Translations under genes and position numbers: made by a program
Notes under the pieces: generated by a model
The model's database searches: none
Seen by the model: the letters and a program-made list of their open reading frames with translations, nothing else
What the model was told of the DNA's origin: nothing
Origin: Pseudochrobactrum saccharolyticum
Lineage (GTDB): Bacteria > Pseudomonadota > Alphaproteobacteria > Rhizobiales > Rhizobiaceae
DNA: 64,000 nucleotides
Assembly: GCF_008801715.1 (NCBI RefSeq)
Contig: NZ_VZPG01000001.1
Location: forward strand, 1 to 64,000
Reading direction: 5' to 3'
In this document: positions 1-64,000 of the stretch, piece after piece
Layout: each line of letters opens with the position of its first letter
How positions within the stretch are numbered: position 1 is the stretch's first letter

Positions 1-127
1 AGCTCTCACCTGAATGATCCGGTGAATAAAACGGGTTCGGAACACGATGCACCCGAATATCGGACTTGAGGGTTCCCACCTCGCCACGTGAGATTGCTTT
101 GCGCTGTTCTTTAGATGGTGCCGCCAT
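1..127 (-). CDS. Phage hypothetical protein, 5' part only
   Basis: The reading frame starts with ATG at 127 on the minus strand and stays open to the window edge (42 codons, beginning MAAPSKEQRKAISRGE). A good Shine-Dalgarno sequence, AAGGAAACAG, lies just upstream and overlaps the stop codon of the preceding GapR-like gene, so it belongs to the same leftward phage operon. The visible part is hydrophilic and basic at its start. I do not recognise a family; the rest of the gene is outside the window. Confidence 0.55.
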   Translation of the reverse strand, partial: MAAPSKEQRKAISRGEVGTLKSDIRVHRVPNPFYSPDHSGES

Positions 128-136
128 TCTGTTTCC

Positions 137-400
137 TTATGCCATTCCCAACGCGTCCATATAAAGCTGGATCATCGCTTCTTCTTCCTGACGCTCATGC
201 GCTTCTTTCTTACGAGCCCGGATGATTGCGCGAACAGCCTTGGTGTCAAAGCCTGAGCCTTTCAGCTCCGCGAACACTTCCTTGATGTCCTCACTGATCG
301 TGCTCTTTTCTTCTTCAAGGCGTTCAATGCGCTCGATGAAGGCACGAAGCTGGCCGACTGCAATTGTCTGGGCGCTATCACCGGTAATATCGTCACTCAT
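137..400 (-). CDS. GapR-like DUF2312 DNA-binding protein (phage copy)
   Basis: This 87-residue protein matches the DUF2312/GapR family in length and in its central core (about residues 18-64): an [15 protein letters not shown] helix, an [19 protein letters not shown] stretch and a basic AIIRARKKE tail to the core. In Caulobacter, GapR is a small nucleoid-associated protein that clamps overtwisted, AT-rich DNA ahead of replication and transcription. Here it is the penultimate visible gene of the leftward prophage operon, downstream of replication genes, so it may act on phage DNA during replication. Family assignment is by recognised sequence pattern; the role in the phage is inferred. The C-terminal 20 residues are more acidic and variable. 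Confidence 0.85.
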
Positions 401-410
401 GGCTTAATCC

Positions 411-863
411 TTATGCTGCTGATTTCGTTTGTGATTGGCTGGTATAAATTCCGTATTTCCGCAGCGCGTGGAGCGCACTTGTGTGATCCACGAAAAACTC
501 TCGCCCAAGGGCAGATAGCGAAATGTCTGGCCAATGGAGCTTTGCTGCGCAAATGGCAGCATGTTTAGCTCGAACAACACGAACAGTTCTGTTTTTCTCA
601 TCCAAAGTTTCCTTTGGGACATTGAACAGATCAGCGGCCATCATCCGCAATTCCTCAAATGTCTCGAACTGCATGGAAACAAGCAACGCAGCTGATATTA
701 AAACGTCAGGGATGGTGCTGTTATGCGTCTGCGTTTTATGTTCACGCTGTTTAGATCGACGCTTTTTCCATACCCGCTGAACAAATTTAGGATTCATCCC
801 GCGATAGATACTCACGTCTTCAACACTGGAACCACGGCATCCAAAGTCCACTTCTGTTTTCAT
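411..863 (-). CDS. DnaA domain IV-like DNA-binding protein of the prophage
   Basis: This 150-residue protein ends in a region (about residues 96-137) that resembles the C-terminal DNA-binding domain IV of DnaA: a VRAKHAAICAAKL helix, then SLSALGREF, then DHTSALHALRK, which matches the DnaA signature around DHT-x-x-LHA-x-RK. No AAA+ ATPase domain is present, so it cannot be a full initiator. The N-terminal half is basic (KKRRSKQREHK) and unassigned. Its start codon overlaps the stop of the upstream gene (TAATG), which implies coupling. It probably binds DnaA-box-like sites and could recruit or compete with host DnaA; that function is inference. Confidence 0.75.
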   Translation of the reverse strand: MKTEVDFGCRGSSVEDVSIYRGMNPKFVQRVWKKRRSKQREHKTQTHNSTIPDVLISAALLVSMQFETFEELRMMAADLFNVPKETLDEKNRTVRVVRAKHAAICAAKLHWPDISLSALGREFFVDHTSALHALRKYGIYTSQSQTKSAA

Positions 864-1378
864 TATGCGGCTCCTGCCTGTTTGAATGCATGGTTGACCG
901 GTCCATAAACCGTGCCTGTCTTAGCTTCCCAAAGTGAACCATCTGGGAATGTCCGCTTGCCAGTGGTTGTCCATGTGCCGTGATCAATATTCACCGCCAG
1001 AATGTCTCGGTTCTTGGTCGCATCGACGGGACTACTGTGCTTACGGCCTTTGGCCTCAACCCTTGCCTGATCGACTTCACGCACATATCGCGCACTGTCA
1101 TTGATGGGCTTCATCACTCGTTCGCACTCGCGGCGAAGCTCTGGTGGTGACGGCATGAAACCATGCTCGAGATTGGAGTGGCCTTTGATGATGTTGTCAG
1201 TCGCAACTTCCAGACTGTGACGGGTCACACCCTCCAGCGCCTTAAGATAAACACCACGGGTCAGGTTCGGATCAGTAGCGCCCTGCGCTGGCAATACGGA
1301 GAGGATGTACATTGCTTTCTTGATGTCGGTTTCCGTAACCTGCATCGAGTAAGTCTGTGCCGTGGCTATCTGGTTCAT
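863..1378 (-). CDS. Putative phage replication (helicase loader-like) protein
   Basis: The start is placed at ATG 1378 (MNQIATAQ), preceded by AAGGG, rather than at an upstream in-frame start that would lengthen the overlap with the previous gene. The 171-residue product has a helical N-terminal half with a YLKALEGV / LEVATDNIIKG pattern and an FMPSPPELRRECERV motif (about residues 75-90). That layout is common in phage proteins that sit next to an initiator and load the replicative helicase. The C-terminal third (GTWTTTGKRTFPDGSLWEAK) is unassigned. It lies between the HTH replication protein and the DnaA-IV-like gene. The loader role is inferred from position and this motif and is not certain. 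Confidence 0.6.
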   Translation of the reverse strand: MNQIATAQTYSMQVTETDIKKAMYILSVLPAQGATDPNLTRGVYLKALEGVTRHSLEVATDNIIKGHSNLEHGFMPSPPELRRECERVMKPINDSARYVREVDQARVEAKGRKHSSPVDATKNRDILAVNIDHGTWTTTGKRTFPDGSLWEAKTGTVYGPVNHAFKQAGAA

Positions 1379-2084
1379 TCGGGAGAATCCCTTCTTCGCG
1401 CAGGGCATCAGCCCAGATATCGGTGTGGGTTAATTTGCGGCTGGCCGGATTATCGCGGCGCTGCGCTTGCTGACGATTAATCAGCCACTCAGGCTTAAAG
1501 CCCTGCCAGCAGTTCTCAATCATCGCATCAGCTGCAGCGTTCGGGTCTGGGCATTTGGAAAATTGAGATGCCAAAAGTTTGGCGGCGTGCGGAGTGAGCG
1601 GCTTTTTGAGCGCCTTGCGGTGATCGATAACAGCCTTTGCGTGATCCTGATCTAAGACCTTCATCAATTCGCTTTGAGCAGATGCTTTTTCAGGCGCTCG
1701 CGCCTTAACTTCTGAACGTAGTGAAGAAGTAATAGGTTCTAATAATAGGTTAGTGTCGCTTTCAGCTACTACCCCTCCCTGCTGTGAGCGACTACCGTAG
1801 TCGCTATTAGCTACTACCCCCTGCATATTGAGAGTATAGGTATTAGGGAGGTTTACACCCTCTTGCTGCCGACGGTTGATGGTCAAATATCCACCCTCTT
1901 CGAGCGTCTTAATCGCCCGAATAATCGTGTCCTTCCCTGCTCCGCAATCCTTGGAAAGAGCATTGATAGATGGGTAGCAATCACCACGCTCGTTGCTTGC
2001 ATAATTGGCGAGCATCACGAGAACCATCTTTTCACGCATTGGTAAATCTTGCTGGACAGCCCATGCCATTGCCTGAAAACTCAT
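1272..2084 (-). CDS. Phage replication initiator-like HTH protein
   Basis: The 270-residue protein has a winged helix-turn-helix near its N-terminus (about residues 27-70: NYASNERGDCYPSINALSK, then KDTIIRAIKTLEEGGYLTI), typical of phage replication proteins of the lambda O / DnaD-like type. The C-terminal half contains a WQGFKPEWLINRQ segment and is poorly conserved. It starts with ATG at 2084 behind AGGAGCGTGGC, and overlaps the previous stop as ATGA. Its 3' end overlaps the next gene by about 107 nt, which is unusually long. It probably binds the phage origin; no iteron array was visible inside the gene by eye. Confidence 0.65.
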   Translation of the reverse strand: MSFQAMAWAVQQDLPMREKMVLVMLANYASNERGDCYPSINALSKDCGAGKDTIIRAIKTLEEGGYLTINRRQQEGVNLPNTYTLNMQGVVANSDYGSRSQQGGVVAESDTNLLLEPITSSLRSEVKARAPEKASAQSELMKVLDQDHAKAVIDHRKALKKPLTPHAAKLLASQFSKCPDPNAAADAMIENCWQGFKPEWLINRQQAQRRDNPASRKLTHTDIWADALREEGILPNEPDSHGTDLLDAGYGNRHQESNVHPLRIASAGRY

Positions 2085-2287
2085 GCCACGCTCCTGTCTC
2101 TGGAAGCTGCAACAGAGTAATCGGACACAGCTTGCCGAAGAGCATCACAAAGGCTGCGCTGCTCCTCGACTTCATGTGAAGGACGCGGAGCTTTGCCTGC
2201 TCCATGCGTCTTAATCCATAGCTCCTTGCTGTACAGCATCTTCTGCATAGCAAAGACCATGTCTTGGTGGCTCAAACGATTAGACAT
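2081..2287 (-). CDS. Phage hypothetical protein (68 aa)
   Basis: The start is set at ATG 2287 (MSNRLSHQDM) because it overlaps the preceding stop codon in an ATGTCTAA arrangement, while the end overlaps the next start as ATGA. The product is short, charged and helical, with no recognised domain. Both junctions imply translational coupling in the leftward operon. Confidence 0.6.
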   Translation of the reverse strand: MSNRLSHQDMVFAMQKMLYSKELWIKTHGAGKAPRPSHEVEEQRSLCDALRQAVSDYSVAASRDRSVA

Positions 2288-2537
2288 GCGCCACCCGATA
2301 CGTTTGCGAACCGCCGAATAGATCATCACCCGCAGGCTGAACTATTTCATTTGCGATAAGCCACAATGCAGATGCTGCCCCGACGGTCTTGCCGTCTGGG
2401 TGTGTGAAATAAATATACCCATTGCCTTTTGCAGTAGCTTCCTCTGATGTTGAGGACTGCCGGACAAGAGCCCCGCCCTGACGAAGGCGGGAAAGAACTG
2501 GTTTTGCGTAATGTGGGATTTTCAGTTCCTGTCTCAT
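2280..2537 (-). CDS. Phage hypothetical protein (85 aa)
   Basis: The product begins MRQELKIPHYAK and has a middle section (NGYIYFTHPDGKTVGAASA) that could form a small beta sheet. No family is recognised. It starts behind a GGCGGCAGG stretch and overlaps the next gene by 8 nt. Its place among replication-linked phage genes suggests an accessory function, but nothing in the sequence defines one. Confidence 0.6.
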   Translation of the reverse strand: MRQELKIPHYAKPVLSRLRQGGALVRQSSTSEEATAKGNGYIYFTHPDGKTVGAASALWLIANEIVQPAGDDLFGGSQTYRVAHV

Positions 2538-2695
2538 TCCTGCCGCCTCTTATTGATTTCAACTTGCCGGTTATTCTGGGGTCGTCGTCGCTTCATCATG
2601 CGTGACCAGAAGCGGAGGAACCGTTGTTTCAGCTCTTTGGCCATCCGCCCCGACCGCAAGATCAGCCAGCCCAATAAGTTTCGAATTACGGGCAT
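2534..2695 (-). CDS. Possible small basic protein with a hydrophobic N-terminus
   Basis: This 53-codon frame (MPVIRNLLGWLILRSG then a very basic tail with KRRRPQNNR) has an AGGGAAC ribosome-binding-like sequence before ATG 2695 and ends in an ATGA overlap with the next gene. It overlaps the 3' part of the 128-aa upstream gene by about 125 nt, so it may be only a shadow frame. The ATGA junction is the main support. A short amphipathic or membrane-interacting peptide is possible. Confidence 0.35.
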   Translation of the reverse strand: MPVIRNLLGWLILRSGRMAKELKQRFLRFWSRMMKRRRPQNNRQVEINKRRQE

Positions 2696-2957
2696 GTGCT
2701 TGTTCCCTCTCGGCCTCGTATGCTTTTTGTGATGTTTCTTTTGCGAGCGTGTAGGCGCGCAGGATCGCTCCATACGCAGACACAGGCATATCCTTGATGT
2801 TTCGATATCTCAGCCGGTGCATCCAAGTTGCAGGAGCGCCAAAACTACGCTCTGCACGATGCATTGCCGCCTCAACAGTATCGCCGGGGCCGCGATAAGA
2901 CCGGCTGAGTATGAACTCAGACATTCCTCTGGCGTTTCTGATGTAATCGACACTCAT
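2571..2957 (-). CDS. Phage hypothetical protein (128 aa)
   Basis: I start this gene at ATG 2957 (MSVDYIRNARGMSEF) because that codon overlaps the upstream stop as ATGA; an in-frame start 33 nt further upstream lacks this support. The product is helical with a pattern of arginines (SYRGPGDTVEAAMHRAERSFG) and a coiled segment around LAKETSQKAYEAEREQA. No family recognised. It is the third gene after the Cro-like gene. Confidence 0.6.
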   Translation of the reverse strand: MSVDYIRNARGMSEFILSRSYRGPGDTVEAAMHRAERSFGAPATWMHRLRYRNIKDMPVSAYGAILRAYTLAKETSQKAYEAEREQAHARNSKLIGLADLAVGADGQRAETTVPPLLVTHDEATTTPE

Positions 2958-3235
2958 TTTGTCAGATCTTTCAAAACCTTTGTCAGACATTGCAAAGCCT
3001 CTCCGTTACGTTTGACCTTGCGAGGGACAAACGAAACAGGAGCAACCAGTGCATGGAGCCAGTGGGAAAGATTGCGCTGCGCATACTGAACAAAAACAGA
3101 CATGCGCAGATACACCGCCAAAGGACGGGAATTGATGGCCGAGACGATCAAGCGGGGGCAAGAAACCGCCTCGGCCTCACCGGCGGGAGGAATAACCGGT
3201 GATATGAAACTGATGAATTGGGTCGCGCGGCTCAT
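2954..3235 (-). CDS. Phage hypothetical protein coupled to Cro (93 aa)
   Basis: ATG 3235 overlaps the stop codon of the Cro-like gene (ATGA), and its own stop overlaps the next start, again ATGA. These two junctions are the main reason to accept it. The product (MSRATQFISFISPVIPP to KVLKDLTK) contains an LSHWLHALVAPVSFVPRKVKR stretch that is basic and partly hydrophobic. No helix-turn-helix is obvious, so it is not a clear CII-type protein. Confidence 0.55.
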   Translation of the reverse strand: MSRATQFISFISPVIPPAGEAEAVSCPRLIVSAINSRPLAVYLRMSVFVQYAQRNLSHWLHALVAPVSFVPRKVKRNGEALQCLTKVLKDLTK

Positions 3236-3438
3236 GCTGCGCGATCCATTTGAACGAACCAATCCCGCTCTTTTACGAAGCCTTTTGTTGCTTCCTTAAT
3301 CCTAAGGATTGTTCTTTTTGACGGGGAGCGGTCACCGCTCACATAACGATTAACAGTCGCCTGTGAGACGCCTACCTTTTCGGCAAAGGCGGCATGGGTG
3401 ATCTTATGTTTTTCAAGATACTGTTTGAGCTTCAACAT
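3232..3438 (-). CDS. Cro-like XRE-family repressor
   Basis: A 68-residue protein that is almost entirely one helix-turn-helix (about residues 4-40; AAFAEKVGVSQATVNRYVSG is the recognition core). It is divergent from the CI-like gene and is the first gene of the leftward phage operon, the place of cro in lambdoid phages. Its predicted promoter has a -10 TATTCT at 3445-3450, so transcription would begin at the A of its ATG: a leaderless mRNA. The operator palindrome at 3448-3462 lies between the -35 and -10 of that promoter. It likely competes with the repressor for these sites. Confidence 0.8.
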   Translation of the reverse strand: MLKLKQYLEKHKITHAAFAEKVGVSQATVNRYVSGDRSPSKRTILRIKEATKGFVKERDWFVQMDRAA

Positions 3439-3444
3439 GAAGGC

Positions 3445-3472
3445 AGAATACCAAATTGGTATCTATAATCAA
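3445..3472 (-). promoter_or_regulatory. Predicted leftward early promoter (cro)
   Basis: On the minus strand TTGATT (3467-3472) and TATTCT (3445-3450) are separated by 16 nt. The expected start is about 3438, the first base of the Cro-like ATG. The spacer is almost wholly filled by an operator palindrome, as in the rightward early promoter at 6277-6304. Confidence 0.6.
3448..3462. promoter_or_regulatory. Operator O1 of the immunity region
   Basis: ATACCAAATTGGTAT is a near-perfect 15-bp palindrome located inside the predicted cro promoter. The same sequence pattern recurs at 3480-3494, 6263-6277 and 6287-6301, all next to predicted early promoters, so it is the likely binding site of the CI-like and/or Cro-like protein. 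Confidence 0.75.
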
Positions 3473-3479
3473 GGGAAAA

Positions 3480-3494
3480 ATACCAATATGGTTT
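3480..3494. promoter_or_regulatory. Operator O2 of the immunity region
   Basis: ATACCAATATGGTTT is a diverged copy of the 15-bp operator. Its right edge abuts the predicted -35 box of the repressor promoter (3495-3500), a position suitable for autoactivation or autorepression. Confidence 0.65.
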
Positions 3495-3523
3495 TTGATG
3501 ACCGTTTGTATTTCCCGTACAAT
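3495..3523 (+). promoter_or_regulatory. Predicted repressor maintenance promoter
   Basis: TTGATG (3495-3500) and TACAAT (3518-3523) are spaced by exactly 17 nt. The expected start, about 3530, coincides with the A of the ATG of the CI-like gene, so the transcript would be leaderless, as is the lambda cI transcript from PRM. Confidence 0.6.
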
Positions 3524-3529
3524 GTCCGC

Positions 3530-3829
3530 ATGTCACAATTGAAGCGCTTGCGCGAAAAAATAGGCCTTACTCAAAAAGAGTTAGGCGCCCTTGCTGGAAC
3601 TTCACAACCGCAGATAAAGCGGCTAGAAGATGGCGATAGAACGCTGACCAAGCAATGGGCTGAGCGCCTTGCCCCGCATTTAAATACAACAGCGGAAGCT
3701 CTGTTGTTTCCAAAGGGTGACGATCTGGACTCTGACATTATGGCAATCGTATCTCGCCTCAATGAGCAGCAGAAAGCGCAGGCACTATCCTATCTCCGTT
3801 TTCTCACAACGCCAGCTGGCGAAAATTGA
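3530..3829 (+). CDS. CI-like XRE-family phage repressor (short form)
   Basis: The 99-residue protein starts with a helix-turn-helix (MSQLKRLREKIGLTQKELG, then AGTSQPQIKRLEDGDRTLT, residues 1-40) followed by about 55 residues that look helical (MAIVSRLNEQQKAQALSYL) and could dimerise. It lacks the LexA/S24 peptidase domain of lambda-type repressors, so RecA-triggered self-cleavage is not expected. I chose ATG 3530 over longer in-frame starts because promoter spacing places transcription initiation at this base. It is divergent from cro across operators O1 and O2. Assignment as the lysogeny repressor rests on position and domain. Confidence 0.75.
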   Translation: MSQLKRLREKIGLTQKELGALAGTSQPQIKRLEDGDRTLTKQWAERLAPHLNTTAEALLFPKGDDLDSDIMAIVSRLNEQQKAQALSYLRFLTTPAGEN

Positions 3830-4017
3830 GTTACAAATACATTCTTCGCTATAGGGTCTATAAAATATCGCCAATCGCCGCCGTGCATTTTCTGCATTGC
3901 CCGTGCTAGTGATGCCGCTTGATCTTCGACCGATTGAATTTGCCGTTGAGCAATCTGCACATCGGCATCTGTTGGGTTTGCTGCAATTCCATCAGGTACG
4001 CTACACTGTGAAAGCAT
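3790..4017 (-). CDS. Hypothetical prophage protein convergent with the repressor
   Basis: A 75-residue frame starting at ATG 4017 behind GGAGATTCTG; an upstream GTG (4035) is possible. The product (MLSQCSVPDGIAANP...) has a coiled-coil-like middle (IAQRQIQSVEDQAASLARAMQKM) and an aromatic HGGDWRYFIDP motif. Its 3' end overlaps the repressor gene tail by about 40 nt on the opposite strand. No family recognised. Confidence 0.5.
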   Translation of the reverse strand: MLSQCSVPDGIAANPTDADVQIAQRQIQSVEDQAASLARAMQKMHGGDWRYFIDPIAKNVFVTQFSPAGVVRKRR

Positions 4018-4099
4018 CAGAATCTCCGTTCCCACAAACCTCTATCATTCCAGAAAATTAGAACACATCAAGAACGAATTGGCGCAAGCGAACAGGTTT

Positions 4100-4128
4100 T
4101 TAACGGATGGTTAAGGATACACTATATG
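4100..4128 (+). promoter_or_regulatory. Candidate promoter upstream of the 82-aa gene
   Basis: TTAACG (4100-4105) and TATATG (4123-4128) are separated by 17 nt, with the downstream gene 75 nt away. Both hexamers match the sigma-70 consensus only 4/6. No operator copy is nearby, so this could be active in the lysogen. Confidence 0.4.
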
Positions 4129-4202
4129 TGGTGCAACCCACTATCTACGCCCACAATTAAGCGTATGATGTCTGTGGAGAATATTTTAAGGAGTAGATAA
4201 TT

Positions 4203-4451
4203 ATGCAGCCAGACCTACGCATGGACGGGGTAACCGCCAGTCAACTTGTTTCCGGTGCTTTAATAAGCGCCTTAGTATCTGCCTTGCGGCGCAAAGGCAT
4301 ATTTTCCGATAACGAAATCACCGAGATTTACACAGAAGCACTAACACTGCTTGAAATAGACCAGAGCCCTCAGCTAGATTTTAAACGAGCATCAGACATG
4401 GCAATCGGGATGCTGAGAACTCAATTAAACGTGCCGGAGAATGAGAACTAA
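4203..4451 (+). CDS. Hypothetical prophage protein (82 aa)
   Basis: A strong ribosome binding site (AAGGAG, 10 nt before ATG) supports this gene. The product is acidic and helical (VSGALISALVSALRRKGIFSD, then EIYTEALTLLEID) with no known domain. It stands alone on the plus strand between the repressor and the leftward cargo genes, with its own candidate promoter, as expected of a lysogenically expressed accessory gene. Confidence 0.6.
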   Translation: MQPDLRMDGVTASQLVSGALISALVSALRRKGIFSDNEITEIYTEALTLLEIDQSPQLDFKRASDMAIGMLRTQLNVPENEN

Positions 4452-4724
4452 GCGTGCACTTCGTAGCCTGCTAAATGTAGGAGGAGGGGTTTGAGGCGCA
4501 TAAATAGCGCCATGCAATTAATAATAGTAATCTTCTACACCAGATACCTATGCGAATTAAACCGCCGACAACCAAATACAGCGATTCAAATACCGATCAG
4601 CGCTATGACGGCGGCGATTATTGCAACGTATAGCTTTTTCGTAAATAACTCTGCGGGGCGTCAACACCTAGTATTCAGCCAAGGAGTATATTGCAATACA
4701 ACAATGAGTTGTGGTGCATGCTGG
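4452..4724. other. Intergenic, no gene seen
   Basis: This AT-rich stretch separates convergent genes. The frames in it lack ribosome binding sites and protein-like composition. No clear terminator hairpin was found by eye. Confidence 0.5.
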
Positions 4725-5018
4725 TTACTCCGGCGTTTTTCTTTTTCCAAAACGTGACAAGATATGGGTTTTACGATTACGCTTTGCCACTTTCAAAGCA
4801 TGTAACTGCTCTTTGAGCACGCACATAAACAGCGTATCGATCAGATCCTTCTGAGAATTGTGCCCTGCCAGATACTGTTGGAGGGCCTCCCTCTGAAGGG
4901 ATTGACCTTTTTTGCTATCCTGCTTGATGTAAGTCATTGAACAAACATGTGAAGACGCAATACTAATTATATCCATGTCTTTCTTGACCAAGCCGTTCTT
5001 ATTAACTGCGGCTGGCAT
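4725..5018 (-). CDS. Small Cys-containing prophage protein, paralogue A
   Basis: A 97-residue protein with an excellent ribosome binding site (AGGAGGGGAAT before ATG 5018). It contains a SSHVCSMTYIKQDS segment followed by LQREALQQYLAG and KDLIDTLF, and a basic C-terminus (KVAKRNRKTH...RFGKRKTPE). From the VC dipeptide onward it aligns without gaps to the 79-aa protein at 5836-6075, with T, DS, Q, L, QY, G, K, L and D conserved at matching positions. The function is unknown. The two paralogues flank the FMN-binding gene and share its orientation. AT-rich composition suggests recent acquisition. Confidence 0.65.
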   Translation of the reverse strand: MPAAVNKNGLVKKDMDIISIASSHVCSMTYIKQDSKKGQSLQREALQQYLAGHNSQKDLIDTLFMCVLKEQLHALKVAKRNRKTHILSRFGKRKTPE

Positions 5019-5282
5019 ATTCCCCTCCTATTTCATTAGGATTTTCTAACGAATTATAGAAAAGAACCCATTTTTCAAGGCGCAGGCGCATATATATGAG
5101 CGCTCGCCCTCCACCTCAGTTTGCGTCCATAAAGGACGAATGCTGGAGTTATTTATGAACCGAAAGGACGTGAGGCTGATTTGAATCGATATCAGAGAGC
5201 AAAAGACTGTGCGGCATCTAAAAATCATCGAGAGAATGCGAGGCAGTTATACCGATAAAAACAGTCAATTGGTGTCCAGACC

Positions 5283-5729
5283 TTAATCCAGCGTATGATG
5301 CCCAGTAGTCTCAAGAATTGAAACTCTGAAATAAACAGGTATAAGCGACCTTTCCTTACCTCGTAGTTCTGTACGAGTATAGGCAGGCTCCCACCACTCT
5401 GGAATCTTGGATAATAGCCTATGGGCAAGCTTCATCGAACTATTTTCATCGAATGATTGAGGAAGTTCTTCAAAAATTCCTGTTACTACCAAACTACGCC
5501 AGTCAACTCGACTATTAGTTTCTAAAAAATTAATGCAGACATTCCGATTAATACTCATCATTTCCAATTTTTTACCAGCAGAGGATAACGAGTAGAGGTA
5601 GCCATCATGATAAACGAAACGAACAGGAACAACGTACGGCATATTTTCAATTGAACAAGCTAGATGGCCTATACTCACTCTTTCAAGCATCAAAGCAATT
5701 TCACCACGGGACATCTCCTGGATATGCAT
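5283..5729 (-). CDS. Pyridoxamine 5'-phosphate oxidase-fold FMN-binding protein
   Basis: The 148-residue product fits the PNPOx-like split-barrel family that includes NimA-type nitroimidazole reductases: an N-terminal MSRGEIALMLERVSIGHLAC segment, then MPYVVPVRFVYHDGYLYSLSS (residues 30-50) and a later WRSLVVTGIFEEL strand. These are FMN-binding flavoproteins that act on varied substrates. I prefer ATG 5729, which has GGAG six nt upstream and matches the family N-terminus; GTG 5768 and ATG 5741 are alternatives. It sits in the cargo zone of the prophage, away from lytic operons, so it may be expressed in the lysogen and serve the host. The substrate cannot be told. Confidence 0.7.
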   Translation of the reverse strand: MHIQEMSRGEIALMLERVSIGHLACSIENMPYVVPVRFVYHDGYLYSLSSAGKKLEMMSINRNVCINFLETNSRVDWRSLVVTGIFEELPQSFDENSSMKLAHRLLSKIPEWWEPAYTRTELRGKERSLIPVYFRVSILETTGHHTLD

Positions 5730-5768
5730 TTTAAGCTCCATAGATATTGTGCATTCGATGAGGCTCAC

Positions 5769-5792
5769 CTCCCCTGAGATTACAAAGGGGAG
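5769..5792 (-). promoter_or_regulatory. Hairpin covering a Shine-Dalgarno-like AGGGGAG
   Basis: CTCCCCT and AGGGGAG form a perfect 7-bp inverted repeat with a 10-nt loop just upstream of the PNPOx gene. On the minus-strand transcript one arm is a Shine-Dalgarno-like sequence, so the structure could mask translation initiation, if GTG 5768 or a nearby start is used. Confidence 0.35.
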
Positions 5793-5835
5793 AATGTGCC
5801 ATGCAAAAATATTATGTATTCCAGAGTTAAAGAAC

Positions 5836-6075
5836 TTAACGTTGAGAATTCATCTTATAGCTACTATCAGTATTCATGCGAGTAAGGCTCCTGTCCAATA
5901 ACCTCTTATGGTCAGTGATACCTCTCTTATATTGCTCATTGAGGAACTGCATCAACTCTTGAGCTTCAATGCTATCCACATCTGTCAAGGTTGCCTTGCA
6001 AACCTGTGAATGCACTTTACTTACTGTTGATGCCTCATGCTTCAACGCATCATTATTTCTTTTATAGACAATCAT
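5836..6075 (-). CDS. Small Cys-containing prophage protein, paralogue B
   Basis: A 79-residue protein behind GGAGGTAATTCTA. Its centre (HSQVCKATLTDVDS, then AQELMQFLNEQY and HKRLLDRSL) aligns with the 97-aa protein at 4725-5018 at about 11 of 38 ungapped positions after the shared VC. The single cysteine is conserved between the two. No known family; possibly a small DNA- or protein-binding helical protein. It lies upstream of the PNPOx gene in the same direction. Confidence 0.6.
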   Translation of the reverse strand: MIVYKRNNDALKHEASTVSKVHSQVCKATLTDVDSIEAQELMQFLNEQYKRGITDHKRLLDRSLTRMNTDSSYKMNSQR

Positions 6076-6155
6076 TAGAATTACCTCCGGCCTTCAAAGA
6101 CTGCGGAGCAAGCCCATCTGAAGGCAGGAGGTTACAATAACACTAAATTGACATT

Positions 6156-6196
6156 AGCCCTAACACTAAACTTAGCACGCCTCGTGCGGGCTTTTT
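6156..6196 (+). terminator. Rho-independent terminator before the rightward operon
   Basis: GCACG-CCT-CGTGC (6175-6187), closed further by AGCCC (6156-6160) with GGGCT (6188-6192), is followed by TTTTT. It lies 80 nt upstream of the rightward early promoter and would insulate it from read-through. Confidence 0.6.
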
Positions 6197-6262
6197 GCTG
6201 ACCTGATTCTAGCATGGCTGGGGTGCGGGGGCAAATACGCATGGTATTTTATACCAAAATAA

Positions 6263-6277
6263 ATACCAAAACGGTAT
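6263..6277. promoter_or_regulatory. Operator O3 (rightward promoter, upstream site)
   Basis: ATACCAAAACGGTAT matches the operator pattern ATACCAANNNGGTAT. Its last base is the first base of the predicted -35 box. A further half-site, ATACCAAAAT, lies at 6251-6260. Confidence 0.65.
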
Positions 6278-6304
6278 TGACTAAATATACCAAGTTGGTA
6301 TTTT
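6277..6304 (+). promoter_or_regulatory. Predicted rightward early promoter
   Basis: TTGACT (6277-6282) and TATTTT (6299-6304) are spaced by 16 nt, with an operator filling the spacer. Transcription would start near 6311, about 50 nt before the first gene of the recombination operon. Confidence 0.65.
6287..6301. promoter_or_regulatory. Operator O4 (rightward promoter, core site)
   Basis: ATACCAAGTTGGTAT has seven-base complementary arms about a central G. It lies between -35 and -10 in the same register as O1 in the leftward promoter, so one protein can shut off both operons. Confidence 0.75.
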
Positions 6305-6361
6305 ACTCCCATCAACAGCGCGAAGAAGCACCCGCCGATCCGCTAAACGATGGAGAGAAAC

Positions 6362-6637
6362 ATGCGATACCCGTTTTGCACTGATCTGAGCGATAAAGCT
6401 CTCGGCATTACACTGTTTCAGGATTTTGAATGTGAAGTCGACGTGTCCCTGATCTGGGATAACGGCGAGCCGGTTCTTGAAGTAAACGCGGTCTATGTTG
6501 ACGGTGCAAACCTGTCTCGTGGTGAAGGCGTATCCATGAATCTTGCGAGTAAGCTTGCAGGCCTAGCCGAAAGCAATGATGCACTCCTGACCCGCGTTAT
6601 TGAGGATAGCGAAACGCCTCTGCGGAGGGCTGCGTGA
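6362..6637 (+). CDS. Hypothetical protein, first gene of the rightward operon
   Basis: ATG 6362 follows GGAGAGAAAC and is preferred to the upstream in-frame ATG at 6350. The 91-residue acidic product (MRYPFCTDLSDKALG) has a beta-rich middle (FECEVDVSLIWDNGEPVLEVNAV reads as alternating strands). Small proteins of this kind often open recombination operons of temperate phages, but I recognise no family. Confidence 0.6.
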   Translation: MRYPFCTDLSDKALGITLFQDFECEVDVSLIWDNGEPVLEVNAVYVDGANLSRGEGVSMNLASKLAGLAESNDALLTRVIEDSETPLRRAA

Positions 6638-6840
6638 TGGTCAATTATTACCGTATCTCTCTACTGGCCGCCAATGTTGCTCAAGCCTCGGCTATGGCTC
6701 ACGCATATGAACACTCAAGCAACACGGCCATGGCAAAAGTTTACAGTGACAACGCAGTCGATGACTTCGTGCGCATCGCTCATGAGCTTGGTTATCGCGT
6801 TGAAAAAATTGCAGAGCCTGCCCTGAGAGCAGTCGCATGA
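6637..6840 (+). CDS. Hypothetical phage protein (67 aa)
   Basis: The start ATG 6637 shares a base with the preceding stop (TGATG), and the stop overlaps the next start as ATGA. The product is helical and alanine-rich (LAANVAQASAMAHAYEHSS). No domain recognised. Confidence 0.6.
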   Translation: MVNYYRISLLAANVAQASAMAHAYEHSSNTAMAKVYSDNAVDDFVRIAHELGYRVEKIAEPALRAVA

Positions 6841-6926
6841 CCGGCTTTATCCAAGACCTCTGCGCCCTCGCCTCAATGTCAATATTTGTGGCTGTTTTAC
6901 TCACTTATGTCGGAGCATTTTCATGA
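6837..6926 (+). CDS. 29-residue single-pass membrane peptide
   Basis: This very short gene encodes MTGFIQDLCALASMSIFV followed by AVLLTYVGAFS. ATGA overlaps join it to both neighbours (6837 with the stop at 6838-6840; 6923 with its own stop at 6924-6926), so it fills the interval exactly. The hydrophobic core of about 18 residues suggests one transmembrane helix. Function unknown; small holin-like or membrane-anchoring peptides are possible but not supported by more than hydrophobicity. Confidence 0.55.
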   Translation: MTGFIQDLCALASMSIFVAVLLTYVGAFS

Positions 6927-8005
6927 GCGCGGTCTCTACATCAACAGACCTGATTATCAATCTGCCTGCTGTTATGACAGCGGAACTGTTCACCGATGAT
7001 GCAGAATTTGAAAAGCTGTATTCACAGGTCAAAGAAGCGGTTGATCAGCACGAACCGAACCTGAAAACCAAGACTGGCCGCGATGCCATTGCTTCCCTCG
7101 CCTATAAGGTTTCACGGACAAAGACCGCTCTTATCGGCCAAGGCAAGAAACTAACCGAAGGCTGGCGCGACCAGACAAAAAAAGTAAACGCCGCCTGTAA
7201 TATCATCGAAACCAAGCTCGATGCATTGCGCGATGAAGTTCGCAAACCTCTCACTGAGTGGGAAGCAGCGGAAACTGAGCGGGTTGAAGGCCATAAGGCG
7301 CGTCTGGAAGCCCTTGCTGGTTTGAGCAAGGTTGGATTTGGACGCTCATCTTCTGATCTGCGCGAACTTCTGAACGATGCTGAGAAAACACCAGTCGGTA
7401 CCGAAGTCTGGCAAGAATTTGCTGATCAGGCAGCGAGCGCCCGCAACTCCGCTATTGAAACGCTCAAAAACTTACTGGCCACAGCCGAGAAGCAAGAAAC
7501 AGATGCGGTTGAGTTAGAGCGCCTGAGAGCGGAGGCTGTTGAACGTGAACGCATCGAGGCTGAACGTCTGGCGGCTGAGGCTGCGGAACGTGAAAAGGCT
7601 GAGCAGATTGAGCGCGACCGTATTGCCGAAGAAAATCGCAAAGCGGAATTGGCTAAGGCGGCTGAATTAGCCCGTGAACAGGCCGACCGTGACGCTCAGG
7701 AGCGTATTGCAGCCGCAGAACGTGCCGCGAAAGAAGCCGAAGAACGCGCTGCTCAGGCCGTAATTCAAGAACGTGAAAAAGCAGAGCGTGAAGCTGCTGC
7801 CGAACGTCAACGCATAGCAGACGCTAAGGCTGCGGAAGAAGCTGAACAGCGCCGCCGTTATGCCGACAAAGAACACCGCAAGACGATCAATAACGCAATT
7901 GTCGCTGAGTTGATTGAGTGCTCCGGCATATCTGCGGAACAGGCTCAGAAGATCGTTGTCCACATGGTCAGCGGTTTAGTTCCTAACGTCACCCTCAAAT
8001 ATTGA
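6923..8005 (+). CDS. Coiled-coil phage recombination-associated protein
   Basis: This 360-residue protein has an N-terminal globular part (residues 1-180, with TGRDAIASLAYKVSRTKTAL and a KPLTEWEAAE helix) and a long charged coiled coil (about 190-320) made of A/E/R-rich heptads such as ERERIEAERLAAEAAERE. The last 40 residues (HRKTINNAIVAELIECSG...) form a small domain resembling the C-terminus of phage DUF1351-type proteins. Such proteins commonly precede the ERF or RecT annealing protein and the exonuclease. It may scaffold recombination complexes; that role is inferred from context. The repeats make naive database matches to TolA-like proteins misleading. Confidence 0.65.
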   Translation: MSAVSTSTDLIINLPAVMTAELFTDDAEFEKLYSQVKEAVDQHEPNLKTKTGRDAIASLAYKVSRTKTALIGQGKKLTEGWRDQTKKVNAACNIIETKLDALRDEVRKPLTEWEAAETERVEGHKARLEALAGLSKVGFGRSSSDLRELLNDAEKTPVGTEVWQEFADQAASARNSAIETLKNLLATAEKQETDAVELERLRAEAVERERIEAERLAAEAAEREKAEQIERDRIAEENRKAELAKAAELAREQADRDAQERIAAAERAAKEAEERAAQAVIQEREKAEREAAAERQRIADAKAAEEAEQRRRYADKEHRKTINNAIVAELIECSGISAEQAQKIVVHMVSGLVPNVTLKY

Positions 8006-8025
8006 ATTCATTGAAAGGAACTCAC

Positions 8026-8802
8026 ATGAGCGCCGCACTTGAAATTCATACGCCTACAGAAACTCAATCTTATCGCGCCGATGCGCCGATGATCTCCATG
8101 ATTGAGCGTATCGCAATGGATCCGAATATCCCGCTGGATCGCCTTGAGAAGATGCTCGACATGAAGGAGCGCATGGAAGACCGCGCCCGTGAAGATGAAG
8201 AGCGTCAGGCAAAGAAGGCATATTTTGCCGCTATGTCAAAATGCCAGTCCGAATTACCGGTCGTGATCAAGAACCGCGGCAACGACCATACTAAGTCGCG
8301 CTATGCTGATCTGGCGGCAATCGAAGAACAGGCAATGCCAACCATTCATAAGCATGGTTTTGCCGTTTCATTTCAGCCGGACGGTTACAATAATAAAGGC
8401 GAACTGCGTATTGTCTGGGAGATTTCCCACGCAGAAGGTCACTCACGCAATGGCGTGGGGGAAATCCCTGTTGATGGCGCAGGAGCACAAGGCAAGGTCA
8501 ATAAAACCGGCACTCAGGCTTTCGGAAGTACAGCCACCTATGGTCGCCGGTACCTGCTTTGCATGCTGTTCAACATCAGTACTGGTGACGACACAGACGG
8601 CAATAACCAGTCTGCCAAACAATACAGCACTATCTCACTAGATCAGGTGAAAATCCTCCTGCAGCTCATCGAAGAAACAGGCTCTGACATTGAAGCGTTT
8701 TGCCGCCTCGGCAAAATCAACTCTCTGCCAGAAATGATTTCTGAAAACTACGACAGAGCAGTCAACCTTCTTGAAGAACGCAAGAAGAGGATGGCGCAAT
8801 GA
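8026..8802 (+). CDS. ERF-family single-strand annealing protein
   Basis: The 258-residue product fits the ERF superfamily: KKAYFAAMSKCQSELPVV, then a SRYADLAAIEEQAMPTIHKHGF core, and the conserved TQAFGSTATYGRRYLL segment (about 160-185). ERF proteins anneal complementary single strands in RecA-independent phage recombination. The start ATG 8026 follows AAAGGAACTC; an upstream in-frame start is less likely. Its stop overlaps the exonuclease start as ATGA, which fits the usual exonuclease-annealase pairing. Confidence 0.9.
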   Translation: MSAALEIHTPTETQSYRADAPMISMIERIAMDPNIPLDRLEKMLDMKERMEDRAREDEERQAKKAYFAAMSKCQSELPVVIKNRGNDHTKSRYADLAAIEEQAMPTIHKHGFAVSFQPDGYNNKGELRIVWEISHAEGHSRNGVGEIPVDGAGAQGKVNKTGTQAFGSTATYGRRYLLCMLFNISTGDDTDGNNQSAKQYSTISLDQVKILLQLIEETGSDIEAFCRLGKINSLPEMISENYDRAVNLLEERKKRMAQ

Positions 8803-9422
8803 TGCAGGTTTTCAAGGATATCGAACAAGGCTCACCAGAATGGTTTACCGCTCGCGCTGGCATCCCCACGGCATCGCGCTTCTCAACTGTCATGGCGAAA
8901 GGCGAAGGCAAAACCCGTGCGGAATACATGCGCAAGCTTGCTGGTGAGATTATCACCGGTGAACTCGCAGAAGGCTTCACAACCCCGCACATGGAGCGCG
9001 GCAAGCTGATGGAAGATGAAGCGCGTGAGACTTATGCCTTCATCAACAGTGTTGAGCCTTATCAAGTCGGCTTCATCCGTAGCGGCGATAAAGGCGCAAG
9101 CCCTGATAGTCTGATTGGAACCGATGGCGGTTTAGAAATTAAGACCGCCCTTCCTCACATCCAGATTGATCGGCTTGAGCGTGATCGTCTACCGCCTGAG
9201 CATAAAGCACAGGTACAGGGCAATCTCTGGATTTCAGAGCGTGAATGGTGGGATTTCGTATCTTACTGGCCTCGTCTGCCAATGCTGGTCACACGCGTTT
9301 ACCGCGATGAGCCGTACATCAAAGCTATGTCCGATGAGATTGACCGCTTCAACGATGAAAAAGCGGCACTGGTAGAGCGTATTCGCGCTTACGGACAGGA
9401 ACCTACAAAGGAAGCAGCATAA
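8799..9422 (+). CDS. YqaJ-type phage exonuclease (lambda Exo fold)
   Basis: This 207-residue protein has the PD-(D/E)xK nuclease layout of YqaJ/lambda Exo proteins: [18 protein letters not shown] at residues 11-28, SPD (D103), a GLEIK motif (E113, K115), and the QVQGNLWI helix around 138-145. It would resect double-stranded ends 5' to 3' to create the single strands used by the ERF protein encoded immediately upstream. Family length is about 200-220 residues, so it is complete. Confidence 0.9.
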
Positions 9423-9886
9423 TGGCCAGCTCAGTCAATAAAGTTATTCTGGTCGGCAATCTTGGTTCTGATCCTGAAATCCGTCGCCTGCAATCCGGTG
9501 AGCCGGTTGCTAACCTGCGTATTGCAACATCAGAAAGCTGGCGCGACCGCCAGAGCGGCGAGCGCAAGGATAAGACGGAATGGCACAGCGTCGTAATCTT
9601 CAATGAAAATCTGGCCAAAGTCGCGGAACAATATCTGAAAAAAGGCGCGAAGGTTTACGTTGAAGGCCAGTTACAAACCCGCAAATGGACTGATCAACAG
9701 GGCAACGACAAATACACCACCGAGATTGTACTTCAGAAGTTCCGCGGCGAATTGAAGATGCTTGAGAGTCGCGGCGAAGGCCAACAGCAAAACCAATCAC
9801 GCCAGTCCGAACAGTCCTACAGCCAGCAATCTGGTGGATTTGGTGGTGGCTTTGACGACAATCTCGATGATGACATTCCGTTCTGA
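9422..9886 (+). CDS. ssb: Single-stranded DNA-binding protein (phage)
   Basis: A 154-residue SSB with an OB fold (about residues 5-105: [18 protein letters not shown], then [22 protein letters not shown] and [17 protein letters not shown]), a glutamine/serine-rich linker, and the acidic tip DNLDDDIPF that binds partner proteins in bacterial SSBs. TAATG overlap with the exonuclease gene shows it is part of the recombination operon. It coats single strands during phage replication and recombination. Confidence 0.95.
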
Positions 9887-9894
9887 GGTGCCTC

Positions 9895-10320
9895 ATGGAA
9901 AAGCAGCGCTACACAATCGTAAATCCGCAGGTGCGCCAGAATGCGATCAGAGCACTCATGGCTCTCCCTGACGGCCACACAGCAACATTTGCACCACCAA
10001 CCAGAAGCGGAGGGCAGAATGATTTCTTTCATTCAATTTGTTCTGACATTGCGAAGTCTGGTTTTGAATGGGCTGGCAAACCGCGAAAACCGGAAGAATG
10101 GAAAGTTCTGCTCGTTTCCGGTCACACAAAAGCAACGCAGGGCGAAGTCGAATTTGTGCCGGGGCTTGAAGGTGAATTCGTAAACATCCGCGAAAGCACC
10201 GCTCGCATGTCAGTTAAACGCGCAGCCTCTTTGCTCGAATACGCGCTGGCGTGGTGCGCCGATCATCATATCCCCCTCACCGACACACGACGCCAAGGCT
10301 ACCTTATGGAGGCAGCATGA
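9895..10320 (+). CDS. ninB: NinB-family recombination protein
   Basis: The 141-residue product matches NinB/Orf: an N-terminal KQRYTIVNPQVRQNAIRAL, a central RKPEEWKVLLVSGHTKAT and a C-terminal RMSVKRAASLLEYALAWCADH segment. In lambda, Orf binds single-stranded DNA and SSB and helps recombinases load, replacing RecFOR. Its position just after SSB agrees. The stop overlaps the next start (ATGA). Confidence 0.85.
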   Translation: MEKQRYTIVNPQVRQNAIRALMALPDGHTATFAPPTRSGGQNDFFHSICSDIAKSGFEWAGKPRKPEEWKVLLVSGHTKATQGEVEFVPGLEGEFVNIRESTARMSVKRAASLLEYALAWCADHHIPLTDTRRQGYLMEAA

Positions 10321-10550
10321 TTATTCAGTTCCTCATTTCAAAACTGCGCAAGCTTCTCGGTTTTCAGGATGATCCATTGCCAGAGCTTCGCGCCACCGCT
10401 GAAACTCTCAAGGCCACTATCGCCAAAGCCAAGAAGGACAAGAAGCGATACAGCCATCTTGAGCGTGAATTGCTCAGAACCACAGCTGTAATCGTCGCCA
10501 TTGAACGTGGCATACCTTACCGCAATGGCTCTCTGGATTGGGGGCGCTGA
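10317..10550 (+). CDS. Hypothetical phage protein (77 aa)
   Basis: ATG 10317 overlaps the ninB stop; a longer upstream frame has no support. The product starts with a short hydrophobic-basic helix (MIIQFLISKLRKLLGFQDD) followed by a coiled-coil region (LKATIAKAKKDKKRYSHLE). Its stop overlaps the HNH nuclease start (TGATG). No family recognised. Confidence 0.55.
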   Translation: MIIQFLISKLRKLLGFQDDPLPELRATAETLKATIAKAKKDKKRYSHLERELLRTTAVIVAIERGIPYRNGSLDWGR

Positions 10551-10960
10551 TGGCTCGTACAGTCAAAGAATGGATCGGCAAGACTGACGACACGAAAATC
10601 CCGCCACGCGTGAGCCAGAGGGTTTTTGATCGTGCAGCTGGTATCTGCCACTGCTGTAAGCTGCCGATCAAAGCCCCCTTTGAAACATGGGATGCAGATC
10701 ACCGAATTGCACTGATTAACGGCGGTGAAAACCGTGAAAGCAACTTAGCCCCTGCCCACTCTCACTGCCACATTAAAAAGACAAGGCAGGACGTAGCAGA
10801 GAAAGCAAAAGTTGCAAGCGTTCGCGGGAAGCATATCGGCGCAAAGCGCCCGTCATCAATGCTTTCCGGCAAGAAGCATCCAAAGCCGCCACTCACCAAA
10901 ATCGTTCAGAAGCGTCGCTCACTATACGAGCCAATCCATCCACAGGTGCGCATGCAATGA
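10550..10960 (+). CDS. HNH endonuclease
   Basis: This 136-residue protein has an HNH nuclease core: a CHCC zinc knuckle element (C33-C36), DADH (D50, H51), a GGENRESNLAPAHSHCH segment with N65, and H74. The C-terminal half is basic and proline-rich (SGKKHPKPPLTK). It could nick or process recombination intermediates, or be a homing-type nuclease carried by the operon. It is smaller than the terminase-linked HNH proteins, which usually sit beside terminase genes. Confidence 0.8.
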   Translation: MARTVKEWIGKTDDTKIPPRVSQRVFDRAAGICHCCKLPIKAPFETWDADHRIALINGGENRESNLAPAHSHCHIKKTRQDVAEKAKVASVRGKHIGAKRPSSMLSGKKHPKPPLTKIVQKRRSLYEPIHPQVRMQ

Positions 10961-10968
10961 CAGATAGT

Positions 10969-11157
10969 TTAATGTTTACTGCTGCTCATCAGCTCCCGAT
11001 CAAGCTTATTGAGCAAATCAACCATATCGTCGGCGGCGTCCCTATCAAGGCCAATCTGCAAAGAGCCATCGACCATGGTTATGAACCCAGTGGCTCTATC
11101 GATAATCACCCACGTGCCATTCACATCCTGCCTCATGTCATATCTGCGATCAGACAC
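10969..11157 (-). CDS. Small phage protein opposite to the operon
   Basis: The minus-strand product (starting at GTG 11157 behind AGGTGTATGCA) reads MSDRRYDMRQDVNGTWVIID and continues ATGFITMVDGSLQIGLDRD then AADDMVDLLNKLDREL. The W-V-I-D-x-x-TG ... GL...AADDMVDLLN pattern is typical of a small conserved phage/rhizobial protein I have seen without a named function. A plus-strand frame over the same bases has ATGA junctions at both ends but a histidine- and isoleucine-rich composition unlike real proteins. I favour the minus strand; if right, it is expressed against the surrounding operon. Confidence 0.55.
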   Translation of the reverse strand: MSDRRYDMRQDVNGTWVIIDRATGFITMVDGSLQIGLDRDAADDMVDLLNKLDRELMSSSKH

Positions 11158-11228
11158 TGCATACACCTCAAAAATAAGAATCCTACAGCGCACTCATTAT
11201 CAGTTCCAGCTATGGGAAGGACAGGAGA

Positions 11229-11423
11229 ATGACAAGGGATAAGCTGATTGTTCAGATTGAGCTATTGAAGACTGAAGAAAAACAAGAGCAAACCAAAATT
11301 TCAACTGCCGAAACAAATATTATCAGATTGATCCGCCTAATTCGTGAATTAGGCAGCCAAGTTTTTACTGTTTCACAACTTGCACCGGAAGGAGAAGGGA
11401 TTGAGCCAGCTATTAACCGTTGA
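11229..11423 (+). CDS. Small coiled-coil phage protein (64 aa)
   Basis: The frame starts at ATG 11229 behind AAGGACAGGAG and encodes a lysine/glutamate-rich helix (LLKTEEKQEQTKISTAETN, then IIRLIRLIREL) with a short tail. It overlaps the excisionase-like gene by 23 nt. No family recognised. Confidence 0.5.
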   Translation: MTRDKLIVQIELLKTEEKQEQTKISTAETNIIRLIRLIRELGSQVFTVSQLAPEGEGIEPAINR

Positions 11424-11703
11424 GCAAACTGCGAAGATTTTGTCCGTTTCGAGCAAGCAGCTAATTCGGTTGACGAATGACGGCGAGATCCCGTTTATTA
11501 ATATCGGGCGCGGAGGGCGTAAAGTTCGCCGCTATGAGCCATCGGATATTGAAGCCTTCAAGAGCCAGAGGAAGATAACAGAATGCCAGTTTACATCAGA
11601 AAGGATAACAAAGACGGCACCTACTCCTACGAATTTCGGCTACAAGGTCGTAGATTTTCAGGCAACACTGGCAAAAAGTCGGAGCGAGAGGCGCGCCAAG
11701 TAG
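11401..11703 (+). CDS. Excisionase-like MerR/HTH_17 DNA-binding protein
   Basis: The 100-residue product begins with a helix-turn-helix of the excisionase type (MSQLLTVEQTAKILSVSSKQ, then LIRLTNDGEIPFINIGRGG and RRYEPSDIEAFKSQRK, residues 1-58). I use the TTG at 11401 because AAGGAGAAGGGA lies directly upstream. Its last 120 nt overlap the integrase gene in another frame; the DNA-binding domain ends before that overlap. It probably sets the direction of integrase action at the tRNA-Pro attachment site. Confidence 0.75.
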   Translation: MSQLLTVEQTAKILSVSSKQLIRLTNDGEIPFINIGRGGRKVRRYEPSDIEAFKSQRKITECQFTSERITKTAPTPTNFGYKVVDFQATLAKSRSERRAK

Positions 11704-12704
11704 AACGCGCCAAACGCAAAGAGGCTGAAAAGCTCCTCGAGGAAGAAAAGCAGTTCGGTGCGGATGACCTGACATTTGAGATTGCTGCATCGAAATACTG
11801 GCATGAAATCGGCCAGCATCAAAAAGATCGCGAGAACCTGCTTTGGTCGCTGGATTGGCTACAAACAGCAATCGGTAGAAGCACTAGACTAAGCAAGATC
11901 AATGATAATCTGGTTGCTGGTCTGGTTGCGAAGCGCCGCAACGATCTGATCCCTAACCGTAAGCCCGAACAAAAAATCTCTCCGGCCACCGTAAACCGCA
12001 CAATGACACAGCGGCTGCGCTCCATACTTATTCGCGCCGCTAAAATCTGGAAAGTCCGGACAGGTGAAGTCATCTGGTCTGCACACCTACTGAGGGAATC
12101 CGGTGAACGCATCCGAGAAGCTTCAAGGATGGAAGAAGCAAAGATTATGTCTCAACTGGATCGCGGCTATGATACGGCCGTACAGTTTGCTTTTCTCTCC
12201 GGCTGCAGACGCATGGAAATACTCGGTCTTGAATGGAGCCGTGTTGATTTCTTTGGACGCGCCTTTTCCGTGATAGGCAAAGGAGGGAAAACCAGAATTA
12301 TACCAATGTCACAGGCGATATTTGATCTGCTCTGGCAAGAGCGAGGCCACCACGAGGTAAAGGTATTCACCTATGAAGCCAAGCGCACTTTGAAAAATCG
12401 CGGCTTGTGCCGTGGCTTACGATATCCCCTCACCGAGGCCGGTTTAAAAACGGCAATGCGCCGCGCTGTTGCAGATGCAGGTGTTGAGAACTTCAGATTT
12501 CATGACACACGGCACACAGCCGCTACTCGCATTTTAAGAGCAAGCAATCTGCGCGTTGCACAGAAGCTCCTTGGTCACGAAGATATCGCCACCACTACGA
12601 AATATGCACATGCTTTGGTTGATGATGTGCGCAATGCCATGGACGCAATGAACACCGCGAGGGACCCCGCACCGCTCAATCAGATCAAGACTGCTTCTGA
12701 GTGA
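11583..12704 (+). CDS. int: Tyrosine-family phage integrase
   Basis: A 373-residue site-specific recombinase. The N-terminal part (1-60) has the arm-binding-like MPVYIRKDNKDGTYSYEFRL strand set and a basic helix; a core-binding domain spans about 65-165. The catalytic domain shows R209 (SGCRRMEIL), K236 (GKGGKTRI), H307-x-x-R310 (FHDTRH), H332 (LLGHED) and Y341 (TTKYAH). All catalytic residues are present, so it should be active. It points toward the tRNA-Pro fragment 670 nt downstream, the expected placement of int next to attP. Confidence 0.95.
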   Translation: MPVYIRKDNKDGTYSYEFRLQGRRFSGNTGKKSEREARQVERAKRKEAEKLLEEEKQFGADDLTFEIAASKYWHEIGQHQKDRENLLWSLDWLQTAIGRSTRLSKINDNLVAGLVAKRRNDLIPNRKPEQKISPATVNRTMTQRLRSILIRAAKIWKVRTGEVIWSAHLLRESGERIREASRMEEAKIMSQLDRGYDTAVQFAFLSGCRRMEILGLEWSRVDFFGRAFSVIGKGGKTRIIPMSQAIFDLLWQERGHHEVKVFTYEAKRTLKNRGLCRGLRYPLTEAGLKTAMRRAVADAGVENFRFHDTRHTAATRILRASNLRVAQKLLGHEDIATTTKYAHALVDDVRNAMDAMNTARDPAPLNQIKTASE

Positions 12705-12782
12705 GATTTTTGCCCACCAGCAAGTCAAATAGTATCGCCGTGATAAAGAAGTGGGTGGAAATATGATTAGACAACGCTACGA

Positions 12783-13187
12783 TCAGCGGGCGAGAACTGC
12801 GATTAATTTAAAGCGCTCACAGACAATTTCCATATCAGGTTCGAAGCCACCATTGCGCTCAAAGTAAGCTTGGTGCCCTTTTTCCCACTCCGTGAAGTCG
12901 CCCTCTCCTTCCGCTTCCGCGAAATCATGATCAACTTCATCAAAACGGCTTATGGTAACATCTGTTGTCTCAATGACGCATGCAGGTCGACCGGAACCGT
13001 CTAGCACAACATCACGGCGCCCCACTTGTGGCATCGGCTCCCCGTCCGCTCCGAAATCGCGCAAAGCGGCACAGGTCGCGGTTTTCTTGCCAGCCAACAC
13101 TAAGTTTAGCAGCTCATCAGCCAGTTCTGGGCTATCCCCGAAAGCAAACGTGAAGGCATCTTGGAATTCAGGAGGAATTGAGGTCAC
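12783..13187 (-). CDS. ASCH-domain protein
   Basis: This 134-residue protein is an ASCH (PUA-like) domain: LLNLVLAGKKTATCAALRDF (about 27-46) and the VGRRDVVLDGSGRPACVIET strand pair are characteristic, followed by a DFTEWEKGHQAYFERNGG helix. ASCH proteins are thought to bind RNA or nucleotides; some hydrolyse modified nucleosides such as N4-acetylcytidine. The start is GTG 13187 with GGAG six nt upstream. It lies between the integrase and the attachment site, facing the integrase, so it is cargo of the prophage. The substrate is unknown. Confidence 0.8.
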   Translation of the reverse strand: MTSIPPEFQDAFTFAFGDSPELADELLNLVLAGKKTATCAALRDFGADGEPMPQVGRRDVVLDGSGRPACVIETTDVTISRFDEVDHDFAEAEGEGDFTEWEKGHQAYFERNGGFEPDMEIVCERFKLIAVLAR

Positions 13188-13374
13188 GGAGTGCTCCAGT
13201 TGTCGGGCATTTTAATGGTGAAAAAGCTGGATTGTCTTTTAGGGGGACTGAAATTTGGCACAAAGGATGGGAGTTGAAGTAACAACAAAAAATGCCACGA
13301 AAATTACCACGAAAGCTCGGCCAGTATTATTAACTGATTGTTTTTCTTAGGGTTTCAAACCTAAACAACACTTT
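13188..13374. other. Prophage terminal segment before the att site
   Basis: This segment contains no gene. It should include the arm sites for integrase. It carries an inverted repeat AGGGTTTCAAACCT (13349-13362). Confidence 0.4.
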
Positions 13375-13413
13375 CCCCCAGTCAAGTGCGCTACCTGGCT
13401 GCGCTACGCTCCG
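13375..13413 (-). tRNA. tRNA-Pro(GGG) 5' fragment; prophage attachment site (right end)
   Basis: Read on the minus strand, bases 13413 to 13375 give the 5' half of a proline tRNA: acceptor strand CGGAGCG, TA, D-arm GCGC-AGCCAGGTA-GCGC, A, and anticodon arm CTTGA-CTGGGGG with anticodon GGG. The match stops after the anticodon loop: the expected TCAAG 3' strand and T-arm are absent, replaced by AAAGTGTTG. The fragment therefore is a disrupted or duplicated 5' half at the phage-chromosome border. The intact gene is expected at the left end of the element, outside the window. Confidence 0.8.
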
Positions 13414-13420
13414 AACACCT

Positions 13421-13448
13421 AAAAGCCCTAGAATATAAAGGCTTTTTT
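13421..13448. terminator. Hairpin next to the tRNA fragment
   Basis: AAAAGCC (13421-13427) pairs with GGCTTTT (13440-13446) and is followed by T on the plus strand; it could end transcription from either side. Confidence 0.45.
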
Positions 13449-13814
13449 GGCAAGGGATTAAAGCGTGGAAAGATATCACCTTCCCCAAAACGCAATATAA
13501 CTTACCCAAAATGATTTAATTTTTTAAAGCATTAAAAGGAATATGCTGAAATTTTATACTCCCATTTGCATGTTTAGCATTTTGCAACCATTGAATATTA
13601 TGAGCCGTAGAAAGACAAACATCACAGATTTAAATATACGATAATTATACACATATTTCACCGGAAACGCTGCCCCCACACAGATGGGTTTCTTAAGGGA
13701 AAAATATCAACCCAAATATTAACTTATTACAGCGAATTTTTACAAAAAATACCTTATAAGCAATCATCTTGTTTAATATTACACTCAACGCCCCCCAATT
13801 TTGAGAATAGCACT
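13449..13814. other. AT-rich intergenic region right of the prophage
   Basis: This roughly 365-nt stretch is markedly AT-rich and holds no plausible gene. It should contain the original promoter of the split tRNA-Pro gene on the minus strand, and the promoter of the glycosyltransferase gene; no convincing -35/-10 pair stood out. Confidence 0.5.
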
Positions 13815-14885
13815 ATGAATGCATTTTATTTCGTTATTGATGAAAATTTAGTAGAAGTCGTCAATGCACAAGCATATCACATTGCGAAAACTTGGGCATG
13901 CGATGTACATATTTTTATTGAAAAACAAAATAAAAATACGTCAAATATTGAAGTCAACTACAACAATAAAATTAAATACCATTACAATCTCCTAATGCAA
14001 TTTCTACCTCAGAATCTGCCCAATAGTAGCAAATGGCCGCTTATTGTTTATCTCAGGCTATTCGCGCCCAGATTTTTAAAAAGTTACAATCGGGTTTTAT
14101 ACTTGGATGCCGATATTCTGAGCATTCGCGTAGCACAAAATATCTGGACAATACCACTTCCTTACGGTGTTGGTGCAGTGACTGACTACGGATCACTTCA
14201 AGTACCGCCAAGTCCTTTTGATAAGCTTTCACGCTCGGAATGGTTGCAACATATAGGTGTAACATCCTCCAGCTATCTAAATTCCGGCGTACTCTTAATT
14301 GACGTTTCCAAATGGGTACAAATTAACTTTACGGCCGAACTCAAAATGTATTTTGATAAATATCCTCATGCAGTTTGTTTTGACCAGGACTTTCTGGCCT
14401 CATTTTTAAACGGAAACTGGACAGACATCGGTCCAATATTCAACTATCAGGCCGTATTGCTTAACTCCGGTCTATCGAACGCTATTGCCCCTGTCTTTGT
14501 TCATTTCAGCCAACCAGAGAAACCATGGTATGGCTGGATCGAAAGCGGGAGCACAAATCTTGATCCCTATTTTGGCAAAATATACCGTGACTTATTGACA
14601 GAAATTAACATTGACCCTTCTTTACACGAGCGCGCAATCACAACCAAATTTGCCAAGAAGATCAAAACAAGGCTTCGAAAAGCGCTGTCTGTTTTTGGAT
14701 TGCGAAGCCAAAAAGAGAAAAATGCATTCTCACAAAATGAAGCTGATCGAAGAGTTTATATAAAAAACATCAAAGCAAACGGATTTGATATTTCACTCAC
14801 TGAAACACTGGATGAAATCTATTTTGACGGAAGAAATATCCGATCAAAATTCACATTTCCCAAGGATATTTCTCGCCACAAATAG
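13815..14885 (+). CDS. Glycosyltransferase family 8 protein
   Basis: A 356-residue retaining glycosyltransferase of family GT8. It has the N-terminal nucleotide-binding fold, the metal-binding D-x-D motif in VLYLDADIL (D98, D100), an SSYLNSGVLLIDVSKW segment, FDQDFLASFLNG, and the HFSQPEKPW motif near residue 238 that binds the sugar-nucleotide phosphate. The final 80 residues are basic and variable. GT8 enzymes in Gram-negative bacteria often add galactose or glucose to lipopolysaccharide core. Composition is AT-rich relative to the core genome and the gene starts directly beside the tRNA site, which suggests horizontal acquisition. Confidence 0.85.
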   Translation: MNAFYFVIDENLVEVVNAQAYHIAKTWACDVHIFIEKQNKNTSNIEVNYNNKIKYHYNLLMQFLPQNLPNSSKWPLIVYLRLFAPRFLKSYNRVLYLDADILSIRVAQNIWTIPLPYGVGAVTDYGSLQVPPSPFDKLSRSEWLQHIGVTSSSYLNSGVLLIDVSKWVQINFTAELKMYFDKYPHAVCFDQDFLASFLNGNWTDIGPIFNYQAVLLNSGLSNAIAPVFVHFSQPEKPWYGWIESGSTNLDPYFGKIYRDLLTEINIDPSLHERAITTKFAKKIKTRLRKALSVFGLRSQKEKNAFSQNEADRRVYIKNIKANGFDISLTETLDEIYFDGRNIRSKFTFPKDISRHK

Positions 14886-14887
14886 AA

Positions 14888-15685
14888 TTACTGCACATCA
14901 ACAATCATTCTTTTATCGACAGCCAAGCGTTTCAGTTTATACACTCCTCGTTTAAGCTCACGCAGCATTTTCTGACCTCCGGAAAGAGAGCCGCGTTTTT
15001 TTTGAATCAAGTTAACAACAGAACGATCTTCAATATTGCCACCCAAAGTTAAGGTTCCTGCGGATAAAACTTGTTCTTGTGCGCATACCGCCGGTACTAA
15101 TTGAAAAATGATATTATTTGCAAAAACCTCACACCCTGGGTCAAATAAATAGTGATCCACAGGTGCCGGCATATAATTAACTGTCTCTTTTAACAGAGAT
15201 ACAGCCAAACGACGGGATATAATATAGCCGCCCGCCCCTGCATGAAAACCGACCATTTTCAGCAAGTGTCGATCACGTATCTGAAGTCTCCACCATCGTT
15301 TAAAATAGACCTTCGTTTTAAAGGTTTCGAGACGCAGTATATTCACATCAGCCGGCACCCAGTCAGAACTCTCAAGAAAATCAGCTGCGCTATCACTGAG
15401 GATAATATCGTCCTCGAAAATTGCGGCATATTCATCCGTACTGGCAACAAGAATTTCCCAGCATTTCCGATGGCTCATAAAGCATGCAAATTCGGAATTA
15501 GTCGGCTTTGGCCAATCTTTATGCAACACAATATTGTCGAGTTCACTCTGAGACAAACCACGCGCATCAACGGCAGCCACACGTTCAAAATCAAGTTTCA
15601 AGCGCCCAAATTGCTTATGACAATGTTTCAGCCTATCGGGAGATCTATCCAGATTTATAACAAGATTTTTCATAGAATGGCTCAC
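14888..15685 (-). CDS. Glycosyltransferase family 25 (LPS biosynthesis)
   Basis: This 265-residue protein matches the GT25 family: MKNLVINLDRSPDRLKH at the start, the FACFMSHRKCWEIL segment (about 66-79), the acidic metal-site motif IFEDDIIL (E91-D93), and DPGCEVFANNIIF further on. GT25 members such as LpsA/LgtB transfer galactose to lipooligosaccharide. The start may be GTG 15685 or the ATG at 15673. It is convergent with the GT8 gene (2 nt apart) and shares its AT-rich composition, so the pair probably entered together and modifies a surface glycan. Confidence 0.85.
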   Translation of the reverse strand: MSHSMKNLVINLDRSPDRLKHCHKQFGRLKLDFERVAAVDARGLSQSELDNIVLHKDWPKPTNSEFACFMSHRKCWEILVASTDEYAAIFEDDIILSDSAADFLESSDWVPADVNILRLETFKTKVYFKRWWRLQIRDRHLLKMVGFHAGAGGYIISRRLAVSLLKETVNYMPAPVDHYLFDPGCEVFANNIIFQLVPAVCAQEQVLSAGTLTLGGNIEDRSVVNLIQKKRGSLSGGQKMLRELKRGVYKLKRLAVDKRMIVDVQ

Positions 15686-15845
15686 GTTACAATTCTGCTC
15701 CTTCTAAATTTTATTCTCAGCGGGGGCAAGACAATGAAGCATTCCGCTTTCAACTGCCATCTCTTTCCTGAATTCAGACCTCAATAATCGCGCTTGACCG
15801 CAACTAAAAATAAGAACATTATAAGAACAAATAGAGGATTCTATA

Positions 15846-16097
15846 ATGTCTCTCGCCGCACAAAACCCTGAAAAATATATCATTATACCGTTTCGTAAGA
15901 ATAATCAGAAACTTGTTGCGGCGGAAATGCGCCCTGCTTCCAGTGAGGCAGGTGCCATTAAGATTGCCACATCTATGTCCGGCCGGTTTATTGGTGTTGC
16001 GGCCTATGCTGTGATGGTTGATGAAGAAAGCGGCGATATAAACGCGCCGCGCCTGTTAGCAAGCTTTGGCGAAGTGCCTGATTTCAGTGATGATTAA
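15846..16097 (+). CDS. Conserved hypothetical protein (83 aa)
   Basis: The small protein (MSLAAQNPEKYIIIPFRKNN) has alternating beta segments and a GRFIGVAAYAVMVDEESGD motif that I recognise as conserved among Hyphomicrobiales without a known function. A ribosome binding site AGAGGATT precedes ATG. It is likely a core-genome gene, marking the return to vertical chromosome. Confidence 0.65.
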   Translation: MSLAAQNPEKYIIIPFRKNNQKLVAAEMRPASSEAGAIKIATSMSGRFIGVAAYAVMVDEESGDINAPRLLASFGEVPDFSDD

Positions 16098-16180
16098 AGT
16101 CTGATTTCCTGTTTATTACCCACCGGACATTCGCACTCTATGCAAGCTCTTTCAGTAATATAACCGGCAAAGGATTCAGT

Positions 16181-16492
16181 ATGCGCATTCTATTTCTCAA
16201 AATGATTACAACCGCACTTTTGATGATGGGGCTGAATTCAGCATCATTGGCTGCTCTTGCACCGCAGTATCAGCGCGCAAATGAAATGAATGCTGTCATC
16301 TCTGCGGTTACTGAAACGCTGTCTCCGCAACAAGCTGTCACCAAAGTCGTTTATCAGAGTGAAGACCAGTATTTGGTGGTCGCAGGCAATTGCTCAATCA
16401 AAGCAACTCTTATCACGCTTCCGGCAAAGGCCGGACTGGTAGGGCCAAGACAATTTAAAGTTCAGCTTGGAAAACAACGCTGCAAAAAATAA
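16181..16492 (+). CDS. Small secreted hypothetical protein
   Basis: The 103-residue product starts with a signal peptide (MRILFLKMITTALLMMGLNS, with a likely cleavage after SLA near residue 25). The mature part contains two cysteines (GNCSIK and QRCKK) that could form a disulfide in the periplasm, and a KVVYQSEDQYLVVAG strand. No known family. Confidence 0.6.
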   Translation: MRILFLKMITTALLMMGLNSASLAALAPQYQRANEMNAVISAVTETLSPQQAVTKVVYQSEDQYLVVAGNCSIKATLITLPAKAGLVGPRQFKVQLGKQRCKK

Positions 16493-16508
16493 AGCCGTGC
16501 ATCGAAGA

Positions 16509-17042
16509 TCAGAACTGATGGATCAGATGAATATCATCCGGCTCCAGAGCATATAGTTTCTGATCCGGCTGTTCTATCGGATGGCCGCCCTGATGCAGAT
16601 AAAACTCGACCGTATGCCGCGTTGAGGTTGAAGAAATATAGAACCCTTCCGCACCCTGCTCTTTGACAATTTGCATAGATTTCCGGTAGAGGCGCGAGGC
16701 TAATCCGCGCCCGCGCCAATCATGACTGACATGCAAAAATGACAACTGCCGATATTGCGGATAATCCGTAACCGGCCGCGCATCAACAACAGCCACCGCA
16801 ACCAGTTTTCCTCCCGCAAAAGCACCGGTAAATGTGCCGCCATGATCGTAACATTCCAGCAAGATCGGCGTGTAGAGCTCAGGCTCTCCTTCCGGCCAGT
16901 CGCGTGTATCATAAAACTCTGAATGTAACTGCAAGCGGCCGTCAGTGAAACGGTAGACTTCCTGAACAATCTCGCGCCGCTCAATCTGCCAGACTGATAC
17001 CACCTCGTCGCGTGTAAGCGGACGTATCTCTATAGTTTGCAT
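16509..17042 (-). CDS. GNAT-family N-acetyltransferase
   Basis: A 177-residue acetyltransferase. The acetyl-CoA site is visible as SFLHVSHDWRGRGLASRLYR (about residues 103-122), preceded by the GKLVAVAVVDAR strand and followed by STSTRHTVEFYLHQGG, the usual C-terminal element. Substrate unknown. It is the terminal gene of a minus-strand group, 29 nt after emrA, and could be co-transcribed with the efflux genes. Confidence 0.8.
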   Translation of the reverse strand: MQTIEIRPLTRDEVVSVWQIERREIVQEVYRFTDGRLQLHSEFYDTRDWPEGEPELYTPILLECYDHGGTFTGAFAGGKLVAVAVVDARPVTDYPQYRQLSFLHVSHDWRGRGLASRLYRKSMQIVKEQGAEGFYISSTSTRHTVEFYLHQGGHPIEQPDQKLYALEPDDIHLIHQF

Positions 17043-17071
17043 TCAGACCTCGCTCTGTTGTCATGCGAGCA

Positions 17072-18118
17072 TTATTCCGCTGCAACTCTGGTATCAACCT
17101 TTACGATAACCGACATACCTGGCATCAGACGTTCGACCTGCTCCTGCCCGCCATCAATAGCAATGCGAACCGGCAGCCGCTGCGTTACCTTGATAAAATT
17201 CCCTGTCGCATTATCCGCTTTCAGAACACTGAATTCCGAGCCTGTTGCCGGAGAAAAAGCTTCGATATGACCGATCATTTTCTCATGGTTTAATGCATCC
17301 ACAGTGAATGTCACCGGTAGTCCGGCTTTCATACCGTAAAACTGCGTCTCTTTAAAATTGGCAATGATCCACTTTTTATCAGGCACCAGATTTGTCAGCT
17401 GTGCACCAATATTGACATATTGCCCCGGCTTCGCACCGATTTCCCCAAGCACACCATCCTGAGGCGCAATAATTTTTGTATTGCTCAGATCAATTCTGGC
17501 CAGATCAACTGCAGCTTCTGCATTTGTCACAGCCGCTTCGAGAGAATGCCTGCGAACAATGATGGATTGTACATCCTGTTTATTGACTTCCAGCGCAGCC
17601 TCAGCCTGACTGACAGCACCGCGCGCCTGTTCCAAAGCAGATAAAGACTGGTCTTCATTGCTCTGGGTCATCACCCCGCTTTTACGCAAAGGTGTCACGC
17701 GGTTATAATTCGCCTCGGCCACATTCAACGCCACTTTCGCAGTGTTCAGCACTGCTTCGCCGGAGCGTGTCCGTGCCTTTGCGGCTAAACGATCCTGCTC
17801 AGAATTTGCTAAAGATGCTTTTTGCGTTTCCAGCATGGCCTCAGCCTGTTTCAGCTTCTGCACATAGATGCGGTCATCCAGCGCAAATAACACATCACCT
17901 TTTTTCACACGCAGATAATCGCGCTCCGGCACTTGCTTGATATAACCTGCCAGCTGAGGGCTGATAATTGTGACCTGCCCGCGGACATAGGCGTTTTCTG
18001 TCATCTGCACGGAGGAGCGAAATGGCGGCAGCTGCCAGGCATAAAGGATGAACAATACGCCGCAGAGACCAATAGCCAGAATAAACAATGTTGCCGAATT
18101 ACGAAAAATCTTCTGCAT
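17072..18118 (-). CDS. HlyD/EmrA-type membrane fusion protein
   Basis: A 348-residue periplasmic adaptor. One N-terminal transmembrane helix (about 10-30, LFILAIGLCGVLFILYAW) anchors it; then a first lipoyl half (AYVRGQVTIISPQLAGYI), a coiled-coil hairpin (about 95-190), the second lipoyl half (IIAPQDGVLGEIGAKPGQYV) and a beta barrel with FKETQF. It joins the inner-membrane pump encoded upstream to an outer-membrane channel. It lies 27 nt after the EmrB-like gene, in one operon with the MarR regulator. Confidence 0.9.
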   Translation of the reverse strand: MQKIFRNSATLFILAIGLCGVLFILYAWQLPPFRSSVQMTENAYVRGQVTIISPQLAGYIKQVPERDYLRVKKGDVLFALDDRIYVQKLKQAEAMLETQKASLANSEQDRLAAKARTRSGEAVLNTAKVALNVAEANYNRVTPLRKSGVMTQSNEDQSLSALEQARGAVSQAEAALEVNKQDVQSIIVRRHSLEAAVTNAEAAVDLARIDLSNTKIIAPQDGVLGEIGAKPGQYVNIGAQLTNLVPDKKWIIANFKETQFYGMKAGLPVTFTVDALNHEKMIGHIEAFSPATGSEFSVLKADNATGNFIKVTQRLPVRIAIDGGQEQVERLMPGMSVIVKVDTRVAAE

Positions 18119-18145
18119 TTCAGATACTCACAAATCAAAATCTAC

Positions 18146-19957
18146 TTATGCGGGCTGCGCAATTGCGCGCCCGTGAATCAAGCGCCAAAGTTTCCCGATT
18201 ACGGGGAAAACAGCGCGACGGATAATCAGAATGGCCAAAGTCAGCGCGGCGATAGCGGATACAAGCAGAAACAGATCATTATAGGAGAGCACAGTTGCTT
18301 CCTTCGCGATCTGCTGGCCAAGCAGCATCGCACCTTCAGCCTGAATATAGGCAGGATCAGTGATAACCTTCGATATGGCTGCCGATAGCTGCGAGATACG
18401 CAAGGTCACCAGAGGATCAGTCAGTACAATCTGGTCATAAAGCGCACGCATATGATGCTGCTGCCGCCATGTTACAAAGCTGCCGAAGACTGCGGAGCCA
18501 AACAGCCCGCCCACACTCTGCGTGAAAATGAAAATCACAATAAAGCTGGTAATATAAGCTGGTCCGTTTTTCAGTGCACTCATCAAGCCCGCCGCCATGG
18601 CAGGCGGTAAGAACAAGGCTCCGCCGAATGAAATCATCGCCTGACTGAGATACATCATTTCAGGACGGGTCAGATTATTGGCATGACCATCCATGAAGGC
18701 ACCGGTCATAATCAATATCAGCGCAACTGCATAAATATAGGCCTCACGTCCCGGACGGATAACCATCGCGCAACTGATACCGCCCATAAACGAGCTGATA
18801 ATCAGAACCCAGTAAAGGCCGGTGCTTTGCTCATTATAAATGCCGAGCGCCTGAAACATACCCGTGGCACCCGCTGTCTGCTCCGATAGCACCAGACGAA
18901 ACACCAGCAACATGCCGGTAAAAGTCAGCGTCTGCCTGCTGGTCAGCCAGCGGATATTAATCAGCGGATTTTCACGGTTGAATTCAATCGCTGCAGCCAA
19001 TGCCAGAGCAGCAAAAGCAACCGCGAGACAGATGCCGATCCACGGTGCCTCAAGCCACCAGTATAAACGACCGACAACCAGCATCATCGCCAAAAGTCCG
19101 AAACCGGTTGCAATCAGCGGATAGCTGATGAAATCCAGTTTTTCGAGCACTTTCTGATGCGGGATCGGTGTCAGCTTGAGTGTATAGACCGTTGCAAAGC
19201 ACAGCATCGCCAGACCGATTTCCAGCATATAAAGCTGCTGCCACAGACCGGCATCCAGCAATATAGGAGAAATAATGCGCGACAGCGGTGCACCAAGTGT
19301 CGTGCAGGTCAAAGCAAGACACAGCCCCCAGCTCATTTTCTTGCTCGGGGGAAATGCTTCAAGCATATAGAAAAAGCCGAGCGTCGACATCGGCGATGCT
19401 GCAGCCCCGGAAAAGAACCGCACAATCAATGCCGAGTTCAGGTCATGGATAAACCAGTGCAGTGATGTAACCACCACAAATGTCAGCAGCCCCAGTTCTG
19501 TGAAACGGCGCAACCCGTATTGCGTGCGGATTTTCATCAGGAACAATGTCAGGCTGACATTCGGCGCCATATAAGCAGCAAGCAGCCATGTTGTTTCCGC
19601 AGTCGTAGCGCCAAGTCCGCCCTGTATTTGCGGAATATTGACTGCAACCATATTCAGACCAATGCCCTGTGTGATCCACATCAACAGAGATGCACACACA
19701 AAAGCAGCAGAAAGCAGAAACGGTTTTGCCGGTGGTACAGGCGGAGCCGCAGGAGCCTGCGGGGCATCAGATGCAGGAGCTTCCACCGCTTCCTCAACAA
19801 GCGCCGGTTTCACCGACTGTTGTGAGGCGGAAGGCACAGCTTCAGCTGATGGCTTTTCCGTTTCCTGCACACCGGCTTTTGCCGGATGCAGCACTGCATC
19901 GGCATCATCTCCGGCCTCTTCAGGCTCATCCTTTCCGGTCACTCTTATATCTGCCAT
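18146..19957 (-). CDS. EmrB-type MFS drug efflux pump (DHA2), long N-terminus
   Basis: A 603-residue major facilitator with about 14 transmembrane segments, starting near residue 78 (FLLSAAFVCASLLMWITQ). Family landmarks include the IPQIQGGLGATTAETTWL stretch after the first helix and GAPLSRIISP. It differs from typical EmrB (about 510 residues) by a 75-residue cytoplasmic tail rich in Ala, Pro and Glu (for example DAPQAPAAPPVPPAKP), predicted disordered. It exports drugs or other toxic compounds by proton antiport together with the EmrA-like protein. It follows the MarR gene by 7 nt. Confidence 0.9.
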   Translation of the reverse strand: MADIRVTGKDEPEEAGDDADAVLHPAKAGVQETEKPSAEAVPSASQQSVKPALVEEAVEAPASDAPQAPAAPPVPPAKPFLLSAAFVCASLLMWITQGIGLNMVAVNIPQIQGGLGATTAETTWLLAAYMAPNVSLTLFLMKIRTQYGLRRFTELGLLTFVVVTSLHWFIHDLNSALIVRFFSGAAASPMSTLGFFYMLEAFPPSKKMSWGLCLALTCTTLGAPLSRIISPILLDAGLWQQLYMLEIGLAMLCFATVYTLKLTPIPHQKVLEKLDFISYPLIATGFGLLAMMLVVGRLYWWLEAPWIGICLAVAFAALALAAAIEFNRENPLINIRWLTSRQTLTFTGMLLVFRLVLSEQTAGATGMFQALGIYNEQSTGLYWVLIISSFMGGISCAMVIRPGREAYIYAVALILIMTGAFMDGHANNLTRPEMMYLSQAMISFGGALFLPPAMAAGLMSALKNGPAYITSFIVIFIFTQSVGGLFGSAVFGSFVTWRQQHHMRALYDQIVLTDPLVTLRISQLSAAISKVITDPAYIQAEGAMLLGQQIAKEATVLSYNDLFLLVSAIAALTLAILIIRRAVFPVIGKLWRLIHGRAIAQPA

Positions 19958-19964
19958 GATAAAA

Positions 19965-20408
19965 TCAGCTGATTGCTTCCATATTCTTCAAAATTACCCG
20001 CATAATGCGTAAGCCCTCATCCAGATCGGCCTCGCTCAAATCCTGAAGAATGCGGATGCGCAATTGCTCAGCGACAACGTGCAACTCTTCCACCTGATCA
20101 TGTGCCGCTTCGGTCAGAATGATGTGCTTGGCGCGTCTGTCGCCCTCCACGGCACGTCGCGTGACCAGCCCCTGCTTTTCCAGCCCGTCAATGAGGCGCA
20201 CCAGTGTCGGTGTTTCAATTTCCAATGCCGCAGCCAGTTCTGTCTGCGTCATGCATTCATGGGTTGAAAGCAAAAACAACGTGCGGGCACGGGACAATGT
20301 CATGTCGTGCTCTTTGGCGAATGCATCAAATAAAGTGCGCAGCTTGCGCCCCGCCACGGACATATCCGTGAGCAAATCAGCACGTTTCTGTATGATTGCA
20401 GGTTTCAT
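19965..20408 (-). CDS. MarR-family regulator of the efflux operon
   Basis: The 147-residue protein has the MarR winged helix: LSRARTLFLLSTHECMTQTE, then AALEIETPTLVRLIDGLEKQ and the wing GLVTRRAVEGDRRAKHIILT. It heads an operon with the EmrAB-type pump, the standard layout for an autoregulated, ligand-released repressor. ATG 20408 (MKPAIIQKR) is preferred, though MCVLM 12 nt upstream is also possible. A candidate operator lies at 20429-20447. Confidence 0.85.
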   Translation of the reverse strand: MKPAIIQKRADLLTDMSVAGRKLRTLFDAFAKEHDMTLSRARTLFLLSTHECMTQTELAAALEIETPTLVRLIDGLEKQGLVTRRAVEGDRRAKHIILTEAAHDQVEELHVVAEQLRIRILQDLSEADLDEGLRIMRVILKNMEAIS

Positions 20409-20428
20409 GAGCACACACATAGGTAGGA

Positions 20429-20447
20429 AGCTAACAATTATTAAGCT
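20429..20447. promoter_or_regulatory. Candidate MarR operator
   Basis: AGCTAACAATTATTAAGCT is an imperfect 19-bp palindrome with AGCT ends and a central ATT/AAT symmetry, within an AT-rich promoter zone 21 nt upstream of the MarR start. MarR dimers typically bind 16-20-bp palindromes here. Confidence 0.5.
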
Positions 20448-20589
20448 ATATAATTTTATTTAAAGCATTTTGCAACCCGATATGCGCGATAAGCGTTTAC
20501 TCATCACTGTATTTAAGGTGGACAAACATCAGACAGTCGGGTTCACATGCCCTTATCCGCAAGCAAATCATTTCATAACGAGGACAAAT

Positions 20590-21009
20590 ATGGCGTTCAG
20601 CTCCACCAAACTCATTCAATCTGCTGTGATTTCTGCAGGATTAATGCTCGCAGGATTCAGCACCGCCAATGCTGCGGAATCCGGAATTTACGGCAACTGG
20701 ATTACAGAGCGCATTCAGGGACATAAAGTGCATGCAAAAGTGCAATCCACCCTTGATATTGCGCAGGATGGCAAAATTTCCGGCAGTGGCGGCTGCAATC
20801 GCTATATGGGCGGCATGGAAATTAAAGGCGATAAAGTAAAAGTGCAGCCGGTTGGCGCAACACTGATGGCCTGCCCGCCGCCTATGATGCAGCAGGATTC
20901 CAAATTTCACGCCGCACTTAATCTGGTCACAAGCTGGAAACTCAGCAAAAACAAACTGATCCTGATTGATTCAAAAAATCGTGAAGTGCTTCGTCTGAAG
21001 CGTGTCTGA
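20590..21009 (+). CDS. META/HslJ-domain secreted protein
   Basis: A 139-residue exported protein with a signal peptide (about 1-28, ending in ASTANA-like FSTANAAE) and a META domain marked by GKISGSGGCNRYMGGMEIKG and GATLMACPPPMMQQDSKF. HslJ-type proteins are linked to heat shock and novobiocin resistance in E. coli and act in the envelope. ATG 20590 follows GAGGACAAAT; the longer upstream frame is unsupported. Confidence 0.85.
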   Translation: MAFSSTKLIQSAVISAGLMLAGFSTANAAESGIYGNWITERIQGHKVHAKVQSTLDIAQDGKISGSGGCNRYMGGMEIKGDKVKVQPVGATLMACPPPMMQQDSKFHAALNLVTSWKLSKNKLILIDSKNREVLRLKRV

Positions 21010-21021
21010 GACCATAAAAAC

Positions 21022-21053
21022 AAAAACGGGGCGGTTTACACCACCCCGTTTTC
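21022..21053. terminator. Bidirectional terminator between META and MerR genes
   Basis: AAAAACGGGGCGG pairs with CCACCCCGTTTT around a short loop, with A and T runs on the two sides; it can serve both convergent genes. Confidence 0.8.
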
Positions 21054-21072
21054 CTAAAGTCAGAAACTATCT

Positions 21073-21597
21073 TTAGCGCACCTGATCGAGCAGGCGTTTG
21101 CATTCCAGCAAATCGAAAAGCGCTTCCTGCAACAAAGTGCGGTTGTCTTTATTCAGGCGTTTGGAATCAGCGCCCATCGGCCCCTCTTCATCACCGCGCA
21201 GCAGGCCGAATAATTTACGGCCGCCTGAAGACTGGCGCTGTTCTTCCGGATCATAATCATCAATCGCCGCATCCTGCGCAGCTGTCGCCTGCTTCTGACG
21301 CGTTATCGCCTCAACAGCAGCAACATCTCCATTGCCGAGCGCAATGATGAATTGTGCATTATTTTCACGCAGCAAACGCTGCACACCTTTGATTGTATAG
21401 CCCTGATCATAGAGCAGATGACGGATGCCCTTAAGCAATTCCACATCCAGCGGACGGTAATAACGGCGTCCGCCGCCGCGTTTCATCGGCTTGATCTGGG
21501 TAAAGCGCGTCTCCCAGAAACGCAGCACATGTTGCGGCAAATCCAGATCTTCCGCCACCTCACTGATCGTCTTAAACGCATCAGGACTTTTATTCAT
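21073..21597 (-). CDS. MerR-family transcriptional regulator
   Basis: The 174-residue protein opens with a MerR winged helix ([20 protein letters not shown], then [20 protein letters not shown], residues 9-49), a helix [20 protein letters not shown], and a divergent acidic C-terminus with EEGPMG. It is the MerR gene regularly found next to ihfA in Brucella and relatives. It lacks the cysteine set of metal-sensing members, so its signal is unknown. Confidence 0.85.
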
Positions 21598-21975
21598 GTA
21601 CTGCCCCTTTCCGGTCGTAAAGGAGTATCACTCAAACGATACACAACTTGAATGAATCACATTTCCTGCAAAAACAAGGCATTCCGCATATAAACATATA
21701 AAAAACAGGCCTATCTCTGACAAAAAAGTCGAGAATCCGGTTCTGACCGCGGCACTTTGTTCGGCATTTATAATGATTCTTATTATCACCTACCATAATG
21801 CAAAAATCGCAGGCTGCATAATGCCTTAAGCGGAAAACCTATCAAGGTTAAAAATCCGTATCACTCACGGCACAGAGACAGGCCCTGATCCGCCATAACA
21901 TGCGCAGAAAGTAAAACACCGGCCACATATGCAGCCGGTGCTTCAAAATCGGAAGCCTTTAAGTAAGGCAGATAA
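21598..21975. other. Intergenic region between ihfA and merR genes
   Basis: About 380 nt without a gene. It contains the ihfA terminator (21914-21941), the promoter zone of the merR gene, and an AT palindrome-like ATAATGATTCTTATTAT near 21770 that faintly resembles Fur-type boxes but is too weak to call. Confidence 0.5.
21914..21941 (-). terminator. Terminator after ihfA
   Basis: On the minus strand CACCGGC and GCCGGTG form a stem with a 10-nt loop, followed by TTTT. Confidence 0.65.
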
Positions 21976-22302
21976 TCAGGCCTTGGCCTTATTACCCTGA
22001 CGGGCAAGATGCTGATCCAGAATACGCTGTTTCAGCACATTTGATGCTTTGAAGGTCATAACCCGACGCGGCAGAATTGGAACTTCTTCACCGGTTTTCG
22101 GATTACGGCCAATGCGCTCATTCTTGTCGCGGACCTGAAATGTTGCAAAAGATGAAAGCTTAACAGTTTCACCATTCACAATGGCATCACAGACTTCGTC
22201 AAGAATCATTTCAACAAGCGACGCAGATTCCGTACGTGAAAGCCCTACCTTGCGATAGACAGCTTCAGCCAGATCGGCACGCGTGACAGTCTTACCCCCC
22301 AT
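21976..22302 (-). CDS. ihfA: Integration host factor subunit alpha
   Basis: A 108-residue HU/IHF family protein: [19 protein letters not shown] at the start, [20 protein letters not shown] in the body and the DNA-intercalating arm motif [18 protein letters not shown]. It bends DNA at specific sites and also assists phage integration, so it is relevant to the neighbouring prophage. The position between fabH and a MerR gene is conserved in the Brucella group. Confidence 0.95.
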
Positions 22303-22449
22303 GATGAACCTACTCGGCTAGCGTTAAAGGTGATAATATCTTGTATGTGCAACAGGTTACACAGATGCAACGCCGATGGTCAAGCAGACTTTTGTACCGT
22401 ATGAAACTTCTTTTCAGTCAATAAGCCATTGAAATGCTGTTTGAGTGCC

Positions 22450-23421
22450 CTACCAGCGCAGCAAAACCGCCCCCCAGGTAAAGCCGCCGCCCATTGCTTC
22501 AAGCAAAATAAGGTCGCCTTTTTTGATACGGCCGTCTTTTACTGCGGTCGCCAGAGCCAGCGGCACGGAAGCTGCTGATGTGTTGCCGTGCTGATCGACG
22601 GTGATCACAACCTTATGCTCTGCAATGTTCAGCTTCTTGGCAGAGGCATCAATAATGCGCTTATTGGCCTGATGCGGAACGAACCAGTCAATATCCTCAG
22701 CGCTCAGGCCGGTGGTTGCAAATGAGGCTTCGATCACATCAGTAATCATGCCCACCGCATGTTTGAAAACTTCACGGCCTTCCATACGCAGATGACCGAC
22801 TGTCCCGGTTGTTGAAGGGCCGCCATCAACATAGAGTTTTTCTTTATGGGAACCATCGGAACGCAGGTTGGCTGTCAGCACACCGCGATCGGAGGTCAGA
22901 CCATTGCCCTCACCGGCTTCGAGAACCAGCGCACCAGCTCCGTCACCAAACAATACGCAGGTAGTGCGGTCTTTCCAGTCGAGAAGACGCGAGAAAGTTT
23001 CAGCACCGATCACCAGCACGCGCTTGGCCATGCCGCTCTTGATATACATGTCAGCCGTTGTCACCGCATAGACGAAACCGCTGCACACAGCCTGCATATC
23101 AAAGGCAAAGCCGTGCTTCATGCCCAGTGCATTCTGAATTTCTACAGCACTGGCCGGAAATGTATGATTTGGTGTGGAGGTTGCCAGAATGATGAGATCA
23201 ATATCATCCGCAGTCAGGCCGGCATTTTCCAGAGCAGCCTGTGCGGCTTTGGTGCCGAGAGATACGGTCGTTTCATTCTCCGCAGCAATATAACGCTGAC
23301 GAATACCTGTACGCTGAACGATCCATTCGTCAGATGTTTCGACAATCCCTTCCAGCTCGGCATTTTTTACAACGCGTTCCGGTGTGGCTGCACCAATGCC
23401 TTTAACGACGGATCTGATCAT
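22450..23421 (-). CDS. fabH: 3-oxoacyl-ACP synthase III
   Basis: The enzyme condenses acetyl-CoA with malonyl-ACP to start fatty-acid synthesis. The 323-residue product begins [15 protein letters not shown]; an upstream in-frame ATG would add 23 odd residues. The catalytic triad is clear: C113 (MQAVCSGF), H250 (FVPHQANKR) and N280 (QHGNTSAAS). It follows plsX, separated by a repeat element at 23645-23753, and precedes ihfA. Confidence 0.97.
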
Positions 23422-23762
23422 CAGTAATTTTCCTGTCTGACATATCGGGCATCTGGCGCAAAGCAAGCCATCCGACGACACCGGATACATATATTGATAT
23501 TGTGCGTGCTCGTCCGGCGAGACACATGCGTGAATTTATCGCCGGATAATTGCAATATAGTGTCAGTCATTACAAATGCCTGAACGGAAAGCAATGACTG
23601 ACAGAATAAACGCTTATATGGAAATCATATAAGGCGAATTTACGATAGAGCGGCTTACGTTCAGATTACCTCACAGCACTCGCTCTAGATTCTTTAGTTT
23701 GTCGCATTGTCACTTTCGTCAAGTTGATCCAATTTGACTGTGAAATGCTCTAAATTAAAGGA
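23422..23762. other. Intergenic region between plsX and fabH with repeat
   Basis: This region of about 340 nt carries one copy of the type A repeat (listed separately) and otherwise AT-rich sequence with no gene. fabH is likely transcribed from a promoter here or by read-through from plsX. Confidence 0.5.
23645..23753 (+). repeat. Type A intergenic repeat, copy 1
   Basis: The unit runs from AGAGCGGC through CACAGCACTCGCTCTAGATT to GTCAAGTTGATCCAATTTGA and ends TGTGAAATGCTCTA. It shares the whole layout with 57528-57635 and, inverted, with 41551-41624. Internal inverted repeats suggest a folded RNA or a mobile MITE-like element. Confidence 0.8.
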
Positions 23763-24839
23763 TCAGGCCGGTTTTGCAGTTGCGTCTGCCGTATCGCCGG
23801 TCACTTCAGCATCATCAGCTTTGTAATGGCTGTAAAATGTGGTCAGATCCGCCTCGATCTTTTGCATAAGACCATTGCGCACCATGTCATAACCCACCTC
23901 AATCGCCGAACAGAAACCGTCAACATTAGCGCCGCCGTGGCTTTTAATAACCACACCGTTGAGACCGAGAAACACACCGCCATTGACCTTGTTCGGATCC
24001 ATCTTTTCCCTAAGGCGATTAAATGCGCCTTTGGCAAAAATATAACCGATCCTCGCCATCCATGTACGACTCATCGCACCACGCAGATAGGCCGCAATCT
24101 GTTTGGCAGTACCTTCGGCAGTTTTCAGAGCGATATTGCCGGAAAAACCTTCCGTCACAACAACATCGACTGTGCCTTTGCCGATATCATCGCCCTCGAC
24201 AAAACCGTTATATTCAAAACCCGGCAGCGGTGTTGCCTTCAAAGCAGCGCCCGCTTCCTTGATTGCATCCAGACCTTTGACTTCCTCAACACCAACATTG
24301 AGCAGACCGACAGTCGGGCGCTTAATTTCAAACAAGGCGCGTGCCATACCGGCACCCATCACCGAATAATCAATCAGCTGACGGGCATCGGCGCCAATAC
24401 TCGCACCCACGTCCAGTACAATGCTTTCGCCACGCGTGGTCGGCCAGATCGCCGCAATCGCCGGACGTTCAATATTAGCCATCATACGCAGGCAGAATTT
24501 CGCCATTGCCATCAGTGCGCCGGTATTGCCTGCGGATACACAAACATCGGCTTCGCCGTTTTTCACCGCTTCAATCGCCTGCCACATCGTGGATTTGCCG
24601 CGACCATTGCGCAAAGCCTGACTAGGCTTATCGTCCATCTGCACCGCGGTTTCGCTGATATGCAGCACCGATACAGCTTTCAGTTTAGGAAATTTATCCA
24701 GAAAAGGTTCGACCTGGCCTGCTAAGCCATAAAAAACAAACCGGATGTCAGGATGACGCTCCAGTGCATTCGCCGCAGCGGGGATAACCACTTCAGGGCC
24801 AAAATCGCCCCCCATAGCGTCAATAGAAATTGTGACCAC
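23763..24839 (-). CDS. plsX: Phosphate acyltransferase PlsX
   Basis: The 358-residue enzyme converts acyl-ACP to acyl-phosphate for phospholipid synthesis by PlsY. It starts with [18 protein letters not shown], a family signature, from a GTG codon behind AGGA. Further landmarks are [33 protein letters not shown] and [18 protein letters not shown]. The pairing with fabH is standard. A short hydrophilic C-terminal tail ([17 protein letters not shown]) is variable. Confidence 0.97.
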
Positions 24840-25174
24840 TTGATCGTCCTATACCGGTCCTCACAAAACCACACGGGTTTGCCATAAAGGCTGCCTGTCC
24901 GGCATGATTTAAATGTATATTCCGCGCCCGCAAAGCAAACGTGAATATCTTCGTCTTTTTCATCTGCGAAGTTGCAGCCCTATACAGCACTGCAACCCGC
25001 CCTGAATTTTGCAAAATAACTTTTTTGCCTGCGCACACAACTTATTTTTAATTTTGGCACGCAGACACCATTCCGCGAAACGGCAGCTCCCACAGCATGT
25101 TTTTGAATATAAAGCACTTTACAGGCTTTGACTATTCAAATCACGCGAAGCATCCGCTGTTTAAAAACAGAATC
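24840..25174. other. Intergenic region upstream of plsX
   Basis: About 335 nt without a gene; rpmF, which precedes plsX in many bacteria, is absent. An inverted repeat GTTGCAG...CTGCAAC (24971-24996) with 12-nt spacing lies about 130 nt upstream of plsX and could be a regulator site. Confidence 0.5.
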
Positions 25175-25750
25175 TCAGTTTTTGTCACGCAGCTTGGCCA
25201 GACCAGCAAAAGGCGAATCCGGCTTGATATCGCTTGCGGCTTCATCTTCGTCATCTTCGATAATTTCGACATATTCCGCCTCGGCTTTACGCGGATAAGG
25301 ATCAATCGCCAGTTCAAAGAATTCTTCAGCCACAGCGCCGATATCAATGCGGTCACCTTCAAAAGTTTCCGGCATATCCGGACCTTCGGCATCAATCAGC
25401 ATTTCACCGCTTTCATCCAGACGAATACGGGCAAGGCGGGAGTTTTCCGGTACGAAAACCGTATCCACTTCTTCACTGATCGTTGCATTGATCGGCTCAA
25501 GCGTCGCAACGCAAGCCTGCACGATCTGCGCTTCAATATGACCGCGCAGTTTAATGCCGTCTTTCTTCCAACGTGTAATCAGAAAATCTGCCGTGAATGA
25601 ATCAACCGACAGCAATTCATGATTGGCAGCCAGAAGAGCACGCTCTTTCTCATTGGCTTCGATCTTAACGGTCATGCCCTTAGGCGGCACATGCGCCACC
25701 GGCACCGGATGGCTTAAGCCCGCATTGCCCGACCCGTTATGTTTAGTCAT
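25175..25750 (-). CDS. DUF177 (YceD-like) protein
   Basis: The 191-residue product matches DUF177/YceD: SHPVPVAHVPPKGMTVKIEA at the start, ITRWKKDGIKLRGHIEAQIV, then the conserved cysteine segment QACVATLEPINATI, and an acidic tail ending DSPFAGLAKLRDK. The family is associated with 23S rRNA maturation and ribosome assembly. ATG 25750 is preferred to a TTG start 21 nt upstream. It sits in its conserved place between the CBP3 chaperone and plsX. Confidence 0.9.
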   Translation of the reverse strand: MTKHNGSGNAGLSHPVPVAHVPPKGMTVKIEANEKERALLAANHELLSVDSFTADFLITRWKKDGIKLRGHIEAQIVQACVATLEPINATISEEVDTVFVPENSRLARIRLDESGEMLIDAEGPDMPETFEGDRIDIGAVAEEFFELAIDPYPRKAEAEYVEIIEDDEDEAASDIKPDSPFAGLAKLRDKN

Positions 25751-25806
25751 GATAAGTCCATTTCGTTTCAACGCCGGTGCAATACCGGCATTTGTATTTG
25801 TATTAT

Positions 25807-26349
25807 TTATGCAAAGCTGAAGCTTGCTTCAAGGAAGCTGCTGTCCGGCTGCTCACGTAAATGCGCATAAACCTGCATCACATAAGCGGCCATTGTCTCA
25901 CTATGCTCCCATTCTTTACCGGCCTCGGTCAGATCCGGACGCACATTACGGCCGAGAGCGACAGCCAATGCCGCGCTGTCATTCTTGTCGATTGCCTCAG
26001 CATAGCTCAGTACACGGCCATAATACATGCGCGCCAGTTTTTTCATGCGCTTCGGCACGCCCTGATCGCCGATACCAAGCTCACGCAGGGAATGGTCGAC
26101 ATCTTTGAAGAACTCTTCGGCAATGTCCTGCGTCAGTTCTTTCAGTGCCGGATCTTCAGATTTCAGCCGGTGCATCAGCAAAAACACATGTAAAGACAGC
26201 ATTTCATAGCGGCCGATCGGCGTATCGGGCACAAGAAACTCCGCGTAAAAGCGTTTTTGTCGTGCTGCCGCCACGATTTTCTCATAAGCAGACAGTGTAA
26301 TTGCTTCATTTACTCGGGATTTGCGTCTTAATAAATTAAGAATCATCAT
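25807..26349 (-). CDS. Ubiquinol-cytochrome c chaperone (CBP3/UQCC1 family)
   Basis: The 180-residue protein carries the family pattern FYAEFLVPDTPIGRYEMLSL, then HVFLLMHRLK and LTQDIAEEFFKDVDHSLREL and KRMKKLARMYYGRV. Mitochondrial and alphaproteobacterial members assist assembly of cytochrome b in the bc1 complex. Its genomic place beside bamE and the DUF177 gene is typical of Hyphomicrobiales. Confidence 0.9.
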   Translation of the reverse strand: MMILNLLRRKSRVNEAITLSAYEKIVAAARQKRFYAEFLVPDTPIGRYEMLSLHVFLLMHRLKSEDPALKELTQDIAEEFFKDVDHSLRELGIGDQGVPKRMKKLARMYYGRVLSYAEAIDKNDSAALAVALGRNVRPDLTEAGKEWEHSETMAAYVMQVYAHLREQPDSSFLEASFSFA

Positions 26350-26429
26350 TTAACGCCCATGCTTTTGTTGCATCCGGATGCAAGGTGGTTTACCCAAGTT
26401 CATCTGGATACGGAAGTACCGTTGGGATA

Positions 26430-26948
26430 ATGGTTATGGAGATGTCGTCGTTGCAGCGTATTTTCGCACAAAACCGCAGCAGAAGCTTGCTCATTACAGG
26501 CGCAGCCGTGCTTTTTTCGCTCGGGCTTGCCGGTTGCAATACCGCAAGCACGCTCAATCCTTCAGAAACTTTGACTGAAGGTTACGTCCTTGATGAACAG
26601 GCACTTGATTCTGTTCCTGTCGGTTCCAGCCGTGAGCAGGTTCTGCTAACGCTCGGCACCCCGTCAACAACTGCTACATTTGATAATGAAGTCTTCTACT
26701 ATATTTCGCAGAAGCGTTATCGTGTTGCGCAGTTCATGGCGCCTAAAATCATCGACCGCCGCATTCTTGCTGTTTACTTCAACAAGGATGGTAAAGTCTC
26801 TCAGATCGCCCATTATGGTCTGCAGGATGGTAAAGTCTTCGACTTCATCTCCCGCACAACACCAACCGGCGGTAAAGATCAGAGCTTTATCGGTCAGCTT
26901 ATTCAGGGCGTTGGCAAAATGCCGACCTCCCTGCCGGGCACGATCTAA
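26430..26948 (+). CDS. bamE: Outer membrane assembly lipoprotein BamE/SmpA
   Basis: The 172-residue product has a lipoprotein signal peptide with lipobox LAGC (C36), followed by a SmpA/OmlA domain: VPVGSSREQVLLTLGTPST, EVFYYISQKRYRVAQFM and ILAVYFNKDGKVSQIAHYGL. BamE is part of the BAM complex that inserts beta-barrel proteins. Several nearby ATG codons (26430, 26436, 26442) could be the start; I give the first. Confidence 0.9.
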   Translation: MVMEMSSLQRIFAQNRSRSLLITGAAVLFSLGLAGCNTASTLNPSETLTEGYVLDEQALDSVPVGSSREQVLLTLGTPSTTATFDNEVFYYISQKRYRVAQFMAPKIIDRRILAVYFNKDGKVSQIAHYGLQDGKVFDFISRTTPTGGKDQSFIGQLIQGVGKMPTSLPGTI

Positions 26949-26979
26949 ACTATTTCTGCATGATTGCAGTGATGAGAAC

Positions 26980-27014
26980 AAAAACGCCGGTGAGAATATC
27001 TCACCGGCGTTTTT
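26980..27014. terminator. Bidirectional terminator between bamE and hppA
   Basis: AAAAACGCCGGTGAGA pairs with TCTCACCGGCGTTTTT around a 3-nt loop. It serves both convergent genes. Confidence 0.9.
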
Positions 27015-27029
27015 CTTTACCTGCACGCT

Positions 27030-29171
27030 TTACTGATGCGCCAGTACGGCCAGCAGCAGCAATGCCACAATATTGGTGATCTTGATTGCCGGATTGACCG
27101 CCGGCCCTGCCGTATCCTTATAAGGATCGCCGACAGTATCACCGGTGACCGAAGCTTTATGCGCTTCCGAACCCTTCATATGCTTCACACCATCGGCATC
27201 GGTGAAGCCATCTTCAAAGCTCTTCTTGGCATTATCCCATGCGCCGCCACCGGAGGTCATGGAAATCGCCACAAACAATCCGTTGACAATCACACCGAGC
27301 AGAGAAGCACCGAGCGCCGCGAAAGCAGAAGCCTTGGAACCGGAGATCAGCAATACGCCGAAATAAACCACCAATGGCGCCAGTACCGGCAGCAATGACG
27401 GGATAATCATCTCGCGGATCGCAGCTTTGGTCAGAATATCCACCGCACGGGCATAATCTGGCCGTTCCGTACCGCTCATGATACCCGGCTTTTCACGGAA
27501 CTGACGGCGTACTTCCTGCACCACCGATCCCGCAGCACGTCCAACTGCCGTCATGGCGATACCGCCAAATAAGTAGGGAATCAGACCGCCGAAGATCAGC
27601 CCTGCAACCACATAAGGGTTGGAAAGATCAAAAGAGACTGGCCCCATATCACTGAAATACGGATAGTTCTGACTATTTGCTGCAAAGAATGCCAGATCAT
27701 TGGAATAGGCTGCAAACAGCACCAAGGCACCAAGACCGGCTGAGCCAATCGCATAGCCTTTGGTTACCGCCTTGGTGGTATTGCCTACCGCATCCAGCGC
27801 ATCTGTTGCCTTGCGCACTTCCGGATCAAGCCCCGCCATTTCCGCAATACCACCGGCATTGTCCGTTACAGGGCCAAAGGCGTCGAGTGCTACGATCATA
27901 CCGGCAATGCCGAGCATCGCTGTTACCGCAACCGCCGTACCGAACAATCCGGCCAGCTGATAGGTGGTAATGATACCGAATACGATAACAATCGCAGGCA
28001 GTGCCGTTGATTCCAGTGACACAGCCAGTCCCTGAATGACATTGGTGCCATGTCCGCTGACAGAGGCCTGCGCAATAGAATTAACCGGACGCTTATTTGT
28101 GCCGGTATAATATTCCGTAATCACCACGATCAGACCGGTGACAATCAGACCAATCAGCCCGCAAATGAACAGGTTTGTACCGGTGATGGAAATACCGGCA
28201 ACAGTACCGACCTCTCCCCAGCCGATAGTCAGTGTGGTTGCTACTGCAAGCCCCACCACAGACAGCAGACCGGTTGCAATCAGCCCCTTATACAAAGCCC
28301 CCATAATGGAGTTATCCGTCCCGAGCCGCACAAAGAATGTACCGGCAACGGATGTGAGAATGCAAAGCCCGCAAATAGCCAGCGGATAGAGAATGATTAC
28401 TGGCAGCAATGGCGTACCGGCAAAGAAGATTGCCGCCAGCACCATGGTTGCCACCACGGTTACCGCATAGGTCTCAAACAAATCCGCAGCCATACCGGCG
28501 CAGTCACCAACATTATCGCCGACATTATCGGCAATGGTTGCCGGATTGCGCGGATCATCTTCAGGAATACCGGCTTCAACCTTGCCGACCAGATCGCCGC
28601 CGACATCGGCACCCTTGGTGAAAATACCGCCGCCAAGACGCGCGAAGATGGAAATAAGCGAAGCACCGAAGCCAAGTGCTACCAAGGCATCAATCACCAC
28701 ACGGTCACCGGAAGCATAGCCCATCATCGCCGTGAGCCATGTGTAATAACCGGCAACACCAAGCAGTGCCAAACCTGCCACCAGCATACCTGTGACTGCA
28801 CCGGCACGGAAGGCAATCTCCAGTCCGCCTGCCAGACTCATCCAAGCCGCCTGCGCTGTGCGCACATTGGCGCGCACGGAGACATGCATCCCGATAAAGC
28901 CCGCCACGCCGGACAAAACCGCCCCGATCAGAAAGCCGAAAGCCGCATAGGCACCCAGCAACCACCATGTAATGAGAAAAACCACCGCACCGACGAAAAA
29001 GATCGTCATATACTGGCGTGCAAGATAGGCTTGTGCACCCTCGCGGATTGCTCCTGCAATTTCCTGCATCCGCGCATTACCCGCATCCGATGCCAATACC
29101 GAGCGGATTGCCCAGCCTGCATAGACCAGTGCGAGAATGCCACAAATAAGAATGAGTATGAGAACTGCCAT
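27030..29171 (-). CDS. hppA: Membrane H+-translocating pyrophosphatase
   Basis: A 713-residue membrane protein with about 16 transmembrane helices that couples pyrophosphate hydrolysis to proton pumping. The substrate site shows [20 protein letters not shown] and [20 protein letters not shown]. The [17 protein letters not shown] segment has lysine where K+-dependent enzymes have alanine, so it belongs to the K+-independent class. ATG 29171 ([11 protein letters not shown]) with AAGGGGAAT upstream is chosen over a longer frame. It is convergent with bamE. Confidence 0.97.
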
Positions 29172-29618
29172 GCGTATTCCCCTTATTCTTCGGCCTTTAT
29201 AATTCCGGAATGAGAACCGGATTATCTCCCGATAACGGAGGACGGCATGGAGCAAGGTACAGCAGTCATTTAAAGCGCGAAGTGCGCTTCTGAAAATGCT
29301 CACAGTCTGTTCAGACAGCAACAGAGGGCAGTTATTTCAGTTCAGAGTCCGGCAGTTTGATTTACCCCATAATCCTGCTCTGAAATCTCTCAGTCTTCAG
29401 GATTATGTTTCGTTCAGCATCTGTCTGATCAGCATGCTTCAGGCTTGTCTTCCGGTATTCTGTGCGCAGGATGCGAAAGCCTGTAACAAAGGTCAAGTGC
29501 CTGTTTTAAAAACGGTAACAGCGCAAGTACCGGCAATATAAAAAAGCCGGCACAATATTGTACCGGCTCTGATGGCTTTAAAATGCATCGCAAAGGCAAT
29601 CACCTCTGCCAAACACCG
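29172..29618. other. Intergenic region between nusB and hppA
   Basis: About 450 nt with no convincing gene. It holds the nusB terminator (29540-29568), the hppA promoter zone, and a small AAGCGC/GCGCTT hairpin near 29275. The plus-strand open frame here has no ribosome binding site or protein-like composition. Confidence 0.55.
29540..29568 (-). terminator. Terminator after nusB
   Basis: On the minus strand AGCCGGTACAAT pairs with ATTGTGCCGGCT and is followed by TTTTTT. Confidence 0.9.
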
Positions 29619-30125
29619 TCAGCGCGGCGTTTTTCTGGTTCCGCGGCTCTCGCCACGAATTTCGAATGCCAGACGATCCAGCACAGCATTGACGAGTTTC
29701 GGCTCATCTTCTTCGTAAAAAGCCTTGGCAATATCTACATATTCCGAGACGATAACGGCTGTCGGCACTTCTTTTTTAGTGCGCAATTCCCAGATACCCG
29801 CACGCAAAATCGCACGCAGGGTCGAATCAAGGCGCGACAGCGGCCAGTCTTCGGTCAGCGACTGGCGGATCATCGGATCCAGCACACGCTGGTCGGCAAC
29901 CACACCGGCAATAATGGCGCGGAACCATTGAGGGTCAGCTTCCAGATACTGATCGCCGTCAATATCTTTGCCGAGGCGGAAATTTTCATATTCAGCAGCA
30001 ATGTCCAGCACGCCGGTGCCGGTGACTTCCATCTGATACAGTGCCTGAACGGCAGCAAGGCGTGCAACGCCTCGCTTATTGGCGGTGCGCGGCGCATTCT
30101 GCGGCGTCGCATGAGGGGCGGTCAT
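29619..30125 (-). CDS. nusB: Transcription antitermination factor NusB
   Basis: The 168-residue protein is an all-helical RNA-binding factor for rRNA antitermination. Motifs include [19 protein letters not shown] and [20 protein letters not shown] followed by [23 protein letters not shown] 30125 has GGAG six nt upstream; it begins just after the ribH stop. The riboflavin-nusB order is conserved in many proteobacteria. Confidence 0.96.
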
Positions 30126-30126
30126 A

Positions 30127-30588
30127 TCAGACTCCAAATTTTTTCTGTAAATCAATCATCGTCAGGGCAGCGCGCGCTGCAAAACCGCCCTTGTCTTTTT
30201 CACTGCGTTTGGCGCGGGCCCAGGCCTGCTCTTCATTTTCAACAGTGAGAATGCCATTACCGATCGCAATGCTTTCCGCCACAGACAGGTCTGTCAATGC
30301 GCGGGAGGATTCATTGGCAACGATTTCAAAATGATAGGTCTCGCCGCGAATGACTGTGCCAAGCGCAACATAACCATCATATTCTGTGCCGCCACCGGCC
30401 TCAGCATCAAGAGCGAAAGAGATAGCCGCAGGAACTTCAAGAGCGCCCATGACCGTCACAATATCATAAGTCGCACCGGCTTCATCCAGCGCCGCTTTGG
30501 CACCATCCAGAAGCGCGTCAGAAAGCGCATCGTAAAAACGGGCTTCAACAATCAGAATATGCGGCGGATAGGCCAGATTTCCGGTCAT
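30127..30588 (-). CDS. ribH: 6,7-dimethyl-8-ribityllumazine synthase
   Basis: Lumazine synthase joins the ribityl pyrimidine with dihydroxybutanone phosphate. The 153-residue product shows [35 protein letters not shown] and the catalytic [18 protein letters not shown] with its histidine. ATG 30588 has GGAG six nt upstream; ATG 30600 is the alternative. It resembles the RibH1 type of Brucella by sequence memory. Confidence 0.95.
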
Positions 30589-31001
30589 CTCATTCTCCAT
30601 AATCAGCTGCCTTTAAAGCAATCGAATCCACGACGACCAGAGCGGTTTATCTGAAACTGCCACAGGTCAAGAACACTGTATCCTCTCCCGCAGGCACAGG
30701 CTGCTTACGGGAACGTATATAAATCATATTCTATAGAAACCTGCGGCACTTACAATGTAAGCAGCCATACATTTTTCAATATGCTTTTTGCCCGCAACAA
30801 CAGCGAGACCCTGCTGCGACAGATCAATCTGCACAACTGAGTTAAAGCAACGCCTGAACGGTAATGACTGCTGCTCTACAGCATTGCGGTTGAAAAGTAA
30901 TCCCTGTTTGCAGCTTTTCAGTGATTTTGTCGCACGCATAAAACAAAGATGCCGCTTATCTGCATAAGCGGCATCCCGTCCGGTTGTCATAAAAAAGGTG
31001 T
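30589..31001. other. Intergenic region between ribE and ribH
   Basis: About 400 nt with the ribE terminator and no convincing gene. I looked for an FMN riboswitch (RFN element) upstream of ribH and did not see its conserved pieces. Confidence 0.5.
30949..30974 (-). terminator. Terminator after ribE
   Basis: ATGCCGCTTAT pairs with ATAAGCGGCAT around a 4-nt loop; on the minus strand it is followed by CTTTGTTTT. Confidence 0.7.
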
Positions 31002-31610
31002 TTATGCCTTAAACTGCGCAAGGCGGGCTGCATAACGCGCCAGCTGGTCGATCTCGATATTGATCTTGTCGCCGACCTGACGTTTGCCCCATGTGGTCAC
31101 TTCCAGCGAATGACGGATCAGCAGCACATCAAATTCATTGCCGTTGACGCCATTGACTGTCAGCGACGTGCCGTCCAGTGCCACGGAGCCCTTCTGCGCG
31201 ATAAACGGCGCCAGATTTTCCGGTGCACGGATGGTAAAGCGCACTGCCTCACCTTCCTGCTGAATATTGATGATTTCCGCCATGGCATCGACATGGCCGG
31301 ATACAAGATGACCGCCCATTTCATCACCAAGCTTCAGCGAACGCTCCAGATTGATTTTGCGTCCGGCTTTCCATTCGCTGATCGTCGTCAGGCGCAGGGC
31401 TTCTTCCCATGCTTCCACTTCAAACCAGCAGGCATTGCTTTCAATATCCGGCAGACGGGTCACAGTCAGACACACACCCGAACAGGCAATAGATGCACCG
31501 ATCTCAATGGTTTTCGGGTCATAATGCGTATCAATACGCAGTCTCACACCTTCATCCATCGGGCTGATTTCAGCAACTTCACCGATATCTGTAACAATGC
31601 CTGTAAACAT
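31002..31610 (-). CDS. ribE: Riboflavin synthase alpha subunit
   Basis: A 202-residue enzyme built of two similar lumazine-binding barrels. The N-terminal MFTGIVTDIGEV and IACSGVCLTVT belong to the first repeat; GHVDAMAEII and VALDGTSLTVNGVNGNEFDV to the second. It dismutates two lumazines to riboflavin. It lies 26 nt after ribD, in one transcription unit. Confidence 0.96.
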   Translation of the reverse strand: MFTGIVTDIGEVAEISPMDEGVRLRIDTHYDPKTIEIGASIACSGVCLTVTRLPDIESNACWFEVEAWEEALRLTTISEWKAGRKINLERSLKLGDEMGGHLVSGHVDAMAEIINIQQEGEAVRFTIRAPENLAPFIAQKGSVALDGTSLTVNGVNGNEFDVLLIRHSLEVTTWGKRQVGDKINIEIDQLARYAARLAQFKA

Positions 31611-31636
31611 AAGAAATCCTTCTCATTCCCTGCTTA

Positions 31637-32809
31637 TCAAAAACCTGCTTTGCGCTTGTATTCACTCAAAACGTCAGACGCAAAATGGCTTTCGCCGGTT
31701 TTGACAAAATCCGCATCAATGAAAGCCTGCAAACCCTCAACCGCCAGCGCCTGACCATCTCCGTTGGAAAGGATCGGGTTCGGCCCGTCAAAAATCATCA
31801 GCTTATCAACCAGTCCCTGTGCCAGAAAAGCCTGTGCAACAACTGCGCCGCCCTCAACCATGACTGTGGCAATACCCTGCGCGGCAAGGTCATCCAGCAG
31901 TTCCGGCAGAGCGATTTTTTCATCCTCGCATTCCGTCGCCAGAATGCGGCAGCCGGCTTCAATCAGCTGCTGGCGTTTTGCCGGATCAGCATTATTGCTG
32001 GCGGCAATCCACAAAGGTACCTGACGCGCGGAACGCACCAGTTTGGATGTGAGCGGAATACGCAACTCGCTGTCGAGAATAACGCGGATCGGCGAACGAT
32101 CCTGCAGACCCGGCAAACGGGTATTCAGTACCGGATCATCCGCAATAACCGTTCCGACACCGATCATAATCGCATCGGTCTGGGCACGGCGCATATGCAC
32201 CTGCGCAATACTGACCGCACCGGTAATGGCAATCTGCCCACGCCCGACGCAGCCGACATAGCCGTCAACCGACAGTGCCAGCTTCAGCATCACTTCCGGA
32301 CGTTTGCGGAAAGACCGCGACAGATAACCTGCCAGCTCATCGTCGCCCTGCTCGCGGCAGACATCGGTGACAACTTCCAGCCCTGCATCGCGCAAAATCT
32401 GATAACCACGGCCTGCAACACGCGGATCAGGATCGCTGCTGGAAGCAACCACACGCTTGATGCCTGCAGTGACCAGTGCGGATGCGCAAGGCGGTGTATG
32501 GCCGTGATGGGCGCAAGGCTCCAGTGTGACATAGGCGGTTGCGCCCTTTGCCAGTTCTCCGGCTTCAGCCAGTGCCTGTGTTTCGGCATGCGGACGGCCG
32601 CCTTCAGCCGTCACACCGCGACCAACAATCACCGGCCCGTGGCCATTATCCGCCACAATCAGCGTCGCCACAGAAGGATTGGTTCCCGTAATACCAAGAT
32701 GGCGGCGTGAATAGCGGATTGCAGCCGCCATAAAGCGCTTATCAAGCTCCGATGCACTTCCCTCGCCAGAATGGGTCTGACGGGCTGTCGCGTTCTGAGG
32801 TTCATTCAT
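31637..32809 (-). CDS. ribD: Bifunctional riboflavin deaminase/reductase RibD
   Basis: The 390-residue enzyme has an N-terminal deaminase with zinc ligands H74 in GRPHAETQAL and C99/C108 in EPCAHHGHTPPC, and a C-terminal reductase (ALSVDGYVGCVGRGQIAITG, then VMVEGGAVVAQAFL). It performs the second and third steps of riboflavin synthesis. It follows nrdR with a 220-nt gap that contains a degenerate repeat remnant. Confidence 0.96.
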   Translation of the reverse strand: MNEPQNATARQTHSGEGSASELDKRFMAAAIRYSRRHLGITGTNPSVATLIVADNGHGPVIVGRGVTAEGGRPHAETQALAEAGELAKGATAYVTLEPCAHHGHTPPCASALVTAGIKRVVASSSDPDPRVAGRGYQILRDAGLEVVTDVCREQGDDELAGYLSRSFRKRPEVMLKLALSVDGYVGCVGRGQIAITGAVSIAQVHMRRAQTDAIMIGVGTVIADDPVLNTRLPGLQDRSPIRVILDSELRIPLTSKLVRSARQVPLWIAASNNADPAKRQQLIEAGCRILATECEDEKIALPELLDDLAAQGIATVMVEGGAVVAQAFLAQGLVDKLMIFDGPNPILSNGDGQALAVEGLQAFIDADFVKTGESHFASDVLSEYKRKAGF

Positions 32810-33029
32810 ATGCCAAATTCCAGTACGGAGTGTTTTGTACCGCCTGCCTTTAAGCCAAACAGATTCAAAACCTATTTACTTTAACACGCATCTGACCCGA
32901 AACAATTTTCAGTTGCCAATATGCATTCAGTTCACAAGAGGCATCAGGTTCAACGAACATCCATGCCTCAAATTCTTATTCAAAAGCAGAATTCTGCCCA
33001 AAGCCAGAGCACATTAAGCGCTCTGAACT

Positions 33030-33512
33030 TTAATCCTCATTGCTCGATGATACAGCATTTTCCGGATGGCCAAGCTCATCAATGACATTGTGGAAGTCTT
33101 TGGCAACACTGAAATTGCGATAAACAGAAGCGAAACGGATATAGGCAATATCGTCCACGCCCTTCAGTGCTTCCATCGCCAGACGGCCGATCTCTTCCGA
33201 CGGAATTTCAACCTCGCCGGAACTTTCCAGCTGGCGCACAATGCCCGAAACAGCGCGTTCCACGCGGTCACTGTCCACCTCACGCTTGCGCAGCGCAACC
33301 TGCACCGAATGCATCAGCTTATCGCGGTCGAACGGCACACGGCGGCCGCTTTTCTTGACCACCATCAGTTCGCGCAATTGTACGCGCTCAAATGTTGTGA
33401 ACCTGCCGCCACATACAGAACAGACGCGACGTCTGCGGATGACTGAACCGTCTTCCGCCGGACGGGAATCTTTGACCTGCGTATCTTCAGACTGACAAAA
33501 CGGACAGCGCAT
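33030..33512 (-). CDS. nrdR: Transcriptional repressor NrdR
   Basis: The 160-residue protein has a zinc ribbon (C3, C6, C31, C34 in MRCPFC and VCSVCG) and an ATP-cone domain (about 49-139, [16 protein letters not shown]). NrdR senses ATP/dATP and represses ribonucleotide reductase genes. It sits between glyA and ribD, the usual order in this bacterial group. Confidence 0.96.
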
Positions 33513-33661
33513 GGCTCAACTCTCAACTTGTTACCGCACCTTGCAGCACGGTAGCCATTCCAGCCTGACAGGTTGTAAACGACTATAATTCACTCAGATT
33601 GAAATTATCTAAAGCAGATAGGCTGCTTTGTCATCAGCTATGTCCGGCAAGCTGCACAGAC

Positions 33662-33699
33662 AAAAACGCCGCGTAACACTTATGTGATACGCGGCGTCT
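33662..33699 (-). terminator. Terminator after glyA
   Basis: On the minus strand GACGCCGCGTA pairs with TACGCGGCGTT; a TTTTT run follows. Confidence 0.85.
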
Positions 33700-33725
33700 G
33701 AAATTACAACATAGTCACAACCGGC

Positions 33726-35033
33726 TTAGCCCAGATAGCCATACATCGGGAAGCCTTCGGTCAGCTCCACAACTTTTTTCTGAACAGCCTGTTCAACAGC
33801 CGCATTGCCTTCATCGGAATTGGCAGCTTTAAGGCCGTCGAGCACTTCAGTGATCATATCACCGATCTGTTCGAATTCCTTGATACCGAAGCCGCGGGTT
33901 GTACCGGCCGGTGTGCCGAGGCGGATACCGGAAGTTACAAAAGGCTTCTCAGGATCGAACGGAATACCGTTTTTGTTGGTGGTGATATTGGCGCGGCCCA
34001 ACGCTGCTTCAGCGCGCTTGCCGGTAGCATTTTTCGGACGCAAATCAACCAGCATCAGATGGTTGTCAGTGCCGCCGGAAACGATATCAAGACCGTTTTT
34101 CTTCAGGTTCTCTGCCAGAGCCTTGGCATTTGCCACAACATTCTGCGCATAGAGCTTGAATTCAGGCTGCAGCGCTTCTGCCAGTGCAACCGCTTTACCG
34201 GCGATCACATGCATCAGCGGGCCGCCCTGAAGACCCGGGAATACAGCCGAGTTGAACTTCTTGGCCAGATCACCGTCATTGGTCATAATCATACCACCGC
34301 GCGGGCCGCGCAGGGATTTGTGGGTGGTGGTGGTGCAGACATGAGCATGCGGCACTGGCGACGGATGCACACCGGCAGCAACCAGACCAGCAATATGCGC
34401 CATATCAACCATCAGATATGCACCGACTTCATCGGCGATTTCACGGAAACGCTTCCAGTCCCAGATACGGGAATAGGCAGTACCACCAGCCAAAATCAGC
34501 TTAGGCTTATGTTCGCGGGCAAGACGTGCCACTTCGTCCATATCCAGCAGGTGATCGTCTTCACGCACACCATAGGATACGACATTGAACCATTTGCCGG
34601 ACATATTGACCGGAGAACCGTGGGTCAGGTGACCACCGGAATTCAGATCCAGACCCATGAATGTATCGCCCGGCTGCAGCAGCGCGAGGAATACAGCCTG
34701 ATTCATCTGGCTGCCGGAATTTGGCTGCACGTTGACGAATTCTGCGCCGAACAGTTTCTTCGCACGTTCAATCGCCAGTTCTTCAACGATATCAACATAC
34801 TGGCAGCCGCCATAATAGCGCTTACCCGGATAACCTTCGGCATATTTATTGGTGAGGATTGAACCCTGAGCTTCAAGCACTGCGCGGGAAACGATATTTT
34901 CCGATGCAATCAGCTCGATTTCGTGACGCTGACGGCCAAGCTCCTTACGGATTGCGCCGAAAATTTCAGCATCCGCTTCCTCAAGACCCTTATTAAAGAA
35001 TGCTTCGAGAGAAGCACTGTTCGCCTGCGACAT
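33726..35033 (-). CDS. glyA: Serine hydroxymethyltransferase
   Basis: A 435-residue PLP enzyme that interconverts serine and glycine with tetrahydrofolate. Landmarks are [31 protein letters not shown], the PLP-binding K239 in [11 protein letters not shown], and [16 protein letters not shown] near the end. The length is slightly above the E. coli enzyme and typical of Hyphomicrobiales. It lies upstream of nrdR on the same strand, with its own terminator between. Confidence 0.97.
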
Positions 35034-35139
35034 ATCCTATTCCCTTCCGGTTCCCGGTCAATTTCCCAGTCAAAAGTCAATCAGACACCATTCCCGCCGC
35101 CTGTATGCGACGGTCATGGAATTCTTCGCTATTTTTTGA

Positions 35140-35185
35140 CGCGTATCTTATCCGAAAACCGGCTCCCGCTTTTCGGGATACGCTC
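35140..35185 (+). repeat. Type B palindromic repeat, copy 1
   Basis: The core TCCGAAAACCGG...CTTTTCGGGATA forms a hairpin and ends in CGCTCA. Near-identical cores are at 37060-37105, 57688-57729 and 63121-63168. It resembles the RIME/Bru-RS class of intergenic elements known in Rhizobium and Brucella. Confidence 0.8.
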
Positions 35186-35249
35186 AATGTCTGTCCGCAT
35201 ATCAAAATGCGAAACAAAAAGCACGTAAATTCAATGCTGTTTAAGGGTT

Positions 35250-35352
35250 AGAGCTGCTCCGGCAGTAAACGATTTATCGGAGCCGCTCTCACTCTTTTTT
35301 ACGCAATATCCTACGCAAAACCGCTTCGCACTTTTGCTGGAAATGCTCTAAC
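35250..35352 (+). repeat. Degenerate mosaic repeat (hairpin plus type B-like core)
   Basis: A stem of AGAGCTGCTCCG with CGGAGCCGCTCT is followed by TTTTACGC and a diverged AAAACCGCTTCGCACTTTT core, ending AATGCTCTAA. The same order of modules is found at 57633-57729. Confidence 0.65.
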
Positions 35353-35462
35353 CCATTCCTATGTCGGGTGGCAATATCACACTTGTAACACCTGCTCCAT
35401 GGCCAACAGGCGATATGCCATGACGTAAAACGGCTAAAGTCCCATTTATATCGTTTAAATAC

Positions 35463-35489
35463 AAAAAAGCCGCCCGAAGGCGGCTTTAA
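35463..35489 (-). terminator. Terminator after the L,D-transpeptidase gene
   Basis: AAAGCCGCC pairs with GGCGGCTTT around CGAA; on the minus strand it is followed by TTTTTT. Confidence 0.8.
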
Positions 35490-35589
35490 ATTCAGACATT
35501 AATTAATAGACCATGCTTCTGCTTAGCCATCCGGCTGGTGCATTTTTTGCAACTGCACCAGCATTATTGCGACCTCAGGCTGTGCAAGA

Positions 35590-36897
35590 TCAGATCGCTG
35601 TACCGATTGCCAGCTCCGAAGCACCGTCCATCTTGTAAATATCATCGCGGAACTGCGGAATACCGTCACCGGTAGACCATGCGGAAATATAGACAAAATA
35701 CAGAGCCACAGGGTCAGCCACCTGAATCGGATTATTCTGACCGCTCTTAATCGTGTCTTCGATAGTCTGACGATCCCAGCCGCCGGTATTTTTCAGCAGC
35801 CACACATCCAGATCGCGGATATTCTGCACGCGGATACAGCCTGACGAGTCGAAGCGCATCAGATTGTTGAAAGTGCCCTTCTGTGGTGTGTCATGCATAT
35901 AAACAGCATGGCTGTTATGGAAGTTGATTTTGGTTGAAGCCATGGCATTGATCTTGCCCGGATCCTGACGGAACATCAGCTTCACTGCATCTTCCGTATT
36001 CCAGTCAACTGTTTCCGGCGGAACTTCCTGCCCCTGACCATCGTAAAGGCGGATCTTGTTCTTGGTCAGATATTGCGGATCTTTACGCATCAAAGGAATG
36101 ATATCCTTGCGGATGATCGACTTTGGCGCTGTCCAGTATGGATTGAGGATCACTTCATGAATTTTTGAAGTCAGGATCGGTGTCTGGCGATCGATCTTGC
36201 CAACAACGGCAGTATGGCGCTGCACTACGCGGCCATTTTCAATCGCCTCGATCTGTGCTGCCGGAATATTGACCATGACAAAACGTGTCTGATCGACATT
36301 GGCCAGCGAGCCAAGACGCTGCAGATTGGTATTCAGCTGACCAAGACGAACATCGGCACTGACATTGAGCGCTTTATAGGTCACATCGCCCATCACGCCG
36401 TCAGCAGGCAGACCGTGGCGTGCCTGAAAGCGCTTCACAGCGGCATCCACATAAGTATCAAAAGAATTGGAAGCACCGATGCCCTGAGGCAGATCGCCGG
36501 AGATCATCAGGCGCTGACGCAGGATCGGCACAACCTGACTTTTCATGCCCAGACGCAGGCGCTCATTGCCCGGCACAACCGGCCAGCCGCCATTGGCAAC
36601 AATATTATTATACTGATTGATCGCTTCGCTGATATAATTCAGCGTCTGCGGACTCATAATCGGCTGATTGGTGGCGATAGCTTTGGCACCACCGGTGCCA
36701 CGTGCATCGAATGTATCGCTCCAGTTACCGCGACGGCCGGATGACAGCACATCATTCAGGCCGACAGCCTGAGCAAGTGCCGCAGAAGAAACTGCCGGTA
36801 CCGACAAAGCAGCCAGTCCCAGACCGGCAGCGCCCCGCAAAAACAAACGGCGGTCAAGTGCCTTGGGTGTTTTGCTGTCTTTTACATTATGCTTCAT
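35590..36897 (-). CDS. L,D-transpeptidase (YkuD domain) with Tat signal
   Basis: The 435-residue protein has a twin-arginine signal (DRRLFLRGAAGLGLAALS, residues 15-32), a peptidoglycan-binding region (RFQARHGLPADGVMGDVTYK) and a YkuD catalytic domain with HDTPQ and the active-site FDSSGCIRVQN (C354). It forms 3-3 peptide cross-links or attaches outer-membrane proteins to peptidoglycan. ATG 36897 follows GAGGATC. A MarR-type regulator gene lies upstream, an association known for LdtR-LdtP in Liberibacter and relatives. Confidence 0.9.
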   Translation of the reverse strand: MKHNVKDSKTPKALDRRLFLRGAAGLGLAALSVPAVSSAALAQAVGLNDVLSSGRRGNWSDTFDARGTGGAKAIATNQPIMSPQTLNYISEAINQYNNIVANGGWPVVPGNERLRLGMKSQVVPILRQRLMISGDLPQGIGASNSFDTYVDAAVKRFQARHGLPADGVMGDVTYKALNVSADVRLGQLNTNLQRLGSLANVDQTRFVMVNIPAAQIEAIENGRVVQRHTAVVGKIDRQTPILTSKIHEVILNPYWTAPKSIIRKDIIPLMRKDPQYLTKNKIRLYDGQGQEVPPETVDWNTEDAVKLMFRQDPGKINAMASTKINFHNSHAVYMHDTPQKGTFNNLMRFDSSGCIRVQNIRDLDVWLLKNTGGWDRQTIEDTIKSGQNNPIQVADPVALYFVYISAWSTGDGIPQFRDDIYKMDGASELAIGTAI

Positions 36898-37349
36898 TCT
36901 TTGATCCTCAATCCGCCGTAACAGGACGTGGCACACCGGAATAGCTGGCCGCATGACACAGGCATATCAGCAGAAAAGCTCTAAGCGCTCTGCGCTCCAG
37001 AACATTCCCAATCTAAAACTAAGTATTGGAGATGCTCTGTCGCTTTATTAAGCTCTATACGCGCATCTTATCCGAAAACCGGTTCCCACTTTTCGGGATG
37101 CGCTCAACTTTAACTCTGAAACTAAAACAAACCCGAATAGCAGTATAACTGACTGAACACGCATCAGTTGCCTAAACACAAAACATCCTGCCGGACTTTA
37201 CCGCTATAATCAGTTTTGTGGCTTAAACATGTCTGCGGGTATTCCGGCAAGTCATTACATTCATCACAAACTGAAAATTATTATTGCAGATAAGCTTAAT
37301 AAGTGAATGTGGCCATTTCGCAACGATCAGAACTGCCTCCCTGTCGGCA
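36898..37349. other. Intergenic region between regulator and L,D-transpeptidase genes
   Basis: About 450 nt without a gene. It contains a type B repeat (37060-37105) preceded by AGATGCTCTGT and related half-sites from about 36990, and presumably the transpeptidase promoter. Confidence 0.5.
37060..37105 (+). repeat. Type B palindromic repeat, copy 2
   Basis: CGCATCTTATCCGAAAACCG and TTCCCACTTTTCGGGATGCG give the same hairpin as copy 1, differing at only a few bases over about 45 nt. Confidence 0.8.
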
Positions 37350-37895
37350 TTACAGCTCAGCAGGTCTGCCATGCATGTGGCTAAATTTTTGCAGGCGTCG
37401 CAAAGAGTTATGCATAGAGGCCAGACGTGCGGCATCCGGCACTTCCCTGCCCGATGTCTCCAGAAACACAAAAGTATAGAGCTCATAGAGGCCGTCTGCC
37501 ACTGCCTGCCCTTTTTCAGTAAGCGCAAGAACGGCCAGATCTGCTCCGCCCGTCGCCGTCTCATCCGCACCGGAAGTCACATAGCCTTGCGCAAACAGGC
37601 TTGCCAGCATTACCACCGATTGTGATGTGACGGGTTCAACCATCCGATAAAGCTGGACAGTATCACGCAGACCAAGACTGATACAAAACAGCATCAATGC
37701 CTGCTCGGCATTCAGCGGATAATCCTGACGGCCGGAAAAAGCATCGTCAAAAAATGCCAGAACCCGCTTATAATGCCGGTTCAGCTGCCGCTCCACTTCC
37801 AGACACAGAACCTGCAAGCCTGTTCCTTCACCGGAACGGGAACCTGCATGCCCCATACTGGATAATGATGTCTGAAACGGCTCTTGCGTTTGCAT
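37350..37895 (-). CDS. MarR-like regulator, possible LdtR
   Basis: The 181-residue protein (start ATG 37895 with GGAGACAAG upstream) has the length and helix pattern of a MarR regulator: LNAEQALMLFCISLGLRDTV, then QLYRMVEPVTSQSVVMLASL and a C-terminal dimer helix. The wing is poor in basic residues, so DNA binding is less certain. Its position upstream of the L,D-transpeptidase and next to a small four-helix membrane protein is like the ldtR locus of Hyphomicrobiales. LdtR identity is inferred from that context. Confidence 0.65.
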   Translation of the reverse strand: MQTQEPFQTSLSSMGHAGSRSGEGTGLQVLCLEVERQLNRHYKRVLAFFDDAFSGRQDYPLNAEQALMLFCISLGLRDTVQLYRMVEPVTSQSVVMLASLFAQGYVTSGADETATGGADLAVLALTEKGQAVADGLYELYTFVFLETSGREVPDAARLASMHNSLRRLQKFSHMHGRPAEL

Positions 37896-38074
37896 GCAGC
37901 TTGTCTCCGCTTTTCCAAAGCACAAGATCAGCCCATCGCCTCCGAATGCGGAGCGCGCAGAAAACTGAAATTTGCCTGAGGAGACTTTAAGAAACAGCGG
38001 TGAACTTCGGCTTAAGCCACAGGGCTAACAAGTGGTTAACAACCGGCTCTCTCAATCCGGTCATTATTCCAGTT

Positions 38075-38515
38075 TTAGCGGACAGGCGTTGCCAGTGCAC
38101 GTTTACCCTGTAAAAACAGGCCGATGCGAAAAGCGACATAGATCAGCAGAAACGCAATATTGACGGCTGCCAGCGCCGGAAAATATTCAAAGAACCGTGC
38201 AAAAACTGTGTAAATCAAGGCCTGAGCCACAGCCGTAATCACCCATAGCACAGCGCCCCATGAGGCACGGATCCACAGGCCGGTCGCAACAATCGGCAGA
38301 GCAATCGCGAGACTCACACAGATTGTCTGCCATTGCCACGGCATCAGATCGAAACGCCATAGCAGACCCGGATATAGGCCGATCAGCCGCAACCAGTAAT
38401 AAACACCGCCGACAAGACAAACCAGCGCGACAAAGCGGATAAACAGAATGAACCAGCTATGCAGGGCTGAATCTCCCGTGCGCAGTCTCAGCTGATCGTC
38501 CATCATACGGCTCAT
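38075..38515 (-). CDS. DUF6163-type small membrane protein
   Basis: A 146-residue protein with four transmembrane helices (for example FILFIRFVALVCLVGGVYYW and CVSLAIALPIVATGLWI). It is conserved beside the ldtR-like regulator in Hyphomicrobiales. No catalytic motif is visible and the function is unknown. Confidence 0.75.
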   Translation of the reverse strand: MSRMMDDQLRLRTGDSALHSWFILFIRFVALVCLVGGVYYWLRLIGLYPGLLWRFDLMPWQWQTICVSLAIALPIVATGLWIRASWGAVLWVITAVAQALIYTVFARFFEYFPALAAVNIAFLLIYVAFRIGLFLQGKRALATPVR

Positions 38516-38533
38516 TACCCTTGTTTAATGTCT

Positions 38534-39637
38534 TTAACTTTTTAGAAAATCCGGTAATTGCACCTGCGTCAATGTTGCAGGGCTCCATACCGGATTACCG
38601 GTCTTGTCGATCAGAACAGCGCCGACACCGGCATAGAAATCATGCCCTTGCAGCAGAATCTCTGCCAGAGCGTACTCTATTTGCATCTGTCTATCCAAGC
38701 GTGCGCTATAGCTCAGCTCTTTGTTTGCACGAATAAATGCTTCCGCATCCTGAAATAGTGTAAAAATCGCTTTCAGACTGGTTGGCGAACGCTTGCCCAG
38801 CAGTTCTGCAATGGCTGCGGCTTTCTCATTGCCTGCCTCTCCGGCGTCTGAGAATTGCTCCAGAACCTGTTCCACGCTTTCCGCCGTACAGCATCGGGCA
38901 ATCAGCGCCCTGTCCTGTTCCGGCATTTCCCAGTCAGGTGCATCCGACTGCATAGACAGAAGTATATCATCCGGCGTTTCACCACCGATCAGCCGCTCAC
39001 GCAATTCCGCCAGTTGTTCAGCTTTCAGCGCGTGCGTGGCAATCCCGCTCTGCAAACAATCTCCCCAGCGTATCGCCGAGCCGGTTAAGCCGAGATAAAA
39101 GCCGAACTTGTCCGGCAAGGCAGGTAAAAACGCACTGCCGCCGACATCGGTGAAAAAACCGATCCCGCTTTCCGGCATAGCAAAAAGTGTATTTTCCGTC
39201 ACAATCCGGTGTGAACCATGAACGGACATTCCGGCACCTCCACCCATAGTAATGCCGTCAAGCAAAGCAATATAAGGCTTCTTATAGGAACCAATGAGGC
39301 GGTTGAGGCGATATTCATCCTGGAAGAAATCATAGGCAGGCGCACCGTTTCTGCCTGCATGATAGGCAGCCACAACATCACCTCCGGCACAGAATGCACG
39401 CCCTTCGCCTTCAACGATCACAGCTTTGACCTGAGGATCATCAGCCCAATGCAGCAATGCACGCTCCATTGCCTGCACCATTTTGTGTGTAAGAGCATTC
39501 AGCGCTTTCGGACGGGTCAGCCGGATCAGCCCTGCAGAACCTTGCATAGTAAAAGCAATTTCATCATCGCCGCCGAAATTCTCCTTGAAATCAGATATCA
39601 TCACGCCGCTTCCTCCGCTCTGATGCACCTTATTCAT
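38534..39637 (-). CDS. Enoyl-CoA hydratase/3-hydroxyisobutyryl-CoA hydrolase family
   Basis: The 367-residue protein belongs to the crotonase fold, HIBCH subgroup: RPKALNALTHKMVQAMERAL, the oxyanion segment GRAFCAGGDVVAAYHAG, LDGITMGGGAGMSVHG and the catalytic FAMPESGIGFFTDVGG. In valine breakdown it releases 3-hydroxyisobutyrate from its CoA ester. ATG 39637 has GAGAGGAAAATC upstream. The length is typical of HIBCH rather than of plain enoyl-CoA hydratase. Confidence 0.88.
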   Translation of the reverse strand: MNKVHQSGGSGVMISDFKENFGGDDEIAFTMQGSAGLIRLTRPKALNALTHKMVQAMERALLHWADDPQVKAVIVEGEGRAFCAGGDVVAAYHAGRNGAPAYDFFQDEYRLNRLIGSYKKPYIALLDGITMGGGAGMSVHGSHRIVTENTLFAMPESGIGFFTDVGGSAFLPALPDKFGFYLGLTGSAIRWGDCLQSGIATHALKAEQLAELRERLIGGETPDDILLSMQSDAPDWEMPEQDRALIARCCTAESVEQVLEQFSDAGEAGNEKAAAIAELLGKRSPTSLKAIFTLFQDAEAFIRANKELSYSARLDRQMQIEYALAEILLQGHDFYAGVGAVLIDKTGNPVWSPATLTQVQLPDFLKS

Positions 39638-39815
39638 TGATTTTCCTCTCCCGCATTGAAGCATGATTCATAAGTGAGTAAAGCAAGCGCGGCAATGTTT
39701 CACACCTCAAAAATTGTTTTTATCAAGCTGTAACCATGATTTGGGTGTTAAGGCTCCCTCATCGAAGTCTGCGCTGCAGGAAATTGCAGTTTCATAGGCC
39801 GAAATACGGAAAGAC

Positions 39816-40820
39816 ATGATGCGTAACATTGATGAGATCACCCAAAGCCGCCGCCTGCGCCGTACGCGCCGTACCGAATGGTCACGCCGTCTGGTTCAGG
39901 AAAACAGTTTAAGCGTCAATGATCTGATCTGGCCGTTCTTTGTCTGTGAAGGCAGCAATGTCGCCTCGCCGATTGCCGCAATGCCGGGTGTTCATCGTTA
40001 TTCCGTGGATATGGCTGTGCGTCAGGCAGAAAAAGCTGCAAAACTCGGCATTCCGGCCATCGCACCTTTCCCGAATGAGCCGGCGCGGATTAAAACGCAG
40101 GACGGCTCCTATATTGCCAATCCTGACAATCTTATCAATTCGGTGACCCGTGCGATCAAAAAGGAAATTCCGGAGATCGGCATTATTACCGATGCTGCGC
40201 TCGATCCTTTCACCACAGACGGTCATGACGGCATTTTGCGCGACGGCATTATTCTCAATGATGAATCCGTTGAGATGGTTGTGCGCGGTGCGCTGGCTCA
40301 GGCTGAGGCCGGTGCGGATATTATTGCCCCTTCCGATATGATGGACGGCCGTATCGGCGCAATCCGCGATGCACTGGATGCCAATGGTTTCCAGCATTTG
40401 CCGATCATGTCCTATGCCACCAAATTCGCCTCCGCTTTCTACGGTCCTTACCGTGAAGCGATCGGTACGGCAGGTGTGCTGAAAGGCGACAAGAAAACCT
40501 ATTATCTTGATCCGGCCAATACGGATGAAGCGTTGCGCGAAGCTGAGCAGGATGTGCTGGAAGGCGCGGATATGCTGATGGTCAAACCGGGGCTGCCTTA
40601 TCTCGACATTATTCAGCGTATCAAAAGCCAGTTTGCTCTGCCGACCTTCGCCTATCAGGTCTCCGGCGAATATGCGATGATCAAAGCTGCCGGTCAGAAT
40701 GGCTGGATTGATGAAGAGAAAGTCATGCTGGAAAGTCTGCTGGCTTTCAAACGCGCTGGTTGCGACGGTATTCTCACTTATTTCGCTCTGGAAGTGGCTG
40801 AGAAACTCAAAAACGCCTGA
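39816..40820 (+). CDS. hemB: Delta-aminolevulinic acid dehydratase
   Basis: The 334-residue enzyme forms porphobilinogen from two aminolevulinates. Landmarks are SVNDLIWPFFVCEG, GIITDAALDPFTTDGHDG, the lysine segment SYATKFASAFYGPYREA and the Schiff-base lysine in ADMLMVKPGLPYLDI. The DPFTTDGHDG segment replaces the cysteine-rich zinc site with aspartates, as in magnesium-dependent alphaproteobacterial enzymes. It is divergent from the hydrolase gene. Confidence 0.96.
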   Translation: MMRNIDEITQSRRLRRTRRTEWSRRLVQENSLSVNDLIWPFFVCEGSNVASPIAAMPGVHRYSVDMAVRQAEKAAKLGIPAIAPFPNEPARIKTQDGSYIANPDNLINSVTRAIKKEIPEIGIITDAALDPFTTDGHDGILRDGIILNDESVEMVVRGALAQAEAGADIIAPSDMMDGRIGAIRDALDANGFQHLPIMSYATKFASAFYGPYREAIGTAGVLKGDKKTYYLDPANTDEALREAEQDVLEGADMLMVKPGLPYLDIIQRIKSQFALPTFAYQVSGEYAMIKAAGQNGWIDEEKVMLESLLAFKRAGCDGILTYFALEVAEKLKNA

Positions 40821-40839
40821 TCCCGTCTATGTTTTTATA

Positions 40840-40878
40840 AAAGCGCATTCCGCCATCGGCAGAGTGCGCTTTTTTTAT
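40840..40878 (+). terminator. Terminator after hemB
   Basis: AAAGCGCA and TGCGCTTT flank a loop and are followed by a run of T. Confidence 0.8.
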
Positions 40879-40994
40879 ATGGGATTGCATTAGAGGGCTT
40901 ACCGGCAGAGGGCTTACCGGCGGGTAATCTTGAAATCAGCACCGCGGCTTCCTATCTCCTTGTTTGTAAGTTTAAAAGGAGAAACCATAAGCCG

Positions 40995-41465
40995 ATGAAT
41001 GACCGAACAATCAATAATGATATTGTTCTGCCGCGTTTTGAAGACCGTCGCCTCTATGAAGGTGTGCGCACCAGACGCGTATTCGCCTTTCTGATCGACT
41101 ATTTCATTGTGCTTTTGCTGTGTATCCCTGTCGCGATCATCATCGCTTTTCTGGGTATTCTGACGCTGGGTCTGGGCTGGATGCTCTATGGTATCCTGTT
41201 GCCGCTGGTGGCGCTGCCTTATGTATATTTTACAGTCGGCGGACGTAATAAAGCCACCACAGGTATGCGAATGATGGGTATTCGCATCGAGCGTATGGAC
41301 GGCAATCCGGTTGACGGCCTGTTTGCGGTGGTTCACTCGGTTTTGTTCTGGGCTTCCTGCACAGTGCTTACCCCGCTTATCCTGCTCGCGACCCTGTTTC
41401 TGGATTATAAACGCGGCGTACATGATATGCTGCTCGGCGCGGTGATTATCCGTACCAATCCGTAA
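40995..41465 (+). CDS. RDD-domain membrane protein
   Basis: The 156-residue protein has the RDD signature: R-x-x-AFLIDYFIVLLLCIP in the first helix, two more helices, and GRNKATTGMRMMGIRIERMD between helices. RDD proteins are thought to be small transporters or sodium/proton antiporter-like. It follows hemB in the Hyphomicrobiales order hemB-RDD-bpt-parC. Confidence 0.88.
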   Translation: MNDRTINNDIVLPRFEDRRLYEGVRTRRVFAFLIDYFIVLLLCIPVAIIIAFLGILTLGLGWMLYGILLPLVALPYVYFTVGGRNKATTGMRMMGIRIERMDGNPVDGLFAVVHSVLFWASCTVLTPLILLATLFLDYKRGVHDMLLGAVIIRTNP

Positions 41466-41487
41466 CAAGACGACAAACTGAATATGA

Positions 41488-41513
41488 ACAGCGCGGGTAT
41501 TTCCGCGCTGTTT
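41488..41513 (+). terminator. Terminator after the RDD gene
   Basis: ACAGCGCGG pairs with CCGCGCTGT; only a short TTT follows, so termination may be weak. Confidence 0.6.
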
Positions 41514-41550
41514 GCATTACCAGCTTTTTTATCGCCTTTTATGCGCTATG

Positions 41551-41624
41551 AAATGCGACAAACTAAAGAATCTAGAGCGAGTGCTGTGATCCAATCTGGA
41601 TGTAAACCGCTCTAGAACGAGTTT
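41551..41624 (-). repeat. Type A intergenic repeat, copy 3 (inverted, short)
   Basis: Read on the minus strand it runs AGAGCGGTTTACATCCAGAT to CTCGCTCTAGATTCTTTAGT and TTGTCGCATTT, matching the first two thirds of copies 1 and 2. The distal GTCAAGTTGATCC part is missing. Confidence 0.75.
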
Positions 41625-41781
41625 TGCGCACCCAAAGAGGAGCCTGACGCTCTAAATCACAAAAGCGGGATTTTACATATCTTCGTTTTCAATTATTATT
41701 AACCACTCTGCAGGCCTTTAACTGCACAATTACAGACGTGAATTTTACAATTCGTCTTTATTGCGTTTTGACAGGCGAAAC

Positions 41782-42537
41782 ATGACACAACATCAACCGC
41801 AACCGCAGCAATTTTATCTCACCGCCCCGTCTGAATGTCCTTATCTGGACAATCGCGCAGAGCGGAAGGTTTTTACACATCTGGTTGGCAGTCGTGCGCC
41901 GGAACTCAACGATCTGCTGACACAGGCCGGTTTCCGACGTTCGCAAAATATCGCCTATCGCCCCGCCTGTGAAAGCTGCAATGCCTGCGTGTCCGTGCGC
42001 ATTCTCGCCGGTGAATTTCAGATGACGCGCTCCATGCGCCGCATCTGGAAACGCAATCAGGATCTCATTGGTTTTGCCAATAAGGCTGAGCCGAGTTCCG
42101 AACAATATTCCCTGTTCCATGATTATCTCAATCACCGTCACCATAATGGCGGCATGTCGGAAATGTCCGTGCTTGATTATGCGATGATGGTTGAGGACAG
42201 CCATGTTAACACGCAGATCATCGAATATCGTATGCGTGGCGCTGATACGATGATTACCGGCAAAGGCGAAGGCCCGTTGATTGCTGCTGCCCTTACCGAT
42301 GTGATGGGGGACGGCGTGTCGATGGTCTACTCGTTCTTCAATCCGGAGCTGGCTGACCGCTCACTCGGCACCTATATTATTCTCGACCATATTATGCGCT
42401 GCAATGCGCTTGGCCTGCCGCATGTTTATTTGGGCTACTGGGTCAACGGCTCCGAAAAGATGCATTATAAAACCCGCTTCAAGCCGCAGGAGCATCTCAC
42501 AACCAAGGGCTGGCTACGCACAGACATTGCAGATTAA
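41782..42537 (+). CDS. bpt: Aspartate/glutamate leucyltransferase
   Basis: This 251-residue N-end rule enzyme adds leucine to proteins with N-terminal Asp or Glu, which marks them for ClpAP. It has [19 protein letters not shown] at the start, the conserved [16 protein letters not shown] cysteines, [20 protein letters not shown] and [11 protein letters not shown] at the end. ATG 41782 follows AGGCGAAAC; the TTG start at 41761 is rejected. Older annotations call it arginyl-tRNA-protein transferase. Confidence 0.95.
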
Positions 42538-42538
42538 A

Positions 42539-42574
42539 TAAAAACACCCGCATGAGAGCCATGCGGGTGTTTTG
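42539..42574 (+). terminator. Terminator after bpt
   Basis: AAAACACCCGCATG pairs with CATGCGGGTGTTTT. Confidence 0.85.
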
Positions 42575-42648
42575 ATATCATGCAATAAATTCAATTTGCT
42601 AGATGATAAATTTCACAATGAGATTCATATGTTTTTGCGCAACATGCT

Positions 42649-43077
42649 TCAGCTTTTACGCCCTACTTTGTAGGCCATGCCGATTGAAGCAGGCGTAACC
42701 GGCGAAAAACCGTATTGCGCATAAAGATGCTGTGCAGGACCATCAGCAATCAGGCTGACATAGGCACTCTCCGGCGCATGTTCATCCAGATAGGCTTTGA
42801 TCTCAAGCATAATCCGCTTGCCAAGCCCCTGCCCCTGATAGTCAGGCAGCACCGCAATATCGCACACCTGATAGGTTGTGCCGCCGTCACCGATGACGCG
42901 TCCCATGCCGATAATCTGATCGCCATCGGCAATCTGCACGGCGAATAATGAATTCTTCAGGCCGCGCTCGGCTGCGTCTGTTGTTTTTGCACTGAGGCCG
43001 CTGGCAGTGCGAAGATGACAATAAGTTTGCACATCCGGAATCTGATGCAGCACCTGATATTTTGATTCAGCAGGCAT
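42649..43077 (-). CDS. GNAT-family N-acetyltransferase
   Basis: A 142-residue acetyltransferase with a clear acetyl-CoA motif VLPDYQGQGLGKRIMLEIK (about 85-103) and C-terminal HLYAQYGFSPVTPASIGM. The N-terminal part (YQVLHQIPDVQTYCHLRTA) is typical of aralkylamine-type GNATs. Substrate unknown. It is downstream of parC, probably as an operon tail. Confidence 0.85.
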   Translation of the reverse strand: MPAESKYQVLHQIPDVQTYCHLRTASGLSAKTTDAAERGLKNSLFAVQIADGDQIIGMGRVIGDGGTTYQVCDIAVLPDYQGQGLGKRIMLEIKAYLDEHAPESAYVSLIADGPAQHLYAQYGFSPVTPASIGMAYKVGRKS

Positions 43078-43113
43078 GGCTAAAGGTTTCTTCCCATTGG
43101 TTTATCAGCAATC

Positions 43114-43145
43114 AGAGCGGCTTCTTCCCTACAAGAAGCCACTCT
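43114..43145. repeat. Palindrome between parC and the GNAT gene
   Basis: GGCTTCTT pairs with AAGAAGCC, extended by AGAG/CTCT, around a 6-nt loop. There is no T run, so it is more likely an RNA-stabilising stem or a repeat remnant than a terminator. Confidence 0.5.
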
Positions 43146-43154
43146 GCCTGTATT

Positions 43155-45407
43155 TTACGAAGTGAATTTACCGGTGCGCGGGAACCCCTTCGGCACCATC
43201 CGTCCGGCGGAAGCGCGTGCACCCGTCCATTCCAGCAATTCTTCTTTACTGCGTGTGAATGTGCGGTCAGCAGAATCCTGCCATGTCAGCCCCTGCTCGA
43301 TAGCAAAGCTGCGGATGTCAGATACACCGCCGTCTTTGTATTTCTGCAGACGCACACCTTTACCGCGCGCCAGTTCCGGCAGCTCGGACAGCGGGAATAC
43401 CAGCATTTTGCGGTTTTCGCCGACAACAGCCATAGTATCACCGGTCACGCGCTGACAGATTTTCATCTCATCCGGCAGTTTCACATTCATGATCTGCTTA
43501 CCCTTACGGGTATTGGCGATGACTTCGCTTTCGCTGATCATGAAGCCATAGCCCTCATGGGATGCCAGCAGCAATTTCGCAGATGCATCATGCACAAAAG
43601 CTGTCAGAATATCCTGATCATTGTCCATATCGACCATGATACGGATCGGCTCGCCATGACCACGGCCACCCGGCAAAGTGTTGGCTCCGATGGTGAAGAA
43701 CTTACCGCCGGTCGTTGCCACAACAATCTTGTCCGTGGTTTCGGCGTGGAAAGCCAGATGCAGCTTGTCGCCTTCTTTAAAGGACAGGCTGGAGAAATCT
43801 GCCAGATGCCCTTTCATAGCGCGCATCCAGCCTTTTTCTGATACCACAATCGTGACCGGCTCGCGCTCGATCATCGCCTGATGAATATCTTCCAGATCAT
43901 GGCTCGGCGCTTCAGCAAATTGCGTGCGGCGCTTACCCAACGGTGTTTCAGGCCCGTAGGTCTCACGAACCTTTTTGATTTCGCCGCTGATCGCCTTCCA
44001 CTGCTTGATTTCCGAACCAAGCAATTCTTCAAGCTGCGCTTTTTCAAGTGTCAGCCCGTCAAACTCTTTGCGGATTTCAAATTCTTCCAGCTTGCGCAAG
44101 GAACGCAGGCGCATATTGAGGATCGACTCAGCCTGCATGTCTGTCAGGCTAAACGTACGCATCAGTTCCTGTTTCGGCTCATCCTCTTCACGGATGATGC
44201 GAATAACCTCATCCAGATTGAGATAGGCAATCAGGTAACCGCCCAGAATTTCGAGCCGCTTTTCAATCTCATTAAGCCGGAATTGTGAACGGCGCTGCAG
44301 AACTTCCTTACGATGCTCCAGCCATTCTTTCAGCACACCACCCAGCGAGAGAACATTCGGCACTTTACCATGAGAAAGCACGTTCATATTCAGCGAAATG
44401 CGGCTTTCAAGCTCGGTGAGCTTGAACAGCGATTCCATCAGCAATTCCGGATCGACAGAGCGATTCTTCGGCTCCAGTACGATACGGATATCTTCAGCTG
44501 ATTCATCGCGGATATCATCAAGCAACGGCAATTTCTTCGCCAGCAGCAGTTCAGCGATCTTCTCGATCAGACGTGATTTCTGCACCTGATACGGAATTTC
44601 CGTAATCACCACCACCCATGTACCGCGGCCGAGATCTTCCTTCTCCCATTTCGCACGCACGCGGAATGCACCGCGGCCTGTACGATAGGCCTCAAGAATA
44701 TTCTCTTTTGGCTCAACCAACACACCGCCGGTCGGAAGATCAGGTCCCTGAACAATTTGCACCAGTTCTTCAACCGTTGCCTGCGGATTGCGGATCAGCA
44801 GCAGCGCGGCATCACACAGCTCCGCCACATTATGCGGCGGAATATTGGTGGCCATACCCACAGCAATACCGGAGGAGCCGTTTGCGAGAAGGTTAGGAAA
44901 AGCACCGGGCAGAACGACCGGTTCTTCGTCTTCCTCATTATAAGTCGGGCGAAAATCGATGGCGTTTTCTGTAATACCTTCGAGCAGCAGCGATGCCACT
45001 TCGGTCATGCGTGCTTCAGTGTAACGCATAGCCGCCGGATTATCACCGTCAATATTGCCGAAATTGCCCTGCCCGTCCACCAGCGGATAGCGCACGGCAA
45101 AATCCTGCGCCAGTCGTGCCAGCGCATCATAAATAGAAGCATCGCCGTGCGGGTGGAACTTACCCATCACGTCACCGACAATACGCGCGCATTTGGCATA
45201 GGCACTGCCCGGATTAAGACGCAGCAGGCGCATCGCATGCATGATGCGGCGGTGAACCGGTTTCAGACCGTCGCGCACATCCGGCAGCGCACGATGCATG
45301 ATCGTGGACAGCGCATAGGCAAGGTAGCGCTCTTCGAGCGCCGATTTCAGATCAACTGTTTCAACGTGATCGTCGCCGCCTGATGGCGGAATCAAATTAT
45401 TTCCCAT
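43155..45407 (-). CDS. parC: DNA topoisomerase IV subunit A
   Basis: The 750-residue protein decatenates daughter chromosomes with ParE. It has the breakage-reunion domain with [36 protein letters not shown] and the catalytic Y129 ([10 protein letters not shown]), and a C-terminal beta-propeller with [15 protein letters not shown]. In the quinolone region, E. coli Ser80 and Glu84 correspond here to A90 and D94. It is flanked by bpt and a secreted protein gene. Confidence 0.96.
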
Positions 45408-45661
45408 GGAATATGGTTAGCAAGCGGCTGATTCTGCGGCAAGTCAAGATGCGTTTACACACAGTGAATAGGCCGGTTTTCCGCATTATTCTCGTTATTT
45501 CATCAAAAATACAACGATAATGACAACAGATTTTCGATCATCCTCAAGTGTGACTTGCAGTAAAATAAACGGGCTGTTACGAAAATGACAAAATTGCCAT
45601 GTTATTAGGCGATGACAGTATTTCGTATGTAATATTTAGGTCAACACTTAAGGAGCCTCTG

Positions 45662-46903
45662 ATGCCGGTTATGAAACCGCTATATACCGCAGCCCGCACT
45701 CTTTCCGTTGCTACAGCACTCACTGTGATCTTTGCTGGTTCAGCTTATGCACTCGACGGAAATGATGTCGCCAAGCGTCTGCAGGCTCGCTTTGAAGAAC
45801 AGGGCACAAAAATCGAGTTCGGCAAAGTCGACACCGATGGCTCAACCGTTACCCTGCGCGACACAAAAATCGACTTCAAATCCGCTGAAATGGGCACTTT
45901 CACCGTTGGTGACATTGTTCTGACAGACGTTGCTGAAAACGACAAAGGTGCCTACACCGCTGAAACTGCAACCCTGCAGGACTTCGAAAAAACTGATGAC
46001 AAGAGCACTTTCGCTCTGAAGGGCATCGAAATCGGCAAACTCTATCTCGCAGCAGATGACGAACAGGATCCTGTTGTCAAAATGCTGTATTATCAAACCA
46101 TGAAGGCTGACAGCTTCACCATCCACGAAGATGGCGAAGAAATGGTCAACATGAAAGATATTTACGCAACCTCTACCCCTTACACAAAGGGCACTCCGGT
46201 TGCGATGAGTTTCGGCATCAAATCTATTGATCTCGACATCGAGAAAATGGATGCATTGCGCAAAGGTGCAGATGCAAGCGCCGGCAATGATGAAGCTTCG
46301 GAAACACCAAATCCGATGATCGATCTCGGCTACAAACAGCTGAGCATGGCTGTAACCTCGACCGGCTCATGGGAACCGGAAAAAGGCGATCTGGCCATCG
46401 ACAAGATGGAATTTGACGTCAAGGATGTCGGTAAATTCGACACCACCATGAAGCTCGGCGGCTATGATGCAAAATTCATCAAATCCGTACAGCAGGCCAG
46501 CGCTGAAATGAGTGCAAATAAGGAAAATTCTGATGCAGCCGGTATGGCAATGCTCGGTCTGATCCAGCAGCTTTCGATCAGCAACATGGCTATCCGCTAT
46601 GATGATTCATCCCTCACCCCTAAACTGCTCGACTATTATGCCAAGCAGCAGGGTATCTCCAAGGAAGACATGGTCAACCAGATCAAAGGCATTGCGCCGA
46701 TCATGGTTGGCTATCTCGGCCATGCGGATTTCGCCATGCAGGCAACGACTGCCGTCAACACCTATTTTGACGATCCTAAGTCTCTGACAATTGCTGCAAA
46801 GCCGGAAGCACCTGTTTCCTTCGCTCTGATCGCAGCAACTGCAACTGCTGACCCTAAGAAACTTCTGGATCTGCTGGCTGTTAAACTGACTGCCAACCAG
46901 TAA
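45662..46903 (+). CDS. Secreted protein of unknown function (413 aa)
   Basis: ATG 45662 follows AAGGAGCCTCTG. The product has a signal peptide (about 1-30, cleaved after SAYA) and a mature region rich in Asp, Lys and Thr with repeated strand patterns such as TKIEFGKVDTDGSTVTLRDT and AEMGTFTVGDIVLTDV, later a helical part (AMLGLIQQLSISNMAIRY). The alternating strands and YGL-type layering recall AsmA- or DUF945-like periplasmic proteins, but I cannot name a family. It is monocistronic, with a terminator right after it. Confidence 0.7.
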   Translation: MPVMKPLYTAARTLSVATALTVIFAGSAYALDGNDVAKRLQARFEEQGTKIEFGKVDTDGSTVTLRDTKIDFKSAEMGTFTVGDIVLTDVAENDKGAYTAETATLQDFEKTDDKSTFALKGIEIGKLYLAADDEQDPVVKMLYYQTMKADSFTIHEDGEEMVNMKDIYATSTPYTKGTPVAMSFGIKSIDLDIEKMDALRKGADASAGNDEASETPNPMIDLGYKQLSMAVTSTGSWEPEKGDLAIDKMEFDVKDVGKFDTTMKLGGYDAKFIKSVQQASAEMSANKENSDAAGMAMLGLIQQLSISNMAIRYDDSSLTPKLLDYYAKQQGISKEDMVNQIKGIAPIMVGYLGHADFAMQATTAVNTYFDDPKSLTIAAKPEAPVSFALIAATATADPKKLLDLLAVKLTANQ

Positions 46904-46923
46904 GTTCTTCTGAACTGAACAAG

Positions 46924-46949
46924 AAACCCGGCTTTTAGCCGGGTTTTTT
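46924..46949 (+). terminator. Terminator after the 413-aa secreted protein gene
   Basis: AAACCCGGC and GCCGGGTTT with a TTTT loop, followed by TTTT. Confidence 0.9.
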
Positions 46950-46970
46950 ATTGCCTGAACATTGCGCAAT

Positions 46971-47004
46971 AAAAAACGCCGCGTCCGTTAAGACGCGGCG
47001 TTTC
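46971..47004 (-). terminator. Terminator after aspS
   Basis: On the minus strand AACGCCGCGTCT pairs with AGACGCGGCGTT approximately, followed by TTTT. Confidence 0.85.
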
Positions 47005-47026
47005 TAATATTTACCCCTAAAACAGA

Positions 47027-48814
47027 TCAGTCTTTTTTGATCGGGTTCACGCGGATATGCAGATCACGCAGCTGAGCCGGTGTGACTTCTGCCGGTGCGC
47101 CCATCAGCAGATCAACAGCCTGCTGGTTCATCGGAAACAGCGAGATATCGCGCAGGTTTTTCGCACCAACGAGCAGCATAACCACGCGGTCGATACCGGC
47201 AGCCATACCACCATGCGGAGGCGCGCCATACTGGAATGCACGATAGAGGCCGCCGAAGCGATCTTCAACATCCTGCTGGCTCAAACCAACCAGTTCAAAG
47301 GCTTTGACCATAACTTCCGGCAGCTGGTTACGGATCGAACCGGATGCGATTTCAAAACCGTTACAAACCAGATCATACTGATAGGCTTTGAGCGACAACG
47401 GATCCTGCGTTTCCAGTGTTTCCAGACCACCCTGCGGCATGGAGAACGGGTTATGGGCAAAGTCGAGTTTCTTGTTGTCTTCGTCCCATTCATAGAACGG
47501 GAAGTCGATGATCCAGGCCAGTTCAAAACGATCACGGTCGGTGAGATTCAGCTCATCACCGGCGCGGTTACGGGCATCACCGGCAAATTTGTAGAATTTC
47601 GACGGCAGACCAGCCACGAAGAAGCAGGCATCACCATCTTCCAGCCCCATCTGGGTACGGATCGCTTCAACGCGTTCTTCACCGATATTCTTGGCAATCG
47701 GGCCAGCGCCTTCCAGCTTGTCGCCTTCTTTACGCCAGAAGATATAGCCGAGACCCGGCTGACCTTCACCCTGCGCCCATGAATTCATGCGGTCACAGAA
47801 AGCGCGCGAACCACCGGTTTTCGCAGGGATAGCCCATACTTCAACCTTAGGGTCATTCGCGATCATGTTCGCGAATACTTTGAAACCGGAACCGGCAAAG
47901 TGACCGGTCACAGCCTGCATTTCAATCGGGTTACGCAGATCAGGCTTATCCGAACCATAGGTGCGGATCGCATCATCATAAGCAATACGACGGAAGTTCT
48001 GGGTTACCGGCTTGCCTTCAGCAAATTCTTCGAAAATGCCGCGCATTACCGGTTCCATTGTCTCCCAGACTTCTTCCTGAGTGACAAAGCTCATTTCGAG
48101 GTCGAGCTGGTAGAATTCGCCCGGTAGACGGTCTGCACGCGGATCTTCATCGCGGAAGCAAGGTGCAATCTGGAAATAGCGGTCGAAACCGGCCACCATC
48201 AGCAGCTGCTTATATTGCTGCGGTGCCTGCGGCAGCGCATAGAACTGACCTTCGTGAATACGGCTCGGCACGAGGAAGTCGCGCGCACCTTCAGGTGAAG
48301 AAGCGGTCAGGATCGGTGTAGTAAATTCGTTGAAGCCGATCTCGTTCATATGACGGCGCATCGAAGAAATAATCTTGGTGCGCTTCATGATGTTTTTGTG
48401 CAGCGTGTCGCGGCGCAGATCGAGGAAGCGGTATTTCAGACGGATATCTTCCGGATAGTCCGGCTCACCGAAAACCGGCAGAGGCAGTTCTTTGGCAGCG
48501 GCCAGAACTTCGATCTCTTTGGCAACGATTTCGATTTCACCGGTAGGCAAATTCGGATTTACAGCCTCATCAGCACGGGCGGTTACTTCACCGTCAACGC
48601 GGATCACCCATTCACCGCGAACGGTTTCAGCAACTTTAAATGCCGGGCTTTCCGGATCAGCAACGATCTGGGTCAAACCATAGTGGTCGCGAATATCGAT
48701 AAAGAGAATACCGCCGTGATCGCGGACACGATGAACCCAGCCGGAAAGACGAACTGTCTGGCCGACATCCGACTTGCGGAGGGCTTCGCAGGTATGGCTG
48801 CGGTAACGATGCAT
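47027..48814 (-). CDS. aspS: Aspartyl-tRNA synthetase
   Basis: A 595-residue class II synthetase. The anticodon-binding OB fold is at the start ([20 protein letters not shown]), then motif 2 ([21 protein letters not shown] region), the bacterial GAD insertion, and motif 3 [20 protein letters not shown]. No frameshift. In many alphaproteobacteria this enzyme is non-discriminating and also serves tRNA-Asn; gatCAB is not in the window. Confidence 0.97.
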
Positions 48815-49082
48815 GTTTTCTGCCTTCAGAAGAGTGGTAAGAAACGTAAAATCGCAGATAAAATCTGATTTTTATGTTGTCGGACAAGCGCATTTTGGCC
48901 GCAAAAAGTCAAGTGTCAGACCCTTCTACAGCCAAATTGATTCATTCTGAATGTTCTATAACCGCTCTTGTCCGTGAGCAACAGACAGCAGCCCCCTTCG
49001 AATTGCAGTAAAGTCACAACATATGTGATTTTTAAGCTTACGCCCCCGCGACAAAGCTATTGCGATTGTTTATAGAAAAATC

Positions 49083-50237
49083 ATGGAACTCATTACGACA
49101 ACACAGGGTCTTGAACAGGCCGTTTCACAGCTTTCAAAATCTGATTTTGTCACTGTGGATACCGAATTCATTCGTGAAACTACTTTCTGGCCGGAACTTT
49201 GCCTGATCCAGATGGCATCGCCGGACACAACAGCATTGGTGGATGCACTGGCACCGGGTATTGATCTCAGCTCTTTCTTCGCCCTGATGGCGGATAAATC
49301 TGTCGTCAAAGTGTTTCACGCAGCGCGGCAGGATATAGAAATCGTTTTCCACCTCGGAAATCTGATCCCTGAGCCGGTATTTGATACACAGGTCGCAGCG
49401 ATGGTTTGCGGTTTTGGCGATGCCATTTCCTATGACCAGCTGGTTGCCCGTATCACCGGTGTAAATCTGGACAAGTCGTCCCGCTTTACCGACTGGCGCC
49501 GCCGTCCGCTGAGCGACAAACAACTGGATTACGCACTGGCAGATGTGACCCATCTGCGCGATGTCTATCTCTATTTGCAGGATCGCCTGACTAAAGAAGG
49601 CCGCAATGACTGGGTGAGCGAAGAAATCCGCATTCTTACCGCCCGCGAGACCTATGACATGCATCCTGATGATGCGTGGAAACGTCTGAAAATCCGCCTG
49701 CGCAAACCTGCCGAACTGGCCGTCATGCAGAAGGTTGCCGCATGGCGCGAACGTGCAGCACGTGAACGCAATGTTCCGCGTGGACGTGTAATCAAAGACG
49801 ATACGATTCAGGAAATCGCCCAGCAGCAACCGCGTGATGCCGAAGCACTGTCGCGTCTGCGCACTATTCCGAAAGGCTGGGAGCGCTCCTCTCATGCGCA
49901 AGGTTTGGTTGAAGCGATCAATGAAGCCCTGAGCATTCCGAAAGAGGATATGCCGCGCCTGCCGAAGCAATATAATGCGCCGGAAGGCACCGGAGCGGCC
50001 TCTGACGTGCTGAAACTGCTACTAAAGATCATCACCGAAGATCACGGTGTAGCACCGAAAGTTGTCGCCTCTTCCGATGATATTGATCAGATTGCTGCCA
50101 AGGGTAATGCAGCAGATGTACCGGCTCTGAAGGGCTGGCGCCGTGAATTGTTCGGTGAAAAAGCACTGCAAATGATTGAAGGCAAAATCGGCATCAAGTT
50201 TGAAAATCGCAAGATCAAAGCAGTTCCGCTGGATTGA
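49083..50237 (+). CDS. rnd: Ribonuclease D
   Basis: The 384-residue 3' exonuclease has DEDDy motifs: VTVDTEFIRET (D26, E28), KVFHAARQDIEIVFHLGN and LDYALADVTHLRDVYLYL with the catalytic tyrosine. An HRDC domain follows (about 210-290, AVMQKVAAWRERAARERNVP). It trims tRNA precursors. It is divergent from aspS and overlaps the TTG region of the next gene's frame; the next ATG is 2 nt after the stop. Confidence 0.94.
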   Translation: MELITTTQGLEQAVSQLSKSDFVTVDTEFIRETTFWPELCLIQMASPDTTALVDALAPGIDLSSFFALMADKSVVKVFHAARQDIEIVFHLGNLIPEPVFDTQVAAMVCGFGDAISYDQLVARITGVNLDKSSRFTDWRRRPLSDKQLDYALADVTHLRDVYLYLQDRLTKEGRNDWVSEEIRILTARETYDMHPDDAWKRLKIRLRKPAELAVMQKVAAWRERAARERNVPRGRVIKDDTIQEIAQQQPRDAEALSRLRTIPKGWERSSHAQGLVEAINEALSIPKEDMPRLPKQYNAPEGTGAASDVLKLLLKIITEDHGVAPKVVASSDDIDQIAAKGNAADVPALKGWRRELFGEKALQMIEGKIGIKFENRKIKAVPLD

Positions 50238-50239
50238 AC

Positions 50240-50770
50240 ATGAGTGCCAAGATCAAAGTCAGCGTTTTTCTGGGCATCAGTCTGGACGGGTATATTGCCG
50301 GTCCGGACAATGATCTGTCGTGGCTGTCTGTGGTCGAAACTGATCCGCCTGAAGATACCGGTTATACTGCTCTTATGGCTGACGTTGATGTGCTGGTTAT
50401 GGGTCGCAATACCTATGACACAGTACTGACATTCGGCTTCTGGCCTTACGAAGGCAAGCAGGTCGTTGTCCTGACCAGCCGCCCGCTGACACCGCTTTAT
50501 GGCGAAACCAGCTTCACCGGCACACTCAGCGATCTGCTGCCGGAGCTGTCCGCACGTGGTCTCAGGCATGTCTATCTCGATGGTGGCAATGTTGTGCGCC
50601 AGGGCCTGCAACAACAATTGGTTGATGAACTGACTCTAAGCTGGGTACCGGCCACAATCGGCAAAGGTGTGCGACTGTTTGAAGGTGATATGTCCATGAA
50701 CCAATGGAAACTCACCGACCATCAGGCTTTTCCAAGCGGATTGCTGCAAGGGCGTTACAGTAAGCGTTAA
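50240..50770 (+). CDS. Dihydrofolate reductase-fold (RibD C-terminal-like) protein
   Basis: The 176-residue protein belongs to the DHFR/RibD-C fold family: IKVSVFLGISLDGYIAGPDN, VLVMGRNTYDTVLTF, the RHVYLDGGNVVRQGLQQQ loop and GVRLFEGDMSMNQWKL at the end. YyaP/YwjB-like members bind NADPH but the substrate is usually unknown. It lies 2 nt after rnd and is followed by a terminator, so it is probably co-transcribed. Confidence 0.88.
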   Translation: MSAKIKVSVFLGISLDGYIAGPDNDLSWLSVVETDPPEDTGYTALMADVDVLVMGRNTYDTVLTFGFWPYEGKQVVVLTSRPLTPLYGETSFTGTLSDLLPELSARGLRHVYLDGGNVVRQGLQQQLVDELTLSWVPATIGKGVRLFEGDMSMNQWKLTDHQAFPSGLLQGRYSKR

Positions 50771-50790
50771 GCTCTGTTCATATGACATTG

Positions 50791-50826
50791 TAAAAAGCCG
50801 GTATGCTGTACATACCGGCTTTTTTC
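50791..50826 (+). terminator. Terminator after the DHFR-fold gene
   Basis: AAAAAGCCGGTATG pairs with CATACCGGCTTTTTT. Confidence 0.92.
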
Positions 50827-50862
50827 CGACTTAAGTTCTACCCAAAAGAAAACATACTGCAT

Positions 50863-51156
50863 CTAAGAAAGCAGAAAATTGTTCTTTTGTGTGGCTGGCC
50901 TAAAAGCAACAACATCACGACAACCATAAGCACCTACTGATGCGAAAGGATCGCTAGCAGCTATTTTCTGCGCTTCAGCGAGGGATTTGCACGCAAGAAT
51001 GATTATTGCGGTACTATCACTGCATGGGCCACAAATAATGAGCATCCCTTCTTCATCCAACTTTTTAAGCCAATGCACATGTTCTGACACCAATTCTGAT
51101 GTCATGAGTTCAGGCCTTGCATTGCTCAGTCGGACGATAAAGTGGTTGTCTTCCAT
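50863..51156 (-). CDS. YCII-domain protein
   Basis: The 97-residue product fits the YCII family: FIVRLSNARPELMTSELVSE, HVHWLKKLDEEGMLIICGPC and AEAQKIAASDPFASVGAY with the conserved histidine and DPF aspartate. Members are small alpha/beta proteins of largely unknown catalysis. Its composition is more AT-rich than that of ppx upstream, hinting at later insertion between ppx and the terminator. Confidence 0.85.
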   Translation of the reverse strand: MEDNHFIVRLSNARPELMTSELVSEHVHWLKKLDEEGMLIICGPCSDSTAIIILACKSLAEAQKIAASDPFASVGAYGCRDVVAFRPATQKNNFLLS

Positions 51157-51177
51157 ACGTCGACCATGCCTTTTGAA

Positions 51178-52701
51178 TTATTCAACCGCAAAACGCAGTG
51201 TCTTGCCGGTTACCTTGGCCAGAACATTCAGCCGGTTATCCAGTCGCTCTGATACCAGATCACGATAGGTCTCCGGCACCACCAGCGCCAGAACATCGCC
51301 TTCCTGCCGCCATTTAAGCTGCGGGATTACTCCCGGCATTGAGGCAGAGAACAAATAAACCACACGCAGCAATGCACCCAGAACCCGAGCCCGCTCGCGC
51401 AGACGCGGCGTTGCAATGCGAATAATTTCCGGCGCGGCATCATCATCCATTACGCCTTCATGGCGATAATAATTGGCCAGCGCCATATAAGCACGTCCCG
51501 GATGGTCAATCCCGATGAATGAGCCATGGGCAATAATATTCAGCGCCTGCGGGCCGCGATAATCAGGATGTGCACGCCAGCTGATATCGGCCAACAGACA
51601 GGCCGCACGACGATAACGATATTCATCCTCGGTCTCGTCATAGCCGAGCTGCTCAAACGCGTAGCCGGTCCAGTTCGCCAGCTCGTGCGCATGGCGCGGT
51701 GAGCGCGACCGCAGCACCGCCTGCTCTTCAGCAGCGGAAAGCAGAGGATCGAGTTTTTGCTCTTTTTTAGCGAGCAATGAGAACAGATAGCCTTCACGTA
51801 CGCCCATTGCCGAGAATACGATTTGTGCCGGCTGCATACGCTTAACAACTTCCATCAGCACTGTCGCACCATAGGACAACAGCTGACGGCGGTTTTTGGA
51901 TACGGCCTCAATGCCGCGCATATGATCAATATCAAAGCGCGCCACACGATAGAGGAAGTGATAGGCATCTTCCGGATCCATCGCATAGCCATGCATGACA
52001 TGCAGCGGATAATGTTTGGCACTCATATGCAGCTTGGCAAGATTTCGCCATGTACCGCCCACCGCATAGAATGTGCGGCCTTTGCCCTCTTTCAGAAACT
52101 CGACATCACCGACATATTTGCGGGTGATTTTCGCAGCTTCCGTTATCTTACCACCGGACAAATCCTGCAGACGCAAACCACCGAGCGGCAGTGTTATGCC
52201 GCTGCCGATCGCCTTGTCAGGATTATCGCCATGCACATCAACCAGTTCGAGACTGCCGCCGCCAAGGTCACCGGCGATACCGTCCGGATGGTGAAAACCG
52301 GAAATAATACCAAGCGCCGAATAATAGGCCTCTTCGCGACCAGAGAGAATCTGGATGTTTTCACCCAGAATTTCTTCCGCCCGTGCAATGAAATCCGGCC
52401 CGTTTTCCGCTTCACGCGCAGCCGCTGTGGCAATTGTATAGATTTTTGTGGCACCGGCCTGTTTGGCCAGCGCACGGAAACGCCGCAGCGCCTCAAGCGC
52501 ACTGGCGACCGATTTATCATTCAGACGTCCGGTTTGTGCCAGTCCTTTACCCAGACCGCTCAGAATTTTCTCGTTAAAGAAAATAGTCGGAGAACGCACA
52601 ATACCTTCATAGATAACCATACGCACGGAGTTGGAACCGATATCAATAACTGCGACCGGTTCCAGACCTTTCAAACGGCCCTGTGCCAGAGACAAAGTCA
52701 T
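51178..52701 (-). CDS. ppx: Exopolyphosphatase (Ppx/GppA)
   Basis: A 507-residue ASKHA-fold phosphatase that degrades polyphosphate or pppGpp. It has [16 protein letters not shown] at the start, [15 protein letters not shown] and [14 protein letters not shown] for phosphate binding, and an HD-like C-terminal domain (about 320-420). Its ATG overlaps the ppk stop as ATGA, so synthesis and breakdown enzymes are translated together. Confidence 0.95.
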
Positions 52702-54968
52702 GCGTTACGGTTTCGCTCTGCGCGAACGCGGTTGTGACGCGCAATCAAACGCGGTGCTGACGATTTCAGAGACTTGCCGCGACCGGACAGGCTGGGATTG
52801 GTCATGAAATATTCCTGAGCGTTAAAAGCTTCTTCCCCGTCCACGGGTTTAATCCGCTTGGAGGTTCCGTCTGAAAGTACCTCAAAGCTTTGTTGATTAT
52901 CGTAGAGATTTGCAAGCATAATCTGCGATAAAATCTGTTGATGCACGGTCACATTTGTAACAGGCACCAGCGTTTCCACGCGGCGGTCGAGGTTTCGCGG
53001 CATCATATCTGCCGAGCTTATATAGACAATTGCCTCTTTGGACGGCAAATCCTGCCCGTTACCGAAACAGAAAATACGTGAATGCTCAAGAAAACGGCCA
53101 ACAATGGATTTGGCGCGGATATTGTCTGACAGACCCGGAACCTGCGGACGCAGACAGCAAATGCCGCGTACCACCAGATCAATCTGCACCCCTGCACTGC
53201 TGGCTTTATAGAGGGCATCAATGATCTGCGGATCAACCAGCGAATTCATTTTCATCCAGATCGCCGCCGGACGACCCGCTTTCGCATGTTCAATCTCATT
53301 TTCAATATGTTTCAGAATCCGGCGGCGCAACGTAAAAGGCGAGATAGCCAGTTTCATAACATCTGCCGGTTGCGCATAACCGGTAATGAAATTGAAAATA
53401 TGCGCCACATCCCGTGCCGTATCGGCATCAGAGGTAAAGAAAGACAGGTCGGTGTAAATCTTCGCGGTGATCGGGTGATAATTACCGGTGCCAAGATGCA
53501 CATAAGAACGCAGTTTTTCATCCTCGCGGCGCACGACGAGCGACATTTTCGCGTGGGTTTTCAGCTCGATAAAGCCGAACACCACCTGCACGCCTGCACG
53601 TTCCAGATCGCGTGCCCAACGGATATTCGCTTCCTCGTCAAAGCGGGCTTTCAGCTCCACCAGCGCGGTCACCGACTTACCGGCTTCCGCCGCATCAATC
53701 AGCGCACGCACAATCGGTGAATTGTTCGAGGTGCGGTAGAGTGTTTGTTTGATTGCCAGCACATTCGGATCAAGTGCTGCCTGACGCAGAAACTGCACCA
53801 CAACATCAAAAGACTCATAAGGATGATGAACGACAATATCCTTCTCGCGGATTGCCGCTAAACAATCGCCGCCATGCTCACGGATGCGCTCGGGAAAACG
53901 CGGATTATAGGGGGTGAATTTCAGATCATCACGCGGAATAGCAACAATTTCTGAAATCATATTCAGCGCCAGCAGACCCGGAAGAATACTCACACGGCTC
54001 TCGGAAACACCAAGCTCCATGGTCATGAACACCCGCAGCGCTTCCGGTATATCACTGTCGAACTCAATACTGATAACCCGTCCGCGACGACGACGCTTCA
54101 GCGCGGTTTCGAAATGGCGAACCAGATCTTCAGCATCTTCTTCCACTTCAATATCGCTGTCGCGAATGATGCGGAATGTACCGGCGCCGCGCACTTCATA
54201 GCCCGGAAACAGGCGTTCAATGAACAGACTCACCACATCTTCAAGCGTGATAAAACGATAGATACCCGCCTCGGACGGTATCTGAACAAAACGGCTAAGT
54301 GCCACCGGCAGACGCAACAGCGCCACCATCGGATGCTTGTCGGTTATGCGCGACAATTGCAGCGCCATCGAGAAGCCGAGATTCGGAATGAACGGAAACG
54401 GATGTGCCGGATCGAGCGACAAAGGCGTGAGAACCGGAAAGATCGTATCCAGAAAATGGTGCTCAAGCCATTTCTTATCGTGTTTTTTCAGGCGGTCAGA
54501 TCGGATAATCTCAATATTTTCCTGAGCCAGCTCCTGACGCAGCATTTGCAGCGTTTCCTGCTGCGCAACCTGCAAAGTGGCAACTTCTGCCAGCACAAAA
54601 TCAAGCTGCTCCTGCGGTGTACGGCCATCAGCTGAACGTGTGGCCACACCTGCCCGCACCTGCCCTGCAAGACCGGCAATACGCACCATGAAAAATTCAT
54701 CAAGATTGGCCGCTGAAATCGACAGGAAGCGCAGACGTTCCAGCAATGGCTGATGTTTGTTCACAGCCTCTGCCAATACACGCTTATTGAATTGCAACCA
54801 TGAGAACTCACGATTGACAAAACGCTCCGGACTTTCAGACAGGTTCCGCACAGCATCATCGGCAGACATATCTGAAACAGCAATAATATCTGTCTTGGCC
54901 ATTAATGCCGGCATATTACCCACAGGTTCAGCCTCTTTAACCGATCCATGATTTTTTTTATGCGACAC
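52698..54968 (-). CDS. ppk: Polyphosphate kinase 1
   Basis: The 756-residue enzyme reversibly makes polyphosphate from ATP. It shows [19 protein letters not shown] near residue 50, and the phospholipase D-like catalytic part with [16 protein letters not shown] (phospho-accepting histidine) and [19 protein letters not shown]. The extra 45 residues before the family core are low in conservation; a shorter start is possible. It leads the ppk-ppx operon. Confidence 0.96.
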
Positions 54969-55301
54969 GTTAACAATCCCTCTGAAATCGCCGGCACTCA
55001 GAAACTACCGGAAAGACCGGACGATATTCGATCCTCTGAACAGTGCTCCTGTTAAGGTTCGTTTATGCATTCTGTATGACAAATTCTTAACAAAGCGGAG
55101 ATTACAGCAGAAACTATAAAAAACACTTCCGCTCCTGCATTATTCGCGATACATCAGAGCCAAATTATGCGTCCGAGCGCTGCTGGCATCAAGGTTCCGC
55201 CTGCTGTCTCTCTCACGCTTTGTTGTTACCGCATTGATGTGGCGAGTGATTCCGCTCAAAGCATAAATGCTTTAAGGTGATACCATCACTGGAGTCGTCA
55301 T
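54969..55301. other. Intergenic region upstream of ppk
   Basis: About 330 nt between divergent genes. No gene is seen. On the minus strand a TTGTCAT followed 4 nt later by AATGCAT (near 55070) weakly resembles a Pho box. Confidence 0.45.
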
Positions 55302-55559
55302 ATGTCAGATCATATCATCCCTCATTTTCAGAACGATGCCGGCCACAATGCCATCAGCATCGGCGTTAAAGAATTCATGTGCGTCGGCGCCAATCCGCCA
55401 TTCGACCATCCGCATGTGTTTCTCGATATGGGCGATGAGGAAGAAGTTGTCTGCCCTTATTGCTCGACCCTTTATCGTCACGATGCATCCCTGAGCGCAG
55501 ATCAGACTGTGCCTGCCGGTTGCACCTTCAACGATCCTCAGGTTGCGGCTGCAGAATAA
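55302..55559 (+). CDS. zf-CHCC zinc-finger protein
   Basis: The 85-residue protein matches the bacterial relatives of mitochondrial NDUFS6: zinc ligands C27 (EFMCVGA), H36 in FDHPHVFLDM, and C51/C54 in VVCPYCSTLY. These proteins support complex I assembly or activity. ATG has GGAGTCGTC upstream. It is monocistronic, with a hairpin repeat downstream. Confidence 0.9.
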   Translation: MSDHIIPHFQNDAGHNAISIGVKEFMCVGANPPFDHPHVFLDMGDEEEVVCPYCSTLYRHDASLSADQTVPAGCTFNDPQVAAAE

Positions 55560-55599
55560 TTCTGCCTGCCTCCGTGAAAATGCGCCCCGTTTTTCACTT

Positions 55600-55635
55600 T
55601 CAGAGCAGTTGTTATTTTCTTTCAGACTGCTCTGA
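55600..55635. repeat. Hairpin AGAGCAGT...ACTGCTCT
   Basis: A perfect 10-bp stem (TCAGAGCAGT/ACTGCTCTGA) with a 16-nt AT-rich loop. It resembles the AGAGC hairpin module of the mosaic repeats. Confidence 0.55.
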
Positions 55636-55740
55636 CACCACGCTTCAGTTTCTGTAGATGCCGTTGCGCAAGGATAAGAGCGGGATAAAATTCCCGTTCA
55701 GATATTTCCGGTATCTGCCTCAACGGCTGTGAGGGCAACC

Positions 55741-56982
55741 ATGCAAAACCAGAATAATCAGCGTATTCTTATTTCCGGTGCCGGACTTGCCGGTATGACC
55801 ACGGCTCTGGCTCTGGCAGAGCGGGGTTTTTCCGTGCTGATGATGGAAAAGGCACCGGCACTTTCCGAAGTCGGAGCCGGTTTGCAGCTGGCACCCAATG
55901 CCACGCGGCTTCTTGCCCGTCTGGGCATTATGGAAGACCTGCTGCCCCATGCCGTCAGCCCTGATGCGCTCTATCTGATGGACGGTGTGAAAGCACAACC
56001 GCTTATTCGCATGGAACTTGGGAGCCAGGCAGAACAACGCTGGAATGCGCCTTATATTACCTGCCATCGGGCGGATTTGCAGGCAGTTCTGCTCAAAGCC
56101 GTGCGTGCCCATCCGCAGATTACTTTGCATCTCGGCGCTAATGTGCTGTCCCATCACATTTCAGAAGACAAGGTAACGATCCGCGTTGATCTCAACGATC
56201 AGATTACCGACTATAGCGGACAGTTGCTGCTTGGTTGCGACGGTGTGTGGTCAGCGCAGCGTGCCGGACTTGTGGCGAATAATGCGGCTACGCAAAATGA
56301 CAGCCGCGCCCGATTTACAGATCATATTGCATGGCGCACCACCCTGCCCGCTGAAAAGCTGCCACAGAGTTTTCTTGATAGTCTCAAAGATACACTCAGT
56401 GTTTCAGCATGGCTTGGTCAGGGCGCACATCTGATTGCCTATCCGATTAAAAACGGTAAAGCCTTTAATTTTGTCGCGATTACCGATGGTGAAGATATCG
56501 GCACAAGCTGGGACATGAAAGGCGACAGCGCCGCTCTGATCCGCAGTTTTTCAGGCTGGTCTCAGGCTGTCAGCGATGTCATCAAAGCCGCACCGCAATG
56601 GACATTCTGGCCGATGTTTGAAATGCCGGAGCCAAAGCTGGTGATTGATAAGCGCCTTGTGCTGCTTGGCGATGCTTCTCATGCGATGACACCATTTGCG
56701 GCACAGGGTGCAGCAATGGCAATTGAAGATGCGGCCTCGCTCGCAGCACATCTCTCACCGGAGCAAAGCGATCACAGCGAAGCTCTCGCTGCTTTTGAAA
56801 AACAAAGACTGGCGCGCATTGCCAAAGTTGCCCGCCGCGGCAAGCTCAACCGTTTTGCCTATCACGCCAGCGGCCCTGTGGCTCTTGGCCGTAACATGCT
56901 GTTTAAAATACGCAAACCGGAAGACTTCCTGCGCGATCTGGACTGGCTTTACCAATATGATGCGGCTGACATTACATCCTGA
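55741..56982 (+). CDS. FAD-dependent aromatic monooxygenase
   Basis: A 413-residue flavoprotein of the salicylate hydroxylase/UbiH type. The FAD site is ILISGAGLAGMTTALALAER (G13-x-G15), with EVGAGLQLAPNATRLL, the DG motif GCDGVWSAQR and the GD motif LLGDASHAMTPFAAQGAAMA near residue 305. It would hydroxylate an aromatic acid using NAD(P)H and oxygen. ATG 55741 has GAGGGCAACC upstream. The substrate is not set by context. Confidence 0.9.
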   Translation: MQNQNNQRILISGAGLAGMTTALALAERGFSVLMMEKAPALSEVGAGLQLAPNATRLLARLGIMEDLLPHAVSPDALYLMDGVKAQPLIRMELGSQAEQRWNAPYITCHRADLQAVLLKAVRAHPQITLHLGANVLSHHISEDKVTIRVDLNDQITDYSGQLLLGCDGVWSAQRAGLVANNAATQNDSRARFTDHIAWRTTLPAEKLPQSFLDSLKDTLSVSAWLGQGAHLIAYPIKNGKAFNFVAITDGEDIGTSWDMKGDSAALIRSFSGWSQAVSDVIKAAPQWTFWPMFEMPEPKLVIDKRLVLLGDASHAMTPFAAQGAAMAIEDAASLAAHLSPEQSDHSEALAAFEKQRLARIAKVARRGKLNRFAYHASGPVALGRNMLFKIRKPEDFLRDLDWLYQYDAADITS

Positions 56983-57057
56983 ACCGCATCATGTTTTTCA
57001 GGCTCTGTCCCGTTGTTCAAAAGCGAATATTGCGATCAGAACGGGACAGGGAATATT

Positions 57058-57480
57058 TTAGTCTTTTGCCATGGCCTGCTTTGCAGCTTCCATGTCCATC
57101 CACATCACTTCCCATATATGGCCGTCCAGATCTTCAAAACTGCGGCCATACATAAAGCCATAATCCTGCACAGCTGACGGATCAGCCTTGCCACCGGCAG
57201 ATGCAGCCTTGCTGACTAGCTGATCTACCTCCTGCTTATCCGATGCTGACACACATACCAGAACCTCGCTGACAGTATGTGCATCGGCAATGTTTTTGGG
57301 CGTGAACTGGCGGAATTTATCATGGGTTATCAGCATGACGTGAATAACGTCCGATAGAACCATGCAGGCTGCGGTTTCATCGCAGAACATATCATTCTTC
57401 CGTGCTCCGATTGCCTCATAAAAGCTGATCGACTTATCGAGATCACGCACGGGAAAGTTCACAAATATCAGTCTGCTCAT
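57058..57480 (-). CDS. VOC-family (glyoxalase-like) protein
   Basis: The 140-residue protein has two beta-alpha-beta-beta-beta modules: FVNFPVRDLDKSISFYEAIG at the start and DYGFMYGRSFEDLDGHIWEV in the second. Metal ligands at H in DVIHVMLI and E in HIWEVMW are plausible. Resembles YfcM/PhnB-like lactoylglutathione lyase relatives. Function uncertain. Convergent with the monooxygenase. Confidence 0.85.
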   Translation of the reverse strand: MSRLIFVNFPVRDLDKSISFYEAIGARKNDMFCDETAACMVLSDVIHVMLITHDKFRQFTPKNIADAHTVSEVLVCVSASDKQEVDQLVSKAASAGGKADPSAVQDYGFMYGRSFEDLDGHIWEVMWMDMEAAKQAMAKD

Positions 57481-57527
57481 TATAATTTCCTCCTCAGAAT
57501 ATTTGGCAGGACTGTTTAACTTCTGCG

Positions 57528-57635
57528 CTAGAGCGGTTTAAATCCAGATTGGATCACAGTGCTCGCTCTGGTTCTTTAATTTGCCGCATTATCACGGGCG
57601 TCAAGTTGATCCAACTTGACTGTGAAATGCTCTAG
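57528..57635 (+). repeat. Type A intergenic repeat, copy 2
   Basis: From TAGAGCGGTTTAAATCCAGA through CACAGTGCTCGCTCTGGTTC and GTCAAGTTGATCCAACTTGA to GTGAAATGCTCTAG. It includes two imperfect palindromes and is the most complete copy in the window. Confidence 0.8.
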
Positions 57636-57729
57636 AGCGGTTCCGGTTAATATTGAATCAGTAGAACCGCTCTAATTCTTTGTTTTACGCGTATCCCGAA
57701 AACCGCTTCGCACTTTTCGGGATACACTC
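57633..57729 (+). repeat. Mosaic hairpin plus type B core
   Basis: AGAGCGGTTC pairs with GAACCGCTCT over a 20-nt loop, followed by TTTTACGCGTATCCCGAAAA and CCGCTTCGCACTTTTCGGGA. The unit directly abuts the type A copy, so two elements are joined in tandem. Confidence 0.75.
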
Positions 57730-57779
57730 CAGTGGCAGCATACTACATCAAATCAGACAGATTGAGACAGGAGCCAAAT

Positions 57780-58307
57780 TTGATAATTTATCGCACGGCC
57801 AAATCCCTCGACGCTGCAAAACTGGCAGCTTTATCTATCGAAGTCTGGCTGCATACCTATGCCAAGGCAGGTATCAGCACTGTTTTTGCTGATTATGTTC
57901 TGCAGCGTTTTACCCTGCAATATTTTGATCAGCTGATCGCGGATGGCGCAAAACAGATCATTGTCGCGGAACAGGATGGTCACCTGCTCGGCTATATTGC
58001 CATTGATTATCATGCCGCACTGCCTGAAAGCCTGCATGCGCTGACAACAGCCGCAGAGATCAGCACACTTTATGTCAGAGCCCGTCATGCCGGAAGCGGG
58101 ATCGGCTCTGCTCTCATGCAACAGGCACGTGAAGCGGTAAAAGCACAAGATATCGGCCATATCTGGCTTTCGGTCTTGCATGATAACCACCCTGCATTAC
58201 ACTTCTACAGGCAACAGGGTTTCCAAAGGCAGGGTTCAATCTGGTTTGAACTTCCGGGTGAACGCCATGAAAATTACGTGCTGATACAACCGACCTTGCC
58301 TGCCTGA
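57780..58307 (+). CDS. GNAT-family N-acetyltransferase
   Basis: The 175-residue product starts at TTG 57780 with AGGAGCCAAAT upstream. It carries AEISTLYVRARHAGSGIGSA and LMQQAREAVKAQ for acetyl-CoA binding, and HPALHFYRQQGFQRQGSIWF at the end. Substrate unknown. It is followed 16 nt later by a VOC gene in the same direction. Confidence 0.85.
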   Translation: MIIYRTAKSLDAAKLAALSIEVWLHTYAKAGISTVFADYVLQRFTLQYFDQLIADGAKQIIVAEQDGHLLGYIAIDYHAALPESLHALTTAAEISTLYVRARHAGSGIGSALMQQAREAVKAQDIGHIWLSVLHDNHPALHFYRQQGFQRQGSIWFELPGERHENYVLIQPTLPA

Positions 58308-58323
58308 ACAACAGGAGAAAACA

Positions 58324-58686
58324 ATGCCGATACTCGGACTGGATCATATTCAGCTTGCAATGCCTGCCGGTGGTGAGGACAAAGCCCGCACATTTTATAG
58401 CGGCCTGTTAGGTATGACGGAGGTTCCCAAACCCGACAATCTGGCAAAACGCGGCGGCTGCTGGTTTGAGCTGCGTGATCTTAAAGTTCATCTCGGCGTT
58501 GAGCGCGGCTTTGCCCCTGCGCAAAAAGCGCATCCGGCTTTTCTGGTTGATGACTTGTCCACATTTTTAGCAATGCTCGCAGAACATCAGATTGAATCGA
58601 CAGAGGATGAACCGCTGGCCGGTTATCTTCGTGCCTATATCAACGATCCGTTCGGCAATCGTATCGAGCTGATGCAGAGATTATAA
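58324..58686 (+). CDS. VOC-family protein
   Basis: A 120-residue glyoxalase-fold protein: ILGLDHIQLAMPAGGEDKAR, TFYSGLLGMTEV, LKVHLGVERGFAPAQKAHPA and AYINDPFGNRIELMQ. The histidine in GLDHIQL and glutamate in NRIELMQ sit at the usual metal positions. It could be a dioxygenase- or resistance-type member. Confidence 0.88.
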   Translation: MPILGLDHIQLAMPAGGEDKARTFYSGLLGMTEVPKPDNLAKRGGCWFELRDLKVHLGVERGFAPAQKAHPAFLVDDLSTFLAMLAEHQIESTEDEPLAGYLRAYINDPFGNRIELMQRL

Positions 58687-58689
58687 AGA

Positions 58690-59094
58690 CTATACCTGAT
58701 GAAACATCAGGCAGGATGAGCCTCTGACAAAGCCCTGTTTTTCATAAAACGGAACCAACCGTTCAGGGCAATAGAGTTCAAAACTCTGAACTTTTTGCAG
58801 ATCATAATGCCGGATGATGCGTAAGACAATTTCCTGTCCAAGCCCCTGTCCGCGCGTGGTTTCATCCACAATCACATCAAAAATCGATGCTTTAAAAGTA
58901 TAATCCGTCAGCACACGCGCAAAACCGATGACGCGATCCTGCATATCACAACAGGCGATAATCAAATCGCAATGAACAAGCATATTGATCGCATCGTCAT
59001 AAGAGCGGCTCTGCGTCCACCATTCCTTTGTGTAGAGTTCAAAGAAACTCTGATGATGTTTTTGCTCCAGCTGGTTCAGCCATTGATATTGCAT
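58690..59094 (-). CDS. GNAT-family N-acetyltransferase
   Basis: I place the start at ATG 59094 (MQYQWLNQL) with GGGAGAAAAA directly upstream; the longer frame adds 47 residues without support. The 134-residue product has SIFDVIVDETTRGQGLGQEI and VPFYEKQGFVRGSSCLMF. It is convergent with the VOC gene, 3 nt apart. Confidence 0.87.
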   Translation of the reverse strand: MQYQWLNQLEQKHHQSFFELYTKEWWTQSRSYDDAINMLVHCDLIIACCDMQDRVIGFARVLTDYTFKASIFDVIVDETTRGQGLGQEIVLRIIRHYDLQKVQSFELYCPERLVPFYEKQGFVRGSSCLMFHQV

Positions 59095-59182
59095 TTTTTC
59101 TCCCATCACTGCCTGTATAGTTTTAATATGAATTTTACAGGCATATTTTATAGTCACGGCTAAACACACCGGAGAACATTTT

Positions 59183-59560
59183 ATGAGCAATGTCCAGTTT
59201 GAGAAGGTCTGCCCGATTTTCAGAATTTTCGACATTGAGAAAGCCAGAGAATTTTATCTCGACTATCTGGGTTTTCAATGTGACTGGGAACATCGCTTTG
59301 CTGAAAATATGCCGCTCTATATGCAGGTTTCGCGCGGCAATCTGGTGTTGCACCTCAGCGAACATCATGGTGACGGCAGCCCCGGTGCCAATATTTTCGT
59401 GCGCATGCAGGGGGTCGATACCCTGCATAAGGAAATCAGCAGTCGTAAATACCGTTTCCTGCGCCCCGGTATAGAAAATGAGCCATGGGGTCGGGTTCTG
59501 GCTGTGATTGATCCGTTCGGCAATCGTATCCAGTTCTGCGAAGGCCCGCATGACGAATAG
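59183..59560 (+). CDS. VOC-family, bleomycin-resistance-like protein
   Basis: The 125-residue protein resembles glyoxalase/bleomycin resistance binders: PIFRIFDIEKAREFYLDYLG, then FQCDWEHRF, NLVLHLSEHHGDGSPGANIF and VIDPFGNRIQFCEG. Such proteins sequester bleomycin-type drugs or act on small substrates. ATG has GGAGAACATTTT upstream. Confidence 0.87.
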   Translation: MSNVQFEKVCPIFRIFDIEKAREFYLDYLGFQCDWEHRFAENMPLYMQVSRGNLVLHLSEHHGDGSPGANIFVRMQGVDTLHKEISSRKYRFLRPGIENEPWGRVLAVIDPFGNRIQFCEGPHDE

Positions 59561-59564
59561 ATAA

Positions 59565-59600
59565 TAAAAAACACCCGCGATTTGCACTGCGGGTGTTTTA
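59565..59600. terminator. Bidirectional terminator before aapP
   Basis: AAAAAACACCCGC pairs with GCGGGTGTTTT around an 11-nt loop, between convergent genes. Confidence 0.85.
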
Positions 59601-59615
59601 ATATGTTTCTGAAAA

Positions 59616-60422
59616 TTAGTGCAGGATCTGGCTGAGGAACAGCTTGGTACGCTCATGCTGCGGATTGTCAAAGAATTCGGATGGCGAATTCTGCTCCACA
59701 ATCTGCCCCTGATCCATAAAGATCACGCGGTTGGCAACCTGACGCGCAAAGCCCATTTCGTGGGTTACGCAGATCATGGTCATGCCTTCTTCAGCGAGGC
59801 TGACCATAGTGTCCAGCACTTCCTTCACCATTTCAGGATCAAGCGCAGAGGTCGGCTCATCGAACAGCATAATACGCGGCTTCATGCAGAGTGAGCGGGC
59901 AATCGCCACGCGCTGCTGCTGACCACCGGAAAGCTGACCCGGATATTTATTGGCCTGCTCCGGAATCTTAACGCGTTCCAGATAATGCATCGCAATTTCT
60001 TCTGCCTGTTTCTTCGGCATTTTGCGCACCCAGATCGGCGCAAGCGTGCAATTCTCAAGAATTGTCAGATGCGGAAACAGGTTGAAATGCTGGAAAACCA
60101 TACCGACTTCGCGACGCACTTCATCGATCTTTTTCAGATCATTGGTCAGCTCTTTGCCGTCCACAATGATCTGGCCTTTCTGATGTTCTTCAAGGCGGTT
60201 AATGCAACGGATCATCGTTGATTTACCGGAACCGGAAGGTCCTGCCACGACAATACGCTCCCCGCGCATTACCCGCAGATTAACATCGCGAAGCACATGG
60301 AATTCACCATACCACTTATGCATTCCGACAATATCGACTGCGACATCGGTTTTGGATATTTCCATGATTGCTCCCGTTTCTTCCATCGTCGGCTTCAGCA
60401 AAGCGCCCGATTGCATGCTCAT
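59616..60422 (-). CDS. aapP: General amino-acid ABC transporter ATPase
   Basis: The 268-residue ATPase has Walker [10 protein letters not shown] (residues 61-69), Q-loop [12 protein letters not shown], signature [14 protein letters not shown], Walker [15 protein letters not shown] and the switch histidine in CVTHEMGFA. It energises uptake of many L-amino acids. Last gene of aapJQMP; 139 nt after aapM. Confidence 0.96.
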
Positions 60423-60561
60423 TCTTTATTCCCTCACTGACCATCCGCAGCAATAACGCTGATGGTATTCCCGATTGAATGGTTTCATCCGTCTGAATGA
60501 AACCATTTCTGTTCTTTGGCAGCTGTGAGCGAAAAACCAACTCCCGGTTTTCCGCAGCCGC

Positions 60562-61716
60562 TTACCGATGGCTCGTATCCAGCCTTCTCTCCATATATAG
60601 CGAATAACGCGACATACAGAAACAGAAAATCCAGAATACAAATCCGGCAAAAACAAGACCCGTTGCCGGTGTCTGCGGTGTTGCCCAAGTGGCATCCGAA
60701 AAATTCTGCCTGACGATTCCAAGCAGGTCGAACATACCGATAATGTAAACAAGACTTGTGTCTTTGAACAAGCCGATAAACGTGTTCACAATACCCGGCA
60801 AAGCAAGTTTCAGCGTTTGCGGCAGGATAATGAACAGAGTTTTCTGCCAATAGCTCAAGCCCAGCGAATCCGCGCCTTCATATTGCCCTGACGGAATCGC
60901 CTGCAAGCCGCCGCGAATGACTTCAGCCATATAGGCGGAAGCGAATAAGGACACGCCGACCAGCGCACGCAAAAACTTATCAAAGCTGGTGCCCGGCGGC
61001 ATAAACAATGGCAGCATGACGCTGGCCATGAACAGCAATGCCACCAGCGGCACACCACGAATAACCTCAATGAAGATCACGCACAGTGTCTTGATGACCG
61101 GCATATTGGAACGCCGTCCCAAAGCCAGAAGAATACCCATCGGCAGCGATACGGTAATCCCCACCACGGACAGGATCAGCGTAACCAGCAGACCGCCCCA
61201 GAGCGAGGTTTCAACATAACGCAGACCGAAGGAACCGCCGACCAGCAGGAAATAGGTGAAAACCGGAAAAACAATGAACAACAGAACTGCGTTCAGCATT
61301 TTATGCGGCAGCTTGCCGATCAGCATCGGCACCAGCAAAATCACGAAAACCAGCGCCACGAGTTTCACACGCCAACGTTCATCAACCGGATAGCGTCCGT
61401 AGAGAAATTGCTGGAGCTTTGCATCGACAAAAGCCCAGCAGGCACCCGACCAGCCATCCGGCTGCAAACCGCCCTGCACCGTTGTGGTACAGAATGTGCG
61501 GTCAGTCCCCGCCCAGACAGCATTGACAAACAACCAGTTTATCAATCCCGGCAGAAACCAGACAATCAGCGAAATACCCATGATTGTCAGAACGGTATCT
61601 TTAAGGCTCGAAAACAGGTTTTCTTTCATCCATGAGGCAATGCCTTTCTGACTGGCAGGTGCCGGCATCGGATCAACCATTTGCGAGCGTACATATTGTA
61701 AGTCTGAATTTGTCAT
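60562..61716 (-). CDS. aapM: General amino-acid ABC transporter permease AapM
   Basis: A 384-residue inner-membrane permease with about eight helices. The long N-terminal region before the permease core is typical of AapM. The ATPase-contacting EAA loop is [20 protein letters not shown], and [20 protein letters not shown] follows. Its start is 1 nt after the aapQ stop. Confidence 0.94.
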
Positions 61717-61717
61717 C

Positions 61718-62911
61718 TTACCGCTCCACCAATGCCATTTTCGCGTTAAACCAGTTCATAAATGCAGAGGTAATGAGGCTGATGCCGAGATAAACCGCCA
61801 TCCAGATCGCCACAACTTCTACCGCCTGCCCTGTCTGGTTAAGCACCGTACCGCCGACAGCCATCAAATCCGGATAGCCGATAGCAATCGCCAGAGACGA
61901 GTTTTTCGTCAGATTGAGATATTGGCTCGATAAAGGCGGAATGATAATCCGCATCGCCTGCGGCACGACAACAAGGCGCATTGCCTGCGGTCTGCGCAGG
62001 CCCAAAGCTGCCGCTGCCTCTGACTGGCCTTTGCTAACCCCTTTGATACCGCCGCGCACAGTCTCCGCGATGAAGGATGCCGTATAGAATGACAGCGCCA
62101 GATAAAGCGCCAGAAACTCAGGCTTTACCTGTGTACCACCGGTCAGATTGAATGAGCCAAGTTTCGGAATATCAAAACTGACAGGCATTCCCGTGATGAA
62201 AAATGCGAGTGCCGGCAATCCGATAATCAGTGCGAAAGCAACACGCCAGAACGGAAAAATCTGCCCCGTTTTTGCCTGACGCAAACGTGCCCAGCGATGA
62301 ATGACAAAGGCTGCAATAACAGCGGCAACGAAAGCCGCAAATATAAGCCATGCATTCTCGCCCCAGATTATGGACGGAAAGAAAAACCCGCGCTTGTTCA
62401 GATAAGTATCAAACGGCAAAGCATAGCTGCCGCGCACTTCCGGCAGAACCGACAATACGCCGAAATACCAGAAGAAAATCACGAGCAATGGCGGGATATT
62501 ACGGAAAGTCTCGACATAAATGGTACAGATTTTGGCGATCAGCCAGTTTCCGGAGAGACGCCCGATACCAACCAGAAATCCGATAACCGAGGCTGTAATG
62601 ATACCCAGTACAGCAACATAAAGCGTATTCAGAAGACCGACCACAAAGGCCCGTGCATAGTTGGAATCCGCATCATAACTAATCAGCGACTGGCTGACGT
62701 CGAAACCTGCGCGACTTTTCAGGAAGTCAAAACCGGATGCAATGTTCAGCCTCTGCAAATTTGCGGCTGTATTTCCTATTATCCAATAAATCAAAGCAAA
62801 AACTGAAATAAAAACAACCGCCTGATAAAATAATCCGCGCATTTTCGGATTATTCAGGAGGGAAACTTGTGTTTCCTGTCGCTTGCCGGTTACGGCGCTT
62901 TGATCTGCCAT
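61718..62911 (-). CDS. aapQ: General amino-acid ABC transporter permease AapQ
   Basis: The 397-residue permease begins [20 protein letters not shown] at ATG 62911 with GAGGTGCGC upstream; a longer frame is rejected. It has helices including [20 protein letters not shown], the EAA loop [20 protein letters not shown] and [20 protein letters not shown]. It pairs with AapM to form the channel. Confidence 0.94.
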
Positions 62912-63120
62912 GCGCACCTCATGCTCTGCTGTCAGATATTTGACCAGATATTTGAAAAGCCCCCTGCGCCTTTTCACCTATAGCCGGATTATCAAAGTAT
63001 AAATTTCAGACAGGGATTTCGGCCATATCGGCAGGTACCTTAAATAGCGGTACAATCTTTCAGCTATCTTTTGTTTTTATTGCACGTCAAAAAGCGTTTC
63101 ATGCTCAAGCTATTTGCTTA

Positions 63121-63168
63121 TACGCGTATCTGACCCGAAAACCGGTCCCCGCTTTTCGGATACGCTCC
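63121..63168 (+). repeat. Type B palindromic repeat, copy 3
   Basis: TACGCGTATCTGACCCGAAA, then ACCGGTCCCCGCTTTTCGGA and TACGCTCC. The same core as copies at 35140, 37060 and 57688. Confidence 0.8.
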
Positions 63169-63219
63169 GGACGGCACAAAATTACAATGTTTCAATTATA
63201 TTCAGGTACAGAAAGCTAT

Positions 63220-63244
63220 CCTGCACCACATGATGTGGTGCAGG
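63220..63244. repeat. Stem-loop immediately downstream of aapJ
   Basis: CCTGCACCACAT pairs with ATGTGGTGCAGG with almost no loop, 26 nt after the aapJ stop. No T run follows on the minus strand, so it probably stabilises the aapJ message or attenuates read-through rather than acting as a full terminator. Confidence 0.65.
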
Positions 63245-63269
63245 TGCTTATTCTGATTATACGCCGATA

Positions 63270-64000
63270 TTAGCGGATTGGTATACCATATTGCAGACCA
63301 CCTTTGGTCCACAGCGCATTAATACCGCGGGCAATTTTCAGAGGGCTTGTTGTGCCGATATTGCGTTCAAAAATCTCGCCGTAATTGCCGACATTTTTAA
63401 CAATCTTCACAACCCAGTCATTATCAAGACCCAGATCGATGCCGATCTTGGTTTCAGCTTCTGTTCCGAGAAGACGTTTGATTTCAGGTGAATCAGACTT
63501 CATCATCTCTTCAACATTAGCCTGCGTAATACCGGCTTCTTCCGCATTCAGAAGTGCGTTATGAACCCAGCGCGCCACATCGGCCCATTGTGCATCGCCC
63601 TGACGGACAACAATACCGAACGGCTCTTTGGAGATGATTTCCGGAAGAACGACGTGATCGTCAGGGTTGGAAAGCGCCAGACGTACACCGTAAAGGCTGG
63701 ACTGATCCGTTGTGTAAGCATCGCAACGGCCGCTGTCATAAGCAGCATTGGCCTCTTCGATTTTCTCAAAGACGACCGGATTATATTCCATCTTATTGGC
63801 CTTGAAATAATCGGCCATGTTCATTTCAGTTGTTGTACCTGCCTGAACGCAAATTGATGCGCCGGACAGCTGCAATGCTGATTTAATATCCGGAAGTTTC
63901 TTACTGTTGACCATAAAGCCCTGGCCATCATAGTAATTCACACCGGCAAATTCCAAACCGAGAGATGTATCACGGCTGATTGTCCAGGTTGTGTTGCGGA
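63270..64000 (-). CDS. aapJ: Amino-acid ABC transporter binding protein, 3' part
   Basis: The frame is open from the window edge to the stop at 63270 (243 codons seen). It is a family 3 periplasmic solute-binding protein: RNTTWTISRDTSLGLEFAGV at the edge, ALQLSGASICVQAGTTTEMN, YDSGRCDAYTTDQSSLYG, and the C-terminal NIGTTSPLKIARGINALW. It delivers L-amino acids to AapQM. The N-terminal part with the signal peptide is outside the window. Confidence 0.95.
   Translation of the reverse strand, partial: RNTTWTISRDTSLGLEFAGVNYYDGQGFMVNSKKLPDIKSALQLSGASICVQAGTTTEMNMADYFKANKMEYNPVVFEKIEEANAAYDSGRCDAYTTDQSSLYGVRLALSNPDDHVVLPEIISKEPFGIVVRQGDAQWADVARWVHNALLNAEEAGITQANVEEMMKSDSPEIKRLLGTEAETKIGIDLGLDNDWVVKIVKNVGNYGEIFERNIGTTSPLKIARGINALWTKGGLQYGIPIR

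Follow-up and report, generated by a model that had tools for sequence, protein, structure and literature searches.

A prophage that probably supplies the 5' half and a putative promoter to its host's tRNA-Pro(GGG) gene in Pseudochrobactrum saccharolyticum and other rhizobia

Results

The window, by which we mean the whole stretch of 64,000 nucleotides analysed here, is the first 64 kb of contig C1 (NZ_VZPG01000001.1) of the Pseudochrobactrum saccharolyticum draft assembly GCF_008801715.1. Its minus strand carries, at 13375-13413, bases 1-39 of a tRNA-Pro(GGG) gene, the last of which form the anticodon loop CTGGGGG, and ARAGORN called no tRNA on the 64-kb window. An intact tRNA-Pro(GGG) gene was called by the same program on the minus strand of a second contig at C2:722070-722146 (coordinates converted from those of locus L002), 26.5 kb short of the end of C2. 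The stranded 39 nt are identical at 39/39 positions to the 5' half of this gene (C2:722108-722146, both copies on the minus strand), and the two copies part at tRNA base 40, the first base past the anticodon loop. An earlier reading of the locus from its letters (hereafter the sequence-only reading) had described exactly this piece, running from tRNA base 1 to the end of the loop and then diverging at once, and had predicted a left junction with the same 39-nt core followed by TCAAG, within an intact gene lying behind phage DNA; both the junction, its loop followed by TCAAG, and the intact gene with phage DNA upstream of it were found on C2. The 5' half, allowing up to two mismatches, is present at just these two sites genome-wide, which excludes a chance match.

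Identity between the copies continues for 41 bp before tRNA base 1, broken just at -20 and -34, and is lost at -42. As judged from this alignment, the repeat measures 80 bp with two mismatches rather than 39 nt; it opens with a -35-like TTGCCA and closes with the last base of the anticodon loop. We therefore annotate 13375-13413 (minus strand) as the tRNA part of attR and the 41 bp at 13414-13454 (minus strand) as a putative native tRNA promoter block, with TTGCCA at 13448-13453 and TAGGGC at 13425-13430; the hexamers were chosen by position and conservation, and both their choice and their promoter role are putative.

The DNA to the left of the stranded half is that of a prophage. Its right part (C1:1-13374) carries a tyrosine integrase, an ERF protein and a YqaJ nuclease recognised by their domains, and a NinB-type protein and an HNH nuclease recognised by their PHROGs, and its left part (C2:722108-748633) carries terminase subunits, a head-tail adaptor and a major head protein (all by PHROGs), an acyltransferase and a Y-family polymerase. 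The element thus extends over 26.5 kb on C2 and 13.4 kb on C1 with a gap between the contigs. No overlap was found between the end of C2 and the start of C1, and we infer from synteny that the two parts belong to one prophage. The integrase gene (11583-12704, plus strand; PF00589, E 4.3e-28; phrog_1, E 8.7e-49) belongs to a family known from rhizobial prophages and is whole: a single open frame encodes 373 aa and stops 670 bp short of the core. Between it and the stranded half lies an ASCH-domain gene (12783-13187, minus strand; PF04266, E 2e-22), which is oriented like the stranded native promoter block and lies downstream of it. When 12600-13600 was scanned with a terminator consensus, 2 matches were obtained against 0.9 expected, neither of them within 13187-13375.

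Several other genes of the prophage were recorded in passing. The acyltransferase (PF01757; L004 5568-6716) adjoins the prophage tail-protein gene and is a candidate for surface-sugar modification of the lysogen, and the Y-family DNA polymerase gene (PF00817; L004 448-1722) lies approximately 300 bp from the rebuilt left-end tRNA and is divergent from it. A tRNA-Gln(UUG) gene is located on the minus strand 105 bp from the end of C2 (L005 7455-7528; C2:748455-748528) and is the only other tRNA called by ARAGORN in the prophage parts on C1 and C2. One viral contig (L043) also has a tRNA-Gln(UUG), approximately 4 kb before its integrase.

The sequence-only reading had called for comparison with an empty site in a related strain, and such a site was found in G006, a genome of the same genus in which one uninterrupted stretch bears the intact tRNA gene. 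To the left of the tRNA, G006 matches the C2 flank with 87% identity over 5890 and 2398 bp; to the right, it matches the window from 13414 onward in three blocks of 91.7% over 60 bp, 68.8% over 783 bp and 91.1% over 6103 bp, which follow in order and are separated by unaligned stretches. Within the span that could be matched (13414-21868), the chromosome right of the prophage therefore has the same order as the DNA upstream of tRNA-Pro(GGG) in G006, and as the outer flanks are adjacent in G006, they were neighbours before insertion. This decides against a reading in which the stranded half would be an old remnant unrelated to the prophage, with the intact gene lying elsewhere by chance. The location of the two copies on different contigs of a draft genome would suit such a remnant, but the adjacency of their outer flanks in G006 does not, nor does the finding that other genomes hold a like pair of copies on a single contig and strand, at 40.7-67.4 kb from each other in nine and at 9.6 kb in a tenth (G546). 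We rejected this reading on the basis of the empty site and consider it very improbable.

Comparison with G006 also shows which of the two copies is the native one. Over the 41-bp promoter block, G006 agrees with the orphan side at both diagnostic positions and has one difference of its own, and the sequence upstream of the intact gene differs from G006 at both. The match of the orphan side to G006 at -20 and -34 shows that the stranded copy is native and that the copy in front of the intact gene is phage-borne, which bears out the earlier proposal that the chromosome-side 5' half keeps the original promoter. Elsewhere in the genus of the window, five other genomes hold a single 5'-half copy and one incomplete genome holds none. 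In a further member of the genus, G004 (L010 1465-1539), the 5' half of tRNA-Pro(GGG) equals that of the window, but its 3' half lacks an encoded CCA and does not match the 3' half of other members of the genus, which would fit replacement by an element of the common 3' type.

Relatives of the integrase were found on nine named genome contigs (55-62% identity) and on viral contigs, ten of them at 55-61% plus one identical copy. Among the 20 loci, 12 have at least 90 bp beyond the integrase; a stranded 5' half is present in 11 of these 12, on the opposite strand and 62-107 bp past the integrase match, and an intact gene in the remaining one (L032). Eight of the nine named genomes were searchable, and all eight have two copies of the 5' half. 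The orphan pattern was matched in 9/297 genomes of a family-wide sample and in 3/397 genomes of an order-wide sample, counts blind to any orphan in which neither of the two following bases is A. The nine family matches comprise the window's own genome (G000), three at contig positions of genomes already counted, which we took to be the same, and five new genomes with two 5'-half copies each. A pair of copies, one of them stranded, is thus present in 14 distinct genomes, and the second copy is intact in 13 of these. The stranded-half arrangement thus recurs as a rhizobial family. The second tRNA-Pro(GGG) copy of G008 (L052, L060) has 20 nt duplicated in tandem, spanning the D-arm and anticodon loop, and may be a broken gene or an assembly error. 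Outside the count of 14, genome G100 of the order sample has an orphan half adjoining a 42%-identical integrase.

The integrase adjoins the stranded half in nine of the 14 genomes (G000, G008-G014 and G540) and the intact gene in four (G007, G505, G468 and G561), the integrases of the last three being recognised solely by a PF00589 match. A different integrase lies beside the stranded half in G546 (L153, G546:C1:3098000-3109000), whose 9.6-kb element has the same 5' polarity on tRNA-Pro(GGG). The side occupied by the integrase therefore varies among the 14 genomes and cannot serve as a constant marker of the 5' type. The sequence-only reading had held that most tRNA-targeting phages restore the 3' half at the integrase end; the predominance of the 3' half agrees with the counts given in the available part of the Islander paper (PMC4383910). 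In G546, the integrase gene lies behind the stranded promoter and is read the same way.

An integrase tree contained a 21-row clade (support 98/100) composed of 13 rows labelled 5', eight unlabelled rows and none labelled 3', with the deeper forks open. Five rows, including both 3' rows, sit on long branches. A single origin of the 5' polarity was considered and could not be shown, given the open deep tree and the five long-branch rows.

Eight phage records were examined, of which four have a 5' half just past the integrase, two a 3' half and two neither. The deposited genome of Rhizobium phage RHph_I3_18, whose integrase is 43% identical to that of the window, has the tRNA-Pro(GGG) 5' half (38/39 bases) 38 bp beyond its integrase gene, on the other strand, and no 3' half was found in the 6 kb around this gene; its TTGC lies at -50 and not at -40. 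Reading by eye, we take the 5' halves of VSN-002 and Mvi-Yong1342-1 to be Pro(UGG) and that of Ssp-JY40 to be Val(UAC), and on the same footing the half of Ssp-JY42 was labelled 3'. The integrases of two Bradyrhizobium phages adjoin no tRNA half that we could find; the record of one of these phages is annotated with tRNA-Arg at one end and tRNA-Thr at the other. Sinorhizobium phage phiLM21, with an integrase 35% identical to that of the window, carries the 3' half of tRNA-Pro(GGG) (45/45 bases). As this match starts with CTGGGGGTCAAG, the att site of phiLM21 and the present one share the loop, and by this comparison both polarities use one 7-nt CTGGGGG anticodon loop with distantly related integrases.

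The use of the 3' half of the same tRNA by phiLM21, which is also stated in the accessible portion of PMC12429752, might suggest that the element in the window is of the usual 3'-rebuilding kind and that its ends were read the wrong way round. The fragment beside the window integrase is nevertheless a 5' half, as it is in RHph_I3_18, and the chromosome to its right maps upstream of the tRNA in the empty site. On the strength of that site in G006 we rejected a mistaken orientation, which we hold to be scarcely credible.

In nine of the 14 pairs, TTGC is found at the same place in both copies, at -40 (-41 in G468). Across these nine pairs, mismatches amount to 1/36 in the four TTGC columns (contributed by the shifted pair), 3/18 in the next two columns, 44/153 in the 17-nt spacer, 2/54 at -17 to -12, 4/99 at -11 to -1, and 137/270 beyond -40; since the pairs were picked for having TTGC in both copies and the other five were left out, the conservation of TTGC is partly selected for, and the contrast between the spacer and -17 to -1 is not. 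In G007, G014 and G505, two of which are Mesorhizobium, the stranded side has a TTGACC-type block and the rebuilt gene stands behind an unrelated TTGC-type block. The stranded side of G546 is likewise of the TTGACC type, with neither a TTGC nor a TTGACC block upstream of its intact gene, and the stranded side of G008 has no TTGC block at that place.

Such pairs bear on whether the phage copy of the block has a kept function. It might instead have been acquired as part of a longer stretch of host DNA taken together with the tRNA half, and resemble the host block through recent acquisition. The copies in G010 and G012 are identical over the promoter block, as expected from recent capture or exchange, and those of G000 differ at only 2/41 positions. 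In the diverged copies, however, the differences fall mostly in the spacer and beyond -40, with -17 to -1 little changed (6/153), and in G007, G014 and G505 the rebuilt gene is preceded by a block whose type differs from that of the stranded block, and which is therefore not a copy of the block of that host. We judge passive carriage of this kind to be unlikely.

The genus of G014 allowed the native type to be read more widely: 41 genomes were searched and 29 loci of other genomes were read, of which 24 are TTGACC-type and five TTGC-type. The stranded promoter of the two Mesorhizobium lysogens is thus the common type of their genus and the new one is not its copy, a comparison that covers these two lysogens and not G505. 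The two Mesorhizobium lysogens provide the best evidence that the phage brings its own promoter, the activity of which is presumed from its sequence.

Among the five TTGC-type genomes, four (G445, G436, G446 and G416) have a single-copy tRNA-Pro(GGG) with other DNA between the gene and its usual upstream flank, which lies approximately 3.2 kb off in G445, 7.3 kb in G436 and G446, and 23.6 kb in G416; the fifth, G434 (L107), is also single-copy. No integrase relative was found in the stretches read in these four genomes, and the ORFs of the stretches in G445, G436 and G446 did not look phage-like by eye. The four genomes are possibly scars of decayed prophages, or equally holders of an ancestral promoter.

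Discussion

We are highly confident that the stranded half in the window belongs to the attR of a temperate phage, and that the tyrosine integrase of this phage uses the anticodon loop of tRNA-Pro(GGG) as its recombination site, in the less frequent polarity. This interpretation is built on the two junctions, the uninterrupted site of a relative, the rebuilt gene, the identity of the native copy and the same arrangement elsewhere, each established by sequence comparison. Tyrosine recombinases carry out exchange in an overlap that matches the anticodon loop. An overlap of this kind is described in PMC8371274, and exchange in the present case would probably occur within the 7-bp loop. On this reading, integration joins the phage 5' half to the chromosomal 3' half, producing one intact gene at the left end behind phage DNA, and displaces the native promoter block and native 5' half to the right end, where they point into the prophage. 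With a symmetric stem on either side of the loop, a phage may carry either half; the family described here brings the 5' half and must therefore bring the promoter too. The sequence-only reading had likewise argued that the phage must supply the promoter, and the rebuilt gene does stand behind the phage copy of the promoter block, which is presumably active.

The element belongs to a kind already known but in the minority, tDNA islands whose displaced fragment is the 5' one; Islander counts 159 of these against 3760 with a 3' fragment (159/3919; PMC4383910, as far as its available text goes). As in those islands, a complete tRNA gene has a 5' fragment of the same orientation upstream of it, a tyrosine integrase between them and an att site centred on the anticodon. 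Here the complete gene and the fragment both lie on the minus strand of contigs placed adjacent by synteny with G006, the empty site puts the orphan on the promoter side, and the PF00589 integrase lies between the two at 11583-12704. The Islander configuration calls for an element of 2-200 kb, and the sizes observed here (26.5 + 13.4 kb on two contigs with a gap, and the distances in the nine genomes and in G546 given above) can be set beside that range. Islander differs in that the class is counted in a text whose available part is without the word promoter (PMC4383910), whereas here phage and host blocks are compared and can be of unrelated types.

The archaeal pTN3-like elements also use the tRNA 5' half as attB and part the rebuilt gene from its original promoter (PMC8371274, PMC5495485), the gene being then expressed from the integrase promoter, an arrangement seldom met in bacteria according to the accessible sections of PMC8371274. 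Unlike the present element, they are archaeal and their integration disrupts the integrase gene, according to the portions of the two papers available; the window integrase is whole, in one 373-aa frame, and attP has a tRNA-type promoter block, putatively its own. Phage phiLM21 shares with the window element a tyrosine integrase, the tRNA-Pro(GGG) target and an att site reaching into the CTGGGGG loop (PMC5537653, PMC12429752, in the parts available), but carries the 3' half, so that the gene would keep its own promoter. In the tRNA-dependent lysogeny of mycobacteriophages, as presented in the available part of PMC10865867, the phage similarly takes over the supply of a host tRNA disturbed by integration; there, however, the core is approximately 10 bp, the host gene is left unrestored and the phage brings a complete tRNA gene of that isotype. 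In the window genome tRNA-Pro(GGG) is rebuilt, and the other tRNA found in the searched parts of the prophage is tRNA-Gln(UUG). Our literature search, which left most subscription papers outside, found no description of a recurring family, of paired promoters or of unrelated promoter types.

A tRNA gene that serves as a phage integration site ordinarily retains its own promoter. We tentatively raise the possibility, itself rather doubtful, that lysogenisation by the present phages amounts to a promoter swap, in which the host tRNA gene would come under a phage-borne promoter and the host promoter would read into the prophage. If so, the stranded promoter would run against the integrase in nine of the 14 genomes, in the window genome through the ASCH gene first, and the swap could set the supply of tRNA-Pro(GGG) in lysogens and damp integrase expression; decay of the prophage could leave permanent promoter replacements. 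These genomes hold natural pairs of host and phage promoters, some of unrelated type, which would make the effect of lysogeny on host tRNA expression directly testable.
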